NCBI RefSeq assembly: GCF_031458235.1
Contig: NZ_JAVDYB010000001.1
Span: 2,935,001 to 2,999,000 of the forward strand
Length of the DNA stretch: 64,000 nt
Direction of reading: 5' to 3'
From: Catenuloplanes atrovinosus
Lineage (GTDB): Bacteria > Actinomycetota > Actinomycetes > Mycobacteriales > Micromonosporaceae
Positions 1 through 64,000 of the stretch are shown here, in pieces. A model generated the notes under the pieces. It saw only the letters and a list, made by a program, of their open reading frames with translations, was not told the DNA's origin and searched no databases. The position numbers and the translations under genes were made by a program. Every line of letters begins with the position of its first letter. Position 1 is the stretch's first letter.

Positions 1-174
1 CCCGTCCTCGGGCCCATCCTCCAGGACCGCCACCTCGAGCACGCCCGCCTCGATCATCCGCACGCCGTCCCACCCTCCGTCGGACCTCGGGCAAACGTAG
101 ATCCCCGGCCGGCGGACCGCCACTCGGCCGGCGCCGAAGGCATGAAACGCAATTTCCGTGGGTGCCAGTTTCAT
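1..174 (-). CDS. Partial hypothetical protein, N-terminus only
   Basis: A reading frame opens at an ATG (174-172) and runs open off the left edge, giving 58 residues that begin MKLAPTEIAFHAF. A purine-rich stretch (GAGTGAGAAA) lies just upstream as a possible ribosome binding site. No family is recognisable from this short N-terminus. It is divergent from the DUF6082 gene. The start region is poorer in GC than the rest of the window. The open frame and plausible start support a gene, but the fragment is too short to be certain. Confidence 0.45.
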   Translation of the reverse strand, partial: MKLAPTEIAFHAFGAGRVAVRRPGIYVCPRSDGGWDGVRMIEAGVLEVAVLEDGPEDG

Positions 175-239
175 TTTCTCACTCGACCGGGTGGCAATCG
201 GAACCGGAATCGAGTCGGTCGATCGCATTCGTTTCTGGA

Positions 240-256
240 GTGAATAGATTATTCAC
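240..256. promoter_or_regulatory. Perfect inverted repeat, candidate operator
   Basis: GTGAATA and TATTCAC form perfect 7-bp arms around a GAT centre. It lies in an AT-rich patch between the divergent partial gene (starts 174) and the DUF6082 gene (starts about 303). Position and symmetry suggest a dimeric repressor site; the regulator is unknown. Confidence 0.4.
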
Positions 257-302
257 GTTCCCACGCGGCGGCGGTGTTGCGCATGTGTGCTCTCATGCCC
301 TC

Positions 303-1058
303 ATGCGAATCGTCCGCGAGGCGCCAGTCGCGATTGTGGCGGCAGTCGAGAGTCGAATCACCGCGGCGGAGATCGACCTACAGACAATCGGAGAGATCGG
401 CCAGGCGATCAGCGCGCTCGGCACGGTGATCTCGGCGTTGGCACTGCTGGGCGTCATGCGCTCCCTGCAGTTCCAGCAGCGACAGACGCGCGCCTCCGAG
501 GAGGAGGTCGTCCGCGCGATGCGTAACGACCTCATGCTCGTCGCACTGGAGAATCCCGGGTTTCTTCCCCTGTGGGGATTCCGGTCATCGCTGTCCGCGG
601 GGGAGATGACGCAGCACGCCTACCTCGGTATGGTGTTCGGCTACTTCGAGAGCGCGCTGCGAAACGGCCGCATGGCGGAACTGGAATTGGAGAGGATGCT
701 CTCCAACATGTTCCGCATGGACGTCGTCCGGGAGTTCTGGATGGAGGCTCGGATGGTGTACATCGAGTCCGGCGACGCGTCGGCCGTCAGTCTCGCCCGA
801 ATCGCGGAACGACACTACCGGAACGTGGCGGAGTTGGCGGAGATTGAGGCCTCACCCGTCGGGCCGGTCAGACCACCCATCAGCGCCGACCTGGAGTTCG
901 ACACGCTGGATGTGGCCGGGTTGCTCCCCGTTCCCGGCAAACGGCGCCGGCGGGTGTTGTCCACCTGCCTTCATCTGCTGCGCATCTCGATCTGGCTCGC
1001 GACCCGCGCACGGGTCAGGCGCGACCGGCGCCGTCGACCGAGCCGTGAAGGCTCTTGA
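303..1058 (+). CDS. DUF6082 family protein
   Basis: About 251 residues from ATG 303. An N-terminal hydrophobic stretch (EIGQAISALGTVISALALLG) is followed by a basic/coiled segment, then an alpha-helical body with the family's typical order: LQFQQRQ, a 'MVALENP'-like acidic helix, an aromatic YFE helix and a WMEAR...Y helix near the end. DUF6082 proteins are actinobacterial, single-membrane-anchored and of unknown function. The frame is open back to 162, but that would overlap the divergent gene and run through a palindrome and a TTA codon, so the downstream start is preferred. The last 44 bp overlap the convergent DUF397 gene. Confidence 0.6.
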   Translation: MRIVREAPVAIVAAVESRITAAEIDLQTIGEIGQAISALGTVISALALLGVMRSLQFQQRQTRASEEEVVRAMRNDLMLVALENPGFLPLWGFRSSLSAGEMTQHAYLGMVFGYFESALRNGRMAELELERMLSNMFRMDVVREFWMEARMVYIESGDASAVSLARIAERHYRNVAELAEIEASPVGPVRPPISADLEFDTLDVAGLLPVPGKRRRRVLSTCLHLLRISIWLATRARVRRDRRRRPSREGS

Positions 1059-1218
1059 CGAACGATGTCCAGGCCTCCGCGGTGAAGCGGAGAACCGGGC
1101 CGTGTCCGCCGTCCTTGGCGTCTCGGACGAACGTGCCGGACGGCGACGCCGCGACCTCCACGCAGTAGCCGTCCCGGCACGCCGAAGCGCGCAACCACGT
1201 GAGATGATCAACATCCAT
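1015..1218 (-). CDS. DUF397 domain protein
   Basis: A 67-residue protein if it starts at MDVDHLTWLRAS. It shows the DUF397 pattern: a W near the N-terminus, a central C-x-EVA strand (YCVEVA), then VRDAKDGGHGPVLRFT and a W-x-x-F-V C-terminal helix. DUF397 proteins are small actinobacterial partners of XRE-type regulators (known of the family, as in bldB/whiJ-type systems). The usual adjacent XRE gene is absent here. An upstream in-frame ATG at 1260 would add 14 residues that look non-native. It overlaps the end of the convergent DUF6082 gene. Confidence 0.75.
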   Translation of the reverse strand: MDVDHLTWLRASACRDGYCVEVAASPSGTFVRDAKDGGHGPVLRFTAEAWTSFVKSLHGSVDGAGRA

Positions 1219-1364
1219 CAAGATCGCCAGTCCTTTTGCGCGAATTGTCCCTGTTAACAAACAGCCTCGCGCATCCTAAGGGCAGCCGTGCCGTTTCTGG
1301 CCAATCTGCAACCGTGTCGTCCGAGCGTGACTCCGCCGGGCGGGTCCGACGGGACGATCGCCGG

Positions 1365-3488
1365 TCAGCCCACCGGGAGTGGGGCCTGCCGCGCGCGTTC
1401 GAGATCCGTGTGTTCGGAGACCAGGGGGCCCACGTCCAGGATCAGGGCGACGTCCCCGTTCCCCAGGATGGTGGAGCCGCTGACGCACTTCAGATTGGAG
1501 AACAACGGGCCCAAGGGCTTGATCACGGTCTGGAACTCGCCGAGGAGGGAATCGACGACGAGGCCGGTGCGCTGGCCGGACTGCTCGACCACGACGACGT
1601 TCTGGCGGCGGGCGGGGTCGCCGGGGATGCCGAAGATCTGGCGGAGGCGGATGAACGGGAGCACCTCGCCGCGGAGGTTCATGCAGTCGCGGCCGCGTGG
1701 GCCCGGCGGCAGCTCCACGCACTCGGTGACCCGGTCGAGCGGGACGATGAACGAGGACGGGCCGACGCCGACCAGGAAGCCGTCGATGATGGCCAGCGTC
1801 AGCGGGAGCCGGATTCTGATCGTGGCGCCGTGGCCGCGGACGGACTCGACCTCGATGCTGCCGCGCAGCGCGGCCACGTTGCGGCGTACGACGTCCATGC
1901 CGACACCCCGGCCGGAGAGGTTGGAGATCTGGTCGGCGGTGGAGAAGCCGGGCTCGAAGATCAGGTCGTAGACCTCGGCGTCGGTCAGGGTGGCGGTGGC
2001 GGAGACCAGGCCGCGGTCCACGGCCTTGGCGAAGATCTTGTCCCGGTCCAGGCCGCGGCCGTCGTCCGCCACCTCGATGACGATGTTGCCGGCGTCGTGG
2101 TACGCGTGCAGGCGCAGCGAGCCCTGCGCGGGCTTGCCGGCCCGCACCCGCTCGGCGGGCGGCTCGATGCCGTGGTCGAGCGAGTTGCGGACCAGATGCA
2201 GCAGCGGGTCGCTGATCCGCTCGACCAGCGCCTTGTCCATCTCGGCGTCGCCGCCGGTGATGGTCAGCTGGACCTCCTTGCCCAGGTCGACGCAGACGTC
2301 GCGGACCACGCGCTCGAAGCGGCGCAGCGTCATGCCGATCGGCACCATGCGCAGCGACAGCGCGCTGTGCCGGACCTCGTCGATCAGGCGGGTGACCTCG
2401 CCCTGGGCCTCCGCGCCGGCGGCCAGCATGGTGGTGCTGGCCTGCGCGATGACCAGCTCGCCGACCAGGTCGATGAGCCGGTCCAGCCGGGCGGCGTCGA
2501 TCCGGATGGTCTGGGTGTCGCCGGAGCGGGTGTCCGCGACCTTGCGCTGCCGGGTGAGCGCGGCCTCGACCACGGCCGGGTCCGCGATACCCTCTTCGAT
2601 CAACACCTGACCGATGGGTACGGACAGCGAGCGCTCGCGCTGAATCCGCAGCGCCGTGTCGATCTCCGTGGGCGTGACCGCGCCGCTCTCCAGCAGCACG
2701 TCGCCGAGCCGGTCCCGCTGCGGCATCGACTCGATGAAGTCCACGTAGGACGCGGCGGCCAGCGGTGTGATCCGGATGTCGCTCTCGTCGCGGACGAACT
2801 CGAAGACCGACTCGATCTCGGCCTTGGCCGCGTCCGTGACCAGGTCGGCCTCGAACGCGAGGTAGCTGGTCTCCGGGTCCAGATCCGCGGCCTCGGGCAG
2901 CGCGGAGTCGTCCACGGTGACGCGGGCCAGCGTGCCGAGCGTGCCCAGGTAGCGCAGGAACGACATCGGGTCCATGCCGTTGCGCAGGCAGTCCGGGCCG
3001 AACCGCAGGCTCAGCCGCCAGCCGCGGTCGGCGCGCGCGCTGGCGACGGGCGCGGCCGGTGCCGTGGCCGCGGGCGTGAACGTGCCGGGCAGGAACGGCG
3101 TGAGCCGGGCGAGCAGCGCGGCGCCGGCCGCCTCCTCGGCCGGGGTGGCCTCCAGCCGGCCGCCGGCCACGCCCTCGACCACCTGCGCGATGTGGTCCGC
3201 GCACGGCAGCAGCGCGCTGATCAGCTCCGGCGTGACGCGCACGTCGCCCTCGCGGACGTGACCGAGCAGCGTCTCCACCACATGCGTGAAGCTGACCAGG
3301 TGGGACAGGCCGAACAGGCCGGCCGAGCCCTTGAGCGTGTGCGCGGACCGGAACACCGCGTTCACGGTCTCCGCGGCGTCCGGGTCGGCCTCCAGCCCGA
3401 GCAGGCCCTCCTCCAGCGCCTCCAGCAGTTCCCGCGCCTCGGTGATGAAGATGTCCAGCGCCTCGGTGGCGTCGTCCTCGAAACTCAC
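1365..3488 (-). CDS. cheA: Chemotaxis histidine kinase CheA
   Basis: 707 residues from a GTG start overlapping the STAS gene stop (GTGA). The HPt domain carries the phospho-accepting histidine at about residue 50 (SAHTLKGSAG). The dimerisation helices contain LVGELVIAQAS (about 330-390). The ATPase domain shows the N box (HLVRNSLDHGIEP), G1 (VADDGRGLD) and G2 (GRGVGMDVV), and a CheW-like domain closes the protein. It should phosphorylate CheY and possibly CheB in response to receptor arrays. Odd feature: residues about 258-318 hold two copies of an 'LG-x-LL-x-x-G' helical motif (LGDVLLESGAV and IGQVLIEEGIA) resembling the N-terminal domain of GspE/PilB ATPases. It is last in the che operon. 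Confidence 0.95.
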   Translation of the reverse strand: MSFEDDATEALDIFITEARELLEALEEGLLGLEADPDAAETVNAVFRSAHTLKGSAGLFGLSHLVSFTHVVETLLGHVREGDVRVTPELISALLPCADHIAQVVEGVAGGRLEATPAEEAAGAALLARLTPFLPGTFTPAATAPAAPVASARADRGWRLSLRFGPDCLRNGMDPMSFLRYLGTLGTLARVTVDDSALPEAADLDPETSYLAFEADLVTDAAKAEIESVFEFVRDESDIRITPLAAASYVDFIESMPQRDRLGDVLLESGAVTPTEIDTALRIQRERSLSVPIGQVLIEEGIADPAVVEAALTRQRKVADTRSGDTQTIRIDAARLDRLIDLVGELVIAQASTTMLAAGAEAQGEVTRLIDEVRHSALSLRMVPIGMTLRRFERVVRDVCVDLGKEVQLTITGGDAEMDKALVERISDPLLHLVRNSLDHGIEPPAERVRAGKPAQGSLRLHAYHDAGNIVIEVADDGRGLDRDKIFAKAVDRGLVSATATLTDAEVYDLIFEPGFSTADQISNLSGRGVGMDVVRRNVAALRGSIEVESVRGHGATIRIRLPLTLAIIDGFLVGVGPSSFIVPLDRVTECVELPPGPRGRDCMNLRGEVLPFIRLRQIFGIPGDPARRQNVVVVEQSGQRTGLVVDSLLGEFQTVIKPLGPLFSNLKCVSGSTILGNGDVALILDVGPLVSEHTDLERARQAPLPVG

Positions 3489-3757
3489 GGCAGCGCCTCC
3501 AGCGATCCGTCCAGGTGCACGATGGCCAGCGCCTCCCGCACGGCCGGGCTGGCGTCCCGGAACTCCACGGTCGCGCCGATCCGCGCGGCCTCGCGCCGGG
3601 CCAGCAGCAGGATCTGGAGTCCGGCCGTGTCGAGCTCGGTGACGCCCGCCAGCCGTACCCGCAGAACGCTCTTCTCCTCCAGGGCGGCGATCAGCCGCGG
3701 CGCCTGCTCCGCCGCCGCGTGGATCGTCAGCTCCCCCTCCAGCTCGACCGAACTCAT
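3485..3757 (-). CDS. STAS-domain protein
   Basis: 90 residues from ATG 3757. It has the STAS/anti-sigma-antagonist fold signature, with ELDTAGLQILLLARR at the position where SpoIIAA-type proteins have DSSGL. The usual phosphorylatable Ser is replaced by Thr-Ala, so regulation by phosphorylation is uncertain. It overlaps the preceding repeat ORF by ATGA and the following cheA by GTGA, so all three are probably translationally coupled. STAS proteins inside che operons are known in several phyla but their role is unsettled; a link between the kinase array and another regulator is inference. Confidence 0.85.
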   Translation of the reverse strand: MSSVELEGELTIHAAAEQAPRLIAALEEKSVLRVRLAGVTELDTAGLQILLLARREAARIGATVEFRDASPAVREALAIVHLDGSLEALP

Positions 3758-4206
3758 GCCGGACTCACCTCGAGGCCGCGGTTGCGGTGTGGTCGGCGCT
3801 GAGCCGATGATTCGCTCGTAGGCTCGCGTGTGCCGGGCTCTGCCGGGAGGCTGCGGTTGCGGCGTGGTCGGCGCTGAGCCGATGATTCGCTCGCAAGCTC
3901 GCGTGTGCCGGGCTCTGCCGGGAGGCTGCGGTTGCGGCGTGGTCGGCGCTGAGCCGATGATTCGCTCGCAAGCTCGCGTGTGCCGGGCTCTGCCGGGAGG
4001 CTGCGGTTGCGGCGTGGTCGGCGCTGAGCCGATGATTCGCTCGCACGCTCGCGTGTGCCGGGCTCTGCTGGCAGGCTGCGGTTGCGGTGTGGTCGGCGCT
4101 GAGCCGATGATTCGCTCGCACGCTCGCGTGTGCCGGGCTCTGCTGGCAGGCTGCGGTTGCGGTGTGGTCGGCGCTGAGCCGATGATTCGCTCGCAAGCTC
4201 GCTCAT
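3754..4206 (-). CDS. Translationally coupled low-complexity ORF made of 25-residue repeats
   Basis: An open frame of 150 codons starts at an ATG that overlaps the cheY stop (ATGA, 4206-4203) and ends in a TGA that overlaps the STAS start (ATGA, 3757-3754). It begins MSELASESSAQRRPHRNRS and is made almost wholly of about six copies of a 25-residue unit (ASESSAQRRP, RNRSLPAEPG, TRE). The composition is Arg/Ser/Pro/Ala/Glu-rich with no hydrophobic core, so if made it should be disordered and basic. The 75-bp period keeps the frame. It may be a true peptide or may only pass ribosomes from cheY to STAS-cheA. The same N-terminal motif begins the epimerase at 17916. Confidence 0.55.
   Translation of the reverse strand: MSELASESSAQRRPHRNRSLPAEPGTRERASESSAQRRPHRNRSLPAEPGTRERASESSAQRRPRRNRSLPAEPGTRELASESSAQRRPRRNRSLPAEPGTRELASESSAQRRPRRNRSLPAEPGTREPTSESSAQRRPHRNRGLEVSPA
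3781..4205 (-). repeat. 75-bp direct tandem repeat, about 5.7 copies
   Basis: Units begin at 3781, 3856, 3931, 4006, 4081 and 4156, with exact 75-bp spacing and no spacer sequence. Copies differ by a few substitutions (for example gcggtgtgg versus gcggcgtgg, and ctgccgggagg versus ctgctggcagg). Each unit holds a hairpin-capable core, TCGGC-GCTGA-GCCGA. The period is 25 codons, so copy-number change would keep the reading frame and the downstream coupling. Confidence 0.95.
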
Positions 4207-4571
4207 GGCGCGATCAACTTGCTCACGGCCGCGAGCATCTGCTCGGGCTGGAACGGCTTGGTCACCCACGCCTTCGCGCCGGCCGCCTGGGCCTGGCGCT
4301 TCTTGTCCTCCTGCGACTCCGTGGTCAGCATGATGATCGGCGTGAACTTGTACGCGGGCAGCTTCTTCGCCTCGGTCACGAACGTGATGCCGTCCATGTT
4401 AGGCATGTTCACGTCGGAGATGATCAGGTGGATGCGGCGGCCGTCCAGCTTCTGCAGCGCGTCCTTGCCGTCCGTGCCGACCAGCACGTCATAGCCCGCG
4501 CCCTTGAGCGCGATGCTGACCACCTGCCGTACCGACGCCGAGTCGTCGACCACGAGCACCGTCTTCCCCAT
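4203..4571 (-). CDS. cheY: CheY-type response regulator
   Basis: 122 residues, a stand-alone receiver domain. All key residues are present: acid pocket Asp9-Asp10 (VVDDSAS), phosphoacceptor Asp53 (SDVNMPNMDG), Thr83/84 (MLTT) and Lys105 (VTKPF). Phosphorylated by CheA, it should act as the diffusible output to the motor, although no flagellar genes lie in this window. It starts 10 bp after the mcp-like gene with a GGGGGAA ribosome binding site. Its stop codon is overlapped by the ATG of the repeat ORF. Confidence 0.95.
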   Translation of the reverse strand: MGKTVLVVDDSASVRQVVSIALKGAGYDVLVGTDGKDALQKLDGRRIHLIISDVNMPNMDGITFVTEAKKLPAYKFTPIIMLTTESQEDKKRQAQAAGAKAWVTKPFQPEQMLAAVSKLIAP

Positions 4572-4580
4572 GATTCCCCC

Positions 4581-5624
4581 TTAGAAGAACGTGATCTCCG
4601 AGTCGGCGACCCGGGCGCCGGACTTCGAGCGGTGCGCCTGGACCTCCTCGGCCATCGTGTAGGTGGCCTCCATCTCGCCGAGGATCGCCTCCGGGTCGAT
4701 CGGCGGCGCGTCCGTCCGGGAGCGCTCACCCGCCTCCTCCACCACGGCGGGCAGCCGGTCGATGCTGGCCTGGAGGTGTTCCAGCACCTGGCAGACCCGG
4801 TCCTGGAACTGCAGGTTGACCAGGGACTCACTGATGTCGCCGCGGATGCCGACCGCGGCGCGCTCCAGCGACGCGGAGGAGTCCCGGAAGCCGGCGACCA
4901 CGCCCTGCAGGTCGTCGAGCACGGCCTGGACCTCCGCGTTCGCGCCCGCCACCGCCTCGTCCTCACGCTCCGCGGTCTGCTCCGCGTGGTTGAGCAGCGT
5001 CCTGATCGTCGACTCGACCCGGCCCACCTTCTCCGCCATCCGCTCGCTGGTGCCGGCGGACCGGTCGGCGAGCTGCCGCACCTCGTCCGCGACCACGCCG
5101 AACGCGGCACCGGCCCGGCCGATCCGGGCGGCCTCGATGGACGCGTTCAGCGCGAGCAGGTTGGTCTGCGCCGCGATCGCGGTGACCTCGCCGGACATCT
5201 GGCGCAGCTCGTCGTTGAAGGCGAGCAGTGTGCGCAGCTCCGCGACCGTCTCCCGCTTGGACGACAGCGCCTCGTCGAGCGTGCCGACCACACCGCCGAG
5301 CCGCTCCCGGCTGCGGTCGAACGTGCCGCCCTGCCCGTCGTCGAGCGCGCCGGTGGAGGACTCCAGCACGGTGTCCAGGTTCTCCACGATCTCCGCGAAC
5401 CGCTCGGTGAGCGTGCCGACCGCGGTCTCCATCTGGCTGCGCGAGGAGGTGAGCTGCGCGGACCAGACCGGCGCCAGCGTGCCGGCGAGCCGGCTCACGC
5501 TGCGCAGATGGGGATCGTCGCGGGTGGCGGCCGGCGGTGGGGCGGTGGAGCGCCGCCGGCCCAGGCCGTACCCGGCACCCCCGCCCACGGCGAGGCCCAG
5601 CAGAACCCACAGCATCTCAGCCAT
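4581..5624 (-). CDS. MCP-like protein without sensor domain
   Basis: 347 residues. One N-terminal transmembrane helix (about 4-22) is followed directly by a long coiled coil. There is no periplasmic sensor and no HAMP. The receptor hairpin tip is recognisable as [20 protein letters not shown] and [15 protein letters not shown], the CheA/CheW contact region. After it comes a second helical segment (about 230-300) containing [15 protein letters not shown]. It ends in SEITFF. It probably acts as a cytosol-facing adaptor or receptor within the same array. It overlaps the end of cheB by 8 bp. Confidence 0.85.
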
Positions 5625-6897
5625 ACCGGTGGATCACCTCCGCGATGGATTCGAGCGGCGCCTCCCGATCGACGGCGCCGAGCTGGACGGCCTCGTGCGG
5701 CATGCCGTGCACCACGCACGTCGCCTCGTCCTGCGCGACCGTGAACGCGCCGGCCCGGTGCATCTCCAGCAGGCCGCGCGCGCCGTCGTCGCCCATACCC
5801 GTCATGATCACGCCGAGCGCCGCGTTCCCGGCCGCCTTCGCGACGGACCGGAACAGCACGTCGACCGACGGCCGGTGCCGGTTGACCGGCGGGGCGTCGA
5901 AGACCCGCACCCGGTACCCGCCACCCATCCTGACCAGTTCCATGTGCCGTCCGCCGGGTGCGACCAGCACGTGCCCCGGCAGCACCTCGTCGCCGTCCGC
6001 CGCCTCGCGGACCCGCATCCGGCACATGGTGTCCAGCCGCTGCGCGAACGCGGCGGTGAACCGCTCCGGCATGTGCTGCACGATCACCACGCCCGGCGTG
6101 GACCGCGGCAACGCCGGCAGTACCACCTCCAGCGCACGCGTCCCCCCGGTCGACGTCCCGATCGCCACCACCCGTTCCGCACTGACGACCGCCTTGTTCA
6201 TCTTATTTCCCGATAAATCGGGCAGGGATGATTTCGCGGACGTCAGGTGATCGGCGCCCGCGTGCGCCGTGGAGCCGGTCCGGGCACCCCTGACGGGCGT
6301 GGGCGCGCGAGGCGCGATCGGCGGCGCGGTCCCGGAGGACGCGGGCATCGCCGTGGAACGGCCCGGCGCGTGGTGCGCGGGAGCGAAGGCCGCGGGTGCC
6401 GTGGTGTGGCGCGCCGGTGGCGCGCCAGCCGGCGCTACAGGATCAAAATCAACACCGCCGGACGGTACGGGTACGTGTACCCGCCGCCCAGCCACCGCGG
6501 CGGACCGCACCGCGGCCACGATGTCGGCGGCCTGCGTCTCCACGAACTCCTTCAGCCCGGTCGGCGGGCGGGGGATCACGGTCACCGCGCCCGCCGCCAG
6601 CGCCTCCATCGCGGTCTCCGCACCCCGCGCCGTCAGCGCCGAGCAGACGATCACCGGCGTCGGCCGTACCGCCATGATCCGCCGGAGGAACGTGAGCCCG
6701 TCCATCCGGGGCATCTCCAGCTCCAGCACCACCACGTCCGGCCAGACCCGGTTCATGTGCGCCATCGCGAAGATCGGATCCGCGACCGCGCCCACCACCT
6801 CGATCCCCGGGCTCGCCGCCAGTCGCGCGGTCAGCAGTTGCCGCACCACCGCGGAGTCATCCACGATCAGTACGCCGATCCCGCCACCCTCGGTCAT
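5617..6897 (-). CDS. cheB: CheB methylesterase with degenerate receiver
   Basis: 426 residues from ATG 6897, overlapping the stop of the preceding small ORF (ATGA). It comprises an N-terminal receiver (7-120), a long Ala/Pro-rich linker (about 140-235) and a methylesterase domain (241-426). The esterase triad is intact: Ser249 (GTSTGGT), His275 (IVQHMPERF) and the Asp in [11 protein letters not shown]. The receiver keeps the acidic pair (VDDS), but the phosphoacceptor Asp is Glu59 ([11 protein letters not shown]) and the conserved Lys is Arg110 (VIPRPP). The linker has an AT-rich patch with a TTA codon (Leu228) and an in-frame ATG just before the esterase. It should remove methyl groups from chemoreceptors, but phosphorylation control is doubtful. 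Confidence 0.93.
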
Positions 6898-7145
6898 GCC
6901 GAACCCCCGCCCCGGCCGCGGTCCCGGGGAGCCGGGCTCCGCCCCGGCGATCCGGGCACGCCGCTCCCACGCGATCGGCCACGCCGCGATTCCGGCGCGC
7001 TCGGCGCCGGTCGCGGCGCGTGACCGCGCGGTTCCGGCGCGGCCGGCGTCGGGCGTGGCGCATGCCCGAGGCTCCCGCACCACGGCCCGCTTCGCGGGGC
7101 CGGCGTGGTCGGTGCCGAACGCGCCGAGCCGGGTGCGGTGGTCAT
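6894..7145 (-). CDS. Coupled low-complexity ORF between cheD and cheB
   Basis: An 83-codon open frame whose ATG overlaps the cheD stop (ATGA, 7145-7142) and whose TGA overlaps the cheB start (ATGA, 6897-6894). The product ([20 protein letters not shown] at the start) is Pro/Ala/Arg/Gly-rich with an internal near-repeat, [28 protein letters not shown]. It has no known domain. The coupling at both ends argues that it is translated. It may serve as a ribosome bridge rather than a functional protein. Compare the repeat ORF at 3754-4206 in the same operon. Confidence 0.5.
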
Positions 7146-7630
7146 CGGGTCTTCCGGAGGGCGGCGTGGAGGGCGACGTCGCCGGTGGAGACGTCGAAGG
7201 TGAGGCGGCGGGCGCCGCGTCCGCCGAGGTGGGTCTCGGCGAGGTGGAAGCCGTAGCGGTCGAGCAGGGCCAGGCCGGCCGCGATGTTCTCGCGGGCGAC
7301 GTCGGGGGCGCGGCCGTGTCGCTGGGCGGGCGGGAACTGGTTGCCGCCGCCGAACATCCGGGCCACGTACTCCGACGGGCGGGTGCCCTGGCGGTCGATC
7401 TCGTGCAGGAACATCCGTACCGCGTGATCGGCGTATCGTCCGTCGAGCCGGGCCTGCGGGCCGGGCAGCCGGCGCGCGGGCAGCATGTAGTGGCACATGC
7501 CGCCGACCAGCCGGCGCGGGTGCCAGAGCGTGATCGACACGCACGACCCCAGCAGCGTGTGGATGCGGGTGTCGGCGCCGCCGAAGCAGAACTCACCCGG
7601 GTTCAGCACCACCTCCACGAGGTTAGCCAC
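7142..7630 (-). CDS. cheD: Chemoreceptor glutamine deamidase CheD
   Basis: 162 residues from a GTG start. The CheD signature [13 protein letters not shown] places the catalytic Cys at about residue 30, and the partner His is in GGMCHYMLP (about 47), the same spacing as in characterised CheD. Known role: deamidates Gln residues of chemoreceptors and, in some bacteria, exchanges with CheC/CheY. No cheC is seen here. It overlaps the end of cheR by 8 bp and the following small ORF by ATGA. Confidence 0.93.
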
Positions 7631-8459
7631 GCTGCTGCCCGGGGATCCGGTAAATCGACGGTTCGACCATGGTCAGCCGGGACGGGATCGAGCTGAGCGA
7701 CTCGGACCGGCCGATGATCAGGTAGCCGCCCGGGTGCAGCATCTCCTGGAGGCGCCCGATCAGCTCGCGCTTCGTCTCCGGGTCGAAGTAGATCATGACG
7801 TTGCGCAGCATGATCACGTCGAACCGGCCGAGGTGGCCGAGGTTCTCCATCAGGTTGTGCCGGCGGAAACTGACCCGCTGGCGCAGCGGCCGGCTGACCG
7901 CGATGCTGCCGTCGTACTCGTCGCGGCCGCGCAGGCAGTACTTGCGCAGCAGCTGACGCGGGATCTTGTCGGCCGCCGCCAGCGGGTAGATGCCGAGCTG
8001 CGCGCCCTCCACCACGCGGGTGGAGATGTCCGTACCGACGATCTCGAAGCGGCTGTCCGGCAGCGCCTCGGACAGCACCATCGCGGCGGTGTACGCCTCC
8101 TCGCCGGTGGAACTGGCCGCGCTCCACAGCCGGAACGGCCGGCCGCGGTCGCGCGCCGGCAGCACCACGTCGCGCAGGAAGTCGAAGTGCTGCTCCTCGC
8201 GGAAGAAGAACGTCTCGTTCGTGGTGAGCAGGTTGATCAGCTGGCGCAGCTCCGGGCCACCCCGCGGCTGGTCCTTGAGGAGGCGCACATACTCGGCGTA
8301 CCCGCCCAGGCCGAGCGCGCGCAGGCGCCGGTCCAGCCGGCCGGCGACCAGCGCCTCTTTGCCCGGCGTCATCCTGATGCCGGTCTCCCGGTAGAGCACG
8401 CCGGTGATGTAGGCGAACTCGTCCGGCCCGAGGGGTCGGCTGGTGAGGGACTTCTGCAT
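7623..8459 (-). CDS. cheR: Chemotaxis protein methyltransferase CheR
   Basis: 278 residues. The N-terminal helical CheR domain (FAYITGVLYRETGIRMTPGK) and the SAM-binding Rossmann domain are clear: WSAASSTGEEAYTAAMVL, IVGTDIST, and VIMLRNVMIYFD near the catalytic pocket. It transfers methyl groups from SAM to receptor glutamates and opposes CheB. Start ATG 8459 overlaps the cheW stop by one base (TGATG). Confidence 0.95.
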   Translation of the reverse strand: MQKSLTSRPLGPDEFAYITGVLYRETGIRMTPGKEALVAGRLDRRLRALGLGGYAEYVRLLKDQPRGGPELRQLINLLTTNETFFFREEQHFDFLRDVVLPARDRGRPFRLWSAASSTGEEAYTAAMVLSEALPDSRFEIVGTDISTRVVEGAQLGIYPLAAADKIPRQLLRKYCLRGRDEYDGSIAVSRPLRQRVSFRRHNLMENLGHLGRFDVIMLRNVMIYFDPETKRELIGRLQEMLHPGGYLIIGRSESLSSIPSRLTMVEPSIYRIPGQQRG

Positions 8460-9058
8460 CAGTTTCCTTCGTCGGCTACGTCGTCGGAGTCGGTGTCGGT
8501 CTCGGTGTCACGGCCACCCTGCGTACGCACCGCCGCGCCGAGGCTGACCATGTCACTGATCGACAGAACGTTGCCGACATCCAGCAGAATCAGGAAGTCT
8601 CCGTCGCGGCGCGCCATGCCGCTGATGTAGTCGGCCCGGATCCCGGAGCCGAAGCTGGGCGCCGGCTCGATGTCGCCCTCGCCGAGCGCGACCACCTTGT
8701 TGACGCTGTCGACCAGGATGCCGATGTCCTGGCCGCCGTCGCCGTCCGTGCCGCCGGGCCCGGGCTCCAGGCCGGTCTCCGCGATGTGCACGATGATGAT
8801 GCTGGTCCGGCGCCGTACCGTGGTGGAGCCGCGGTCGAACCGGATGGCCAGGTCGATGACCGGCACCGCGCGGCCGCGCAGGTTGATCACGCCGCGGATG
8901 AACGGCGGCATCATCGGCACCACGGTCAGGTTGCGGTACTCCAGGATCTCCAGCACGTGGAAGATGTCCAGCGCGTACGCCTCGCCGTTCAGCGTGAACG
9001 TCAGGAACCGGCCGGAACCGGCCCGCGTCGCCGTCGACATGGTGGAAACGTCACTCAC
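8459..9058 (-). CDS. cheW: Chemotaxis coupling protein CheW
   Basis: 199 residues from GTG 9058, with GAGAGGAC about nine bases upstream (an in-frame ATG at 9040 is the alternative). The CheW beta-barrel is evident from FLTFTLNGEAYALDIFHVLE, FIRGVINLRGRAVPVIDLA and GILVDSVNKVV. The Asp-rich C-terminus (DTETDTDSDD) and a Gly/Asp loop (PGPGGTDGDGG) are additions to the usual ~150 residues. It is first in the che operon and scaffolds CheA onto receptors. Confidence 0.93.
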   Translation of the reverse strand: MSDVSTMSTATRAGSGRFLTFTLNGEAYALDIFHVLEILEYRNLTVVPMMPPFIRGVINLRGRAVPVIDLAIRFDRGSTTVRRRTSIIIVHIAETGLEPGPGGTDGDGGQDIGILVDSVNKVVALGEGDIEPAPSFGSGIRADYISGMARRDGDFLILLDVGNVLSISDMVSLGAAVRTQGGRDTETDTDSDDVADEGN

Positions 9059-9209
9059 CGCCGGGTCCTCTCGATCTGTGGATGGGCACCGGCACCCATC
9101 CGATCACGCATTCGTCGTCAAAGAGCCCTATATGAGTTTTTATCGGGATAGGAGCGGTTCTGGCACCTACGCTGAGGGCCGAGGCGTAGATCAACCGAGG
9201 AGCCCCGTC
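9059..9209. promoter_or_regulatory. Divergent promoter region, che operon / chemoreceptor
   Basis: This 151-bp gap separates cheW (minus) from mcp (plus). It contains the most AT-rich stretch of the neighbourhood (9120-9150). On the minus strand CCCGATAA (9147-9140) closely matches the -10 element of FliA/WhiG promoters (GCCGATAA), which would start transcription about 75 bp before cheW. No TAAA-like -35 is visible at 15-16 bp, so only half the site is supported. The chemoreceptor RBS is CGAGGAG at about 9196-9202. Confidence 0.35.
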
Positions 9210-10934
9210 ATGGTCAACACGTCGCCCGCCCGGCCCGGTTTCGGGTTCAAGAACCTGTCCGTCGCCTGGAAGCTGCGCTGGATGGCCCTGATCGCCTGCG
9301 TCCTGCTGATGGTCGTGGGCGTGGTCGGGATCGTGCAGCTGGGCAGCGCGCAGAGCCGCCTGTCGAGCATGTACGCCGTGCACCTGCACAACACCAAGAC
9401 CTTGGACGAGGTCGCCATCGCGTACCGGGACGCGCGGTTGTCCACCCGCGTGCTGGGCATGGCGCAGACCAAGGAGGAGAACGACGCCGCGACGATCCGG
9501 GTGGAGGAGAGCCTGGCCGCGCTGGCCACCACCTGGGCCGGAGTCGAGGGCCTGGACATCGCCGGCGCGGACGCGGACCGCGACGAGATCGACGGCGCGT
9601 TCGCCGACTATCAGCAGGTGGTGCGGGACAAGTTGATCCCGGCCGGCGCGTCCAACAGCTACGCGCTGTTCAACCAGGTGGTGGACGAGGAGGTCGCGCC
9701 GATCACGAACGCGATCGACGAGTCGCTGACCCGGCTGCTGGACGCGGAGGACCACGCGGCGAAGGTGTCCACGGACTCCTCCGCCAGCGCGTACGAGACC
9801 GCGCGGATCGTGCTGATCGGCCTGATCGTGTTCGCGCTGGTGTTCATGTTCGCCATGGTGCAGCTGATCACCCGGTCGATCTCGCGCCCGCTGGAGCGTA
9901 CCGTCGCGGTGCTGACCGGGCTCGCCGCCGGCCGGCTCGACCAGCGCCTGGAGGTGGACAGCCGGGACGAGGTGGGCCGGATGGGCACCGCGCTCAACAG
10001 CGCGCTGGACCGGCTCTCGGACACGGTCAGCACCGTGATCGACTCGTCCGCGCAGATCAACAACGCGGCCAGCCAGATCAGCGGCGCGTCGCAGAGCCTG
10101 TCCCAGGCCGCGACCGAGCAGGCGTCCAGCATCGAGGAGACCACGTCGAGCCTCGAGCAGATGACCGCCGGCATCGCGCAGAACAGCGACAACGCGCGAG
10201 CCACCGAGGAGATGGCCGCGCAGGCCCGCGCGGAGGCGCTGGAGGGCGGCGAGGCGGTGCAGAAGACCGTGAACGCGATGAAGGAGATCACCAGCAAGAT
10301 CGGGATCATCGACGACATCGCGTTCCAGACCAACATGCTGGCGCTGAACGCCACGATCGAGGCCGCGCGCGCCGGCGAGCACGGCAAGGGCTTCGCGGTG
10401 GTCGCCACCGAGGTCGGCAAGCTGGCCGAGCGCAGCCAGGTCGCGGCGCAGGAGATCAGCGAGCTGGCGTCCGGCAGCGTGGAGACCGCGGAGCGGGCCG
10501 GCAACCTGCTCAACACGATCATCCCCAGCATCATCCGCACCTCGGACCTGGTGCAGGAGATCGCGGCCGCCAGCGGCGAGCAGTCCACCGGCGTCCGGCA
10601 GATCAACATCGCGATGAACCAGATCGGCAAGGTCACCGAGCAGACCGCGTCGTCGAGCGAGGAACTGGCCGCCACCGCGGAGGAGATGTCCGCGCAGACC
10701 ACGCAGCTGCAGACGATGATGGACTTCTTCACGGTCGGCGCGCCGGGCCGCCGGCCGCGGCCGGACTACGCGGGCGCGGACTTCTCCGGACGCGAGCACG
10801 CGGGACGCATGAGCCCGAACGGCGGCGGGTACTACTCGGCGCAGGGCGCGTCGGCGGCGTCCGGGCCGAGCTTCTCCCGGCGCGACCAGGACGCGTTCGC
10901 GCCGGAGATCGAGGCCAAGTTCGACCGGTTCTGA
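9210..10934 (+). CDS. Methyl-accepting chemotaxis protein
   Basis: 574 residues from ATG 9210. TM1 is at about 24-44 (WMALIACVLLMVVGVVGIV), followed by an extracellular four-helix-bundle-type sensor (about 45-197), TM2 at about 198-219 (IVLIGLIVFALVFMFAMVQL), HAMP (about 220-275, with RPLERTVAVL and DEVGRM) and the cytoplasmic signalling domain. The hairpin tip reads DIAFQTNMLALNATIEAARA and GFAVVATEVGKLAERS. It should sense a ligand outside the membrane and control CheA through CheW. The first 200 bp upstream are shared with the che operon promoter region. A strong terminator follows. Confidence 0.95.
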   Translation: MVNTSPARPGFGFKNLSVAWKLRWMALIACVLLMVVGVVGIVQLGSAQSRLSSMYAVHLHNTKTLDEVAIAYRDARLSTRVLGMAQTKEENDAATIRVEESLAALATTWAGVEGLDIAGADADRDEIDGAFADYQQVVRDKLIPAGASNSYALFNQVVDEEVAPITNAIDESLTRLLDAEDHAAKVSTDSSASAYETARIVLIGLIVFALVFMFAMVQLITRSISRPLERTVAVLTGLAAGRLDQRLEVDSRDEVGRMGTALNSALDRLSDTVSTVIDSSAQINNAASQISGASQSLSQAATEQASSIEETTSSLEQMTAGIAQNSDNARATEEMAAQARAEALEGGEAVQKTVNAMKEITSKIGIIDDIAFQTNMLALNATIEAARAGEHGKGFAVVATEVGKLAERSQVAAQEISELASGSVETAERAGNLLNTIIPSIIRTSDLVQEIAAASGEQSTGVRQINIAMNQIGKVTEQTASSSEELAATAEEMSAQTTQLQTMMDFFTVGAPGRRPRPDYAGADFSGREHAGRMSPNGGGYYSAQGASAASGPSFSRRDQDAFAPEIEAKFDRF

Positions 10935-10950
10935 GCAGATCACAAGCCTT

Positions 10951-10980
10951 CGGGGGTACGGCGTGCGCGCCGTACCCCCG
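10951..10980. terminator. Strong hairpin terminator after mcp
   Basis: CGGGGGTACGGCG and CGCCGTACCCCCG form perfect 13-bp arms around a TGCG loop, 16 bp past the chemoreceptor stop. There is no U-tract, which is common in high-GC actinomycetes. Confidence 0.75.
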
Positions 10981-11069
10981 GCTCCGGCTGCGCGTCCAGT
11001 CGGCGTCCAGCGCGCGTCCCGTACCGCCTCATAGGTTCTCCCTCGCCACTCGAACTGGGGGAGGAAATC

Positions 11070-11921
11070 ATGAACGGGCGCATCAAGCAGATTCTCGCGG
11101 CGGCCGCGCTGACCGCGGCCGCGACGGTCACGGTCGTGGCGAGCGGGCCGGCGGCCGGCCAGGCGGCGGTTCCGGCCGTCCAGGGCTTCGGGCTCACCGC
11201 GGACGGCCTGACGATGCTGGCGTTCCAGTCACAGACGCCGAACGTCAGCGACTGGGTGCAGGACATCGTCGGGTTCACCGGCCACGACACCTACGGGGTC
11301 GGCCTGGACACCCGGCCGGCGAACGGCGTGATCTACCTGGTCGCCAACGCCGGCGGCATCTACACGGTCGACCGGTGGTACATCACCAAGGTCGGACAGC
11401 TGAGCGTGGCCCTGAACGGCCAGTCGTTCGGCGTGGACTTCAACCCGGCGGCCGACCGGCTGCGGATCTTCAGCAACACCGGCCAGAACCTCAGCCACGA
11501 CGTCGACGGCAACGTCACCACGGCGCAGACCGCGCTGACCGACGGCGCCAGCGGCAAGTCCGCGACCGGTGTCACCGCGGGCGCGTACACGAACAACGAC
11601 ACCAGCAACCTGACCGCCACCGCGCTCTACGACGTCGACACGATCGCGAACCAGATCTCGCTGCAGAACCCGCCGGCGGCCGGCACGCTGTTCCCGCAGG
11701 GCATGCTCGGCGTCGACCCGGCGCAGAACTCGAGCATGGACATCGTCAGCACGATCAGCAACGGCCGGACCGTGGCGAACACCGCGTTCGCCGCGCTCAT
11801 CAACCCGGTGACCAACCGGAGCACGCTCTACTCGGTGGACCTGACGTCCGGGTTCGCCACGTCGATCGGCAACTTCCCGTCGGTGCTGCAGGTCGGCTCG
11901 ATCACCTTCGCGCGGTACTAG
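11070..11921 (+). CDS. Secreted DUF4394 protein
   Basis: 283 residues with a Sec signal peptide (basic MNGRIKQ, hydrophobic Ala-rich core, cleavage probably near AGQAA at about 33). The mature part matches DUF4394: VGLDTRPANGVIYLVAN, a 'YTVDR' turn, SFGVDFNPAADRLRIFS, TGQNLSHDVDGN and a repeat ending VLQVGSITFARY. The family is predicted to be a secreted beta-propeller-like protein of unknown function. GGGGGAGG upstream is a strong RBS. The gene stands alone between two hairpin terminators. Confidence 0.8.
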   Translation: MNGRIKQILAAAALTAAATVTVVASGPAAGQAAVPAVQGFGLTADGLTMLAFQSQTPNVSDWVQDIVGFTGHDTYGVGLDTRPANGVIYLVANAGGIYTVDRWYITKVGQLSVALNGQSFGVDFNPAADRLRIFSNTGQNLSHDVDGNVTTAQTALTDGASGKSATGVTAGAYTNNDTSNLTATALYDVDTIANQISLQNPPAAGTLFPQGMLGVDPAQNSSMDIVSTISNGRTVANTAFAALINPVTNRSTLYSVDLTSGFATSIGNFPSVLQVGSITFARY

Positions 11922-11936
11922 GGTTCACCGCATGCG

Positions 11937-11976
11937 GCGAGGCCCGCCACCTCAACGGGAGGGTGGCGGGCCTCGC
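11937..11976. terminator. Bidirectional hairpin terminator
   Basis: GCGAGGCCCGCCACC (from 11937) pairs with GGTGGCGGGCCTCGC (to 11976), 15-bp arms. It lies between the convergent DUF4394 and sigma-factor genes and could serve both. Confidence 0.75.
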
Positions 11977-11983
11977 TCGTCCG

Positions 11984-12847
11984 CTACGCGGCCAGGTGCG
12001 CCGGCAGCCCCTGCTGGGTGGTGAACGCGAGCCGGCTGGACAGGGTGCCCTTGTTCGCGATCTGCGCGAAGTAGGTGGCGCGGCGGCGCGCCACGCATCC
12101 GTCCGGGCGGCCCGGCGCCGTGACCTGCTCCGGGTCCAGGTGCGTGTTCAGGCCGTCCTTGAGCAGCGTCAGCGCCTCCGCGCGCAGCTGCGAGATCCGC
12201 GACTCGGTGACGCCCAGCTCGGCCGCGATCACGGACATCGGCTCCTCGTTCAGGAAGTACCGGGTGATCACGACGCGCAGCCGCTCCGGCAGCGCCTCGA
12301 TCGCGTTGTGCAGGTAGCCGATCCGCTCACGGTGCACCAGCAGCTCCTCCGGGCCCATGGTCGACTCGGTGACCATGTCGTCCGCGCTGCCGGTGGTGAA
12401 GCCCTGCAGCGACAGCACCACGGCGCGCTGCACGTCGTCCTCGGTCGAGTTGATCTCGGCGACCGGCACGCCCAGGTACTCGGCCAGCTCCTGCGGCGTG
12501 GGCGTACGGCCCAGCGTCGCGGTCAGGTGCTGGCGGGCGGTGTCGGCCTGCCGGGCGCGGTGCCGCACCGAGCGGGACGCCCAGTCCAGGCCGCGCAGCT
12601 CGTCCAGCAGCGCGCCGCGGATGCGGGTCGCGGCGAACCGGTGGAACGGGATGCCGCGCTCCGGGTCGAAGCCGCGCGCGGCGGTGACCAGCGCGGCCAG
12701 CCCGGCCGAGGTGAGGTCGTCGCGGTTGACGTGCGCCGGGACCCGCCCGAGCATGTCCCGGACCAGGTGACCGACCAGCGGCATGTTCGCGCGGATCAGG
12801 TCCTCGCGCTCGCGGTCGCTCATCGTCGTCGTGGTGGTGATGCTCAT
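11984..12847 (-). CDS. Sigma factor of the FliA/WhiG (sigma-28) type
   Basis: 287 residues. Regions 2 to 4 are recognisable: NMPLVGHLVRDML, RDDLTSAGLAALVTAARGFD, then the sigma-28 hallmark RGALLDELRGLDWASRSVR. Region 3 is ELAEYLGVPVAEI, and region 4.2 has a helix-turn-helix (MSVIAAELGVTESRISQLRAEAL). An extra 40-residue Arg-rich tail follows region 4. FliA directs motility/chemotaxis genes and WhiG directs sporulation genes in the same subfamily. The adjacent che operon favours a motility role here, by context only. The start ATG 12847 lies in a Thr-rich leader (MSITTTTTMSDRE); ATG 12823 is an alternative. Confidence 0.85.
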   Translation of the reverse strand: MSITTTTTMSDREREDLIRANMPLVGHLVRDMLGRVPAHVNRDDLTSAGLAALVTAARGFDPERGIPFHRFAATRIRGALLDELRGLDWASRSVRHRARQADTARQHLTATLGRTPTPQELAEYLGVPVAEINSTEDDVQRAVVLSLQGFTTGSADDMVTESTMGPEELLVHRERIGYLHNAIEALPERLRVVITRYFLNEEPMSVIAAELGVTESRISQLRAEALTLLKDGLNTHLDPEQVTAPGRPDGCVARRRATYFAQIANKGTLSSRLAFTTQQGLPAHLAA

Positions 12848-13101
12848 TCTCGGTTCCCCCCGTGGAAGTCAGCACGTCGCTGGCCAGGGAGAACTCTCCG
12901 GTCCGGAAGGTGCACCGCCGGTTGCCGACGGTTGCGATCCGGTTGTTCCGATCCGGGAAAGCCTCAGCACGCGGCTGAGACGGAGGACACCCGGCCTTTC
13001 CTCAGGCCGGTACCGCCCGCGCCGAAATGGCAGCCACGCGGTTTCACCCGCGAAGTCACGCAGAGCGACCCGGAGCACGTGTGCGGGGAGGAGGATGGGC
13101 C
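12848..13101. promoter_or_regulatory. Divergent promoter region with two hairpins
   Basis: This 254-bp gap between the sigma factor (minus) and the diguanylate cyclase (plus) holds two perfect inverted repeats: CTCAGC/GCTGAG (12963-12979) and CCGGCCT/AGGCCGG (12991-13010). Both precede the cyclase start, whose RBS is GGGAGGAGG at about 13086-13094. I see no recognisable riboswitch and no clear -10/-35 pair. Confidence 0.3.
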
Positions 13102-14565
13102 ATGGTGGCTGCAACCATGAGCGACGCGGCGCGCCTGAGGGCGCTGGTCGGGATCGCGCGGGCGGCGAACAGCGCGCTCGCCGACCCCGCGCGGCTGGCC
13201 ACGGTCGTCGTCCAGGCCGCCACGATCGTCGCGGACAGCGCCTCGGTGTGGACCCAGTCCAGCGCGCACCGCACGCTGACCCGGATCGGCGCCACCCATC
13301 GCGACCCCGGCGCGGAGAAGGCGCTGCGGCAGACGCCGGGCAGCATCACCATCGGCGACTACGACGGCTTCGTCACCGCGGTCACCGACAGTGGCGTCGC
13401 GGCCGTGCTCGATCCGGCGGAGATCCGTACCCACCTGGACGCGCTCGACCCGGCGCTGGTCGCCGGCCTGGCCGCGCGCGGCATCGGCGCCGTGTCCATC
13501 CAGCCGCTGCGCGCCGAGGGCCACCCGACCGGCATCCTGGTCGTCACCCGGGACGCCGGCGGCGACGCGTTCACCGAGGCGGACCTGGCGTACCTGCAGG
13601 CCGTCGCGGAGATGGCCGCGACCAGCCTGGCCACCGTCGACCTGCTCAACGGCTCCGCGGTCGCGTTCGAGGAGATGCGCGCCCAGGCCGAGATCGTCAA
13701 CCAGGTCTCGGACGTGATCGTCTCCTGGGACGGCGACGGCCGGATCGTCACCTGGAACACCGCGGCCGAGGGCGTGTACCTCTACAGCCTCGCCGACGCG
13801 GTCGGCTGCGACGCGCACGCGCTGCTGGACACGCGCTTCCTCGACGAGGACGGCGAGCCGCTCACCTTCGAGGACGTCATCCCGTACATCCGCGAGACCG
13901 GCGTGTGGAACGGCGAGTTGCGCCAGCGCCGCGCGGACGGCGAGGAAGTCGAGATCAAGTGCTCGCTGACCGGGCTGCCCGAGCAGTCCGGCAGCTCGTT
14001 CGCCGCGATCATGGTCAACCACGACGTGACCGAGCAGCGGCGCAAGGAGCGGCTCGCGCTCAACGACGCGCTCACCGGCCTGCCCAACCGCCGCTTCCTC
14101 ACCCACCACCTGTCGCAGACGCTGAAGCGCTGGCGTCCCGGCACGCCCGCGATGGGCGTGTTCTTCCTCGACCTGGACGGCTTCAAGAAGGTCAACGACA
14201 CCATGGGCCACGACGCCGGCGACGAGGTGCTGCGGGTCACCGCCGGCCGCCTCACCGAGGCGCTGCGCGGCGGCGACGTCGTCGCCCGCCTCGGCGGCGA
14301 CGAGTTCGTCGTGGTCTGCCACGCCATCGGCGACCGCGACTCCGCCCGCTCCGTCGCCCAGCGCATGATCGACAGCTGCGCCACCCCCATCCCGGTCGGC
14401 GGCGACGAGCCCGCCCGCGTCGTCCCCAGCATCGGCATCGCCATGGTCGACGACGCCGGCGCCCCCTCCGACGGCCAGGAGTACGAGGCCGACGAGGTCC
14501 TCAAACTTGCCGACGGCGCCATGTACGAGGCCAAGCGCGGCAAGGCCGGCCCGGTCTTCGCCTGA
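13102..14565 (+). CDS. Diguanylate cyclase, GAF-PAS-GGDEF
   Basis: 487 residues from ATG 13102. An N-terminal GAF-like domain (about 10-185) is followed by a PAS domain (about 195-310; VNQVSDVIVSWDGDGRIVTW) and a GGDEF domain (about 325-480). The active-site loop LGGDEF is intact at about 397-402, with substrate residues in FFLDLDGFKKVNDTMGHD. An RxxD inhibitory site (RGGD) lies five residues before GGDEF, so product feedback by c-di-GMP is expected. There is no EAL domain. It should make c-di-GMP in the cytoplasm in response to an unknown signal. Its place between the motility and exopolysaccharide genes fits a lifestyle-switch role (inference). Confidence 0.92.
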   Translation: MVAATMSDAARLRALVGIARAANSALADPARLATVVVQAATIVADSASVWTQSSAHRTLTRIGATHRDPGAEKALRQTPGSITIGDYDGFVTAVTDSGVAAVLDPAEIRTHLDALDPALVAGLAARGIGAVSIQPLRAEGHPTGILVVTRDAGGDAFTEADLAYLQAVAEMAATSLATVDLLNGSAVAFEEMRAQAEIVNQVSDVIVSWDGDGRIVTWNTAAEGVYLYSLADAVGCDAHALLDTRFLDEDGEPLTFEDVIPYIRETGVWNGELRQRRADGEEVEIKCSLTGLPEQSGSSFAAIMVNHDVTEQRRKERLALNDALTGLPNRRFLTHHLSQTLKRWRPGTPAMGVFFLDLDGFKKVNDTMGHDAGDEVLRVTAGRLTEALRGGDVVARLGGDEFVVVCHAIGDRDSARSVAQRMIDSCATPIPVGGDEPARVVPSIGIAMVDDAGAPSDGQEYEADEVLKLADGAMYEAKRGKAGPVFA

Positions 14566-14635
14566 GCCGGTCCTCACCGTACGAGTGTCACCCGTAGTGG
14601 TGATGTCGTTGCTGGTGGTGCCTAGGCTGGCGGGC

Positions 14636-15457
14636 ATGAGCGAGAGTCCCGTGCGGCTGTTCCGCAAGTCGTTCGATGAGCGGCTGGCGGCCGTGGGCGT
14701 GGGGTGTTCGGTGGGGCTGGGGATCGCGCTGAACCTGGTGGACTGGGCCGGGCCGGGCGAGGCGGTCCTGGTGGCGCTGGCCGGGGCGACACTGACGTTC
14801 GTGGTCGGGGCGGGGCTGCGGGCGGAGCGGCGGGCCGAGATGCGGGGGCTGGTGGAGTCGGTGCCGGCGCTGCGCGCGGAGCTGGAGCGGATCGTGGCGC
14901 TCAGCGGACAAGCGGCGGAGCGGTATCCGGACCGGACGGCGCGGGACGAACTGCGGCGGCACTGCCGGCGGTTCGCGGAGGAACTGGAGGGGCTGGCGCG
15001 CGGGCAACTGCGGACGGCGGCCTGGGACGCGGACCGGCTGGTCGAGCTGACCCGGCGGTGCCGGCGGCGGATGCGGGCGATCACCAACATCAGCGAGATC
15101 GGGCCGGCCTGGTGGGACTCGCCGATCGGCCGGGAGTACTGGCGGGCGAACGAGGAGGCGATCGGGCGCGGCGTCGAGATCACTCGGGTCTTCATCGTGG
15201 CGGACCGGGCGGACCCGGCGGTGGCGGCGCTGATCGAGCGGCACACCGCGGCCCGGGTCCGGACCCTCACGCTGGACCGCGCGGACGCCGGCCGCGATCT
15301 GCTGGTGAACACGGTGATCTGGGACGACGCCCAGGCGTGGCAGGCGGAGATGGACCCGTACGGCACGATCCGCGGTCACGTCTTCCACCACGACCCGGAG
15401 ACGGTACGCCGGCTGCGCGCGCTCGCCGACGCCTGCGAGGCGCGGGCGTCCGCGTGA
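14636..15457 (+). CDS. Unknown protein with N-terminal membrane hairpin
   Basis: 273 residues from ATG 14636. Two short hydrophobic segments (about 18-34 and 40-60) are followed by a charged coiled-coil-like stretch. The C-terminal domain contains WWDSPIGREYWRANEEAIGR and ITRVFIVADRADPAVAALIE, then WDDAQAW and VFHHDPETVRRL. That 'YWxAN..A..RGV.ITRVFI' arrangement recurs in actinobacterial and cyanobacterial signalling proteins, but I cannot name a family. The next gene starts inside its stop codon (GTGA), so the two are coupled. Confidence 0.6.
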   Translation: MSESPVRLFRKSFDERLAAVGVGCSVGLGIALNLVDWAGPGEAVLVALAGATLTFVVGAGLRAERRAEMRGLVESVPALRAELERIVALSGQAAERYPDRTARDELRRHCRRFAEELEGLARGQLRTAAWDADRLVELTRRCRRRMRAITNISEIGPAWWDSPIGREYWRANEEAIGRGVEITRVFIVADRADPAVAALIERHTAARVRTLTLDRADAGRDLLVNTVIWDDAQAWQAEMDPYGTIRGHVFHHDPETVRRLRALADACEARASA

Positions 15458-16215
15458 CGATCGCGTCAGCGCTGCTGATCGCCGCGGTCGTCGTCGCGGT
15501 CCGGCTGATCCCGTCGGTACGGTGGAAGGCCGTCGTCTACGCCCTGCCGCTGCCGATGACGCTGGCGCTGGTCGCCTCCGGCGCGCCGGTCGACGCCCGG
15601 CACCTGCTCGGCCTGGTGCTGCTGGTGGGCTTCTTCGCGGTGGTGACCGTGCTGCACCACCGCTGGGGCCTGCACATCCTGCTCGCCGACGCGGCTGCCG
15701 TCGCGGCGTACCTGTTGATCGCCCTGCCCCTGGCCGGCCTCGGCCGGCTGTCGTTCCCGCTGGTGCTGGCGTGCGTCTGTCTGCTGTGGGCGGTCGTCGG
15801 CGCGCGGCGCCCGCCGGTCGTGCCCGGAGATCCGCCGCGCCGGCCGCACCTCGGTCACGTGCTGCTGGTGGTGGGCGCGGCGCTGCTGATCGCGCAGCTG
15901 GCCGGCGTGCTGCGGGCGTTCGCGGTGACGTTCCCCTACTCGGGCGTGCTGGTGGCGGTGGAGACCCGGCGCACGCTGCCGTCCTTCACCCGCCAGTTCG
16001 CCCGCGCGTCGCTCGCGATGGTCGCGTTCTTGAGCACGTACTACCTGGTCCAGCCGTTCGGCGCGGTACCGGCGGCGGCCGCGGCGTGGGCCGCGCACCT
16101 GCTGGTCGCGGCCGTGCTGGTCGCCACGGCCGGCGGGCACGCCGCCGCGGGACCGGACCGGGACGGCCCGGCCCCGCGGCCGGGCGTCACACCCGGGACA
16201 GGGCCCGGTCGCTGA
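15454..16215 (+). CDS. Integral membrane protein of unknown function
   Basis: 253 residues from a GTG that overlaps the upstream stop (GTGA). There are about seven hydrophobic helices (TIASALLIAAVVVAVRL; YALPLPMTLALVA; LLGLVLLVGFFAVVTVL; LLADAAAVAAYLLIALPLAG; LVLACVCLLWAVVGA; HVLLVVGAALLIAQLAG; and a final pair). The C-terminal tail is Pro/Gly-rich. No family is recognised. Its end overlaps the convergent GH114-like gene by 29 bp. Confidence 0.65.
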   Translation: MTIASALLIAAVVVAVRLIPSVRWKAVVYALPLPMTLALVASGAPVDARHLLGLVLLVGFFAVVTVLHHRWGLHILLADAAAVAAYLLIALPLAGLGRLSFPLVLACVCLLWAVVGARRPPVVPGDPPRRPHLGHVLLVVGAALLIAQLAGVLRAFAVTFPYSGVLVAVETRRTLPSFTRQFARASLAMVAFLSTYYLVQPFGAVPAAAAAWAAHLLVAAVLVATAGGHAAAGPDRDGPAPRPGVTPGTGPGR

Positions 16216-16879
16216 CCACGCACTCCAGGCCGAACTGGCGGGCCCGGCGCATGGCGAAGTCGGTCAGTCCCGGCGTGTCCGCGTAGTCGAGCGCGATCAG
16301 GTCCAGCTCCAGTTGCAGCAGTTGCTCCGCGATCTGCGCGTGGAACTCCAGCGTGTCGGCCGGCCACGGCGCGTAGCCCTCGTCGGTCCAGCGGGCCGAG
16401 AACGACTCGAAGACGACGCCGTCGACCAGCTCGGCGAGCCGGGGGAGCATGCCGAACCCGCGGTTGGCCAGCAGGTACGCCGGCTGGGCCTCCTCGCGGA
16501 TCGCACCCACCAGGGTCAGCAGGTGCGGCACGTCCTCCGGGTAGGTCAGCTCGACGTTCAGCGTGTCCAGGAACAGGCCGTGGAAGCCCTGCGCCATCGC
16601 GGACCTGGCCTGCCCGACCACGTGCTCCACCCAGAGCGGATGTCCGACGTGGACGAACGCGCCGCCCCAGTCCGGGTTGCGCTCCTGGCGCTGCCACGGG
16701 GCCGGCGGGCCGGTGTCCTCGGACAGCGACAGATAGCCGAGCGTCTGCACGCCCCGCTCCGCCAGGTAGGCCAGCTCGGCCGGCTTGTAGAAGTCCGGCT
16801 GCAGTACCACGCGTGGGTACTCGGCCAGCTCCACGAGCTTGCCGTTGCCGTAGTAGAAGCAGATCGGGCCCTTGCTCAT
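16187..16879 (-). CDS. GH114/TM1410-like TIM-barrel protein, no signal peptide
   Basis: 230 residues from ATG 16879, which overlaps the epimerase stop (ATGA). The endo-alpha-1,4-polygalactosaminidase/TM1410 pattern is present: VQTLGYLSLSEDTG, GFHGLFLDTLNVE with the catalytic-type Asp, then AYLLANRGFGMLPRLAELVD and DGVVFESFSARW with the acid residue, and LIALDYADTP. No signal peptide or membrane helix is visible, so it should be cytoplasmic, unlike the second copy at 19259-20323. It is the last gene of the exopolysaccharide operon. Hydrolase activity on alpha-1,4-linked (N-acetyl)galactosamine chains is the family expectation, not shown. Confidence 0.75.
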   Translation of the reverse strand: MSKGPICFYYGNGKLVELAEYPRVVLQPDFYKPAELAYLAERGVQTLGYLSLSEDTGPPAPWQRQERNPDWGGAFVHVGHPLWVEHVVGQARSAMAQGFHGLFLDTLNVELTYPEDVPHLLTLVGAIREEAQPAYLLANRGFGMLPRLAELVDGVVFESFSARWTDEGYAPWPADTLEFHAQIAEQLLQLELDLIALDYADTPGLTDFAMRRARQFGLECVVSDRALSRV

Positions 16880-17916
16880 CGCCGCCACCCGTGCTCCCGG
16901 TACCACGCGAACGTGGTCCTGACCCCCTCCTCCAGCGGCACGGTCGGCTCGTACCCGGTGAGCGAGCGCAGCAGCGTCAGGTCGGGGCAGCGGCGCCGGA
17001 CCGAGCCGGGCGGCGCATCCGAGGGAGCCAGCGCGGCGGAGACGCCGGCCACCCGGAGCACCAGCTTGGCGAGGTCACCGATGTTGGTCTCCTCGCGGTC
17101 GTTGCCGATGTGCACGATGTGGCCGGCGGCGGCCGGCGCGGCCATCAGCGCCAGGATCGCCGACACCGCGTCGTCCACGTGGCAGAACGCGCGGAACTGG
17201 TCCGCGCCCGGCACCGCGAACGGGTCCGCGCCGTTCAGCGCGCGCAGCGACATCTCCGGGATCACGTGGTCCGCGCCCATCCGCGGACCGTACACGTTGT
17301 GGAACCGGCCGACGACCGCGTCGAATCCACGCGCCCGCGACGTGTGGATGAACGCGGCCTCGCCGAGCAGCTTGCTCACCGCGTACGCGAAGCGCGGCGC
17401 GGTCACGTCGGAGATCTGCGCCGGGATGTTCTCCGGCGTCGGCACCGGCACGATCCCGGCGTCCACGCCACCGGCGTAGACCTCGCTGGTCGACGCGAAG
17501 AACACGCGCGAGCCCGGCGCCACCCAGTCGAGCAGGTGCATGGCGGAGAGCGTGTTGACCCGTACCACCCGCGCCGGGTCCTTCTCCACGTTGCGCACGC
17601 CGACCACGGCCGCGAGCAGGTAGATCTGGTCCCAGCCGGTCGCCGGGAGCGCGGCCCAGACGGCCGGGTCGGTCAGGTCGCCGGAGATCAGGTCGATGGA
17701 CGGCCGAAGCTCGTCCAGGAAGGCGTCCTGCCGGCCGCGGGAGAAGTCGTCCACGATGGTGACCTCGTGCCCGTCGGCCACGAGCCGGCGGGCCAGGTGC
17801 AGGCCGATGAAGCCGGCACCGCCGAGCAGCAGCGCCCTCGTGCCGGATCGCCCGTCCTGCCGCGGGTCCCGGCCCGGTCGGCGCTGAGCCGATGATTCGC
17901 CCGCGAGCACGCTCAT
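16876..17916 (-). CDS. NAD-dependent epimerase/dehydratase with recurrent ESSAQRR leader
   Basis: 346 residues from ATG 17916, overlapping the dehydrogenase stop (ATGA). The extended-SDR Rossmann motif GGAGFIGLHLARRL starts only at about residue 32; catalytic residues are in FFASTSEVY and YAVSKLLGE. VYGPRMGADHVIPEMSL is close to UDP-glucuronate decarboxylases and 4-epimerases. It probably converts the uronic-acid nucleotide sugar made by the upstream dehydrogenase. The first 25 residues (MSVLAGESSAQRRPGRDPRQ) are not part of the fold and match the repeat ORF at 3754-4206. Confidence 0.88.
   Translation of the reverse strand: MSVLAGESSAQRRPGRDPRQDGRSGTRALLLGGAGFIGLHLARRLVADGHEVTIVDDFSRGRQDAFLDELRPSIDLISGDLTDPAVWAALPATGWDQIYLLAAVVGVRNVEKDPARVVRVNTLSAMHLLDWVAPGSRVFFASTSEVYAGGVDAGIVPVPTPENIPAQISDVTAPRFAYAVSKLLGEAAFIHTSRARGFDAVVGRFHNVYGPRMGADHVIPEMSLRALNGADPFAVPGADQFRAFCHVDDAVSAILALMAAPAAAGHIVHIGNDREETNIGDLAKLVLRVAGVSAALAPSDAPPGSVRRRCPDLTLLRSLTGYEPTVPLEEGVRTTFAWYREHGWRR
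17876..17916 (-). repeat. Dispersed copy of the MS-x-LA-x-ESSAQRR element
   Basis: These 41 bases read ATGAGC, then a variable stretch, then GAATCATCGGCTCAGCGCC and GACC. They match 38 of 41 positions at the start of the tandem array (4206-4166). Both copies begin exactly at the ATGA junction with the upstream gene's stop codon, in the same orientation and frame. Confidence 0.9.
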
Positions 17917-19229
17917 GCCGCCACCGCCGCGGTCTCGACGGCCGGCAGGTAGCCCAGGCCCGCGTACCGGATGCCCGCGGCGCGCACCGCGGCCTCGTCC
18001 AGCACCCGCCACGAGTCGTAGATGAACGCCGGCTTCGCACCGCCGAGGATGTCCGGGATCCGGATCGCCCGGTAGTCCGGGTGGTCGTTGATGATCAGCA
18101 CGGCGTCCGCGTCGGTGAACGCCTTGTCCAGCGACACCGGCTCGCCGCCGTACTGCCGGATGACGTCGTCGCTGACCAGCGGGTCGTGCCCGATCACGGT
18201 GATGCCCGCGGCCGAGAACACGCGCATCATGGTGGCGATCGGCGTGCCGCGCATGTCGTCCGTGGCCGGCCAGCCCTTGTACGCCCAGCCCAGCACCGCC
18301 AGCCGCGCGCCGAGGCTGCGCCCGCGCGCCTCCTTGAGCATCTTCACGATCGTCTCGCCGACGTGGATCGGCAGGTACTCGTTCAGCTCGCGCGCCTTGC
18401 CGACCAGGAACGGCGGCCGGTCACCGGCGGAGTCGATCAGGATGTACGGGTCCTTGGACAGGCAGCCGCCGCCCACGTACCCCGGCTTGGCGATGTCCGG
18501 CCGCGGATAGTCCACATTGGTGGCCCGGATGACCTCCAGCGGGTCCAGCCCGTGCCGCTCTGCGATCAGCGCGATCTCGTTGCCGAACGAGTAGATCAGG
18601 TCGGTGTGGCAGTTGTTGGTCAGCTTGACCAGCTCCGCCGTCTCCAGCCCGGACACGGTCTGGATGGTCTGCGCCAGGCCGGAGAAGAACTCGACCCCGG
18701 CGGCCAGCGAGGCCTCGTCCAGGCCGCCGATCACCTGCGGCAGCTCGACCAGTTCGCGCAGCGCCTGGCCCTGGATGGTGCGCTCCGGCGCCATCACCAG
18801 CTTGACGTCGTCGCCCCACGCGGCCTGCAGTTCCGGCAGCACCACGTTCCGCGAGGTGCCGACCGGCACGGTGCTGCGCACCACGACCAGCGTGCCCGGG
18901 CGGCAGGCGGCGGCGACCGCGCGGGCGGCCGCGGCCAGGTTGGCCAGGTTCGGGCGGCGGGTGATGTCGTCCACCGGCGTGGACACGCTGATCACCGCGA
19001 CCTCGACGTCAGCGGGCAGCTCGGTGGAGACGAAGATGTCCTTGCCGATCCGGTTCGCGAAGATGTCGTCGATGCCCGGCTCGAAGATGTGCGGCCGGCC
19101 GCGGGACAGCGAGTCCAGGATCGCCGGCGACACGTCCGCGCCGTACACGGTGAAGCCCTTCTCGGCGAGGGCGGCGGTGAGCGTCAGGCCCACGTAGCCG
19201 AGGCCCACGACCCCGATCTTGCTTGGCAT
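17913..19229 (-). CDS. Nucleotide-sugar (UDP-HexNAc-type) 6-dehydrogenase
   Basis: 438 residues from ATG 19229, with a GAGGAG RBS. It is full length for the family. The NAD site is KIGVVGLGYVGLTLTAALAE, the catalytic nucleophile is Cys256 (YVGGGCLSKDPYIL), the substrate Lys lies in ELVKLTNNCH, and the C-terminal NDP-binding domain is present (LGWAYKGWPATDDMRGTP). The signature APERTIQGQALREL and VIGGLDE resembles UDP-ManNAc/UDP-GlcNAc dehydrogenases more than UDP-glucose dehydrogenases, so the product is probably a HexNAc-uronic acid (inference). Within the polysaccharide operon it supplies an acidic sugar precursor. Confidence 0.9.
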   Translation of the reverse strand: MPSKIGVVGLGYVGLTLTAALAEKGFTVYGADVSPAILDSLSRGRPHIFEPGIDDIFANRIGKDIFVSTELPADVEVAVISVSTPVDDITRRPNLANLAAAARAVAAACRPGTLVVVRSTVPVGTSRNVVLPELQAAWGDDVKLVMAPERTIQGQALRELVELPQVIGGLDEASLAAGVEFFSGLAQTIQTVSGLETAELVKLTNNCHTDLIYSFGNEIALIAERHGLDPLEVIRATNVDYPRPDIAKPGYVGGGCLSKDPYILIDSAGDRPPFLVGKARELNEYLPIHVGETIVKMLKEARGRSLGARLAVLGWAYKGWPATDDMRGTPIATMMRVFSAAGITVIGHDPLVSDDVIRQYGGEPVSLDKAFTDADAVLIINDHPDYRAIRIPDILGGAKPAFIYDSWRVLDEAAVRAAGIRYAGLGYLPAVETAAVAA

Positions 19230-19258
19230 TGCGTTGTGCTCCTCTCGGATGGGAACGG

Positions 19259-20323
19259 TCAGCCGCAGATCGCGGCGGGCCGGTCGAGATCGCGGACGGT
19301 GACCGTGCCGGCGAAGCGCTCGTCCCGGTAGCGGCGGCAGGCGGACGACACCGCGTCCCCGCGGACCGCGTAGTCGACGGCGAGCACGAACTTGCCCGCG
19401 TCGCGCAGCGCCCGGGTGTTCGCCAGGTTCTCCGTGCACCAGTCCTCCGTGCACGGTTCGTCGGTGGCCAGGTAGAACAGCTCCTCCATCGCGATCCCGT
19501 CGATGGCGGCCGTGTAGCCGGGGTGCGCGCGCAGCTCCGGCGAGTTCTGCGGAACGATCAGGAAGCCGGGCCTGCGCTCCTTCGCGTACTTGCTGATCCT
19601 CACGATCAGGTTGGTCATCTCGCGGCCGAGCGCGTCCCGGTCCCGGCCCTGCGCGGCGCCGAGGTCGATCTCCTCGTACGCCAGCGGCGTGTCCAGGTAG
19701 ACGCCGTCGAACCCGGCCGCGATGGCCTGGTCGACGCGGGCCTTGATCACCCGGTCCCACCAGCGCGGGTCCCAGTAGCGCACGAAGTACTCTCCCGGCC
19801 AGTCGCCCCACTCGTTGGCGAACATCTCCGGGGCGTCCCGGCGCAGCCCCGGGTACTCCGGCCGGAAGTCCTCGAGGCTGCCGATCTCGAAGTAGGACAG
19901 CACCCGCTTCCCGGTCCGCTGCACCGCCGCGATCTCGTCCTTGCGGAAGAAGTCGCTGTGCGCGTCCCGGGCCAGATCGATGACCACCAGCTCGTACGGC
20001 CCGGAGGCGAGCTGTTGCAGCCCGCCGGACGGATAGTCCTGCAACTGGTACGCCCAGGTGGTGATCTTCCCGGGCGCGGGCGGCGCGGACGCGGACGCCG
20101 ACGCCGGCGGCGAGACCGACGGGGAGCCGGGCGGCGCCGAGCCGAGGTCGGACGCGGACGACGGGGTCGGGGACGCCGGGGACGAGCCGTCCGCCACCGG
20201 GGGAGGGCCCGGGGTGGTGCGGGGGCCCTCGGCAACGAGCCCCCACACCCCGGCCACCAGCAGCACCAGGGCCACGGCCGTGACCGGGATCCACCAGCGC
20301 CGCCGCCACCAGGCCTTGTTCAC
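19259..20323 (-). CDS. Membrane-anchored GH114-like glycoside hydrolase
   Basis: 354 residues from a GTG overlapping the upstream stop (GTGA). One transmembrane helix (about 10-30; WIPVTAVALVLLVAGVWGLV) leads to a Ser/Pro/Ala-rich spacer (35-80) and an extracellular GH114/TM1410 TIM barrel. Motifs: TTWAYQLQDYP, YELVVIDLARDA, RVLSYFEIGSLEDFRPEYPG, GFDGVYLDTPLAYEEID (catalytic-type Asp) and GIAMEELFY (Glu). GH114 enzymes such as fungal Ega3 cut alpha-1,4-galactosaminoglycans. It probably trims or releases the polymer made by this operon. Confidence 0.85.
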   Translation of the reverse strand: MNKAWWRRRWWIPVTAVALVLLVAGVWGLVAEGPRTTPGPPPVADGSSPASPTPSSASDLGSAPPGSPSVSPPASASASAPPAPGKITTWAYQLQDYPSGGLQQLASGPYELVVIDLARDAHSDFFRKDEIAAVQRTGKRVLSYFEIGSLEDFRPEYPGLRRDAPEMFANEWGDWPGEYFVRYWDPRWWDRVIKARVDQAIAAGFDGVYLDTPLAYEEIDLGAAQGRDRDALGREMTNLIVRISKYAKERRPGFLIVPQNSPELRAHPGYTAAIDGIAMEELFYLATDEPCTEDWCTENLANTRALRDAGKFVLAVDYAVRGDAVSSACRRYRDERFAGTVTVRDLDRPAAICG

Positions 20324-21207
20324 CGGCGCTCCCCGGCGTTCCAGACGTCCTTGATCGTCGTCTCCAGTTCCCGGACCGGCGTCCAGCCCAGCTCGTCCCG
20401 GGCGCGCGTCACGTCCGCCCGGATCCAGGTCACCGCGGCCGACCGGGACGGGCCCGTCCCGGCCTCGCGGATCGTGCCGGTCCAGCCGGCCTGCGCCGCG
20501 AGCAGCGCGACCGCCTCGCGCGCGGTCACCGCCCGGCCGCTGCCCGCGTTGTAGATCCGGCTCGGCACGTCCCGGGCCAGCACCACGGTGCCGACCAGCG
20601 CGGCCAGGTCACGCACGTCGACGAAGTCGCGGTGCGCGCCGAGCGGCCCGAGCTGGATCTCGTCCTCCCCGGCGGACACGGCCGCCCGGATGCGCGCGGC
20701 GGCCCGGCCGAGCAGCGTCTCCTCGCTCATGCCGGGCCCGATCGGGTTGAACACGCGCAGCGACACCGCGTCCAGCCCGTCCGCGATCGCGAACAGCCGC
20801 GTGCCGGCGACGTGGCTGACGCCGTACGCGCCGACCGGGAGCAGTGGGTCGTCCTCGCGCACCGACCGGCCGGGCTCGACCACGCCGTACTCGCCGGCCG
20901 AGCCCATCCGCACCAGCCGCGCCCGGGGTGCCGCCTCCGCGGCCGCCTCCAGCAGCTTCGACGCCACCAGCGTGTTCGCCGCGAGCAGCTCGGTGGCGGT
21001 GCCGCCGAGCGCGCCCACGCAGCTGACGATCGCGTCCGGCCCGGTCGCGCGCAGCAGCGCGGCCAGCCCGTCCACGTCGCCGGCGACCAGGTCGTACTCG
21101 GCACGACCGGGCGTGAGCACCTCGGCGACGCGCGGATCCGCCGCGAGCGCGGACCGCACGTGCGCGCCGATGAACCCGGACGCGCCGAACAGCAGGACCC
21201 TGGTCAC
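20320..21207 (-). CDS. NAD(P)-dependent sugar epimerase/reductase (SDR)
   Basis: 295 residues from GTG 21207, overlapping the nucleotidyltransferase stop (GTGA). The Rossmann motif LLFGASGFIGAHV is N-terminal. The active-site region is MGSAGEYGVV followed by YGVSHVAGT, where the usual YxxxK Lys appears replaced by His, so the catalytic dyad is atypical. HRDFVDVRDLAALV and IYNAGSGRAVTARE are typical of the extended SDR family. It likely acts on a nucleotide sugar for the polymer; the exact reaction cannot be assigned. Confidence 0.85.
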   Translation of the reverse strand: MTRVLLFGASGFIGAHVRSALAADPRVAEVLTPGRAEYDLVAGDVDGLAALLRATGPDAIVSCVGALGGTATELLAANTLVASKLLEAAAEAAPRARLVRMGSAGEYGVVEPGRSVREDDPLLPVGAYGVSHVAGTRLFAIADGLDAVSLRVFNPIGPGMSEETLLGRAAARIRAAVSAGEDEIQLGPLGAHRDFVDVRDLAALVGTVVLARDVPSRIYNAGSGRAVTAREAVALLAAQAGWTGTIREAGTGPSRSAAVTWIRADVTRARDELGWTPVRELETTIKDVWNAGERR

Positions 21208-21983
21208 ACCGGCTCCCCGGTGACGGCCTCGGGCGCCGAGATGATCGCCTCCGGTGTCGGTGGCACGTCGATCCGCTCGCGCAGCAGGATCGGCTTGAGC
21301 TCGGCGAAGTTGCGGTTGGCCTCGTCGTAGTCCTCGGGCCGGCCGATGTCCAGCCAGAAGCCGTCGAACGGGTAGACCGCCGCGTGCTCGTCGCGCTCCA
21401 GCAGGTCCAGCACGAGCTGGTCGAAGCCGAACGGCACGCCGGCCGGGTACGGCATGATCGTCTTGCGGGACATGCCGTACACCCCCATGCTGACCGAGTA
21501 CGTCAGCGACGGCTTCTCCCGGAACCCGGTGATCCGCCCGTCCGCGTTGTCCAGCACGCCGAAGTCGATCCGGTGCACCCGCTCGGACGTGGCCACGGTC
21601 AGCGCCGCGCCGGAGTCCGCGTGCGTGCGCAGCAGGTGGCCGTAGTCGAGGTCGGTCAGCACGTCGCCGTTCATCACCAGGAACTCGTCCGGCAGGCCGT
21701 CCTTCAGCCCGAACAGCGGCCCCACGGTGTTGAGCGGCTTGTCCTCCTCCACGTAGTCGATGGACAGACCCCACTCGCTGCCGTCGCCGACGAACGCGCG
21801 GATGAGCGGGCCGAGATGGTTGATCGCCAGGGTCACCGAGGTGAACCCGCACGACGCGAGCTGCTGCAGCACGATCTGCAGGATCGAGTGGCTGTCCCCG
21901 ATGGGCATCAGGGGCTTCGGCAGGGCCGTCGTGTACGGACGGAGCCGCACACCCTTGCCCCCGGCGAGGATCACCGCGTGCAT
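21204..21983 (-). CDS. Sugar-1-phosphate nucleotidyltransferase
   Basis: 259 residues from ATG 21983, with GGGAGG upstream. The nucleotide-binding loop is VILAGGKGVRLRPYT with PKPLMPIGD, the metal-binding Asp is in FLVMNGDVLTD, and FREKPSLTYSVSMGVYGM and WLDIGRPEDYDEAN complete the pattern. It matches GDP-mannose/NDP-sugar pyrophosphorylases without a C-terminal left-handed beta-helix. It activates the sugar phosphate used in the operon. The identity of the nucleotide and sugar is open. Confidence 0.9.
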   Translation of the reverse strand: MHAVILAGGKGVRLRPYTTALPKPLMPIGDSHSILQIVLQQLASCGFTSVTLAINHLGPLIRAFVGDGSEWGLSIDYVEEDKPLNTVGPLFGLKDGLPDEFLVMNGDVLTDLDYGHLLRTHADSGAALTVATSERVHRIDFGVLDNADGRITGFREKPSLTYSVSMGVYGMSRKTIMPYPAGVPFGFDQLVLDLLERDEHAAVYPFDGFWLDIGRPEDYDEANRNFAELKPILLRERIDVPPTPEAIISAPEAVTGEPV

Positions 21984-22015
21984 CCAGACCTCCCCACGGT
22001 CGGTTGAGCTACGAC

Positions 22016-23551
22016 TTACCGGTAGTGCCGGGCCTGCCCGATGACCGGGACCAGGCCTGCGGCGAAGAGCCCGAGCAGCGTGAGGACGCTGCCCAGGTAG
22101 AGCGAGGTGTCGACGACCGGGCCGGCGCGCAGCAGCGCGGCGGGCACCAGGTGCAGCGCGATCGCGACGGCCATGGTCACGCACAGCCAGCCGAAGCGCC
22201 CGCGCCCGGCCAGCAGGAACGCCAGGTAGTACGCGCCGGCCAGGGCCACGTGCGCGGCGGTCATCAGCACGCCGGCCGGCGTGAGCAGCCCGGCCAGCTC
22301 CAGTCCGATCAGCAGCGGCAGCGCGGCCACGGCCGGCGCCGCCAGGCAGGCCAGCACCTCGCGGACGATCCGCCGCCAGACGCCGGTGACGAAGTGGGCC
22401 GGGCGGTGCACGCGGCGGGTCAGCGCCACGGTCTCGGCCCAGAACCGGTTGGCCCGCCACTCCACGAACCCCATGCACAGGATCAGCGGTACGGCCGCGA
22501 CCGCGATGTCGAGCCGGCCGAGCAGGTAGGGCGCCTGCGCGTGGAACAGCAGCGCGGCCGAGGCGAGGCCGTACCCGGTGACGCCGATCAACGCGCCCCG
22601 CTCCGGCCGCAGCGACGCCAGCAGCGGCGGCTCCGGCCGGTCCTGCTCGCCCTCGCGCCGGGTGGTCGCCATCAGGCTGAACGCGTACGCCGCGGCCACG
22701 CCGAGCACGGTCACGCCGACCGAGGCCAGCTGCAGCCCGGGACCGCCGAGGACCAGGTAGAGCGCGCCGACCGCGAACGCGGGCACCATGGACAGCGCCA
22801 GCCACAGCTCGCGCCGGTAGAAGACCAGCAGCGTGGACGCCATCTGGTAGGCGAGCTGGCCGGTCATCATGGCGACCAGTTCCGGCCCGCCGCCCCAGCC
22901 GAGCGCCACCACCGCGCCGAGCAGCAGGCCGAGCGGCGGCCCGGCGACCGCGGACCAGAACAGGATTCGCGCGGCCGACCGGTCCCGGCCCAGGCCCAGC
23001 ATCCGGTACGCCGCGTGCGCGGCCGTCCCGGACAGCACCCAGCCCAGCGCGCCGGCCGCGACCAGGCCGATGACCAGCGCGCGCAGCCCGACCATGGCGA
23101 GCACGGCCGGGAACGCGGCGGACGGCAGCACGTACAGCGGCCCGTGCGCCAGCGTGCGCAGCGCGTCCCGGCGGCCATGGGCCGGTCCGGCCGGCGGCGC
23201 CTCGTCCGGGACCACCGGCGACGGCGGGCCCATCCGCCGGTAGACCTCCAGCGCGAGCGCGAACACGTCGGTGTAGCCGTACTCCACGCGGGCCGCGCGG
23301 TCGGTGTGCCCGTCCGACTCCAGCAGCGCCGCGACCTGCAGCGCGTCCACCGCCTTGCCGAGCTTCGGCCGAACCTTCTCCACCAGGTCGTCGACCGGGT
23401 CGGTGGAGATCTTCGGCAGCAGCACCGTGATGTCGGTGGCCGGCGCCTCGTCCTCGCTGGCGGCGCGCGCCGCGGCCATGATGCCGCCGCCGTGCCGGCC
23501 CTTGCGCTTCGGGGCCGGGACCGCGTCGCCGACGTCACTGGAGAGCGTCAT
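22016..23551 (-). CDS. Polytopic membrane protein, PelG-like
   Basis: 511 residues from an ATG that overlaps the glycosyltransferase stop (ATGA). The first ~125 residues are cytoplasmic and helical (TDITVLLPKISTDPVDDLVE, DALQVAALLESDGHTDRAAR). About twelve hydrophobic helices follow (from PLYVLPSAAFPAVLAMVGLR to LGSVLTLLGLFAAGLVPVIG). Length, topology and position directly after a PelF-like gene fit PelG, the MOP-superfamily flippase-like partner of Pel synthesis. Sequence evidence for PelG itself is weak, and the soluble N-terminal extension is not typical. Confidence 0.65.
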   Translation of the reverse strand: MTLSSDVGDAVPAPKRKGRHGGGIMAAARAASEDEAPATDITVLLPKISTDPVDDLVEKVRPKLGKAVDALQVAALLESDGHTDRAARVEYGYTDVFALALEVYRRMGPPSPVVPDEAPPAGPAHGRRDALRTLAHGPLYVLPSAAFPAVLAMVGLRALVIGLVAAGALGWVLSGTAAHAAYRMLGLGRDRSAARILFWSAVAGPPLGLLLGAVVALGWGGGPELVAMMTGQLAYQMASTLLVFYRRELWLALSMVPAFAVGALYLVLGGPGLQLASVGVTVLGVAAAYAFSLMATTRREGEQDRPEPPLLASLRPERGALIGVTGYGLASAALLFHAQAPYLLGRLDIAVAAVPLILCMGFVEWRANRFWAETVALTRRVHRPAHFVTGVWRRIVREVLACLAAPAVAALPLLIGLELAGLLTPAGVLMTAAHVALAGAYYLAFLLAGRGRFGWLCVTMAVAIALHLVPAALLRAGPVVDTSLYLGSVLTLLGLFAAGLVPVIGQARHYR

Positions 23552-25353
23552 CGGATCTCACCGTCCAGCCGGGTGGTGTCGCCGGTGTCCTCGGCGGCGG
23601 GCCGGGGCAGCAGCGTGGTCCGATCCGAGTCCGGCGGCGCGGGGCGCGGGATCACCGTGGTCGCGTCCGTGCCGGTGGTCTCGACGGTCTCGTCGACCAG
23701 CGGCGACACCGGCACCGGCGGCAGCGGGGGCCAGGCCGGCCGTACCCCGGGATCGCGGCGCGGCACCGGCGCCATGCCTTTTCGGGCGCGCTGCTTCGGC
23801 ACCGGCGCGACGCCCGGCCGGGTCCGCTTCTCCGGCACCAGCACCCGGCCCTGGGCCTGGCCGCGCAGGTGGCGTGGGGGAGCGGTCCGCTCGGCCGGCT
23901 TCGCCAGGCCCTCGTAGACGTTGCGGTACGCCTCCAGCGAGCGGCGCAGCGTGAAGTGCTCCAGCACCCGCGCGCGGGCCGCGGCGCCCAGTCGCAGCCG
24001 GCGCTCGCGGTCCTTGAGCAGCGTGATCGCGGCCTCCGCGACGGCCTCGAAGTCGCGCGGCGCGACCACGATGCCGGTGTCCGCGACCGCCTCGGCGACG
24101 CCGCCGACGTTGGTGCAGACCGTGGGCCGGCCGCATGCCATGGCCTCCACCACGGTGTACGGGAAGCCCTCGGAGATGCTGGTCAGCGCCACGATGTTGC
24201 CGGCGTGGTAGGCCTCCACCGCGTTGCCGATCCGGCCCTCCAGGGCGGCGCAGTCGCCGAGCCCCAGTTCGTCGATCAGGTCCTGGCAGGAGGCGTGGTA
24301 GACCCGGTTCGCGACCGGGGTGCCGCCGAAGATGCGCAGCCGGGCGTTGGGTATCTCCTTGCGGACGATCGCGAACGCGCGGATCAGCGTGTGCAGGTCC
24401 TTGAGCGGGTCGACCCGGCCCATGAACGAGATGGTCGGCACGTCCGGCTCACCGGTCGCGGCCGGGAACTCGTCCGGCTCGACGCCGTTGTACATGGTCC
24501 ACATGCGGTCCGGGTCCGCGCCGTTGTGCAGTTGCCAGCGCCGGTTGTAGGCGGAGTGCGGGGCCAGCACGTCGGAGATCAGGTAAGCCGCGCCGGCGAG
24601 CGACCGGAAGAAGCTGAGCACCAGCACCCGCACCGCGTGCGGCGCGCCGTCGTGCAGGTACGCGATGTACCGCTCGCGCAGGTAGATGCCGTGCTCGGAC
24701 ATGACGATCGGCGTGCCGTACGCCCACTTCGACGCCATCCCGACCAGCGTGGCCAGGCCGTTCATCGAGGAGTGCACGATGTCGGCCTTGACCGGGGGAG
24801 CGGACAGCGGGCGCATCATGTGCGAGATCAGCCAGGCCGCCTCCAGCGCGTCCGCGACCGTGGGCGCCGGCCCGGTCTCGTCCACGCGCAGCGTGCGCCA
24901 GGCGTCCAGCATCATGTCCAGCGCCTCGTTGGACAGCAGCGCCGCGCCGAGGTCGCCGCCGTCGCTGGCGTACTCGAACATGCCGCGCAGTGCCAGCAGG
25001 AACATGCTGCGGTTGACCGCGCCCTCCTCGGAGCGGGTCGACTCCAGCGGCGTGACCAGCGCGCGCAGGAACACCTCGTACGACTCGACGAACCCGGCCC
25101 CGGGCCGCCGGACCGGCACGAGCGCCCGGCTCAGGGGGCGGCGGCGCTCCGGCCGCGCCCCCCACAGCGGGATGTTGTGCACCCGGTCCAGGTTGTCCGG
25201 GTAGGCGAACGCCGGCTTCTCGGTGCCGTCGACCGTGAGGGCGACGACCTCCCACCGGTAGTCCGGGATGCCGCGGATGAGTTGCTCGCACCAGACGCTG
25301 ACGCCACCCATCGCATAGGGGTAGGTGCCTTCCGACACCAGCGCGACTCTCAT
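23548..25353 (-). CDS. pelF: GT4 glycosyltransferase, PelF-like (DUF3492)
   Basis: 601 residues from ATG 25353. The N-terminus shows the PelF/DUF3492 pattern (MRVALVSEGTYPYAMGGVSV, then WCEQLIRGIPDYRWEVVAL). The GT4 C-domain has MGRVDPLKDLHTLIRAF and the nucleotide-sugar site ISEGFPYTVVEAMACGRPTV with TNVGGVAEAV. Known PelF uses UDP-GalNAc/UDP-GlcNAc to build the Pel chain in the cytoplasm. A Pro/Arg/Thr-rich, probably disordered tail of about 115 residues follows the catalytic domain and is unusual. It is second in the operon, 47 bp after the deacetylase stop. Confidence 0.85.
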   Translation of the reverse strand: MRVALVSEGTYPYAMGGVSVWCEQLIRGIPDYRWEVVALTVDGTEKPAFAYPDNLDRVHNIPLWGARPERRRPLSRALVPVRRPGAGFVESYEVFLRALVTPLESTRSEEGAVNRSMFLLALRGMFEYASDGGDLGAALLSNEALDMMLDAWRTLRVDETGPAPTVADALEAAWLISHMMRPLSAPPVKADIVHSSMNGLATLVGMASKWAYGTPIVMSEHGIYLRERYIAYLHDGAPHAVRVLVLSFFRSLAGAAYLISDVLAPHSAYNRRWQLHNGADPDRMWTMYNGVEPDEFPAATGEPDVPTISFMGRVDPLKDLHTLIRAFAIVRKEIPNARLRIFGGTPVANRVYHASCQDLIDELGLGDCAALEGRIGNAVEAYHAGNIVALTSISEGFPYTVVEAMACGRPTVCTNVGGVAEAVADTGIVVAPRDFEAVAEAAITLLKDRERRLRLGAAARARVLEHFTLRRSLEAYRNVYEGLAKPAERTAPPRHLRGQAQGRVLVPEKRTRPGVAPVPKQRARKGMAPVPRRDPGVRPAWPPLPPVPVSPLVDETVETTGTDATTVIPRPAPPDSDRTTLLPRPAAEDTGDTTRLDGEIR

Positions 25354-25400
25354 CCGCGGCCCCCGATTCCTCTCGCCGTGTTTGCGTTGTTCCGTGGTGC

Positions 25401-27545
25401 CTAGAGCCGCGCGGCCGCGGTGACCACGACCGGGGCGCCGCCCGCCGTGACCGTGACCGGCGCGGTGACCGCGCTGCCGTAGCTGGTGGCGCCGGCGACC
25501 GTGGTGGCCACGCCGCCGACCTGGAGCGTGCCGGCCGTGGTCGACGACACCGAGATGGTCCCGGCGGCCCGGTCGTAGACGGCGGTGGCGCCGGGCAGCG
25601 CCGCGAAGTGCGCGTTCCGCGCGTCGGTGTAGGAGGCGATGCCGGTCCACGACGGGCTCAGCAGCGGCACGTTGTACGTGGCCTCGTACCTGTCCAGGAT
25701 CGTGTCGACCCAGTCGGTGACCAGCGTGTTGCCGTTGCCGTACTCACGCACGTTCGCGATGTGGAACGTGTGCGAGTAGATCGAGCCGGTGGCGACGTGC
25801 TGGAAGCCGATGACGCCGGCCTCGTACTCCAGGATCTGCTGGTAGGTGCGGTTCGTCGGCCAGTACGGGAACAGGCCGCCCGGGCCGTAGAAGGAGTTGT
25901 AGAAGTGCGTCTCCTCGGCCGGCGTGGTGGTGTGGTAGGCGATGTTCGTCGGCCAGTCCGGCACGACCTTGATCGAGTTCTTCAGCGGGTGCACGATGCT
26001 GGTGTTGAAGTTCGCCGGGACGTGGCTGGCGAACGACATGTTGCCGTGCACGTGCGTCACGCCCGCCGCGGCCGCCGCGTCCAGGAACGCCTGGTTCGAG
26101 CCGGTCAGGCCGTGGTCGGTGGGCGGCCCGGTGTCGTTGTCCGGGTCGTCGTTGTAGACGCCGAGGCCGGAGTACTCCGGGGTCTTCAGGATCGAGACCG
26201 GCACGTTCAGCCCGATGCCGGTGCCGAGCGTCAGGTTCTGCTCGATCTCGGCCAGCGAGGTGTTGTAGTCGGTCGCGTTCAGCTCCGGGTGGTTCACCGT
26301 GTGGTTGATCCAGTTGAAGCTGTCCTTCAGGCACTTCGTGGTCGACGTCAGCGTGGTCTCGTCGCCGTCCGGGTAGCAGGTGTCGCCGGCGAACGGGTCG
26401 ATGTCACCGCCGTTGTAGGCCAGGTTGAACGTGAAGTCGGCGGCCTTCGGGTGCTCGGTGCGCAGCGCGGCCTGCCGCGCGGCCAGGTTGACCGTGTCGT
26501 GGCCGCTGACCCGGAAGCCGGGGTCGTACTCGACCGTGCCGTCCTCGTGGTAGTGGTCGGCGCTGTTGAACCAGTCGTCGATGTCGACGTTCAGGTGGTA
26601 CTTGCGCTCACCCAGGAACAGGCCCTTGGTGGCCCACTCGAACAGGCCGTAGACCAGCAGGTCGGACTGGATGATGTTGACGTTCGAGGTGAACGTGAGC
26701 GCGATCTTCTCCCGGCCGCCGGCGGCCACCTTGACCGCGAGCACGTTGCCGTTCGCGTCCTGCAGCAGCGGCTGCCCGCCGCAGTTCGCGGCCAGCGACG
26801 TCCGGTACACGTACGACGACTGGATCGGGATCTGCGCCGACGCGTTCAGGTAGTCGAACACGCCCGCGCCCGCCGCGGTCAGCGTGACCGGCTCCGGCGT
26901 GTCGCCGACCGCGCCCTCGCCGACGCCGTTCAGGCAGTAGTTCTCCGGCCAGGTGCCGTAGCTGGTGTAGAGCGCGGCCTGCCGGACGCCGAAGTTCAGC
27001 TCGTAGTTCCAGAGCAGGTTCCACTCGGTGGAGTCCAGCGCGGAGACGTAGTTCGCGCCGGACGGGACCAGCAGCATGCTGTTGGTCAGCAGGATCGCGT
27101 TGTACTTGCCGACCCCGCCGGCCACCAGCGTGCTGGTGGTGATGTTGGTGGTCGCCGCGTAGAGCACGTCGTACTTGGCGCCGACCCGGTCCAGCGTGGC
27201 CTTCCAGGTGGCGACGCCGAAGTCGTCCGTGTTCGTCGCGATGATCAGCGCCTTGAGCGTGACCTGGTCGTTGACCAGCGCCGCCTTCGCGGACGCGCCA
27301 CCCTTCGGCGCGACGTGCGGCACGCTGCCGGTCCGCTTCGGCAGCGGGCCCGGGATCTGGACGGCCGGCGTGTCGACCTGGCCGTAACCGGCGACGGACG
27401 GCGGCTGGGCGCCGGGGGAGGCCGGCGCGGCCGGGAGCTGCGCGCTGCCCGGCGTCTGGCCGCCGAGCACGACCGCGAGCGCGGTCAGCCCGGCGAGAGC
27501 GATGCGTGCCGCGGCACGGCGGCGCGTGGGTCCGGTGAGGACCAT
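25401..27545 (-). CDS. Secreted polysaccharide deacetylase, Agd3/PelA-like
   Basis: 714 residues from ATG 27545, with GGAGG nearby. The Sec signal peptide covers about the first 36 residues (RIALAGLTALAVVLGGQTPG core). A first domain (about 90-290; LKALIIATNTDDFGVATWKA) resembles the carbohydrate-binding region of fungal Agd3. The deacetylase barrel follows, with the metal-binding Asp in HLNVDIDDWFN (about 321) and the His pair in INHTVNHPELN (about 412-417). The C-terminus is beta-rich and Thr/Val/Ala-rich. It probably removes acetyl groups from a (galacto)samine polymer outside the cell. It is first in the exopolysaccharide operon. Confidence 0.78.
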   Translation of the reverse strand: MVLTGPTRRRAAARIALAGLTALAVVLGGQTPGSAQLPAAPASPGAQPPSVAGYGQVDTPAVQIPGPLPKRTGSVPHVAPKGGASAKAALVNDQVTLKALIIATNTDDFGVATWKATLDRVGAKYDVLYAATTNITTSTLVAGGVGKYNAILLTNSMLLVPSGANYVSALDSTEWNLLWNYELNFGVRQAALYTSYGTWPENYCLNGVGEGAVGDTPEPVTLTAAGAGVFDYLNASAQIPIQSSYVYRTSLAANCGGQPLLQDANGNVLAVKVAAGGREKIALTFTSNVNIIQSDLLVYGLFEWATKGLFLGERKYHLNVDIDDWFNSADHYHEDGTVEYDPGFRVSGHDTVNLAARQAALRTEHPKAADFTFNLAYNGGDIDPFAGDTCYPDGDETTLTSTTKCLKDSFNWINHTVNHPELNATDYNTSLAEIEQNLTLGTGIGLNVPVSILKTPEYSGLGVYNDDPDNDTGPPTDHGLTGSNQAFLDAAAAAGVTHVHGNMSFASHVPANFNTSIVHPLKNSIKVVPDWPTNIAYHTTTPAEETHFYNSFYGPGGLFPYWPTNRTYQQILEYEAGVIGFQHVATGSIYSHTFHIANVREYGNGNTLVTDWVDTILDRYEATYNVPLLSPSWTGIASYTDARNAHFAALPGATAVYDRAAGTISVSSTTAGTLQVGGVATTVAGATSYGSAVTAPVTVTAGGAPVVVTAAARL

Positions 27546-28310
27546 ACTGGTGAACCTCCGATGCGGAGCCGTGTGTGTGAGTCCATCCAGGACTGTCCGG
27601 CCTGGCCGGGCCCGGGACGGCGGTGCCCGGCGAGAACAATGGAGAACGCTAGCAATGATCGCAAGGGTGTCCGGGGCCGCTCCGGAACGCGGATTTCGCA
27701 TTGACGCGCACGGGCCGGAGTGCTAGCGGAAACTGTTCGGAGAATCGTTTGCAGCCATCGAGATCAATCCCGCTCCCCTGTGGACGCCGGCAGTGTTCAC
27801 GGCCCTGACGTGCGCTTTTTCGGGCCCGCGGGTAACGCCTCGTCAACACCTCGGACATGGGAGCGCTGCAACGGGACTCCGCGCCGCCGTTGCGGAGCGC
27901 ATCCGCCAAACGTCGCTAGATCGCTACGCAGAGCGCTCGTCGCGGCCGCACGGAGTGACGAAAACGGCCGTCTGGGTCGCCAACCTAGTCCGTACGGAGG
28001 ATGCCCCGGTCGTCCGGACGGTCGGCTTAGGGGGTGGGTGTGTGAATCGGGCACAACCGGTCTCGATCATCACAGGCCGAGCAATCGGGGCGTGCGGTCC
28101 AAACGGCGCACCCGGGGCGCCGCGATCTCCGCGCTGACCTCGGAATTCGCGGGAAACCCCGGGAAACTGGGACTCGATTTTGAAACGGGCGCGCTGCCGG
28201 GAATTCACCGCACAGACGCCCAATGGCGCGCTATCGCGGCTCGGGGCGCTATTTCCGGAGAAAGGCGGCGTCGGATATCCGGCACTTCTCGCCGGACGGC
28301 CGGAGGAACG
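27546..28310. other. 765-bp non-coding region upstream of the polysaccharide operon
   Basis: No frame here looks like a real gene; the open frames lack RBSs, have shuffled composition and contradict one another. The region is less GC-biased than its surroundings and must hold the promoter of the deacetylase-led operon (minus strand) and the end of the FHA operon. A possible -35-like TTGCGA on the minus strand lies in 27645-27665. I see no c-di-GMP riboswitch core. Two GAATTC sites bracket 28141-28206, with no further structure recognised. Confidence 0.5.
28278..28296 (-). terminator. Possible terminator after the FHA gene
   Basis: TCCGGC and GCCGGA form a 6-bp stem around a 7-base loop, 15 bp past the stop of the minus-strand FHA gene. 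The stem is short, so confidence is low. Confidence 0.35.
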
Positions 28311-28985
28311 CTATTGTGCTTCCCTCACGGTCAGCGACGTCCACGCTCCAACGTAGACACGGTCCCCCGGCCGCAGCGGGACCGGGGTTTCAGCCGGGAT
28401 CGCCGCACTCGCCGGATCGTTGACGTATGTCCCGTTAGCGGAGCCGAGGTCCACGATGGACCACTTCCCGCCCTCGTGGACCAGCATCGCGTGCGTGTGT
28501 GAGACGCCCGGGTCCTCCGGCGGCCCGGACAGGTCGACGTCCGGGTGGACGCCCCGGGAGCGGCTGCGGCGGCCGATCAGCAGCCGCTCACCGGTCAGCG
28601 CGAACCGGCGCTCCACGACGAACCGGGGGAACACCATGCCGTCCGCGTCCTCGCCGCCCTGCGCCACGACGCCGTCGAACCAGGCCCGGTCCGCGCCCAC
28701 CACGACCTCCATCCCGGTCTCCCGCTCCGGTTCCGCGGGCGGCGGCGCGGCGGCCCGCTCCGGGACGGGCCCGGACGGCGCCAGCAGGAAGTCATGGCCG
28801 TCCACCTCGCAGAACCGCCCGGCCTGGGGCGTACCGCACAGCGGGCAGTCCGGCGCGGCCGGCGGCGCCGGCACCGGCTGCGTCTGCTCCGGGTCCGGCG
28901 GCGGCGCGGCCATCGGGCTGCCGCACGTGTCGCAGTAGTCCAGCGTCGCGGAGTCGTGCCCCTTCGGGCAGGTCGACGTCGTCAT
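28311..28985 (-). CDS. Zinc-ribbon and FHA domain protein
   Basis: 224 residues from ATG 28985. Two cysteine clusters lie at the N-terminus (CPKGHDSATLDYCDTCG and CPLCGTPQAGRFCEVDGHD), followed by a Pro-rich linker and a C-terminal FHA domain (about 125-222). FHA residues for phosphothreonine binding are visible: LLIGRRSRSRG, VSHTHAML and GSANGTYVND. It probably reads PknG phosphorylation, comparable in role to GarA in mycobacteria, but the N-terminal ribbons are different. It is last in the glnX-pknG operon, 8 bp after the VWA gene. Confidence 0.88.
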   Translation of the reverse strand: MTTSTCPKGHDSATLDYCDTCGSPMAAPPPDPEQTQPVPAPPAAPDCPLCGTPQAGRFCEVDGHDFLLAPSGPVPERAAAPPPAEPERETGMEVVVGADRAWFDGVVAQGGEDADGMVFPRFVVERRFALTGERLLIGRRSRSRGVHPDVDLSGPPEDPGVSHTHAMLVHEGGKWSIVDLGSANGTYVNDPASAAIPAETPVPLRPGDRVYVGAWTSLTVREAQ

Positions 28986-28993
28986 GGCCGTCC

Positions 28994-30286
28994 TCAGTCC
29001 TCCTTCTGCCGCCGCACCCGGACCGTCTTCGTCGACCGGACGTCGATGATCTCGGTGTTCTCGCCGGGCGTGCGGCGCTTCAGCCGTACCGTGCCGGTCC
29101 TCGCGTCCTCGATCTCCACCACGCGGGCGAGCAGCTTCGCGGTGTCGGTGTGCCCGGTCTCCTCGGCGAGCTGCACGGCCCGGCCGAGCTTCGCGGTGGC
29201 GGTGTCCTCGTCGCCCGCGTCGCGGGCTCTCAGCCCCTCCTGGATGGCGGTGGCCAGCTCGGCCTGCCCGGTGTAGTGCGCCACCCGCTTGTTGATCTTC
29301 GTGGAGCGCGCGGTGTCGTCCGTCCACTTCGCCAGGATCAGCCGCTCGGTGAGCACCTGCCCGTCGCTGACCAGGCTGATCCGGCCCGCCAGCACCTCCT
29401 CGCCGACCGCGTCCGGCTCCACGTCCACCGTCACGTGGTAGTCGCGGCTCTCCGCGCCCCACGCGCCGGTCGGGTACTCGCCGATCCGCGCGCTGATCTC
29501 GGTACGCCGGGCGGTCAGGTCCTCCACCCGCGGGAAGACCTGCTTGACCGAGCGGACCACGGCACCGGCCGGCGTCCACAGCCGCAGCGCCACGTCCGCC
29601 ACGGTCTTGGAGCGCGCGGCCCGCGTCATCGCGGCGAACGCGCCGGCCAGCTCCGCGGGCGACTCCAGGCCGTCCGCGGTGCCGAGCAGCGCCGACGCGA
29701 TCAGCCGCAGCTCCTCCGCCACCCAGCCGTGCCCGACGCCGCGCGCGTCGCAGATGTACTTCCCCTCGCACGCCGCGAGCACCTTCTCCAACTGCTCGCG
29801 CGTCTCGTGCTGGTTCTCGCCGTCGGTGAGCAGGATCGCGTGCTTGATGTCGGCGTCCGTACCGGCGAAGACGACGTTGGCCAGGTCGAGCCAGCGGCCG
29901 ATCGCGGTGCCGCCGTTCGCCCACAGCGAGTGCACCGCGCGCGCCGCCTCGTCGCGGCTGCGCGGGTCCGCGGGCACCGTGCCCGGCTCGCCCGGATAGA
30001 CCATCTGCGCGCCGCCGTTGCCCGCGATGACCGCGAACGGCGTGCCGTCCGGCAGCGCGGCGATCGCGGTCGCGGTCGCCTTCTTCGCCTCCACGATCTT
30101 GGTGGCCGGCGCGGCCATCGACCCGGAGACGTCCACGATGATGATCTGCGCGGTCCGGGCACCGGCCGCCGGCCCGCCGGTCGCGGTCACGGTGAGGATC
30201 GCGTCCACCGTGCGCCCGCCCTCCGGCAGGTACTCGTTCTGGTCCACCTCCGCCTCGAACCGCGGCGCCGTCGTCTCGTCGGCCAT
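28994..30286 (-). CDS. VWA domain protein
   Basis: 430 residues from ATG 30286, overlapping the phosphatase stop (TGATG). The von Willebrand A domain starts at about residue 45 with an intact MIDAS: IIIVDVSGSMA, a Thr in NGGTAIGRWLDLANVV and the Asp in ILLTDGENQHET. It is cytoplasmic, with no signal peptide. The C-terminal 170 residues hold a beta-rich domain and a helical segment ending in VRVRRQKED. VWA proteins next to FHA/PP2C/kinase genes occur in many actinobacteria. It is probably a metal-dependent scaffold in the signalling complex (inference). Confidence 0.88.
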   Translation of the reverse strand: MADETTAPRFEAEVDQNEYLPEGGRTVDAILTVTATGGPAAGARTAQIIIVDVSGSMAAPATKIVEAKKATATAIAALPDGTPFAVIAGNGGAQMVYPGEPGTVPADPRSRDEAARAVHSLWANGGTAIGRWLDLANVVFAGTDADIKHAILLTDGENQHETREQLEKVLAACEGKYICDARGVGHGWVAEELRLIASALLGTADGLESPAELAGAFAAMTRAARSKTVADVALRLWTPAGAVVRSVKQVFPRVEDLTARRTEISARIGEYPTGAWGAESRDYHVTVDVEPDAVGEEVLAGRISLVSDGQVLTERLILAKWTDDTARSTKINKRVAHYTGQAELATAIQEGLRARDAGDEDTATAKLGRAVQLAEETGHTDTAKLLARVVEIEDARTGTVRLKRRTPGENTEIIDVRSTKTVRVRRQKED

Positions 30287-31593
30287 CACGTCCTCCTCGC
30301 CTCGGCCACGGCGACGGGCAGGACCGCCACCGCGATGTTGTCGTCGCCGCCGGCGTCCAGCGCCAGCGCCGTCAGCTCCAGGGCCAGCTCCGCCGGGGAC
30401 GCGCCGGACCGCATCGCCGCGGCCAGGTCCGCGGCCGACGGCAGGTAGCGGGACAACCCGTCCGTGCACGCCACCACGTGGCCCGGCCGTCCCGGCGCGA
30501 ACGACCTGACCTGGGGCGCCACCTCACCGGCGTCCGCGCCGAGCCAGCGCACCAGCGCGCGCGAGTCCGGGTCCGCGTCCGCCAGCCCGTCCGGGACCGG
30601 CCGTCCCGCCTCGCGGATCGCCGCGATCGAATCGTCCACGGTCAGCTGCCGGGCGTCGCCGTCCGCGCCCACCCAGTAGGCCCGGCTGTCGCCCACCCAG
30701 CCGACCGTGACGCCGTCCGCGGCCACCACCACGGATACGTAGGTGCAGCCCGGCGGCGCGTCGCCGTCCTCGGCCCGGCCGGTGGCCGCGGCCGCCTCCG
30801 CCGCGACCACGCCGGCGTGCGCGGTCGCCGCCCGCCCGCCCGCGCCGCCGGCCACGGCCTCCAGCAGCGCGGACACGCCCGCCTCCGCCGCGTCCGTGGC
30901 GGCCGCGTCGGCGCGCCGGGCCGACGAGATCCCGTCGCAGACCACGGCCGCGACCGCGCCGCCCGCGTGCCCGACCGCGACCGCGTCCTCGTTGTGCCGC
31001 CGCCGCGCCCGGTCCGTCACCGCGGCGACGCCATCCAGCGTCAGCGCGGCCCGGTCCCGCGCCGCGCTGACCCGGCGGCCGCACTCCTCGCACCAGCCGC
31101 GCGCCGCCGGAGCGGCGGCGCCGCACCCGGCACAGACCCCACCGGTCTCGCGCGCCGACAGCCACGCGTATCCGTCACCCTCCCCGGCGTCTCGCGGCAT
31201 TGCCGGCGGTACGTCCGACCCGCTACCGCCGTCCCTCCGGCTGCTCCGGCCCGGGCCCTCGCCGCCGGGCCCGCCCCGCCCGGCACCGCCTTCGGCGGCG
31301 ATCCGGGCTTCGTTCCCGGGCCCGGCCTCGAGCCGGGTACCGGCGGGCCTCGCGGCTCCCGCGTCGTTCCCGACCGTGGCCAGGGTCCGGGTCGCGGCGG
31401 ACGTGCCGGCCCCGGCTTCGTTGCGGGTCGCGGCGGCGGTTCCGGCGCGTGGGTGTGGGGACGGCCGGGTGGCCGCCGGCCGTAGGCGCGGCCGGGGGAG
31501 CGCGCCGGTGCGCAGGTTCCGGCCGCAGACCTCGCAGAAGCTGGCGTCGTCGTCGGCCGGGCCGTGGTCGGGGCAGGCCGGGGCGGCGCTCAC
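30286..31593 (-). CDS. PP2C-family protein phosphatase with zinc ribbons
   Basis: 435 residues from a GTG overlapping the pknG stop (GTGA). The N-terminal ribbon is ACPDHGPADDDASFCEVCG, a 110-residue Pro/Ala/Gly/Arg-rich linker follows, then a second ribbon (VCAGCGAAAPAARGWCEECG). The PP2C catalytic domain (about 195-430) has the metal ligands in RRRHNEDAV, VVCDGISS, VGWVGDSRAYWV, VVACTDGLSRY and GGDDNIAVA. It should reverse Ser/Thr phosphorylation by the adjacent kinase. Confidence 0.92.
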   Translation of the reverse strand: MSAAPACPDHGPADDDASFCEVCGRNLRTGALPRPRLRPAATRPSPHPRAGTAAATRNEAGAGTSAATRTLATVGNDAGAARPAGTRLEAGPGNEARIAAEGGAGRGGPGGEGPGRSSRRDGGSGSDVPPAMPRDAGEGDGYAWLSARETGGVCAGCGAAAPAARGWCEECGRRVSAARDRAALTLDGVAAVTDRARRRHNEDAVAVGHAGGAVAAVVCDGISSARRADAAATDAAEAGVSALLEAVAGGAGGRAATAHAGVVAAEAAAATGRAEDGDAPPGCTYVSVVVAADGVTVGWVGDSRAYWVGADGDARQLTVDDSIAAIREAGRPVPDGLADADPDSRALVRWLGADAGEVAPQVRSFAPGRPGHVVACTDGLSRYLPSAADLAAAMRSGASPAELALELTALALDAGGDDNIAVAVLPVAVAEARRT

Positions 31594-33833
31594 ACCAGCG
31601 TCCTCGGCCGGACCGCGTTGGCCCGGTCCACCAGCGCGTACCGTTCCTCGCGCGTACGGGCGTGCTGGGCCAGCATCCGATAGGTGCGCTCCAGCCCGAA
31701 CCGCACGCCGCGCTCGGTCAGCTCGTTGCCGAGGATGCGCTCCCGGGCGTGCGGCCCGGCACCGTCCCCGCCGAGCCAGTCCAGCGCGCGCTCGAGCAGC
31801 TCGGCCGCGAGCCGCGCCTGGCGTTCGGTGTCCAGCGCCAGCCGTTCCAGGCGCCGGGCCGCGCCGAGCAGGTCGTCGACCGGCCCGCCGTCGTCCGCCG
31901 CGCCGGCGATCCCGGCGCGGGTGGCCGCGACCTGCGCGGTCAGGTAGTGCGCGGAGCTCTCCGGCACCTGGTCCAGCACGGCCAGCGCGCCGGCCCGGTC
32001 GCCGTCCGCGAGCCGTAGCCGGGCCAGCCCGAACGCGGCGCTGAGGAAGCCGCGGTCGGTGGCCCACACCCGCGCGTAGTGCCCGGCCGCGGCCTCGGCG
32101 TCGCCCGCGCACTCGCACGCGGCGGCCAGCGCCAGCCGGGCCGCGCGCTCGCCGGGCAGCGCGTGGTAGACCGCCTCGAACGACGTGCGGGCCGCGGCCG
32201 GGTCGCGGTCGGCGAGCGCGGCCAGCCCGCGGTGCCAGTCGACGCGCCAGTCGAGCGGGTCCGCCGCGGCCCGCGCGTCCAGCTCCGCCCGTGCCCGCCT
32301 CGGGTGGCCCGCGTCCAGGTGCGCCCGGACCAGCCGGAACCCGACCTCGGGGCTGTCCACCGGCGCCGCGGTCAGCGCGCGCACCACCTCGTCCGGCGCG
32401 CCGGTGCCGAGCGACGCCAGGAAGCCCGCGCCCGGGTCCAGCACGTCCACCAGCGGCGCCGGCAGCGCGGCGGCCACCTCGCGCGGGTCGGGAATCCCGG
32501 CCGCGTCCCGGCCGCCGTTCTCCGCGGCGGCGACGTCGCCGGCCGCGGTGCCGAACGTGCGCCGCTCCGGCGTGAACCGCAGCGACGTGCTCGGCCGGGG
32601 GGTGCCGTCGGCGACCGCCAGCACCTCGCGCAGCACGCCGAGCAGTTGCTCGCTGAACTCGGCCGCGCCGCCGAACCGGCGCTCCGCGCGCGGATGGGTG
32701 GCGCGCCGGAGAACCCGGTAGAACGCGTCGTGCTCGGCCAGCAGCGGCGCCTCCTCCGGCGTCGGCAGCCGCGTCGCGTACGTGCTGGTGAAGCCGCGCG
32801 CGCCGAGCGCGAGCACGGCGAGTGACCGGCCCACCGTGTAGAGGTCGGACGCGACGGACGGCCCCGCCGCGGCGATCTCCGGCGCCTGGTAGCCGGGCGT
32901 GCCGTAGATCGCGGACTCCTCGTCGGACAGGTGCCGGACCGCGCCCAGGTCGATCAGCTTGAGCTGCTCCTCGGCCTGGATCACGTTGTCCGGCTTGAAG
33001 TCGCAGAACAGCAGGTCCCGGTCGTGCAGGTAGTCGAGCGCGGGCAGGATCTCCACGCCGTACGCGATCACCTCGGCCAGCGGCAGCCCGGCCGCGCCGG
33101 TCTCCTCCCGGCGGGCCACCAGCCGGTCGCGCAGCGACTCGCCGCCGACGTACTCCATCACGATGTAGCCGACCGGGTCGCCGGTCTTCGGGTCCGGGTG
33201 CTGTACGAAGTCGTGGATCTTGACGATGTTCGGGTGATCGATCTCGACCAGGTAGCGGCGCTCGGTCACGGCCGCGGCGGCGGCGTCCGGGTCGGCAGTG
33301 TTGATCAGGCCCTTGAGCACCACCCACCGGTCCGACACCGCGTCCGAGACGTGCCGGTCCCGGGCCAGGTAGATCCAGCCGAGCCCGCCGTACGCGAGCG
33401 CGCCCAGCACCTCGTACCGATCGTGCACGAGGTCGCCGGCGCCGAGCCGGGGCAGGAACGAGAACGCGGTGCCGCAGTGCGGGCAGAATCCCTCGGTGCG
33501 GCCCGGCCGCCCGTCCCGGCCCCGCCCGACCGGCTTGTCGCAGCTCAGGCAGAAGCGCCGGGGCTCGGCCACGACCGGGTCGGCCATCACCGCGGTGGCC
33601 GGGTCGCGCGGCGGCACCCGCGCGATCTCCACCAGGCCCGCGCCGAGCCGGCCGCGCCCGGACCGCCCGGACCGCCCGGAGGCCGAGCCGCGGGTGCGCG
33701 CGGATCCGCCGGTCGCGGCGGACGTGGGCGGGAGTTCGGTGACACCGGTGGGGGCCTTGTGGCCGCACTCGTCGCAGTAGCCGTCCGGGCTGTACCGCCC
33801 CGGGCAGGCCGGACGCCGGCAGGACGCGCTCAT
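31590..33833 (-). CDS. pknG: Ser/Thr protein kinase PknG
   Basis: 747 residues, close to the ~750 of mycobacterial PknG. Order: an N-terminal zinc ribbon (ACPGRYSPDGYCDECG), a rubredoxin-like metal site (FCLSCDK ... FCPHCG, about 93-125), the kinase domain (about 140-400) and TPR-like helices to the end. Kinase motifs are PknG-type: VVLKGLINT (ATP Lys), LLFCDFKPDN in place of HRDLKPEN, and LIDLGAV in place of DFG. Known PknG senses amino-acid supply and phosphorylates the FHA protein GarA to tune 2-oxoglutarate metabolism. Its neighbours glnH and glnX fit that pathway. Start ATG 33833 overlaps the upstream stop. Confidence 0.93.
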   Translation of the reverse strand: MSASCRRPACPGRYSPDGYCDECGHKAPTGVTELPPTSAATGGSARTRGSASGRSGRSGRGRLGAGLVEIARVPPRDPATAVMADPVVAEPRRFCLSCDKPVGRGRDGRPGRTEGFCPHCGTAFSFLPRLGAGDLVHDRYEVLGALAYGGLGWIYLARDRHVSDAVSDRWVVLKGLINTADPDAAAAAVTERRYLVEIDHPNIVKIHDFVQHPDPKTGDPVGYIVMEYVGGESLRDRLVARREETGAAGLPLAEVIAYGVEILPALDYLHDRDLLFCDFKPDNVIQAEEQLKLIDLGAVRHLSDEESAIYGTPGYQAPEIAAAGPSVASDLYTVGRSLAVLALGARGFTSTYATRLPTPEEAPLLAEHDAFYRVLRRATHPRAERRFGGAAEFSEQLLGVLREVLAVADGTPRPSTSLRFTPERRTFGTAAGDVAAAENGGRDAAGIPDPREVAAALPAPLVDVLDPGAGFLASLGTGAPDEVVRALTAAPVDSPEVGFRLVRAHLDAGHPRRARAELDARAAADPLDWRVDWHRGLAALADRDPAAARTSFEAVYHALPGERAARLALAAACECAGDAEAAAGHYARVWATDRGFLSAAFGLARLRLADGDRAGALAVLDQVPESSAHYLTAQVAATRAGIAGAADDGGPVDDLLGAARRLERLALDTERQARLAAELLERALDWLGGDGAGPHARERILGNELTERGVRFGLERTYRMLAQHARTREERYALVDRANAVRPRTLV

Positions 33834-35068
33834 CGGGATCGCCCTCCTTCCACAGGTGGATCCGGGATGCCGGCCGGTTCCGGGCCGCCGCCCGCGAGCG
33901 CGCGCTGGTAGGCGACGACCGCGCGGGTCGCGGCCGGGAGGTCGCACGGGGACGTGTAGAGCAGCGTCTCCGCGCGTTCGTGCAGGGTGGCCGCGTACCC
34001 GTCCTCGATCAGGCCGAGCCGCGCCGCCTTCGCCCGGTACGCCGACAGCCGCCCGCGCAGCTCGGTGCGGCGGCGCAGCAGCCCGTCCGCGGCCTCGTGC
34101 AGGTGCCCGGCCCGCTCCAGCGCCGTGGCCGCGCCCCGCTCCGCCGCCGCCAGCTCGTCGGCGAGCCGTGGCCACCGGCCCTCCCGCTGAATCTCCCCGA
34201 TCTGGCGCAGGTGCGCGCGCAGCGCCTCGGCCGCGGCCGGCGGTTCCGGCAGGCCCGGCCGGAGGATCTTCTCGTGCACGACCCGGAAGACCTCGGCGGC
34301 ACGGTCCTCGGCGGCGGCGACCGCGTCCACGTCCCGGGCGAGCCGGGCCAGCCGCTCCGGGTAGCGGTCGCGCAGCCGCGCCAGCCCGGCCAGGCCCGTT
34401 GCGATCCGGTTGACCTCCTCCGCGAGGTCGCGGAGCCGGGTCGTGACCGTGACGTCGGCGCCGCCGAGCGGGTCGGCGAGCGCGGCCAGGTGCGCGGTGG
34501 CCAGCCGGGCCTCCACGTCCGCGAGTGCGGCGCCGGCGTCACCGCTGTCGCCGAGCCCGGACGCGGTGGCGCGGGCCCGGTCCAGCGCGGTGGTCAGCGG
34601 CGTCAGCCGCTCGGCGACGGCGGTGTGCGCGGCCTCGACCCGCGCGCACACGGCGCGCACCTCCTCGGCCTGCCGCTCCAGGTCGCCGGCGAGCGCGGGC
34701 AGCGTGAGCGTGGGCGGGCCGGTCTCGATGATCATGCCGTCCGGTCCGGCGGCCACGCACGGTTCGCGCAGCAGCGTGGTGAGCGTGCGCAGCCCGGCCG
34801 CGCCCGGCCGGTTACCGGCGGCGGCGCGCGCGGCGCGGGCCTGGTCGAGGCGGGCGCCGAGCGCGGCGAACCGGGACCACAGCACGCCGGTGCGGTGCAG
34901 CGTCTCGGTGGCCACCCGCGCGGTGCGGCCGGTCAGCCCGGGACGGCGCAGCGCGGTCAGGCCCGGGTGGTTGTCCAGCCAGTACATGGCCGCGGAGATC
35001 CGGTCGTGCGCGGCGACCAGGCCGGTCAGCGCGGCGTCGGCCTCGTCGCGGCTCATCGGCGGCGTCAC
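33830..35068 (-). CDS. Coiled-coil protein of the pknG operon
   Basis: 412 residues if started at GTG 35068 (overlapping the glnH stop, GTGA); ATG 35056 would shorten it by four. It is almost wholly helical and Ala/Arg/Leu/Glu-rich with heptad-like stretches (RLRDLAEEVNRIATGLAGLA, LAAAERGAATALERAGHLHE). No enzyme motif, signal peptide or membrane helix is visible. Coupling on both sides to glnH and pknG suggests a cytoplasmic adaptor between the sensor and the kinase (inference). No family name can be given. Confidence 0.7.
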   Translation of the reverse strand: MTPPMSRDEADAALTGLVAAHDRISAAMYWLDNHPGLTALRRPGLTGRTARVATETLHRTGVLWSRFAALGARLDQARAARAAAGNRPGAAGLRTLTTLLREPCVAAGPDGMIIETGPPTLTLPALAGDLERQAEEVRAVCARVEAAHTAVAERLTPLTTALDRARATASGLGDSGDAGAALADVEARLATAHLAALADPLGGADVTVTTRLRDLAEEVNRIATGLAGLARLRDRYPERLARLARDVDAVAAAEDRAAEVFRVVHEKILRPGLPEPPAAAEALRAHLRQIGEIQREGRWPRLADELAAAERGAATALERAGHLHEAADGLLRRRTELRGRLSAYRAKAARLGLIEDGYAATLHERAETLLYTSPCDLPAATRAVVAYQRALAGGGPEPAGIPDPPVEGGRSR

Positions 35069-36054
35069 CGGTACCTCGCGGCCGGTGGCGCCGGCGTGCC
35101 GCCGCCGAGCCCGGAGAGCCAGGCGCCGTAGACGCGCGCCCAGGTGCCGTCCGCGCGGATGTCCTCCAGCACCGCGTTGACGAACCGCACCATGTCGTCG
35201 CGGCCCCGCTGGATCGCGATGCCGTACGGCTCGTCGGTGAACCTCGCGCCGACCACCTCGGTATTCGGGTCCTGGGCGGCCAGTCCGGCGAGGATGCTGT
35301 CGTCGGTGGAGACCGCGTCCACCTGGTTCTGCTGGAGCATGACCAGGCAGTCGGTCCAGCCGGACACCGCGACCGGGACCGGCCCGGCCGGGTGCGCCGC
35401 GATGGTGCGGATCGAGGTGCTGCCCGCGGAGGCGCACACCTTCCGCCCGCCGAGGTCGTCCATGCCGGCGATCCCGGAGCCGCGGCGGACCAGCACGCGC
35501 TGCCCGGCCGTGAAGTACTCGGTGGAGAAGCTGACCTGCTGCCAGCGCTCGCAGTTCATCGTCATGGTGGCGATCACCAGGTCGACCTCGCCGTTGCGGA
35601 TGGCGTCGATCCGGGTGCTGGAGGTGACGGTGCGGAACTGGATCCGGTTCTCGTCGCCGAATATGGCCTTGGCGATCTGCCGGGCGATGTCGATGTCGAA
35701 GCCGGACAACTCGCCGGTCAGCGGGTCGCGGAACCCGAACCGGTAGCTGTTCTGGTCCACGCCCGCGATCAGCGTGCCGCGCCGGTGGATCGCCGCCATC
35801 GTGCTGCCGTCCGGCATCCGGTTCGGCGCCGGCCGGGTGCCGAACGGCCGGATGCTCGCACGCGGGTCGCAGTCCCGCGCGCCGGCCGGCGGCGCGGACG
35901 GGCTGGGTGCCGGGTCCTGCGCGCCGACCGGCGTCGGCGCGGCCCCGTCGACGGTCACCTCGGGCAGCCCGGCGCCGCCGGTGGCGCATCCGGCGAGCAC
36001 GGCCGTGAGCAGCGCGATCACGGCGAGGCTGCGGCGGGATCGGCTGAGGGTCAT
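35065..36054 (-). CDS. glnH: Substrate-binding lipoprotein GlnH
   Basis: 329 residues. The lipoprotein signal (AVIALLTAVLAGC, lipid Cys at about 23) is followed by a Pro-rich spacer and an SBP_bac_3 amino-acid-binding domain: LIAGVDQNSYRFGFRDPLTG, SGFDIDIARQIAKAIFG, VDLVIATMTMNCERWQQVSF and EPYGIAIQRG. In mycobacteria GlnH binds Asp/Glu outside the membrane and signals through GlnX to PknG (established). No ABC permease or ATPase is adjacent, supporting a sensor rather than a transporter. Overlaps glnX by ATGA. Confidence 0.9.
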   Translation of the reverse strand: MTLSRSRRSLAVIALLTAVLAGCATGGAGLPEVTVDGAAPTPVGAQDPAPSPSAPPAGARDCDPRASIRPFGTRPAPNRMPDGSTMAAIHRRGTLIAGVDQNSYRFGFRDPLTGELSGFDIDIARQIAKAIFGDENRIQFRTVTSSTRIDAIRNGEVDLVIATMTMNCERWQQVSFSTEYFTAGQRVLVRRGSGIAGMDDLGGRKVCASAGSTSIRTIAAHPAGPVPVAVSGWTDCLVMLQQNQVDAVSTDDSILAGLAAQDPNTEVVGARFTDEPYGIAIQRGRDDMVRFVNAVLEDIRADGTWARVYGAWLSGLGGGTPAPPAARYR

Positions 36055-37346
36055 CGGTACTCCGCCCTTCTGCGCTGCACGCCGACCGCGATGCCGGCGA
36101 CCATGATCGCGGTGAGCGCGCCCGCGCCCAGGTCGGCGAGGCGCAGCGCGGTGCCGGCCGCGCGGGCCCGGTCCGCGAGCACGTCGCCGTCCGCGGCGAC
36201 GGCGGCGCCGAGCGCCTCGTCGAACGCGGCGAAGTGGGTGGCCGCGTCGCCGAGCGTGACCTGGACCGCGCCGGGATAGTCGCCGCCGTCCTCCCTGGCC
36301 CGCGCGTCCCGGTGCGCGGCCAGCCAGCGGTCCGCCGCCGCGTCCGCGGCGGCCAGGTCCGGGGTGTCGTCCGCGCGGAGCCGGTCGAGCGGCCCGGCCG
36401 CGCCGGTGATCATGTTCAGCTGCTCGGTGTAGTGCTCCTCGAACGCGCGGCCGGACCCGCGGGCGACCAGCGTCAGCGCCTCGTCCGTGCGCGCCTGGAG
36501 ACCGGCGATCCGCGCGGCGGCCAGCGCGTCGACCCGGTCGGAGCCGTCCACCCGGCTGCCGTGCAACTGCACGCCGGCCACGATCGTGGACACCGCCAGC
36601 CAGAGCGTCAGCAGCACGGCCGCGCCGGTCGCGGCCAGCAGCCCGGGGCTGAACACCCGGTGGGTGAGCGTGGCCAGCCGCCGCTGCACCACGGCCAGCG
36701 CGACCAGCACCGCCAGGCACAGCACGAGCGCGGGCCAGGGGACCGCGCCGCCGGCCCGGCGCGAGGAGCGCAGGTCGCCGGACGCGTCGAGGTAGACGCC
36801 GTGCGCGGCGGGGAGCAGTTCCGCGCGCATCAGGCCGTTCGCCTCGCGCAGGTAGGCGGCGCCGACCGGCAGGCCCTGCCGGTTCAGGCTGCGCGCGGTC
36901 TCGATCAGCCCGGTGTAGACCGGCAGCCGGGAGTTGAGAACGGCCAGGTGCCGGGCGCCGTCGCCGCCGGGGCCGGACCCCAAGCCGGCGCTGAGCACGG
37001 TGAGCGCGCGGCCCGACTCGGCGATGTCGGCCGCGTAGCGGTCGCGCAGCGCGGGCGGCTCCAGCCCGCCGGAGAGGAACGCGGACGCGGCCGTCGCGTC
37101 CGCGTCGGAGAGCGCGCGGTAGAGGTCGAGTGCGGCGAGCGTGAGCGGGCCGTTGCGCGCGGCCAGCGTGTCCAGGTGCGCGGCGCGCTGCCGGACCCCG
37201 GTCACCGCGGCGACGCCGGCCAGCAGCGCCAGCACGATCAGGACGGTCATCCAGAGCGCGAGCCGCCCGGGCGTGTGCCGCAGGCTCCCGGTCAGGCGGT
37301 CACGGAGGGCGGGGGTGGTCGTCCGTTCCAGGGTCTGCGTCACCAT
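36051..37346 (-). CDS. glnX: Membrane sensor GlnX
   Basis: 431 residues from ATG 37346. TM1 (about 29-50; LWMTVLIVLALLAGVAAVTG) precedes an extracytoplasmic four-helix region, two adjacent central helices (ALVLCLAVLVALAVV and LLAATGAAVLLTLWLAVSTI), a second helical sensor module and a C-terminal TM near the end (ALTAIMVAGIAVGV). This two-module layout and gene order (glnX-glnH-pknG) match mycobacterial GlnX, which passes the GlnH signal to PknG. First gene of the seven-gene operon; promoter within 37347-37563, shared with the divergent helicase. Confidence 0.85.
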   Translation of the reverse strand: MVTQTLERTTTPALRDRLTGSLRHTPGRLALWMTVLIVLALLAGVAAVTGVRQRAAHLDTLAARNGPLTLAALDLYRALSDADATAASAFLSGGLEPPALRDRYAADIAESGRALTVLSAGLGSGPGGDGARHLAVLNSRLPVYTGLIETARSLNRQGLPVGAAYLREANGLMRAELLPAAHGVYLDASGDLRSSRRAGGAVPWPALVLCLAVLVALAVVQRRLATLTHRVFSPGLLAATGAAVLLTLWLAVSTIVAGVQLHGSRVDGSDRVDALAAARIAGLQARTDEALTLVARGSGRAFEEHYTEQLNMITGAAGPLDRLRADDTPDLAAADAAADRWLAAHRDARAREDGGDYPGAVQVTLGDAATHFAAFDEALGAAVAADGDVLADRARAAGTALRLADLGAGALTAIMVAGIAVGVQRRRAEYR

Positions 37347-37563
37347 GGCCTCAGCCCTTTCCGCTACCGGTGGTGGCCTGACCTTGTACTCACGGTAGAA
37401 AGGGGGGTCAACGGTGAATGAATGCCGGGCAGCCGAGAAGGCACCGGAGGTTCCCCCGGCCACCCACCCCCGGCCGGCCCGAAGGCCGTACCCCGTGATG
37501 ATTGTGATCGTCCTAAGGCCGGTTGGCGGGGGCGTGACGGGACCAGGCATGATCGGTGACACC

Positions 37564-40068
37564 ATGACCACGCTGACCGACCGGCTGCCCGGCACCGCGG
37601 ACCCCGACGCGCTCTACGAGATCTTCAGTCTCTGGGCGCAGGAGCGGGGGCTGAGCCTCTATCCGCACCAGGAGGAGGCGCTGATCGAGATCGTCTCCGG
37701 CGCGAATCTCATCCTGAACACGCCCACCGGGTCGGGCAAGAGCCTGGTCGCGACCGCGGCGCACTTCGCGGCGCTGGCCCGCAACGGCACCACGTTCTAC
37801 ACCGCGCCGATCAAGGCGCTGGTCTCGGAGAAGTTCTTCTCGCTGGTGGAGGTCTTCGGCGCGGAGAACGTGGGCATGCTGACCGGCGACGCCTCCGTCA
37901 ACGAGGACGCGCCGATCATCTGCTGTACCGCCGAGATCCTGGCCAACATCGCGCTGCGCGAGGGCGCGGACGCGGACGTCGGCCAGGTCGTGATGGACGA
38001 GTTCCACTTCTACGCGGAGCCGGACCGCGGCTGGGCCTGGCAGGTGCCGCTGCTGGAGCTGCCGCAGGCGCAGTTCGTGCTGATGTCCGCGACGCTCGGC
38101 GACGTCGCCCGGTTCGAGCAGGACCTGACCCGGCGGACCGGGCGGCCGACCGCGGTGGTGCGCTCGGTGGAGCGGCCGGTGCCGCTGCTGTTCAGCTACG
38201 TCACCACGCCGATGCACGAGACCATCGAGGAACTGCTGACCACGCACCAGGCCCCGGTGTACGTCGTGCACTTCACCCAGGCCGCGGCGCTGGAGCGGGC
38301 GCAGTCGCTGATGTCGGTGAACGTCGCGACCCGGGCCGAGAAGGACCAGATCGCCGACATGATCGGCAACTTCCGGTTCGCGGCCGGCTTCGGCCGGACA
38401 CTGTCCCGGCTGGTGCGGCACGGCATCGGCGTGCACCACGCGGGAATGCTGCCGAAGTACCGGCGGCTGGTGGAGACGCTGGCCCAGGCCGGCCTGCTCA
38501 AGGTCATCTGCGGTACGGACACGCTCGGCGTCGGCATCAACGTGCCGATCCGCACCGTGCTGTTCACCGGCCTGTCCAAGTACGACGGCGTGCGCACCCG
38601 GCTGCTGCGGGCGCGCGAGTTCCACCAGATCGCGGGCCGGGCCGGGCGCGCCGGATTCGACACGATCGGGCGCGTGGTGGTGCAGGCGCCGGAGCACGTG
38701 ATCGACAACGAGCGTGCGCTGGCCAAGGCCGGCGACGACCCGAAGAAGCGCCGCAAGGTGGTGAAGAAGAAGCCGCCGGAGGGCACGATCGGCTGGGGGC
38801 AGCCCACGTTCGACCGGCTGGTCGAGGCGGAGCCGGAGCCGCTGACGTCGTCGTTCCAGGTGTCGCACGCGATGCTGCTGAACGTGCTGGCCCGGCGCGG
38901 CGACTTCTTCACCGCGATGCGCCGGCTGCTCACCGAGAACGACGAGGATCGCGCGTCGCAGCGCCGGCTGGTGCACCGGGCGATCCTGATCTACCGCGCG
39001 CTGCTGGCCGGCGGCGTGATCGAGCGCCTGCCCGCCCCCGACGAGGAGGGGCGGACGGTACGGCTGACCATGGACCTCCAGCTGGACTTCGCGCTGAACC
39101 AGCCGCTGTCGCCGTTCGCGGTGGCGTCGCTGGAACTGCTCGACCGAGAGGCGCCGTCCTACCCGCTCGATGTGGTGTCCGTGATCGAGTCGACGCTGGA
39201 GAACCCGCGGCAGATCCTGTCCGCGCAGCAGTTCAAGGCGCGCGGCGAGGCCGTCAACGCGATGAAGGCCGAGGGCATCGAGTACGACCAGCGGATGGAG
39301 CTGCTCGAGGAGGTCACCCATCCGCGCCCGCTCGCCGACCTGCTGGAGGCGGCGTACGAGACGTACCGGCGCGGCCACCCGTGGGTCGCCGACTACGAGC
39401 TGGCGCCCAAGTCCGTGGTGCGCGACCTCTACGAGCGGGCGATGACGTTCGGCGAGTTCGTCTCGTTCTACGGCCTGTCCCGCTCCGAGGGCCTGGTCCT
39501 GCGCTACCTCGCGGACGCGTTCCGGGCGCTGCGCCAGACCGTGCCGGAGGACGCGAAGACCGACGAACTGGTCGACCTGATCGAGTGGCTGGGCGAACTG
39601 GTCCGGCAGGTCGACTCGTCGCTGCTGGACGAGTGGGAGCGGCTGCGGAACCCGGGCGCGGTCGTGGCCGCGCAGCCGCTGGAGGACAAGCCGCCGGCCG
39701 TCACCCGCAACCTGCGCGCGTTCAAGGTGCTGGTCCGCAACGCCATGTTCCGCCGCGTCGAGCTGGCCGCGCTGCACCAGTGGGCCGCGCTCGGCGAACT
39801 GGACGGCGAGTCCGGCTGGGACGCCGCGGCGTGGGCCGACGCGCTCCAGCCGTACTACGAGGAGCACGCGGACATCGGCACCGGGCCGGACGCGCGCGGC
39901 CCGGCACTGCTCCAGATCACCCAGGACCGCACCGAGTGGACGGTCCGCCAGGTGCTCGACGACCCGGCCGAGGACCACGACTGGGCGATCACCGCGGTCG
40001 TCGACCTGGCCGCCTCCGACGAGGCCGGCGTCGCGGTCCTCCGGGTCACCGACGTCGGTCAGATGTAG
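37564..40068 (+). CDS. Ski2-like DEAD/DEAH helicase (DUF3516-type)
   Basis: 834 residues from ATG 37564 (ATG 37549 is possible). Superfamily 2 motifs: I (NTPTGSGKSLVA), Ia (FYTAPIKALVSEKFF), II (VVMDEFHFY), III (LMSATLGD), V (VICGTDTLGVGINVPI) and VI (HQIAGRAGRAGFD). A long C-terminal region (about 430-834), with repeated acidic helices such as VVDLAASDEAGVAVL at the end, matches the actinobacterial DUF3516 family. Probably an RNA or structured nucleic-acid helicase; substrate unknown. Single gene, convergent with the broken UvrA-like gene. Confidence 0.88.
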   Translation: MTTLTDRLPGTADPDALYEIFSLWAQERGLSLYPHQEEALIEIVSGANLILNTPTGSGKSLVATAAHFAALARNGTTFYTAPIKALVSEKFFSLVEVFGAENVGMLTGDASVNEDAPIICCTAEILANIALREGADADVGQVVMDEFHFYAEPDRGWAWQVPLLELPQAQFVLMSATLGDVARFEQDLTRRTGRPTAVVRSVERPVPLLFSYVTTPMHETIEELLTTHQAPVYVVHFTQAAALERAQSLMSVNVATRAEKDQIADMIGNFRFAAGFGRTLSRLVRHGIGVHHAGMLPKYRRLVETLAQAGLLKVICGTDTLGVGINVPIRTVLFTGLSKYDGVRTRLLRAREFHQIAGRAGRAGFDTIGRVVVQAPEHVIDNERALAKAGDDPKKRRKVVKKKPPEGTIGWGQPTFDRLVEAEPEPLTSSFQVSHAMLLNVLARRGDFFTAMRRLLTENDEDRASQRRLVHRAILIYRALLAGGVIERLPAPDEEGRTVRLTMDLQLDFALNQPLSPFAVASLELLDREAPSYPLDVVSVIESTLENPRQILSAQQFKARGEAVNAMKAEGIEYDQRMELLEEVTHPRPLADLLEAAYETYRRGHPWVADYELAPKSVVRDLYERAMTFGEFVSFYGLSRSEGLVLRYLADAFRALRQTVPEDAKTDELVDLIEWLGELVRQVDSSLLDEWERLRNPGAVVAAQPLEDKPPAVTRNLRAFKVLVRNAMFRRVELAALHQWAALGELDGESGWDAAAWADALQPYYEEHADIGTGPDARGPALLQITQDRTEWTVRQVLDDPAEDHDWAITAVVDLAASDEAGVAVLRVTDVGQM

Positions 40069-40074
40069 CCCGGC

Positions 40075-41084
40075 TCAGCGCAGCCGCCGCAGGAACGGCG
40101 CGGTCGGCCCGTCGCCGTCCGCGACCCGCGCGGGCGGGCCGGTGTTGATGATCCGGCCGCCCGCCTCGCCCGCGCCCGGCCCGAGGTCGATGATCCAGTC
40201 GGCGCTCGCGTCACCGTGCGGGCGATCGGGCCGAGGCCGGTGCCCGCGCAGTCCGGGCACGCCCGCCGGTCCAGGAACGGCCGGTAGAGCCGCTTGGCCT
40301 GGTCCGTGCCGGCCGCCGCGTACGCCGCCTCGATCTCCGCGAGCGCGCCGGTCAGCGCGGTGTCCGCGCGGTAGGTGTACTCGCCGGTGCGTTTGCGGTT
40401 CGTGCCGGTCAGCGTGACCGGCACGGTGGCGCCGCCGGTGCCGTGCAGCGCGGCCCGGCGGAACGCCTCCGGCAGCGCCCGCCACGGCAGGGTCAGGTCG
40501 GCGCCGTGCTGCGCGGCCAGCGACGGCAGGTACGCGGCCTCGTTGGACAGCGGCCCGGCGAACCAGTCGGAGCCGCCCGCCAGCACCGGCAGCTCCGGGT
40601 GCGGCACCACCAGCTCCGGCAGCGCGGCCACCAGCTCGCGCGCGCCGACGCAGGTGTGGCAGATGCCGTCCCGGGTGTGCGGATCGAACTGCGCCGGATG
40701 CAGCGGGCCGGTCCACGTGCCACCGTCGGCCAGCGGCGCCAGCCGCGCGAAGACCAGCCCCAGGTACGCGTCCACACCGGTCAGCGTGCCGAGCGTGGAG
40801 TGCGGGTTGCGGTTGGCGTTGCGCTGGTCCACCGCGAGCGTGGCGGTCAGCCCGCGCACCCGGTCCACCCGCGGCCGGTCCCGCGGCGTCAGGAACTTAC
40901 GCACGTACGGATCGAAGCCCTCCACGTACCGCAGCTGCGCCTCCGCGTGCAGCGTGTCCATCACCAGCGAGCTCTTGCCGCTGCCGCTCACGCCGGTGAA
41001 CGCGGTGATGGTGCCGTGCGGGATCCGGACGTCGACGCCACGCAGGTTGTGGGTCCGCACGCCGGTCAGCTCGATCCAGGCCAT
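40075..41084 (-). pseudogene. UvrA-like ABC ATPase, internal deletion plus frameshift
   Basis: From ATG 41084 the frame reads a good UvrA-like N-terminal half: TAFTGVSGSGKSSLVMDTLH (Walker A), GLTATLAVDQRNANRNPHST, a zinc-type ICHTCVGA and a second CPDCAGTGLGPIAR. At about 40205-40215 homology jumps into another frame at ASADWIIDLGPGAGEAGGRI, the normal C-terminal end of these proteins, which finishes FLRRLR at 40075. The ABC signature, the Walker B sites and the whole second ATPase module (roughly 400 residues of a usual 750-800) are missing. The original-frame tail is Arg/Ser/Ala-rich nonsense. A recent deletion is likely. Confidence 0.85.
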
Positions 41085-41095
41085 GCGGCCGCATG

Positions 41096-41446
41096 CTAGC
41101 GGGGATCGGCGTCCGGCTGGGTGACGCTGCCGTGCACCGGGTCGGTGGCGGTCTGCGGCAGGTGCGGCACGTCGACGATCCGGTCCGCCTCGGCCAGCCA
41201 GGTGCCGAGCCACGCGGCGGCCTGCGGATCGCGGTCCGCGAGCGCGGTCAGCACCTCGGTGAACGCGGCCACCCGGGCCGGGTCGCCGGGCAGGTCCTCG
41301 ACCGCGTCCAGCTCGCGGCCGGCCACGTCGTGCCGGGCGGCGAACTCGGCCAGCGCGGCCCAGGCGGCGGCGCCGGGCTCACCCGCCGCGCCGGTGGCGA
41401 GCGGGACGACGGTGGCGGCCAGGGCGGCGCCGGAGACGGGTTCCAC
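41096..41446 (-). CDS. Small hypothetical acidic protein
   Basis: 116 residues if started at GTG 41446. It begins VEPVSGAALAATVVPLATGA and continues with acidic and Ala-rich helices and an ADRDPQAAAWLGTWLAEAD segment. Similar N-termini head many actinobacterial proteins of unknown function, sometimes with effector modules; no domain is assignable. The RBS is weak and the start uncertain. It lies 11 bp upstream of the broken UvrA-like gene. Confidence 0.5.
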   Translation of the reverse strand: MEPVSGAALAATVVPLATGAAGEPGAAAWAALAEFAARHDVAGRELDAVEDLPGDPARVAAFTEVLTALADRDPQAAAWLGTWLAEADRIVDVPHLPQTATDPVHGSVTQPDADPR

Positions 41447-41534
41447 CTCGGTACCGTACCGCGTTGATCGGTGGTATATCGGCTGTCGAGCGGCGCGCCG
41501 TACACCGGTGGTCTGTTGAGGAGGTTCATTCGCC

Positions 41535-42824
41535 ATGGCACGGTTCCTGTTCGCCGCGACGCCCGCGGCCGGCCACGTCACCCCGGCGCTCCCCCTGGTC
41601 CGCGCGCTGATCGACGCGGGGCACGAGGTGCGCTTCACCACCGGCCGCGAGTTCGAGCGGGCGGTCACCCGTGCCGGCGCCGCGTTCACGCCGGTGCCGG
41701 CGGAGGTCGACTGGAGCGGCCTGACGCCGGACGAACGCTGGCCGGAGCGGGCCGCGCTGACCGGCCTGCGGAAGCTCCAGTGGGACATCGCCAACTACTT
41801 CGTCGCGCCGATCGCCACGCACGTGCGGCACCTCCAGGGGATGCTGGCCGAGGAGCCGGCCGACGTGCTGGTCGCGGACCCGCCGTTCGGCGCGGCCACG
41901 GCGCTGCGCGAGCTGGGCGGGCCGCCGGTCGTCCACTACGGCATCAGCCCGCTCGGGCTGCCCAGCCGCGACCTGCCGCCGTTCGGGCTGGGCCTGGCGC
42001 CGATGGGCGGCCCGCTCGGCCGGCTGCGCGACCGGGCGCTGGCCGCGCTGGTGCGGCGCACCGTGTTCGCGCCGAGCGTCGCGCAGGTCGACGCGCAGCG
42101 GGTCGCGCTCGGGCTGCCGCCGGCCGGGCGTACCGCGCTGGAGGGCGACCACGACGTCGCGCTGTTCCTGCAGCTGTCCACGCCCGGGTTCGAGTACCCG
42201 CGCACCGACCTGCCGGACCACGTGCACTTCGTCGGGCACCCGGCCGCGCTGCCGCCGTCCACACCGTTCGCGCCGCCGTCCTGGTGGCCGGAGGTCACCG
42301 CGGGCGACCGGCGGGTGGTCGTGGTCTCCCAGGGCACGATCGCGACCGACCCGGCCGAGCTGCTGCGCCCCGCGCTGAGCGGGCTCGCCGGCGACGGTGA
42401 CCTGCTGGTGGTGGCCGTGACCGGCGGCGCGGACCCGGCCGTGCTGGGCCCGCTGCCGGGCAACGCGCGGGCGGCGTCGTTCATCCCGTTCTCCGAGCTG
42501 TTCCCGCACGCGTCCGTGGTGGTCACCAACGGCGGGTACGGCACCATCCAGCTCGCGCTCGCGCACGGGCTGCCGATGGTGGTGGCCGGCCGGACCGAGG
42601 ACAAGCCGGAGACGACCGCACGGGTGGCCTGGTCCGGCGTGGGCGTCAACCTGCGCACCCAGACGCCGGCCGCGAGCCGGATCCGGGACGGCGTCCGCCG
42701 GGTGCTGGCCAACCCGTCGTACGCGGCCCGCGCCCGCGAGCTGCGCGACGAGCTGTCCGACGGCAGCACGCCGGAGCGGCGCGCGGTCGCGCTGATGGAG
42801 CGGGTGCTCGTCAGTAGTCGGTGA
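41535..42824 (+). CDS. GT1-family glycosyltransferase (macrolide-transferase type)
   Basis: 429 residues from ATG 41535, with GAGGAGG upstream. GT-B fold: N-domain RFLFAATPAAGHVTPALPLV (His as in GT1 catalytic base) and C-domain VVVVSQGTIATDPAELLRPA, FIPFSELFPHASVVVTNGGY and GTIQLALAHGLPMVVAGRTE with DKPETTARV for nucleotide-sugar binding. It should transfer a sugar from an NDP-sugar to a small hydrophobic acceptor. No biosynthetic cluster surrounds it, so a detoxification role is possible. It overlaps the convergent acetyltransferase by 14 bp. Confidence 0.9.
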   Translation: MARFLFAATPAAGHVTPALPLVRALIDAGHEVRFTTGREFERAVTRAGAAFTPVPAEVDWSGLTPDERWPERAALTGLRKLQWDIANYFVAPIATHVRHLQGMLAEEPADVLVADPPFGAATALRELGGPPVVHYGISPLGLPSRDLPPFGLGLAPMGGPLGRLRDRALAALVRRTVFAPSVAQVDAQRVALGLPPAGRTALEGDHDVALFLQLSTPGFEYPRTDLPDHVHFVGHPAALPPSTPFAPPSWWPEVTAGDRRVVVVSQGTIATDPAELLRPALSGLAGDGDLLVVAVTGGADPAVLGPLPGNARAASFIPFSELFPHASVVVTNGGYGTIQLALAHGLPMVVAGRTEDKPETTARVAWSGVGVNLRTQTPAASRIRDGVRRVLANPSYAARARELRDELSDGSTPERRAVALMERVLVSSR

Positions 42825-43344
42825 GGGCCCGGATCACGTCGTCGTCGAGGGCGCGGTCCGCGTAGAGCAGGCGGATCGCGTCCGGGTCGGGGTTGCCCGC
42901 GTCCGGGCCGCGCCACACCCGGTGCAGCCCGGCGCGCTCGACCGTGCGCCGGGAACGGTCGTTGCCCTCCAGCAGGTACGCGGTCATCGCCAGGTCGGGG
43001 CGCCGCGCCGTGGCGGTCTCGCGCGCGGCCGCGGCGAGCTCCTGCGCGTACCCGTGGCCCCAGAAGCGGGGGAGCAGCCGGAATCCGAGGTTCCACGCCA
43101 CGCCGTACCGGATGAAGCAGCCGCCGATGCCGACGAACGTGCCGTCCGCCCGGCGCGCCACCCACATGCCGTGCCCGTCACGCTCCCACGCGCGCCGCCA
43201 CACGTCGAGCATGCGCGCGGTCTGTTCCGGGCTGTCGTGCCGGGCCAGCGGATCGGCCGCCCAGACCCGCGGGTCACTGTAGAGCCCGAACAGCTCGTCC
43301 AGGTCGTCCGGCGCGGGCGTGCTGAGCAGCAGGCGTGCGGTCAC
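42811..43344 (-). CDS. GNAT-family N-acetyltransferase
   Basis: 177 residues from GTG 43344. RimJ/RimL-type GNAT pattern: RLLLSTPAPDDLDELFGLYS, VGIGGCFIRYGVAWNLGFRL, the acetyl-CoA loop RFWGHGYAQELAAAARET and LLEGNDRSRRTVERAGLHRV. Substrate unknown. Upstream in-frame codons to 43383 add a basic stretch that looks non-native. Confidence 0.88.
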   Translation of the reverse strand: MTARLLLSTPAPDDLDELFGLYSDPRVWAADPLARHDSPEQTARMLDVWRRAWERDGHGMWVARRADGTFVGIGGCFIRYGVAWNLGFRLLPRFWGHGYAQELAAAARETATARRPDLAMTAYLLEGNDRSRRTVERAGLHRVWRGPDAGNPDPDAIRLLYADRALDDDVIRALTDY

Positions 43345-43442
43345 GGCGCCGATTCTTCCCCATCGCCAGTGACGCCGCGTCACATGTCCCGGTGACGTGA
43401 CGGCGCTGATCGACGCGCGCGCCCGCTGGTGTGATCGATGGC

Positions 43443-44948
43443 ATGTCCACTATCACGCGTGTGATGACCGGAATCGCCGCCGCGTCGCTGCTGATCGGCT
43501 GCGGCGGCGGCGCCGTCCAGGAACCCGGGCCGGCCTGGGAGGAGTGCGCCGGCTACGCCCGGACCGCGACCGAGACCACGGTGTACGGGCTGCTGCCCGC
43601 CATGCGGTGCGCCCGGATCGAGGTGCCGCTCGACCATGCGAACCCCGGCGGCGGGACCATCCGGCTCGCGGTGTCCCGCATCCCCGCGCGCGGCGAGTCG
43701 CTGGGTTCGCTGGTGCTGAACCCGGGCGGCCCCGGCGGCTCCGGCCTCTTCGGCGCCGCCACCACCGCACTGCAACTGGACGGCAGGAGCCCGCTGCTCG
43801 ACCGGTTCGACCTGATCGGTGTGGACCCGCGCGGCGTCGGCGCGTCCGTGCCCGCGGTCGACTGCTACACCGACGCGGAGGCCGACCGCAACGCCGTCCC
43901 GGCCACCGCGATCGGCACCACGGTGAGCTGGACGCCGGAGGACACCCGTGCGCTGCTCGACCGGTGCGCGGCCGGCTCCGGCGGGGTGGGCGTGCTCACC
44001 CGCCTCGGCACCCGGGACGCGGCCCGCGACCTGGACCGGGTCCGCGCCGCGCTCGGCGACGAGAAGCTGACGTTCCTCGGCCAGAGCTACGGCACCCGGC
44101 TCGGCGCGGTCTACGCCGAGCAGTTCCCGGACCGCGTCCGCGCGATGCTGCTCGACGGCGGCATCGACCCGCACCAGGGCACGGCCGCGCGCCGGGTGGC
44201 CGCGTTCGCCGGCTTCCAGGCCGCCTTCGACCGGATGGCCGCGTCCTGCGCCACCCGGCAGGGCTGCCCGCTCGGCACCGACCCGGCCCGGGCCACCACC
44301 GAATTCCAGAGGATCGTCCAGCCGCTGTACGAGACGCCGGTCCCGGCGCTCGGCGGCGAGCTCCGCTTCGACGACGCGATCGGCGGCGTGATCTCCGGCC
44401 TCTACGCCGAGGCCGCGTGGCCGCGCATCATCAAGGGTCTCATCCAGCTCCAGGCCGGCCGCGGCGACGAGCTGGCCCAGCTCGGCTACGACTTCGGCGG
44501 CCGGGACGCCAACGGCGCCTGGACCAACTTCCCCGAGGCCAACTACGCGATCAACTGCATGGACGAGGAGCGGCTGACCGTCGCGCAGGGCGACGCGCTG
44601 CGCGCCGAGATCCTGCGCGCCGCGCCGTTCATGGACCCGGGCGCCCCGCTGACCGGCGCCCGCGACGGCTGCGAGCACTGGCCGGCCGCGCCCACGCTCG
44701 GCTACCCGTACGCGGTCGGCATCGAGGGCCTGCCCGGCACGCTCGTCGTCTCCATCACCGGCGACCCCACCACCCCGCACGCCGGCGGTGTCCGCCTCGC
44801 CGAGACGCTCGGCAGCAGCCTGCTCACGGTCGAGGGCGAGGGCCACACCATCGTCACCTCCGGCGCCAGCGACTGCGTCAACCGGGTGGCCGCCGACTAC
44901 CTGATCCACCTGAGGACCCCGGCGCCCGGCGCCACCTGCACGCTCTGA
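43443..44948 (+). CDS. Secreted alpha/beta-hydrolase, tripeptidyl aminopeptidase-like lipoprotein
   Basis: 501 residues from ATG 43443. The signal peptide ends in a lipobox (ASLLIGCGGG, Cys about 21). The hydrolase fold has LVLNPGGPGGSG (oxyanion region), the nucleophile elbow FLGQSYGTRLGAVYAEQFP, and a C-terminal TAP-like part with LPGTLVVSITGDPTTPHAGG (Asp) and VEGEGHTIV (His). Streptomyces SlpD/SlpE and Tap are close relatives that remove N-terminal peptides outside the cell. A perfect hairpin terminator follows. Confidence 0.9.
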   Translation: MSTITRVMTGIAAASLLIGCGGGAVQEPGPAWEECAGYARTATETTVYGLLPAMRCARIEVPLDHANPGGGTIRLAVSRIPARGESLGSLVLNPGGPGGSGLFGAATTALQLDGRSPLLDRFDLIGVDPRGVGASVPAVDCYTDAEADRNAVPATAIGTTVSWTPEDTRALLDRCAAGSGGVGVLTRLGTRDAARDLDRVRAALGDEKLTFLGQSYGTRLGAVYAEQFPDRVRAMLLDGGIDPHQGTAARRVAAFAGFQAAFDRMAASCATRQGCPLGTDPARATTEFQRIVQPLYETPVPALGGELRFDDAIGGVISGLYAEAAWPRIIKGLIQLQAGRGDELAQLGYDFGGRDANGAWTNFPEANYAINCMDEERLTVAQGDALRAEILRAAPFMDPGAPLTGARDGCEHWPAAPTLGYPYAVGIEGLPGTLVVSITGDPTTPHAGGVRLAETLGSSLLTVEGEGHTIVTSGASDCVNRVAADYLIHLRTPAPGATCTL

Positions 44949-44960
44949 TCACGTCGTCGA

Positions 44961-44982
44961 GGGCACCCCGCGCGGGGTGCCC
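44961..44982 (+). terminator. Hairpin terminator after the peptidase gene
   Basis: GGGCACCCCG and CGGGGTGCCC form 10-bp perfect arms around CG, followed by TT, 12 bp past the stop. Confidence 0.75.
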
Positions 44983-44994
44983 TTGACCGGCGGC

Positions 44995-45010
44995 GTGTGA
45001 GCGCTAACAC
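44995..45010. promoter_or_regulatory. LacI-family-type operator
   Basis: GTGTGAGCGCTAACAC is palindromic at 14 of 16 positions around the AGCGCT core typical of LacI-family sugar regulators. It lies about 55 bp before the GH43 start, where a repressor would act. Confidence 0.5.
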
Positions 45011-45063
45011 TGCATCACGAGACATCGATGATGTCCGCTCCCTGCCGGAAGGATGGAATCGTG

Positions 45064-46503
45064 ATGAGACGTGCCGCTGGAAGGGTCGTGGCCGCCGCCG
45101 TCCTGGTGGCCTCGGGCCTCGCGGTGCTCGGGCCGGGGGCGCCGGCGAGTGCCGCGCCCGCCGTGTCGTACACCAATCCGATCGCGGCGCAGCGCGCCGA
45201 CCCGCACGTGTGGAAGCACACCGACGGCTACTACTACCTGACCGCGACCGTCCCCGCGTACGACCGGATCGTCCTGCGCCGCGCCACCACGCTGCAGGGA
45301 CTCTCGACGGCGCCGGAGACGACCATCTGGACCCGGCATGCGAGCGGGCCGATGAGCGCGCACATCTGGGCGCCGGAGATCCACCACATCGACGGGAAGT
45401 GGTACGTCTACTTCGCGGCCGGCGGCGACGACGTCTGGGCGATCCGGCCGTACGTGCTGGAGGGCACCGGCGCGAACCCGCTCACCGCGTCCTGGGTGGA
45501 GAAGGGGCAGCTCCAGACCGGCTGGCAGAGCTTCTCGCTGGACGCCACCACGTTCGTCAACAACGGCACCCGCTACCTGCTCTGGGCGCAGCACGACAAC
45601 AACCTGCCGGCCAGCAACACCAGCCTCTACATCGCCACCATGTCGAACCCGTGGACGCTGTCGTCGGCCGCGGTCAGCATCTCCGCGCCCACGCTGGCCT
45701 GGGAGAAGATCGGTTATCAGGTCAACGAGGGGCCCGCGGTGCTGCAGCGCAACGGCCGGATCTTCCTGACCTACTCGGCCAGCGCCACGGACGCGAACTA
45801 CTGCCTCGGCATGCTCACCGCGTCCGCCGGCGCGAACCTGCTCAGCCCGTCGAGCTGGACCAAGTCGCAGACGCCGGTGTTCGCCAGCAACGCCAACACC
45901 AGCCAGTACGGGCCGGGGCACAACTCGTTCACGGTGTCCGAGGACGGGCAGAGCGACATCATGGTCTACCACGACCGGTCGTACCGGGACATCAGCGGCG
46001 ACCCGCTCAACGACCCGAACCGCCGCACCCGCGTGCAGAAGGTCTACTGGAACGCGGACGGCACGCCGAACTTCGGCATCCCGATCCCGGACGGCCGGCA
46101 CCCGATCCGGCTGCGCTCGCACAACGTGCCGACCGCGTACATCCGGCACTGGGAGTACCGGGCCCGCCTCGAGCCGAACGTGACCACGCTGGCCGACTCC
46201 CAGTTCCGCGTGGTGACCGGCCTGTCCGGCTCCGGCACGGTCTCGCTGGAGTCGACGAACTTCCCCGGCTACTACCTGCGGCACCGCAACTTCGAGCTGT
46301 TCGTGGAGCGGGCCGACGGCACCGCGCCGTTCAACGGCGACGCCAGCTTCCACCAGCGCGCCGGCCTGGCCGATCCGGCCGGCGTCTCGTTCGAGTCCGC
46401 CAACTACCCCGGCCGCTACCTCCGGCACGCCGGCAACCTCCTCCACGTCCAGGCGGTCTCCGGCACCACCGCCCTCGCCGACGCCACCTTCCACGCCGAG
46501 TGA
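45064..46503 (+). CDS. Secreted GH43 glycosidase with AbfB (CBM42) domain
   Basis: 479 residues from ATG 45064, with GGAAGGA upstream. Signal peptide to about residue 33 (ending ASAAPA). The GH43 five-blade propeller has the general-base Asp in NPIAAQRADPHVWKH, SAHIWAPEIHHIDGKWYVYF, and the catalytic Glu in GYQVNEGPAVLQRNG. From about 340 the AbfB beta-trefoil follows (RLRSHNVPTAYIRHWEYRAR, SLESTNFPGYYLRHRNFELF), a CBM42 that binds arabinofuranose side chains. Probably an exo-acting alpha-L-arabinofuranosidase. A LacI-type operator lies upstream. Confidence 0.88.
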   Translation: MRRAAGRVVAAAVLVASGLAVLGPGAPASAAPAVSYTNPIAAQRADPHVWKHTDGYYYLTATVPAYDRIVLRRATTLQGLSTAPETTIWTRHASGPMSAHIWAPEIHHIDGKWYVYFAAGGDDVWAIRPYVLEGTGANPLTASWVEKGQLQTGWQSFSLDATTFVNNGTRYLLWAQHDNNLPASNTSLYIATMSNPWTLSSAAVSISAPTLAWEKIGYQVNEGPAVLQRNGRIFLTYSASATDANYCLGMLTASAGANLLSPSSWTKSQTPVFASNANTSQYGPGHNSFTVSEDGQSDIMVYHDRSYRDISGDPLNDPNRRTRVQKVYWNADGTPNFGIPIPDGRHPIRLRSHNVPTAYIRHWEYRARLEPNVTTLADSQFRVVTGLSGSGTVSLESTNFPGYYLRHRNFELFVERADGTAPFNGDASFHQRAGLADPAGVSFESANYPGRYLRHAGNLLHVQAVSGTTALADATFHAE

Positions 46504-46544
46504 CGGTCCCGAGTTGATATCGCCCGAGGTCGATGCAATACTCC

Positions 46545-46558
46545 TGGAAGCGCTCCCA
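46545..46558. promoter_or_regulatory. CebR-like box
   Basis: TGGAAGCGCTCCCA differs at one position from the CebR consensus TGGGAGCGCTCCCA, the operator of the actinobacterial cellulose/cello-oligosaccharide repressor. It lies 36 bp before the RCC1-protein start. Confidence 0.6.
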
Positions 46559-46593
46559 TCGGCACCGTCGACGTTTGTGGGAGAGAGCTGCAC

Positions 46594-47751
46594 ATGAATC
46601 AGTACCGAGGAATGTCACTGTGGACGGCCGTCGTCGTCGCGGTTCTGGCGTTGAGTGGCACGCCGGGACCGGCCGTCGCGGCGTCCGCGGCCGCGGCGCC
46701 GCCGGCGATCTCCGCCGTCACCGCCGGGTACGCGCACACCTGCGCGCTCGGCAGCGACGGCTCGCTGTGGTGCTGGGGAGGCAACGGCTTCGGCCAGCTC
46801 GGCGACGGCACCACCACGGACCGCACCGCCCCGGCCCGGGTCGGCGACGCCACCTGGATCAGCGTGGACGCGGGCACCAGCTACACCTGCGGCGTCCGCA
46901 CCGACCGCTCACTGTGGTGCTGGGGACACAACTTCCGTGGCCAGCTCGGCGACGGCGGGACCACGACCCAGACCTCCCCGGTACGGGTCGGCACCGCCGC
47001 CACCTGGGCCACCGTCACCGCGGCGGACAGCCACACCTGCGCCACCCGCACCGACGGCACGCTGTGGTGCTGGGGCTTCAACCGGCACAACCAGCTCGGC
47101 CAGGACTCCTCGGTCTACGTCGCGACCGCGCCGCTGCAGGTCGGCACCGCCACCACCTGGGCGCGCGCCACGACCGGGTTCGCGCACACCTGCGGCGTCC
47201 GCACCGACCGTACGCTGTGGTGCTGGGGTGACAGCTCCAGCGGGCAGCTCGGCGTCGGCAGCCTCGGCTACCGCACGAACCCGGCGCAGGTCGGCACCGC
47301 GGCCACCTGGACGACCGTGACCGCGGGCTACACGTTCACCTGCGCGTCCCGCACCGACGGCTCGCTGTGGTGCTGGGGCGAGAACGGCTACGGCCAGCTC
47401 GGCTCCGCGGTGCCCTACCAGACCGCACCGATCCAGGTCACCGGCACCACCTGGTCCGGCGTGACGGTCGGCTTCGACACCACCTGCGCCCGCCGCACCG
47501 ACGGTTCGCTGTGGTGCTGGGGCAACAACGGCCAGGGCCAGGTCGGCGACGGCACCACCGCGCACCGCTCCACGCCGACCCGGGTCGGCACGGGCACCAC
47601 CTGGACCGACGCGCTCGCGGTCGGCTACCACACCTGCGCCGTGCGTACCGACGGCACGCTGTGGTGCTGGGGCGCCAACTGGAGCGGCCAACTCGGCGAC
47701 GGGACCACCACACGCCGCTCGGCCCCGGCACAGGTCGTCTTCCCCGCCTGA
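46594..47751 (+). CDS. Secreted RCC1-repeat beta-propeller protein
   Basis: 385 residues. Signal peptide to about residue 30 ([20 protein letters not shown]). The mature part is seven RCC1 repeats of about 48-50 residues, each with HTC, a [R/S]xDG[S/T]LWCWG strand and GQLGDGTTT. The seven LWCWG motifs suggest a closed seven-blade propeller, with two Cys per blade positioned for disulfides. Such extracellular proteins are common in actinomycetes and myxobacteria; ligands are unknown. A CebR-like box upstream suggests induction by cello-oligosaccharides (inference). Confidence 0.9.
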
Positions 47752-47760
47752 GCCGGACAT

Positions 47761-47792
47761 CCGCCCGCCGGGCCACACGGCCCGGCGGGCGG
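47761..47792. terminator. Strong hairpin terminator after RCC1 gene
   Basis: CCGCCCGCCGGGCC and GGCCCGGCGGGCGG form perfect 14-bp arms around ACAC, 10 bp past the stop. Confidence 0.8.
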
Positions 47793-47892
47793 TGCCGCGT
47801 CTCGATCACCTCCGCGCCCGGCCGTCCCCTGGGGACCTCGCCGGGCAGCGGCGCCGGCCCGGTGCGACCGGCCGCATCGTCGTTCCCCGGAC

Positions 47893-48843
47893 CTATCGGT
47901 GGCGAACGGGTGCCGGCGGCGGGGAGCGGCGGGCGATGCCGGCGAGGAGGTCGGCGAGTTGGACGCGCGGGTCGTCGCGGGAGTCGGCCATGGTGAGACC
48001 GGCGAACGGGGACCAGCCGGAGTCGTCGGCGAGCGCGTGCTGGAGGCGGGCGAGCCGGTCGGCGGTGAGCGCGCTCTGTTCGTCGTGGGTGACCAGGACG
48101 CGGCGGTGCCCGGCGCTCCACGCCAGCACGGTCTCCGCGAGCGCGGGCAGCAGCGGCTCCAGCGGCGGCGGGATCGACCGGTCGTCGCGCTCCAGGCGGG
48201 CGAGGAGCGCGCGTACCCGGTCCGGGTCGAGCGCGTCCAGCACCGCGCCGGCCTCCGCGCCGACCGGGTGCCGGGCCAGCGCGTCCCGCGCCTGGAAGAA
48301 CCGTTCGACGGTACGCGGCGGCCGGCGCCTGCCCCGGGCCAGCTCGGCGAACGCGGCCAGGAACGCGGTCCAGTCCGCACCGGCCGCGCGCCCGGCCCGG
48401 TGCAGCGCGAGCGCGGCCGGGCGGGTGGCGGTGGCGAGGCGGGTACCCGCGGTGTACGACGGCTCGGCCAGCAACAGATCGACCACGCGCGTGGCCAGGA
48501 ACAGCTCCTTGTCCACCACGTGCACGTGGGCCCGCCCGCGCAGCGCGGTCAGCAGCCACCGCTGGGCGTCGGCCGCGTGCGGGCGGCGCAGCAGCCGGCC
48601 GGACTTCAGCTCGTGCGGTGACAGCCCGAACCGGGCGCGCAGCGTGGTGATCACGTCGACCGCCTCGTCCGGGCCGAGGCCGACGCTCGCGTGTGTGATC
48701 ACGGGCATGGTGGGGTGCAGCAGGTTCGTGCCGGAGAAGCCGGACTCGTCGCAGGCGATCTCCACCACCGGCCCGGTCGCGGTGGCCGCGGGGCGCAGCA
48801 CGCCACCCTGCAGTGGTGACCGGTCGCCCGCCATGCCGACCAT
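47893..48843 (-). CDS. DUF3800-like protein
   Basis: 316 residues from ATG 48843 (ATG 48834 also possible). The N-terminal strand VVEIACDESGFSGTNL with an Asp-Glu pair, central RVLVTHDEQSALTADRL and C-terminal MADSRDDPRVQLADLLAGI match the DUF3800 pattern, a putative RNase H-like metal-dependent nuclease fold of unknown role. It has no signal peptide. It is divergent from the methyltransferase gene (63-bp gap). Confidence 0.65.
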   Translation of the reverse strand: MVGMAGDRSPLQGGVLRPAATATGPVVEIACDESGFSGTNLLHPTMPVITHASVGLGPDEAVDVITTLRARFGLSPHELKSGRLLRRPHAADAQRWLLTALRGRAHVHVVDKELFLATRVVDLLLAEPSYTAGTRLATATRPAALALHRAGRAAGADWTAFLAAFAELARGRRRPPRTVERFFQARDALARHPVGAEAGAVLDALDPDRVRALLARLERDDRSIPPPLEPLLPALAETVLAWSAGHRRVLVTHDEQSALTADRLARLQHALADDSGWSPFAGLTMADSRDDPRVQLADLLAGIARRSPPPAPVRHR

Positions 48844-48906
48844 GGTCGCCCGGGCCCGGCGGCGGAACAACCGGATTCGTACGCCGGGAGCGGGTACCCT
48901 CGGCCG

Positions 48907-49620
48907 ATGTTCTCGCCTCAGGGACCCTCGCTGCGTGAGCTGACCGTGCAGGCGCTGTCCTCCGTCGAGCGCGGGTACGACCTGCTCGCCCCGAAGTTCG
49001 ACCACACCCCGTTCCGTACGCCGGACGAGTGGCTCGGCGCCACCGCGGACGCACTGGCCGCGCGGGGGCCGTTCCGCGCCGGGCTCGACGTCTGCTGCGG
49101 CACCGGCGCGGGCCTCGGCGTGCTGGAGCGGCTGTGCACGGACCGGGTTACCGGCGTGGACTTCAGCGCCGGCATGCTCGACCAGGCGCGCGCCGCGCAC
49201 CCGGGCGCGGAACTCGTCCGCGCGGACGCCCGCGACCTGCCGTTCGACGCCGCGTTCGATCTCGCGGTGACGTTCGGCGCGCTCGGCCACTTCCTGCCCG
49301 CCGAACGGCCCGCGCTGTTCCGGGGCGTGTTCCGGGCACTGCGCCCCGGCGGCGTCTTCGCGCTGCCGATGGGCACGCCACCCCCGCCGACCGCGCCGGC
49401 GTACTGGGTGCTGCTCGGCTTCGACGCGGTGATGCGCGTGCGCAACGCGGTGTGGCGGCCACCGTTCGTCATGTACTACCGGATCATGCACCCGCCCGCC
49501 GTCGGCGCCGACCTGGTCGCGGCCGGCTTCACGGTCGAGTCGATCGATCTGCCGTCCCTCGGCCACCGCCGCGACGGCGTCCCCCGAAGCTGCCTCCTCC
49601 TCGCCCGCAAGCCCGCCTGA
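48907..49620 (+). CDS. Class I SAM-dependent methyltransferase
   Basis: 237 residues from ATG 48907. Rossmann methyltransferase motifs: LDVCCGTGAGLGVLERL (I), VTGVDFSAGMLDQA (II), ADARDLPFDAAFDLAVTFGA (III/IV) and FRALRPGGVFALP (post motif). Substrate unknown; small-molecule O- or N-methylation is usual. It stands alone between the DUF3800 gene and the inverted-repeat copy at 49658. Confidence 0.88.
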   Translation: MFSPQGPSLRELTVQALSSVERGYDLLAPKFDHTPFRTPDEWLGATADALAARGPFRAGLDVCCGTGAGLGVLERLCTDRVTGVDFSAGMLDQARAAHPGAELVRADARDLPFDAAFDLAVTFGALGHFLPAERPALFRGVFRALRPGGVFALPMGTPPPPTAPAYWVLLGFDAVMRVRNAVWRPPFVMYYRIMHPPAVGADLVAAGFTVESIDLPSLGHRRDGVPRSCLLLARKPA

Positions 49621-49657
49621 TCCGCGGCCGCGCGGCGCCCGCGCCCCGCCACGGATC

Positions 49658-49783
49658 TCGCGCGGTTCTGTGGTGACCACCCGGGAACCGGCTCCGACGC
49701 GGCGTCGGAGCGGCGGCGGAGACGCCGCGAGGTTGGCCCGCGGGAGCATGCGGACCGCGACCACGCCGGAAGCGGGAACATCG
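49658..49783 (-). repeat. 126-bp inverted repeat, copy A (left of pgm)
   Basis: Read on the minus strand this stretch is about 90% identical to 51694-51819 read on the plus strand. The best block (49686-49768) is nearly perfect and contains a palindrome, CTCCGACGCGGCGTCGGAG, and a GCATGC-centred tract. It encodes no gene. It fills most of the 317-bp gap between the methyltransferase and pgm; the rest holds no other recognisable feature except the pgm RBS (GAGGAG). Confidence 0.9.
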
Positions 49784-49937
49784 GGGTCCGGGGCCGTCCC
49801 CGGGTCGGCTCGGTGCCGGAAGCGGGCAGATCGATCGTGGGTCCGGTGATCCAGTGATCTTGGGGGTGTCGCGGGCGGAGTCGGCGAGTGGACATTAGGG
49901 TCGGGGGCGAGACGCCGAACACCTCGAGGAGACCGCC

Positions 49938-51581
<1,644 letters not shown>

Positions 51582-51605
51582 CCTCGTTGACCTCCGCTTC
51601 CGGCC

Positions 51606-51621
51606 GGTGCCCGCGGGCACC
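51606..51621. terminator. Possible terminator after pgm
   Basis: GGTGCCCGCGGGCACC is a perfect 16-bp palindrome (7-bp arms) 25 bp past the pgm stop. Confidence 0.45.
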
Positions 51622-51693
51622 GCATCTCGATCGTCCGGCTTCCGGCGTGGTGCGGTCCGCGGGCTCGCGCGGGCACCGCGCTGACCCGGGAAT

Positions 51694-51819
51694 CCGATAT
51701 TCCCGCTCCCGGCGTGGTGCTGTCCGCATGCTCCCGCGGGCCAACCTCGCGGCGTCTCCGCCGCCGCTCCGACGCCGCGTCGGAGCCGGTCCCGCCGTGG
51801 TCACCACGGACCCGCGCGA
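51694..51819 (+). repeat. 126-bp inverted repeat, copy B (right of pgm)
   Basis: The reverse-complement partner of 49658-49783, with the internal palindrome CTCCGACGCCGCGTCGGAG. A partial extra match to its first ~30 bp (CTTCCGGCGTGGTGCGGTCC) lies at 51638-51658, suggesting local duplication. It ends about 50 bp before the SRPBCC gene start. Confidence 0.9.
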
Positions 51820-51867
51820 CCGCCGCGGCGGCGCGGTCTCACCGCCGCGGCCGGCGGCTGTCGCGTG

Positions 51868-52293
51868 ATGCTGTTGTCGCGTCCGGCCGTGCACCGCACG
51901 ATCACGGTGCACGGCCCGCGGTCCGCCGACGACGTGTGGGACCGCTACGTCCGTCCCCGGCGGTGGCCGGAGTGGTCCCCGCAGATCCGGTCCGTGCGCT
52001 ACCCGGCGGAGACGCTCGCCCCGGACACCACCGGGACCGTGCACGGCCCGGCCGGCCTGCGCGTGCGCTTCCGCATCCTGCACGTCGACGGCACCGGCCC
52101 GATCCGCGGCTGGTCCTGGTCGGTCCGCGCGCTCGGCGTACCCCTGCACCTGCAGCACACCGTGGAGCCGGCCGGTCCGGGGACCCGCACCGCGCTGACC
52201 GTGCGCGGTTTCGCGCCGGCCGTGCTGCTCTACCTGCCGATCGCCCGCCTCGCCCTGCACCGCCTCACCGGCACGCCGCATCCACGCCGCTGA
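51868..52293 (+). CDS. SRPBCC-fold protein (polyketide cyclase/START-like)
   Basis: 141 residues from ATG 51868 (GTG 51865 adjacent). The helix-grip pattern of SRPBCC proteins is present: HRTITVHGPRSADDVWDRYV, RPRRWPEWSPQIRSVRYP, then beta strands GLRVRFRILHVDG and SWSVRALGVPLHLQHTVEPA, and a C-terminal helix. It binds an unknown hydrophobic ligand. The start lies just after inverted-repeat copy B, so its promoter may lie in the repeat. Confidence 0.7.
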   Translation: MLLSRPAVHRTITVHGPRSADDVWDRYVRPRRWPEWSPQIRSVRYPAETLAPDTTGTVHGPAGLRVRFRILHVDGTGPIRGWSWSVRALGVPLHLQHTVEPAGPGTRTALTVRGFAPAVLLYLPIARLALHRLTGTPHPRR

Positions 52294-52366
52294 CCTCGGC
52301 GGCCCCGTCCGCCCACGGGTATGCCGGGCCGCCGGCCGCGTACCGTGCCGGATCGGCTCCGATGCC

Positions 52367-53026
52367 TCAGGCGCGGTAGCCCTCGAACAGCGGGCCGCCG
52401 GCCGTCGCCAGGACCTCGGCGGTGAACGCGCCCGGGTCGTCGCGGGCCGCCAGCCAGCGGTCCGCGAGGTCCGGATCGTACGCCCGCAGGTCCCGCAGCA
52501 GCCACTTCGCGGTGCTGATCCAGCGCCCGGCGAACGCGAGCGCGGCCTGCCCGGCGTCCAGCCACAGCGTCGCGGCGACGGCGGCGCGCTCGCCCGGATC
52601 GGTCGCGTGCGTGTGGTCGTCGAGCAGGTCGGTCAGCCGGTACCGGGTCCGGTCCCGCTCCGCCCCGGTCAGCGGCGGCGGTCCGTCGGCGAGCACGCGC
52701 GCGCACCGCGCCGCCCACTCGCCGGGGTCGCCCACCAGCGGTACGCCCCACGCCAGCATCCGGTGCGTGCTCGGTTTGCGGATCGCCAGGTCGTTCGCCA
52801 GGAAGCGGTCCAGCCGTTCCGGCGTGTGCACGAACAGCTCCACCGGCCAGCCGCGGAAGCGCAGGCTCTCCCGGAAGCCCGGCCCGTGCTCCCGCATCAC
52901 CACGATGTCCAGATCGGACCCGGCGGTGCGGTGCGGGCCGAGGACGCTGCCCGCGAGCAGCGCCCATGTGGCGTCCGGGAAGCGCAGCGCCACGAGTTCG
53001 CCGGCGACCGCCAGCGGATCGGTCAC
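52367..53026 (-). CDS. Minimal nucleotidyltransferase-fold protein
   Basis: 219 residues from a GTG overlapping the upstream stop (GTGA). The NTase signature GS-x10-D-x-D is clear in LLAGSVLGPHRTAGSDLDIV at about 25-45, followed by PVELFVHTPERLDRFLAND. The C-terminal half is helical (AAVAATLWLDAGQAALAFAG) as in HEPN-like or KNTase C-terminal regions. Possible roles: nucleotidylation of a small molecule or protein. It is coupled to the PstS-like gene. Confidence 0.78.
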   Translation of the reverse strand: MTDPLAVAGELVALRFPDATWALLAGSVLGPHRTAGSDLDIVVMREHGPGFRESLRFRGWPVELFVHTPERLDRFLANDLAIRKPSTHRMLAWGVPLVGDPGEWAARCARVLADGPPPLTGAERDRTRYRLTDLLDDHTHATDPGERAAVAATLWLDAGQAALAFAGRWISTAKWLLRDLRAYDPDLADRWLAARDDPGAFTAEVLATAGGPLFEGYRA

Positions 53027-54588
53027 GTCCCCTGGTCGCACAGCTGCTCCGGCTGGAGGTTGGCCTGCACGCACGGGATGTGCCGCAGGCCGCCGATCGC
53101 GCCCATCGCCTCCGGGCTGGTCATGAACGTGGCGAACGAGCGGGTCAGCGGATCGGTCTCGGTCGTCGGGCCGTAGCTGTACAGGTACTCCACCGTCCAG
53201 AACTGGTAGCCGCTCTCGATGTCCTCGAGCGTAGCGCCGTGCCCGCCCACCTTGATCTGGGCCACGGACGTCCCGGCCGTGACCGCGCTGGGCAGGTCGA
53301 CGTAGCCGATCGCGCCCGGGTAGCGGTTGACCGCGGTGACGACGTCGCTGGTGCCGTCCTGCTCGCAGAGGATCGGGCCGGTCGCACCGAGCCCGGCCCG
53401 GCGGGCCTCGCAGGTGTCGGACGTGATCTGCGGCGCCGGCTCGCCGTCGAGCAGCTGCTTCTCGATGACGAGGCGGCTGCCCGAGGTGTTCCGCCGGCCG
53501 ACGACGCGGATCGGCAGGTCCGGCAGGGTTACGCCGTCCTCCACCTGGACCTGGTTCCAGTTGGTGGTCTGGCCCAGGAAGATCTTCTTGAGCTCGGTAC
53601 GCGAGAGCTCCCTCACCGGCACGCCCGGGTGCAGGACGAACGTGTACGACACGATCGCCAGCGTGGCCGCGATCTCCAGGTTCTGGAACTCGGGGCTGCC
53701 GTCGAACCGCCCCTCCGCCAGCGTGAGCAGCTTCAACCGCTCCTCCGGTGGCGCGTTCTTCAGCCCGGCCAGGCCCTCGACGCTGGTGGAGCCGTCCACC
53801 GTGATCGTGGAGCCCGGGCAGTTCGCCATGTACCGCTGCGCCAACTGCTCCGCCACGCCGGTGAACACGCTGGAACCGGTGACGGTGAGCGTGCCGGTCG
53901 CGCACGTCGGCCCGGGTGGGATGTCCGGCCCCTGGCTGTTGATCAGCAGCACCGCGACCAGCGCGCCGGCCAGCAGCGTGGTCAGCGCGCCGCCGATGAT
54001 GGTGCTGCGCCGCAGCCGCCGGCCGTCGCTGTCCAGGAAGATCCGGCCGTTGCGCAGGATGCCGTTGGTCTGCACCTCCGGCTTGCCCTCGCCGCTGGTG
54101 TGCTCCAGCAGCGCCACCAGCTTGAACTCGCTGCCCGGGTTGAGGTGCACCTTCGGCAGGATGATCTTGTTGTCCCGGACCTCGAAGCCGCGGCCGGTGA
54201 GCAGATCCTGCAGGTCCGGCGGCCGGGCCTCGGTGACGTCCACGGTGACCAGCCGGCGCGTGTTGCCCGGGAACGTCAGCCCGAGCTGGTGCACGTAGTC
54301 GTGCTCGGTGATGGACGTGCGGCCCACGTTCTTGATGCGCGCGACCACCATGCCCGGGTCCGGGATCTCGGTGCGGTCCGGCCCGATCAGCCGCACGACG
54401 TTACCGGCGTCCGGCGGATCGAATCCGAGCCGGGAATTGAACCGCACCCGAAACGACAGCATCTTTTCCCGCCGGGTCCGGAGGTAATTCAGAAACGTGC
54501 CGCCGCCGATGATCAACAGGGCCAGGGCCAGGCCGAACGGCCCTTCCATATTGTCGGCGAGCCATTCCGCCACCACCGTTAAAGCCAC
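53023..54588 (-). CDS. Membrane-anchored PstS-like substrate-binding protein
   Basis: 521 residues from GTG 54588. TM1 (about 15-33; FGLALALLIIGGGTFLNYL) leads into a soluble domain that would face the cytoplasm if TM1 exits outward. A second TM (about 200-220; IIGGALTTLLAGALVAVLLI) precedes an extracellular PstS-type phosphate/anion-binding domain: LTVTGSSVFTGVAEQLAQRY, VDGSTSVEGL, TELKKIFLGQTTNWNQV, RRNTSGSRLVIEKQLL and RYPGAIGYVDLPSAV. No pstCAB genes are near, so sensing rather than transport is likely. Codon 3 is TTA. A TTG start at 54624 is an alternative. Confidence 0.78.
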   Translation of the reverse strand: MALTVVAEWLADNMEGPFGLALALLIIGGGTFLNYLRTRREKMLSFRVRFNSRLGFDPPDAGNVVRLIGPDRTEIPDPGMVVARIKNVGRTSITEHDYVHQLGLTFPGNTRRLVTVDVTEARPPDLQDLLTGRGFEVRDNKIILPKVHLNPGSEFKLVALLEHTSGEGKPEVQTNGILRNGRIFLDSDGRRLRRSTIIGGALTTLLAGALVAVLLINSQGPDIPPGPTCATGTLTVTGSSVFTGVAEQLAQRYMANCPGSTITVDGSTSVEGLAGLKNAPPEERLKLLTLAEGRFDGSPEFQNLEIAATLAIVSYTFVLHPGVPVRELSRTELKKIFLGQTTNWNQVQVEDGVTLPDLPIRVVGRRNTSGSRLVIEKQLLDGEPAPQITSDTCEARRAGLGATGPILCEQDGTSDVVTAVNRYPGAIGYVDLPSAVTAGTSVAQIKVGGHGATLEDIESGYQFWTVEYLYSYGPTTETDPLTRSFATFMTSPEAMGAIGGLRHIPCVQANLQPEQLCDQGT

Positions 54589-55052
54589 TGGTGTACCCCG
54601 TTCGTTAACCCGCAGTTCGCGCAATATGAACTAAGCGTTGTTCACTGTCCGGAATCGACACGTCACAAGGTATCCAACGCATGCGAGAAAGCCACCAAGG
54701 GCCACGAAGATGCCGGTCCACCACGGCCGGCGGGTCCGCGTGCGACGACGAGCCGAGCGGCATCGGCGGTCGCGGCCCGTCGAGCGTCACCGAGCGCCGG
54801 CGCGCCCCGGCCGCCGCGGTCGACCCGCTTCCCGCGCGCCTGTGACCCGCGCATCCGCGCATCGCGTATCCGCGAGAAGGGCCGTGGTCCGGATGTGTTC
54901 GTGGCATGTTCGCCGTGCCGTGGCGGCCGGAGCCGCATCCCGGCCGGGCCGTCCGGTGATTTCCTGCCCCTACAAGTATTTCCCATCCACATGCACCGAT
55001 GTGTCACTCCGGGTCGACGGGCATGGATTCGCGCTCGTCTAGCGTCCACGGC
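54589..55052. other. 464-bp intergenic region
   Basis: No convincing gene. An AT-rich stretch at 54600-54665 should hold the promoter of the minus-strand PstS-like gene; it includes an inverted repeat AGTTC/GAACT (54614-54632) and GTTAAC. The rest is GC-rich with no recognised structure. The DUF6624 start is set at ATG 55053 because upstream codons look non-coding. Confidence 0.4.
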
Positions 55053-55553
55053 ATGGTTGACGAGGCACTCGCGCAGGAACTGATCGACATGACGGACGAG
55101 GACCGGCGGCTGCAGGCCGGGGCGCTGGGTGCGGATTACGCCGCCCGGCTGGCGTACCGGCGGGTCACCGTCCGCAACGGTGACCGGCTCGCGGAGATCA
55201 TCGACGAGCACGGGTGGCCGACCGCGGACCTCGTCGGCGCGGAGGCGGCCCGGCGGGCGTGGCTGGTGGCGCAGCACGCGGACCGGCACCTGCACCTGCA
55301 ACGCCGCGCGCTGGCCCTGATGACGGAGGCGGTGCACGCGGGGAAGGGCGACGCCGCGCAGCTGGCCATGCTGACCGACCGCCTGCTGGTCAACGAGGGC
55401 CGCCCGCAGATCTACGGCACTCAGATCGCCGGGGTCGTCGACGGCGCCCCGGTCCCGTGGCCGTGCGAGGACCCGGACCGGCTGGACGAGCGGCGTGCCG
55501 GGGTCGGCCTCGACCCGTTCGCCGTCCACGTCGCCAGGCACGCGCCGGCCTGA
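55053..55553 (+). CDS. DUF6624 family protein
   Basis: 166 residues from ATG 55053. The DUF6624 pattern is clear: a helical N-terminus (LAQELIDMTDEDRRLQ), RLAEIIDEHGWPTADLVGAE, AWLVAQHADRHLHLQRRALA, LAMLTDRLLVNEGRPQIYGT and QIAGVVDGAPVPWPCEDPDR. The function of the family is unknown; it is cytoplasmic. It ends 37 bp before the cobalamin riboswitch. Confidence 0.8.
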   Translation: MVDEALAQELIDMTDEDRRLQAGALGADYAARLAYRRVTVRNGDRLAEIIDEHGWPTADLVGAEAARRAWLVAQHADRHLHLQRRALALMTEAVHAGKGDAAQLAMLTDRLLVNEGRPQIYGTQIAGVVDGAPVPWPCEDPDRLDERRAGVGLDPFAVHVARHAPA

Positions 55554-55589
55554 TCGGCCCGGAAGCCGGGACGCGGTATGGTGCGGGTG

Positions 55590-55790
55590 GCACGAACTGT
55601 TGCGAGGTGCCCCGGCGGCGACGGCGGGGAGAATCTGGGAAGCCGGTGTGAATCCGGCACGGGCCCGCCGCGGTGACCGGGGAGCCGCCGCCCACGCGCG
55701 CACGCGCAGCCACTGGCCGTCAGGCCGGGAAGGCGGGCGGTGGGGTGACGATCCGGGAGTCCGAAGACCGGCCTCGCGCCTGGTGACCCC
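55590..55790 (+). promoter_or_regulatory. Cobalamin riboswitch
   Basis: Conserved elements occur in order: GGGAAGCCGGTGTGAATCCG (55638 on), GCCCGCCGCGGTGA, GGAGCCGCCGCCC, GCCACTGG (55709-55716), GGCCGGGAAGGC, and GAGTCCGAAGACCGGCC (55757 on), the B12 box. It sits directly before bluB, so adenosyl- or another cobalamin should repress bluB, as known for B12 riboswitches. Confidence 0.92.
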
Positions 55791-55826
55791 GGCATGCCCG
55801 GGGCGAGAGCGCAGCGGGAGCCTGCC

Positions 55827-56453
55827 GTGATCCACGACCTGTACGACGTCATCCACCGCCGCCGTGACGTGCGCGGCGAGTTCACCGGCGCGCCCGTCCC
55901 GGACGCCACCGTGGACCGCATCCTCGGCGCGGCGCACGCGGCACCGAGCGTCGGCCTGTCCCAGCCGTGGGACTTCATCCTGGTCCGCGGCCGCGAGCCG
56001 CGCGAGGCCTTCCACGAGCACGTGCGCCGGGAGCGGGACGTTTTCGCGGCCACATTGGACGGCGACGCGGCCGACCGGTTCGCCCGCATCAGGATCGACG
56101 GCGTGCTGGAGTCCACCCTGTCCATCGTGGTCACCTACGACCCGGAGCGGGGCGGGCCGGCGGTGCTGGGCCGGCACGCGATCGCGGACGCCGGGCTGTA
56201 CTCCGCCTGCCTCGCCATCCAGAACCTCTGGCTGGCGGCCACGGCCGAGCGGCTCGGCGTCGGCTGGGTGTCGTTCTACCGCGAGGACTTCGTCCGCGAC
56301 CTGCTCGGCATCCCGGCCGGGATCCGCCCGGTCGCCTGGCTCTGCGTGGGGCCGGTCACCCACCTCCAGGACACCCCGGACCTGGAACGCCACGGCTGGC
56401 GCCACCGCCGCCCGCTGCACCTGGCCCGCCACGAGGACCGCTGGGGCGGATAG
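55827..56453 (+). CDS. bluB: 5,6-dimethylbenzimidazole synthase BluB
   Basis: 208 residues from GTG 55827, with GCGGGAG upstream. Nitroreductase-fold signature: IHRRRDVRGEFTGAPVPDAT, HAAPSVGLSQPWDFILVR, VVTYDPERGG and GVGWVSFYREDFVRDLLGIP, which is typical of BluB. It cleaves reduced FMN with oxygen to form the lower ligand of vitamin B12. The B12 riboswitch just upstream supports the call. Confidence 0.93.
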   Translation: MIHDLYDVIHRRRDVRGEFTGAPVPDATVDRILGAAHAAPSVGLSQPWDFILVRGREPREAFHEHVRRERDVFAATLDGDAADRFARIRIDGVLESTLSIVVTYDPERGGPAVLGRHAIADAGLYSACLAIQNLWLAATAERLGVGWVSFYREDFVRDLLGIPAGIRPVAWLCVGPVTHLQDTPDLERHGWRHRRPLHLARHEDRWGG

Positions 56454-56556
56454 GGCACCCGCCCGTCGTGCCGGGGCGGACGGGCATCATCGACGGGAGC
56501 GCGGCGGCCGGCCGGCAACTGCGTCGGCGCGGGGCGTCTCGGCCCATCCGGGCCGG

Positions 56557-57015
56557 TCACCGCGCGTGCTTGCGGTGCAGCGTGGCGAGGCGGTCGAGCG
56601 TTTCGGCCACGGTACGCCGCTGCCCGTCCGTGAGCCGGGCCGTGGCGCTGGCGATGTCGTCCGCCAGCGGCCGCAACTCGTCGAGCAGCCGCTCGCGGGC
56701 CAGCGGCGTGGTGGTGACGGTCTGCCGGCGGCGGTCGGTCAGGTGCGGCTCGCGGCGCGCGTACCCGGCCCGCACCAGCCGGTCGACCAGGCCGGTCGCG
56801 GCGCCCGAGGTCATGCCGAGCATGCGCCCCAGCTCGACCGGCCCGACCGGCGCGGGGGAGACGGCGAGGTGCTTGAGCGCCAGGTAGTCGCCGGCGGTGA
56901 GCCCCATCCGGCGGGCGATCGCCGCGTCCAGCTCGGCGGCGGCGACGGCGAGGTGGTGCACGGTCCAGGCGAGATCGCCGGTGGCGTGCGGATGCTGAGA
57001 CACGCGAACGAGCAT
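56557..57015 (-). CDS. MarR-family transcriptional regulator
   Basis: 152 residues from ATG 57015. The winged helix-turn-helix is clear: GLTAGDYLALKHLAVSPAPV, GPVELGRMLGMTSGAATGLV, DRLVRAGYARREPHLTDRRR and QTVTTTPLARERL. It is divergent from the membrane protein at 57058. An inverted repeat covering its own start suggests it represses both genes. Confidence 0.9.
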   Translation of the reverse strand: MLVRVSQHPHATGDLAWTVHHLAVAAAELDAAIARRMGLTAGDYLALKHLAVSPAPVGPVELGRMLGMTSGAATGLVDRLVRAGYARREPHLTDRRRQTVTTTPLARERLLDELRPLADDIASATARLTDGQRRTVAETLDRLATLHRKHAR

Positions 57016-57046
57016 ACGATGACTCAGAAATTAAGCTACTTCGTAT
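57014..57046. promoter_or_regulatory. Candidate MarR operator
   Basis: ATACGA (57014-57019) and TCGTAT (57041-57046) are perfect inverted arms around an AT-rich centre (CAGAAATTAAGCTAC). The site covers the marR start codon and precedes the divergent gene by 12 bp. Confidence 0.5.
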
Positions 57047-57057
57047 GTGAGGTTCTC

Positions 57058-57783
57058 ATGGGCGACCGGATCCGCTCCCTCGCGCTCGCCACCGCCTGCA
57101 CCGCGTTCGTGGCGACGCCCAACCTCGGCGCGCTCGTCGGCAGGGGCGAACAGACGCGGCGGTACGACACGGTGATCACCCCACCGGACTACGCCTTCAC
57201 GGTCTGGGCCCCGATCTTCGCCTGCTGCATCGCGTCGACCGTCGCCCAGTGCCGGCCGTCCGGCCGCGGCGATCCGGTCAGCCGGCGCACCGGGTGGGCG
57301 CTGACCGGCGCATACCTGGTCAACACCGCCTGGTCGCTCGCTGCCCAGACGGACCGGTTCCGCTACACGCCGTACCTGCTGCCGCTGGCCACGGCCTTCG
57401 CCGCGGTCGCGCACGCTCGGGTGCAGGGCGGGCCGGGCGGTGCGGCGGTCACGCCGGCGAGCACCGGCCTGCTGCTCGGCTGGACCGCGCTGGCGAGCAC
57501 GGTGAACGTCGCCGCCGGTGCGGTCGCGGCCGGCGCCGACCGCACCGGGCCCCGGATGGTCGCCGGCGGCACCGCCGGGCTGGTGGCCGCGTCCACCGCG
57601 GTCGCCACGGCCGTCGCCACCAGCCGCCGCGGCGCCGTCCCGCTGGCCCTCAGCTCCGCCTGGGGCCTGGCCACGACCGCGCTCACCCGGCACCGCCCCC
57701 GAGCCGTCCGCCTCGCCGCCGCGGCCGGCGCCGCCGCCATCACGCTGGCGGCCCTCCGCCCGGTGTCCCGCCGCCGCACGTAG
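57058..57783 (+). CDS. Membrane protein, TspO/MBR-like
   Basis: 241 residues from ATG 57058, with GTGAGG upstream; ATG 57019 would place the start inside the operator. About six hydrophobic helices. PPDYAFTVWAPIFACCIAST resembles the 'PxxxFxxWxxIY' segment of TspO/MBR-type proteins, and LVNTAWSLAAQTDRF fits the next helix pair. TspO proteins bind tetrapyrroles, but the match is distant. Probably controlled by the divergent MarR regulator. Confidence 0.6.
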   Translation: MGDRIRSLALATACTAFVATPNLGALVGRGEQTRRYDTVITPPDYAFTVWAPIFACCIASTVAQCRPSGRGDPVSRRTGWALTGAYLVNTAWSLAAQTDRFRYTPYLLPLATAFAAVAHARVQGGPGGAAVTPASTGLLLGWTALASTVNVAAGAVAAGADRTGPRMVAGGTAGLVAASTAVATAVATSRRGAVPLALSSAWGLATTALTRHRPRAVRLAAAAGAAAITLAALRPVSRRRT

Positions 57784-57880
57784 GGCCACGCTCACCCGGC
57801 GCCCGCGGCGTGCTCACCCGCTCGACCGGTACCGCCACCAGGCCGCGGCCACGCCGCACATGGGAACGGCATCAATCCAG

Positions 57881-57902
57881 CCTCCTAGGCTGCCCTAGGA
57901 GG
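57881..57902. terminator. Hairpin terminator between convergent genes
   Basis: CCTCCTAGG and CCTAGGAGG form perfect 9-bp arms around CTGC. It overlaps the stop codon of the minus-strand GNAT gene and lies downstream of the TspO-like gene. Confidence 0.65.
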
Positions 57903-58470
57903 TGTGCCGGCCGAACGGCGGAGGCCCGGTCCACTCCGGGGCGAGCACGGACCAGATCTCGATGTCGTGGCGTTCGCCGTGGTGGGCGTATGCGGAGCGG
58001 AGCACGCCGTCGCGGGTCATGCCGAGGCGCGTGGCGACCGCGATGCTGGCCGTGTTGCCGGACGACACCTGCCACTCGACGCGGTGGATGCCCCGGTCCC
58101 GGATCGCCCAGTCGATGATCACCGTGACCGCGCGGGTGATCAGGCCGCGGCCGGTCGCGGACGGCTCCAGCCAGCAGCCGGCCTCGGCGGTGCCGTTGCG
58201 CACGTCCATGGTGCGGAACAGCACGCCGCCGACGAGCGCGCCGCCGGCGTGGATGCCCCAGATGCGCCCGGTGTCGGCGGCGGCCTTCTCCGCGTACCCC
58301 ATCAGGAAGGTCTTGGCGGTCTCCGGCGAGGTGACGGCGTCGGCCAGGCCGATGAACCGGCCGATGAACTCGCGTCCCCGGTCGATGTTGGCCAGCAGGT
58401 CGCCGGACTGCCAGGGCTCCAGCGGGCGGAGGACCGCGTCGCCGGAGCCCAGCGGCACGTCGAAGATCAA
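57895..58470 (-). CDS. GNAT acetyltransferase, RimJ/RimL type
   Basis: 191 residues. Motifs: AVLRPLEPWQSGDLLANIDR, GALVGGVLFRTMDVRNGTAE, CWLEPSATGRGLITRAVTVI (acetyl-CoA site) and VEWQVSSGNTASIAVATRLG. It may acetylate a ribosomal protein N-terminus or another amine. Start ATG 58470 overlaps the aldo-keto reductase stop (ATGA). Confidence 0.88.
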   Translation of the reverse strand: MIFDVPLGSGDAVLRPLEPWQSGDLLANIDRGREFIGRFIGLADAVTSPETAKTFLMGYAEKAAADTGRIWGIHAGGALVGGVLFRTMDVRNGTAEAGCWLEPSATGRGLITRAVTVIIDWAIRDRGIHRVEWQVSSGNTASIAVATRLGMTRDGVLRSAYAHHGERHDIEIWSVLAPEWTGPPPFGRHTS

Positions 58471-59462
58471 CGGTCGACCGCGTACTTCTCGATCTCGGCG
58501 AGCTCGTCGCCGGTGAACGACAGGTTGCCGAGCGCCGCGATGTTCGTCTCCAGCTGCGTGACGCTGGACGCGCCGATGATCAGCGAGGTCATCCGCGGGT
58601 CGCGCAGCGCCCAGGCGAGGGCGAGCTGCGCGAGGGACTGGCCGCGGCCGGACGCGATCTCGTTGAGCGCGCGGACCTTGCCCATGGTCTCCTCGGACAG
58701 GTCACTCTCGTTGAGGAAGTGGCTGGTCGCGACGCGCGAGTCGGACGGCACCCCGCGCAGGTAGCGGTCGGTGAGCAGGCCCTGCTGGAGCGGGCTGAAC
58801 GCGATGCAGCCGGCGCCGGCGGTCTCCAGCGCGTCGAGCAGACCGTCCCGTTCGATCCAGCGGTTGAGCATCGAGTACGACGGCTGGTGGATCAGCAGCG
58901 GCGTGCCGAGCGAGCGGAGGATCTCGGCGGCGCGCGTGGTCTGCTCGGCCGTGTAGTTGGAGATGCCCACGTAGAGTGCCTTGCCGGAGCGGACGATGGC
59001 GTCCAGCGCGGACATGCTCTCCTCGAGCGGCGTCTCCGGGTCGGGGCGGTGGTGGTAGAAGATGTCGACGTACTCCACGCCGAGGCGCTTCAGCGACTGG
59101 TCCAGCGACGAGACGAGCTGCTTGCGCGAGCCCCACTCGCCGTACGGGCCCTCCCACATGTGGTAGCCCGCCTTGGAGGAGATGACGATCTCGTCCCGGT
59201 ACGCCCTGAGGTCGGTGGCGAGCAGCCGGCCGAAGTTGCTCTCGGCCGAGCCGGGCGGCGGGCCGTAGTTGTTGGCCAGGTCGAAGTGGGTGACGCCGAG
59301 GTCGAACGCCCGCCGCACGATCTCGCGCTGCGTCTCCAGCGGCCGGGTGTCGCCGAAGTTGTGCCAGAGGCCGAGCGAGATCGCGGGCAGCTTCAGGCCA
59401 CTGCGGCCGGCGCGCCGGTAGGTCATCGTCTGGTAGCGGTCACTTGCGGGGTTGTACGTCAC
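58467..59462 (-). CDS. Aldo/keto reductase, YghZ-like
   Basis: 331 residues from GTG 59462. TIM-barrel AKR with the catalytic tetrad visible: Asp and Tyr in THFDLANNYGPPPGSAE, Lys in EIVISSKAGYHMW and His in VDIFYHHRPDPETPL. NADPH-binding end: SLIIGASSVTQLETNI. The closest recognisable type is YghZ/L-glyceraldehyde-3-phosphate reductase (AKR14), which detoxifies methylglyoxal-type aldehydes. It overlaps the degenerate ABC gene by 23 bp and is coupled to the GNAT gene. Confidence 0.9.
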   Translation of the reverse strand: MTYNPASDRYQTMTYRRAGRSGLKLPAISLGLWHNFGDTRPLETQREIVRRAFDLGVTHFDLANNYGPPPGSAESNFGRLLATDLRAYRDEIVISSKAGYHMWEGPYGEWGSRKQLVSSLDQSLKRLGVEYVDIFYHHRPDPETPLEESMSALDAIVRSGKALYVGISNYTAEQTTRAAEILRSLGTPLLIHQPSYSMLNRWIERDGLLDALETAGAGCIAFSPLQQGLLTDRYLRGVPSDSRVATSHFLNESDLSEETMGKVRALNEIASGRGQSLAQLALAWALRDPRMTSLIIGASSVTQLETNIAALGNLSFTGDELAEIEKYAVDR

Positions 59463-60249
59463 GCGGGGAAGCGTATCCCCGGGGTCCGACGGCGCGACCG
59501 GAGGCGGCCAGCAGCGCCGGATCGGGCGCCTCGCGCTCGTACTGCAGGCAGGCGGCCATGGTCGTCCCGCCGCTGCCCACGGTGACCAGGTCCAGCGCCG
59601 GGTCGGTGTCGTCGCAGACCGTCATCCGGTACGCGCACCGGTGCCGGTAGGGGCATCCGGGCGTGCCCGCCGGGCGGGACGGCCCGGTGCCGGCGCCGCC
59701 GAACAGGTCGATCGTGTGCGGGTGGTGCGGCCCGGCCCAGACGTCCTCGGCCCGCCCGTGCTCGACCAGCCGCCCGCCGTAGAGCACCGCCACCTCGTCC
59801 GCCACGCCGCGCAGCGCGGCCGGGTCGGTGCAGGTCACCACGACCGCGAAGCCGTGCCGGTCGCGCAGCCGGGCCAGCCGGCCGATCGCCTCGGCCGAGG
59901 GCGGGGCGTCGTCGATGACCAGCACGTCCGCGTGCCGCTGGCGGGGCGTGAGCGCCGGCGTGTCCGCGTCCAGCACGCGCGGCGACGCGGCGGCGAGCCG
60001 TTCCCAGCGGCTGGGCCGAGGCGTGCCGGGGCGCAGCGTGATCTCCGGGCCGCCGTCGCGCGGCCGGAGCGTGAGCCGCCCGGTGAAGTCGGTCAGCTCG
60101 CCGGTGAGCACGCGGGTGAGCGTGGTGCGTCCGCTGCCCGGCTCGCCGGCCACGCCGAGGATCGCGCCGGCGGGCAGGTCGAACGCCACCTCGCACAGCG
60201 CGAATTGATCCTCGCCGAACGTGACCGTGACCTGGCGCACGCTCAGCAC
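59440..60249 (-). CDS. Degenerate OppD/DppD-type ABC ATPase
   Basis: 269 residues from GTG 60249. A peptide-transporter ATPase frame is recognisable at both ends: Walker A-like LGVAGEPGSGRTTLTRVLTG and the C-terminal oligopeptide ABC motif with clustered Cys (GCPYRHRCAYRMTVCDD). The Walker A Lys is Arg, the LSGGQ signature is missing (LTPRQRHADVLVIDD instead) and the helical domain is about 60 residues short. ATP hydrolysis is doubtful. No permease or binding protein is near. It may be a decaying gene or a regulatory remnant. Confidence 0.7.
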   Translation of the reverse strand: MLSVRQVTVTFGEDQFALCEVAFDLPAGAILGVAGEPGSGRTTLTRVLTGELTDFTGRLTLRPRDGGPEITLRPGTPRPSRWERLAAASPRVLDADTPALTPRQRHADVLVIDDAPPSAEAIGRLARLRDRHGFAVVVTCTDPAALRGVADEVAVLYGGRLVEHGRAEDVWAGPHHPHTIDLFGGAGTGPSRPAGTPGCPYRHRCAYRMTVCDDTDPALDLVTVGSGGTTMAACLQYEREAPDPALLAASGRAVGPRGYASPRDVQPRK

Positions 60250-60349
60250 CAGCCCGCTCCGCGCATCCCCGCTCAAACGCGCCCCCGACCGTGTGGGTTT
60301 CAGCTTGTTTGTGCCCGTTTCACCTGCGATAACGCGAAACGCGAGAGAA

Positions 60350-60378
60350 TAAGAACACTGCGCTGGTTCCGCCGTCAA
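60350..60378 (-). promoter_or_regulatory. Candidate promoter for the ABC-AKR-GNAT operon
   Basis: On the minus strand TTGACG (60378-60373) and TTCTTA (60355-60350) are 17 bp apart in the most AT-rich part of the gap. The spacing fits a housekeeping sigma factor; the -10 is imperfect. Confidence 0.3.
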
Positions 60379-60489
60379 CGACGATTAACCGGCTAGTCGT
60401 CGAGCAGCCGTCCGCGCGCGCCGAAGGGCGCCGGCCGCCGCCGTGATCGGCCCGAAACATGATCACTGCTACCGTTACGGGAGCCGGCA

Positions 60490-60592
60490 CATCCGTACGG
60501 GAGAGACTCGGTTTCTCCGAGCGCCGAAGGGGCAAATCCTCCCCGGAACCTCTCAGGCAAAAGGACCGTACGGGCAGGCGACTCTGGAGTGC
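60490..60592 (+). promoter_or_regulatory. Glycine riboswitch (single aptamer)
   Basis: The gcvT-type glycine aptamer core is clear: CGGGAGAGACTCGG, GAGCGCCGAAGGGGCAAATC, CTCCCCGGAACCTCTCAGGC and AAAAGGACCGTACGGGCAGG, ending CTCTGGAG. P1 can form from CCGTACGG at 60493 and 60566. Only one aptamer is visible, not the common tandem. A GGGGAGGTTGA/TCGACCTCTCC stem (60606-60632) follows and may be the expression platform. It precedes gcvP, so glycine should switch it on. Confidence 0.9.
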
Positions 60593-60648
60593 GCGCATGA
60601 CAGAGGGGGAGGTTGATCCTGTCGACCTCTCCGCCCGAGGAGCCGCGC

Positions 60649-63477
<2,829 letters not shown>

Positions 63478-63485
63478 GCGACCCG

Positions 63486-63513
63486 CCGGGCGGTGCGTGC
63501 GCGTACCGCCCGG
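63486..63513 (+). terminator. Hairpin terminator after gcvP
   Basis: CCGGGCGGT and ACCGCCCGG form perfect 9-bp arms around a 10-base loop, 9 bp past the stop. Confidence 0.7.
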
Positions 63514-63561
63514 CCTCTGTCGTGAAATAACCCGGCCGGGTACGGTGTTGGCGCCAGGCAG

Positions 63562-63578
63562 ATACCCCAGGGGGGTAT
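63562..63578. promoter_or_regulatory. CsoR-type copper operator
   Basis: ATACCCC-AGG-GGGGTAT is a perfect 7-3-7 inverted repeat of the G-rich type bound by CsoR-family repressors. It lies 20 bp upstream of the DUF4396 start, where a repressor would block transcription. Confidence 0.6.
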
Positions 63579-63598
63579 GCGGACCTCGGGAGGCCATC

Positions 63599-64000
63599 AT
63601 GGAACACGCTCACCATCACGGCGGTACGGCGTCCTGGCGCACGGCCGCGCAGGCCACGCTGCACTGCCTGACCGGCTGCGCCATCGGCGAGGTGCTCGGC
63701 ATGGTGATCGGCACCGCGCTCGGCTGGCCCACCTGGCCGACCGTCGCGCTGGCGGTCGCGCTCGCGTTCCTGTTCGGCTACGCGTTCACCATGCGCGGCG
63801 TGCTGCGCGCCGGCGTGGGCCTGCGTGCCGCGCTCGGCGTGGCGCTCGCGGCGGACACCGTGTCGATCACGGTGATGGAGATCGTCGACAACGCCGTGAT
63901 GCTGTCGGTGCCGGGCGCGATGGAGGCCGGCCCGGGCAGCGCGCTGTTCTGGGGCTCGCTGGCATTCGCGCTGGTGGTGGCGTTCGTGCTCACCACGCCG
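63599..64000 (+). CDS. DUF4396 membrane protein, C-terminus cut by window end
   Basis: 134 residues are present from ATG 63599 (GGGAGG upstream), with no stop before the window edge. A His-rich N-terminus (MEHAHHHGG) is followed by hydrophobic helices with conserved polar residues: LTGCAIGEVLGMVIGTALGW, FGYAFTMRGVL, AADTVSITVMEIVDNAVMLS and ALFWGSLAFALVVAFVL, matching DUF4396. The family often sits with metal-handling genes. The His cluster and the CsoR-like operator suggest a copper-related role (inference). Confidence 0.8.
   Translation, partial: MEHAHHHGGTASWRTAAQATLHCLTGCAIGEVLGMVIGTALGWPTWPTVALAVALAFLFGYAFTMRGVLRAGVGLRAALGVALAADTVSITVMEIVDNAVMLSVPGAMEAGPGSALFWGSLAFALVVAFVLTTP

Follow-up and report, generated by a model that had tools for sequence, protein, structure and literature searches.

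The locus investigated here raises the question why an epimerase gene of Catenuloplanes atrovinosus starts with almost the same 41 bp as a repeat ORF at another gene junction of the same stretch of DNA (64 000 nt in total, G+C 0.71–0.75, hereafter called the window). We confirmed that the minus-strand sequences 17916–17876 and 4206–4166 are identical at 38 of 41 positions and that both copies begin at an ATGA holding the TGA of the upstream gene. The initial annotation had treated these 41 bp as a complete element with unrelated sequences downstream, and on both points it has to be corrected: the element is actually 74–80 bp long. In this genome the full unit comprises 74–75 bp, from ATGA to ATGA, and the 41-bp match covers only its 5′ half. 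The remainder of the epimerase copy aligns to other units with a best score of 16, compared to a mean of 4.6 and a maximum of 15 for shuffled sequences (n = 500), and a profile built from 47 units (profile R1, alignment A1) matches the copy at 17842–17916 over model positions 4–78 of 78 (E = 3.9e-14). The repeat ORF at 4206 was found to consist of six tandem units. Table 1 lists the features of both loci.

Table 1. Element copies at the two junctions and the genes next to them (window positions)
Feature	Position	Strand	Remarks
75-bp element copy	17842..17916	-	ATG at 17916 is the epimerase start codon; 3′ ATGA decayed to ACGA (17841-17838)
UDP-glucose/GDP-mannose dehydrogenase family gene	17913..19229	-	Pfam; TGA 17915-17913 overlaps the element's ATG; gene start putative
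NAD-dependent epimerase family gene, 346 aa	16876..17916	-	First 25 codons are element; Pfam Epimerase match from residue 29
Six-unit array	3758..4206	-	5 x 75 bp without internal ATGA and a last unit of 74 bp; one 150-codon mini-ORF closing at the start of the STAS gene
Response regulator receiver-domain gene	4203..4571	-	Pfam; TGA 4205-4203 overlaps the array's first ATG
STAS-domain gene	3485..3757	-	Pfam; closing TGA of the array overlaps the ATG at 3757

The consensus of the 47 aligned units is ATGAGCGAGCTTGCGAGCGAATCATCGGCTCAGCGCCGACCACGCCGnnACCGCGGCGTGGAGGGnnGTCCGGC, followed by ATGA, and its mini-ORF begins MSELASESSAQRRP. For the core GAATCATCGGCTCAGCGCC we found seven exact matches in the window, compared to 0.02 expected by chance with up to three mismatches allowed. 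Genome-wide, 135 matches with at most two mismatches were observed, compared to none for the reversed-pattern control, and profile R1 recovered at least 155 copies, a lower bound with 150 candidates scored. For further analysis we used 72 distinct arrays drawn from the matches listed by the core and profile searches, a subset of those in the genome. Initially 75 arrays were obtained, three of which were dropped as duplicates (one in L192, two in L193), and one of the 16 loci of the second set (L188) yielded no array under the core filter. The 72 arrays comprise 154 units, with 34 arrays consisting of a single unit and 38 of several. In the variable half of the unit the identity is 0.84 within arrays compared to 0.57 between arrays. 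A search of seven loci against Rfam gave no match at the gathering score (one sub-threshold hit, E = 0.79, was obtained for window positions 3400–4700); plasmid records contained no match for three unit types, phage records none for window positions 3757–4571, and no tRNA was found in the 64-kb window. A tandem repeat with a period of 150 bp (and 294 bp) is located at positions 46715–47737 of the window; its consensus would read WGDNGHGQLGDG, which we take to be RCC1-like.

The units are located at many unrelated gene pairs (15 pairs were read and 72 arrays scored), and their position relative to the flanking genes is not random. Judging the upstream coding frame by its codon-position G+C pattern, we found that the first TGA closes this frame in 49 of 71 arrays, compared to 44 of 849 other NTGA sites within the same loci (Fisher, P = 4e-38); the other 22 arrays have no upstream coding frame ending at the first NTGA. 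On the downstream side, a mini-ORF leads from the first NTGA, unit by unit, to the start of a coding-like frame in 55 of the 72 arrays, and 10 arrays are fused in frame to the downstream gene, so that relay or fusion into a coding-like frame is found in 65 of 72. Before the final start, 46 of 56 arrays show an SD-like motif (16.3 in shuffles). Seven arrays do not relay: three run in the wrong frame, three are broken and one has no NTGA. Two of them belong to a single locus (L187), where the stretch examined contains no coding-like frame; another (L059) is followed by an additional decayed copy, and behind two more (L067 and L074) there are short ORFs, 72 and 53 codons long. The last two, L183 and L191, are true exceptions with a normal-looking gene behind and no relay; the former is a single unit of 73 bp, as counted by hand in the sequence, and the latter has a decayed 5′ end. 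GGC stands directly before the first NTGA in 33 of the 63 arrays in which this NTGA is exactly positioned, compared to 2 of 34 ordinary stop-start junctions, and therefore the target or the duplication may extend beyond NTGA. The 5′ flanks of some arrays (L009, L078 and L087) resemble the 3′ end of a unit.

The spacing between neighboring units follows a frame rule. At a spacing of 74 bp, an ATGA is present at 39 of 39 junctions between units, compared to a spacing of 75 bp (16 arrays) with no NTGA at 33 of 38 junctions (P = 8e-17); at the five 75-bp junctions that keep an NTGA (in L066, L075 and L079) the frame continues across the junction. A spacing of 73 bp occurs three times, all in L187, where about 230 bp examined behind the array contain no coding-like frame. 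This locus, the sole one with such a spacing, carries seven R1 matches (L187:1609–2122) and looks like an array freed of the frame constraint. We simulated single-base changes in the single-unit arrays: of 1518 positions, 1120 give an in-frame fusion after a +1 insertion; after a -1 deletion, 1150 give a wrong frame or a break and 368 are still relayed. From these simulations it follows that the 75-bp class is the one shift that usually keeps translation going after loss of the inner ATGA. A cruder simulation over all intact arrays is a weak control, as 4729 of 9972 single-base deletions were still relayed. The epimerase copy has undergone a change of this type: one base was gained (75 bp) and the 3′ ATGA was lost (ATGA to ACGA), and therefore 25 element codons now form the N-terminus of the epimerase, which is predicted to begin MSVLAGESSAQRRP. 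Hence the start codon and N-terminal tag described in the initial annotation can indeed both be supplied by the element, but its usual form is a separate mini-ORF, and the tag is a derived, fused form (10/72). At a different locus (L027) the protein downstream of the array begins MTQLATEYVGSAPATPEPRPHGTPG, which resembles a decayed unit joined in a different frame, and the array scoring counts a fifth, fused unit there; to judge from the sequence, this reads like a second candidate for an N-terminus made by the element.

We compared orthologous junctions in four congeners and observed both empty and filled sites at all three junctions investigated (Table 1 and a junction whose genes we take to be nuoI and nuoJ). 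Between dehydrogenase and epimerase the site is empty in all four congeners and the epimerase starts directly at GTGA or ATGA, so that only this one of the five genus genomes carries the element there; two further family members aligned at this junction have no element and other spacers. At the presumed nuoI-nuoJ junction two congeners are empty at ATGATC, one carries a single 74-bp unit and one a single 77-bp unit, compared to two units in this genome. Between response regulator and STAS gene, one congener is empty with exactly one ATGA (gcgcc-ATGA-gcacc), one contains a 77-bp unit between two ATGA and two contain one degenerate unit, compared to six units in this genome. From the comparison of filled and empty sites we conclude that the unit inserts, leaving an NTGA on both sides. 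The empty sites and the junction bias of the 72 arrays bear out the initial proposal of a dispersed element that enters gene junctions in sense orientation. They also answer the two checks it had suggested, a genome-wide search (at least 155 copies, with a strong bias to junctions in the 72 arrays) and a comparison with orthologous junctions (sites lacking the element at three of three). The refuting outcome it had named, a lack of further copies or of any junction bias, did not arise, and 'mobile coupling tag' is a largely apt label.

Could the copies be kept for what they encode? If the mini-ORF peptide or an attenuation were the function, the element would be a selected regulatory or peptide-coding module, and the strongly conserved 5′ half of the unit is consistent with that, the fraction of non-consensus bases being 0.039, 0.062 and 0.082 at the three codon positions (slightly highest at the third). 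However, the 3′ half varies at every codon position (0.284, 0.191 and 0.267), the fused forms make no separate peptide, and occupancy differs among congeners at three unrelated junctions. In these codon-position fractions we observed no clear selection on the mini-peptide past staying open, and we regard a selected module as improbable. Still less probable is a palindromic element of the REP/BIME type, inserted for its hairpin and moved by a RAYT transposase, for which the relation to coding frames would be incidental. Like REP elements, the copies are short and dispersed and have a small inverted repeat in the core: the 5-bp arms TCGGC/GCCGA are paired in 93.6% of cells (47 units), compared to 5.5–56.6% when the arms are slid. 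However, we found no covariation of the inverted repeat above shuffles (189 of 500 were as high for cells paired and 122 of 500 for the covariation score), and RNAalifold predicted nine other pairs, none with a compensatory change. Moreover, the sense copies at stop-start sites, the internal ORF and the frame rule are features that a REP element does not need. The inverted repeat noted in the initial annotation thus stands, but the reading as a REP-like hairpin was rejected for lack of covariation. It is very improbable that the copies reflect ordinary homology of the genes beside them or were only duplicated locally in tandem without moving: homogeneous tandem units do seem to arise by duplication, but the occurrence at many unrelated gene pairs and the clean empty sites in congeners argue against it.

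Taken together, our findings point to a mobile minisatellite element of the MIRU type, to which we assign a probability of about 0.88. In the literature, MIRUs are described as 40–100 bp long with 41 locations in H37Rv (PMC2734929), as 77 and 53 bp long (PMC4213456) and as mostly intergenic, presumably in polycistronic units (PMC3635867). At one repeat-bearing junction a few base pairs only are found in mycobacteria outside the tuberculosis complex (PMC2734929). According to a 2025 review (PMC12548453, crediting Supply et al. 1997), MIRUs seem to be mobile elements that enter at start codons, where the target gene is coupled to an internal ORF of the element by a -4 spacing; therefore the mechanism itself is not new. 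The element described here shares these properties: it is short, dispersed and often tandem in operons like the mobile, start-codon-inserting MIRUs (PMC12548453), and the published lengths of 77 and 53 bp (PMC4213456) are also 2 mod 3. Its 74/75-bp units occur singly (34 arrays) or in tandem (38), the internal ORF overlaps the flanking stop and start codons by NTGA (-4; 55 of 72 arrays relay, 10 are fused and 7 fail), and filled and empty sites at three of three junctions indicate mobility. It differs in its host outside Mycobacterium, its unit length of 74/75 bp, its higher copy number (at least 155) and its fusions (10/72), and the likeness drawn here is one to the published descriptions of MIRUs. 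Features of MITEs are present as well (short and mobile, a unit too short for a transposase gene and a short repeated target, NTGA, at both ends), but by eye the units show no terminal inverted repeats, and in the arrays that relay or are fused (65 of 72) the units are oriented with translation.

For the MIRU-type element we propose the following course of events. A single unit, with 74 bp here and a predominant length of 77 or 80 bp in the other genera read, would insert at an NTGA stop-start overlap or at a start codon, probably by transposition through some enzyme, leaving an NTGA at both ends. A ribosome terminating the upstream gene would restart at the ATG of the unit and read 25 codons up to the TGA of the far NTGA, where it would terminate and begin anew at the downstream gene's own ATG, presumably helped by the SD-like stretch at the 3′ end of the unit; this reinitiation is deduced from the sequence. 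Because the unit length is 2 mod 3, the ribosome could restart in the unit and hand on to the downstream ATG, and because translation is relayed in this way, insertion would be nearly neutral. Arrays may then arise by tandem duplication, and a later +1 change (75 bp), if the inner or 3′ ATGA is lost as well, would turn the relay into an in-frame fusion. At 17842–17916 such a fusion would have given the epimerase its new N-terminus.

The element is not restricted to this genome. All five genomes of the genus carry it, with 155 matches here and 23, 33, 34 and 35 in the others. Within the family, profile R1 gave matches in at least 58 of 200 genomes and at least 12 of 44 genera, and the core with at most one mismatch was found in 14 of 200 genomes. 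Across the class, a 20-base gapped pattern was found in 20 of 394 genomes (13 of 138 genera and, by our own count, seven families; the reversed control gave 0 in every genome listed), and profile R2 matched at least 23 of 394. In profile searches covering over 40 genomes the number of candidates scored for each genome was small (23 in the family and 11 in the class), and their counts are therefore lower bounds. Outside the genus we read 64 units: 59 have a short ORF, 58 of these 59 end in NTGA, and in 57 a coding-like frame or another unit follows. In 46 of the 64 the first TGA is the stop of an upstream coding frame. Most units are 77 bp (31) or 80 bp (22) long; lengths of 2 mod 3 follow from the construction of the ORF test, so that what is informative here is that the ORF ends in NTGA and that a coding frame follows, and the loci derived from profile R2 lean towards both ATGA ends, which this profile includes. 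An exact 20-mer search of a species-level collection, which may omit near relatives, returned three records from other groups with part-profile matches only, which we attribute to chance.

In a further genus (g51, perhaps Mycobacterium), profile R3 matched 14 of 40 genomes at E ≤ 0.01, several of them with 65-bp units from ATGA to ATGA, in tandem at two loci (L294 and L306); four of the 14 (G599, G605, G617 and G632) have a single weak and doubtful hit each. By eye, we observed in four genomes of this genus that a common junction holds differing versions of the element (L291, L300, L307/L312/L317 and L313): a 65-bp unit, short fused copies, or copies of about 30 bp that are stacked and joined to the gene. 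The product of the gene behind this junction reads EINGGNVVYEILG..., presumably an alpha/beta-hydrolase. This pattern suggests a hot spot at which N-termini have been converted repeatedly.

We found no report of such elements outside mycobacteria in the open-licence literature, searched mostly by title. Three points thus apparently go beyond what we found in print: the occurrence in many genera, the frame rule of 74/75 bp and the step from coupling unit to protein N-terminus within one genus. On balance we lean towards one ancient family inserting at stop-start sites throughout many families of the class, with MIRUs as its mycobacterial branch, whose forms (65, 74, 77 and 80 bp) are all 2 mod 3 in length and which may give rise to new N-termini by a single +1 step. 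If this is true, the repeated seeding of N-termini would be a standing source of new protein starts. The rule by which the element survives is visible in its length: a built-in relay of translation would allow insertion even between the genes of an operon. The 72 filled sites and the empty sites at three junctions make both termination-reinitiation and the birth of N-terminal extensions directly testable. Gene callers should treat as element sequence any mini-ORF with the start given above for the unit, and likewise an extension of this kind at the front of a real enzyme.
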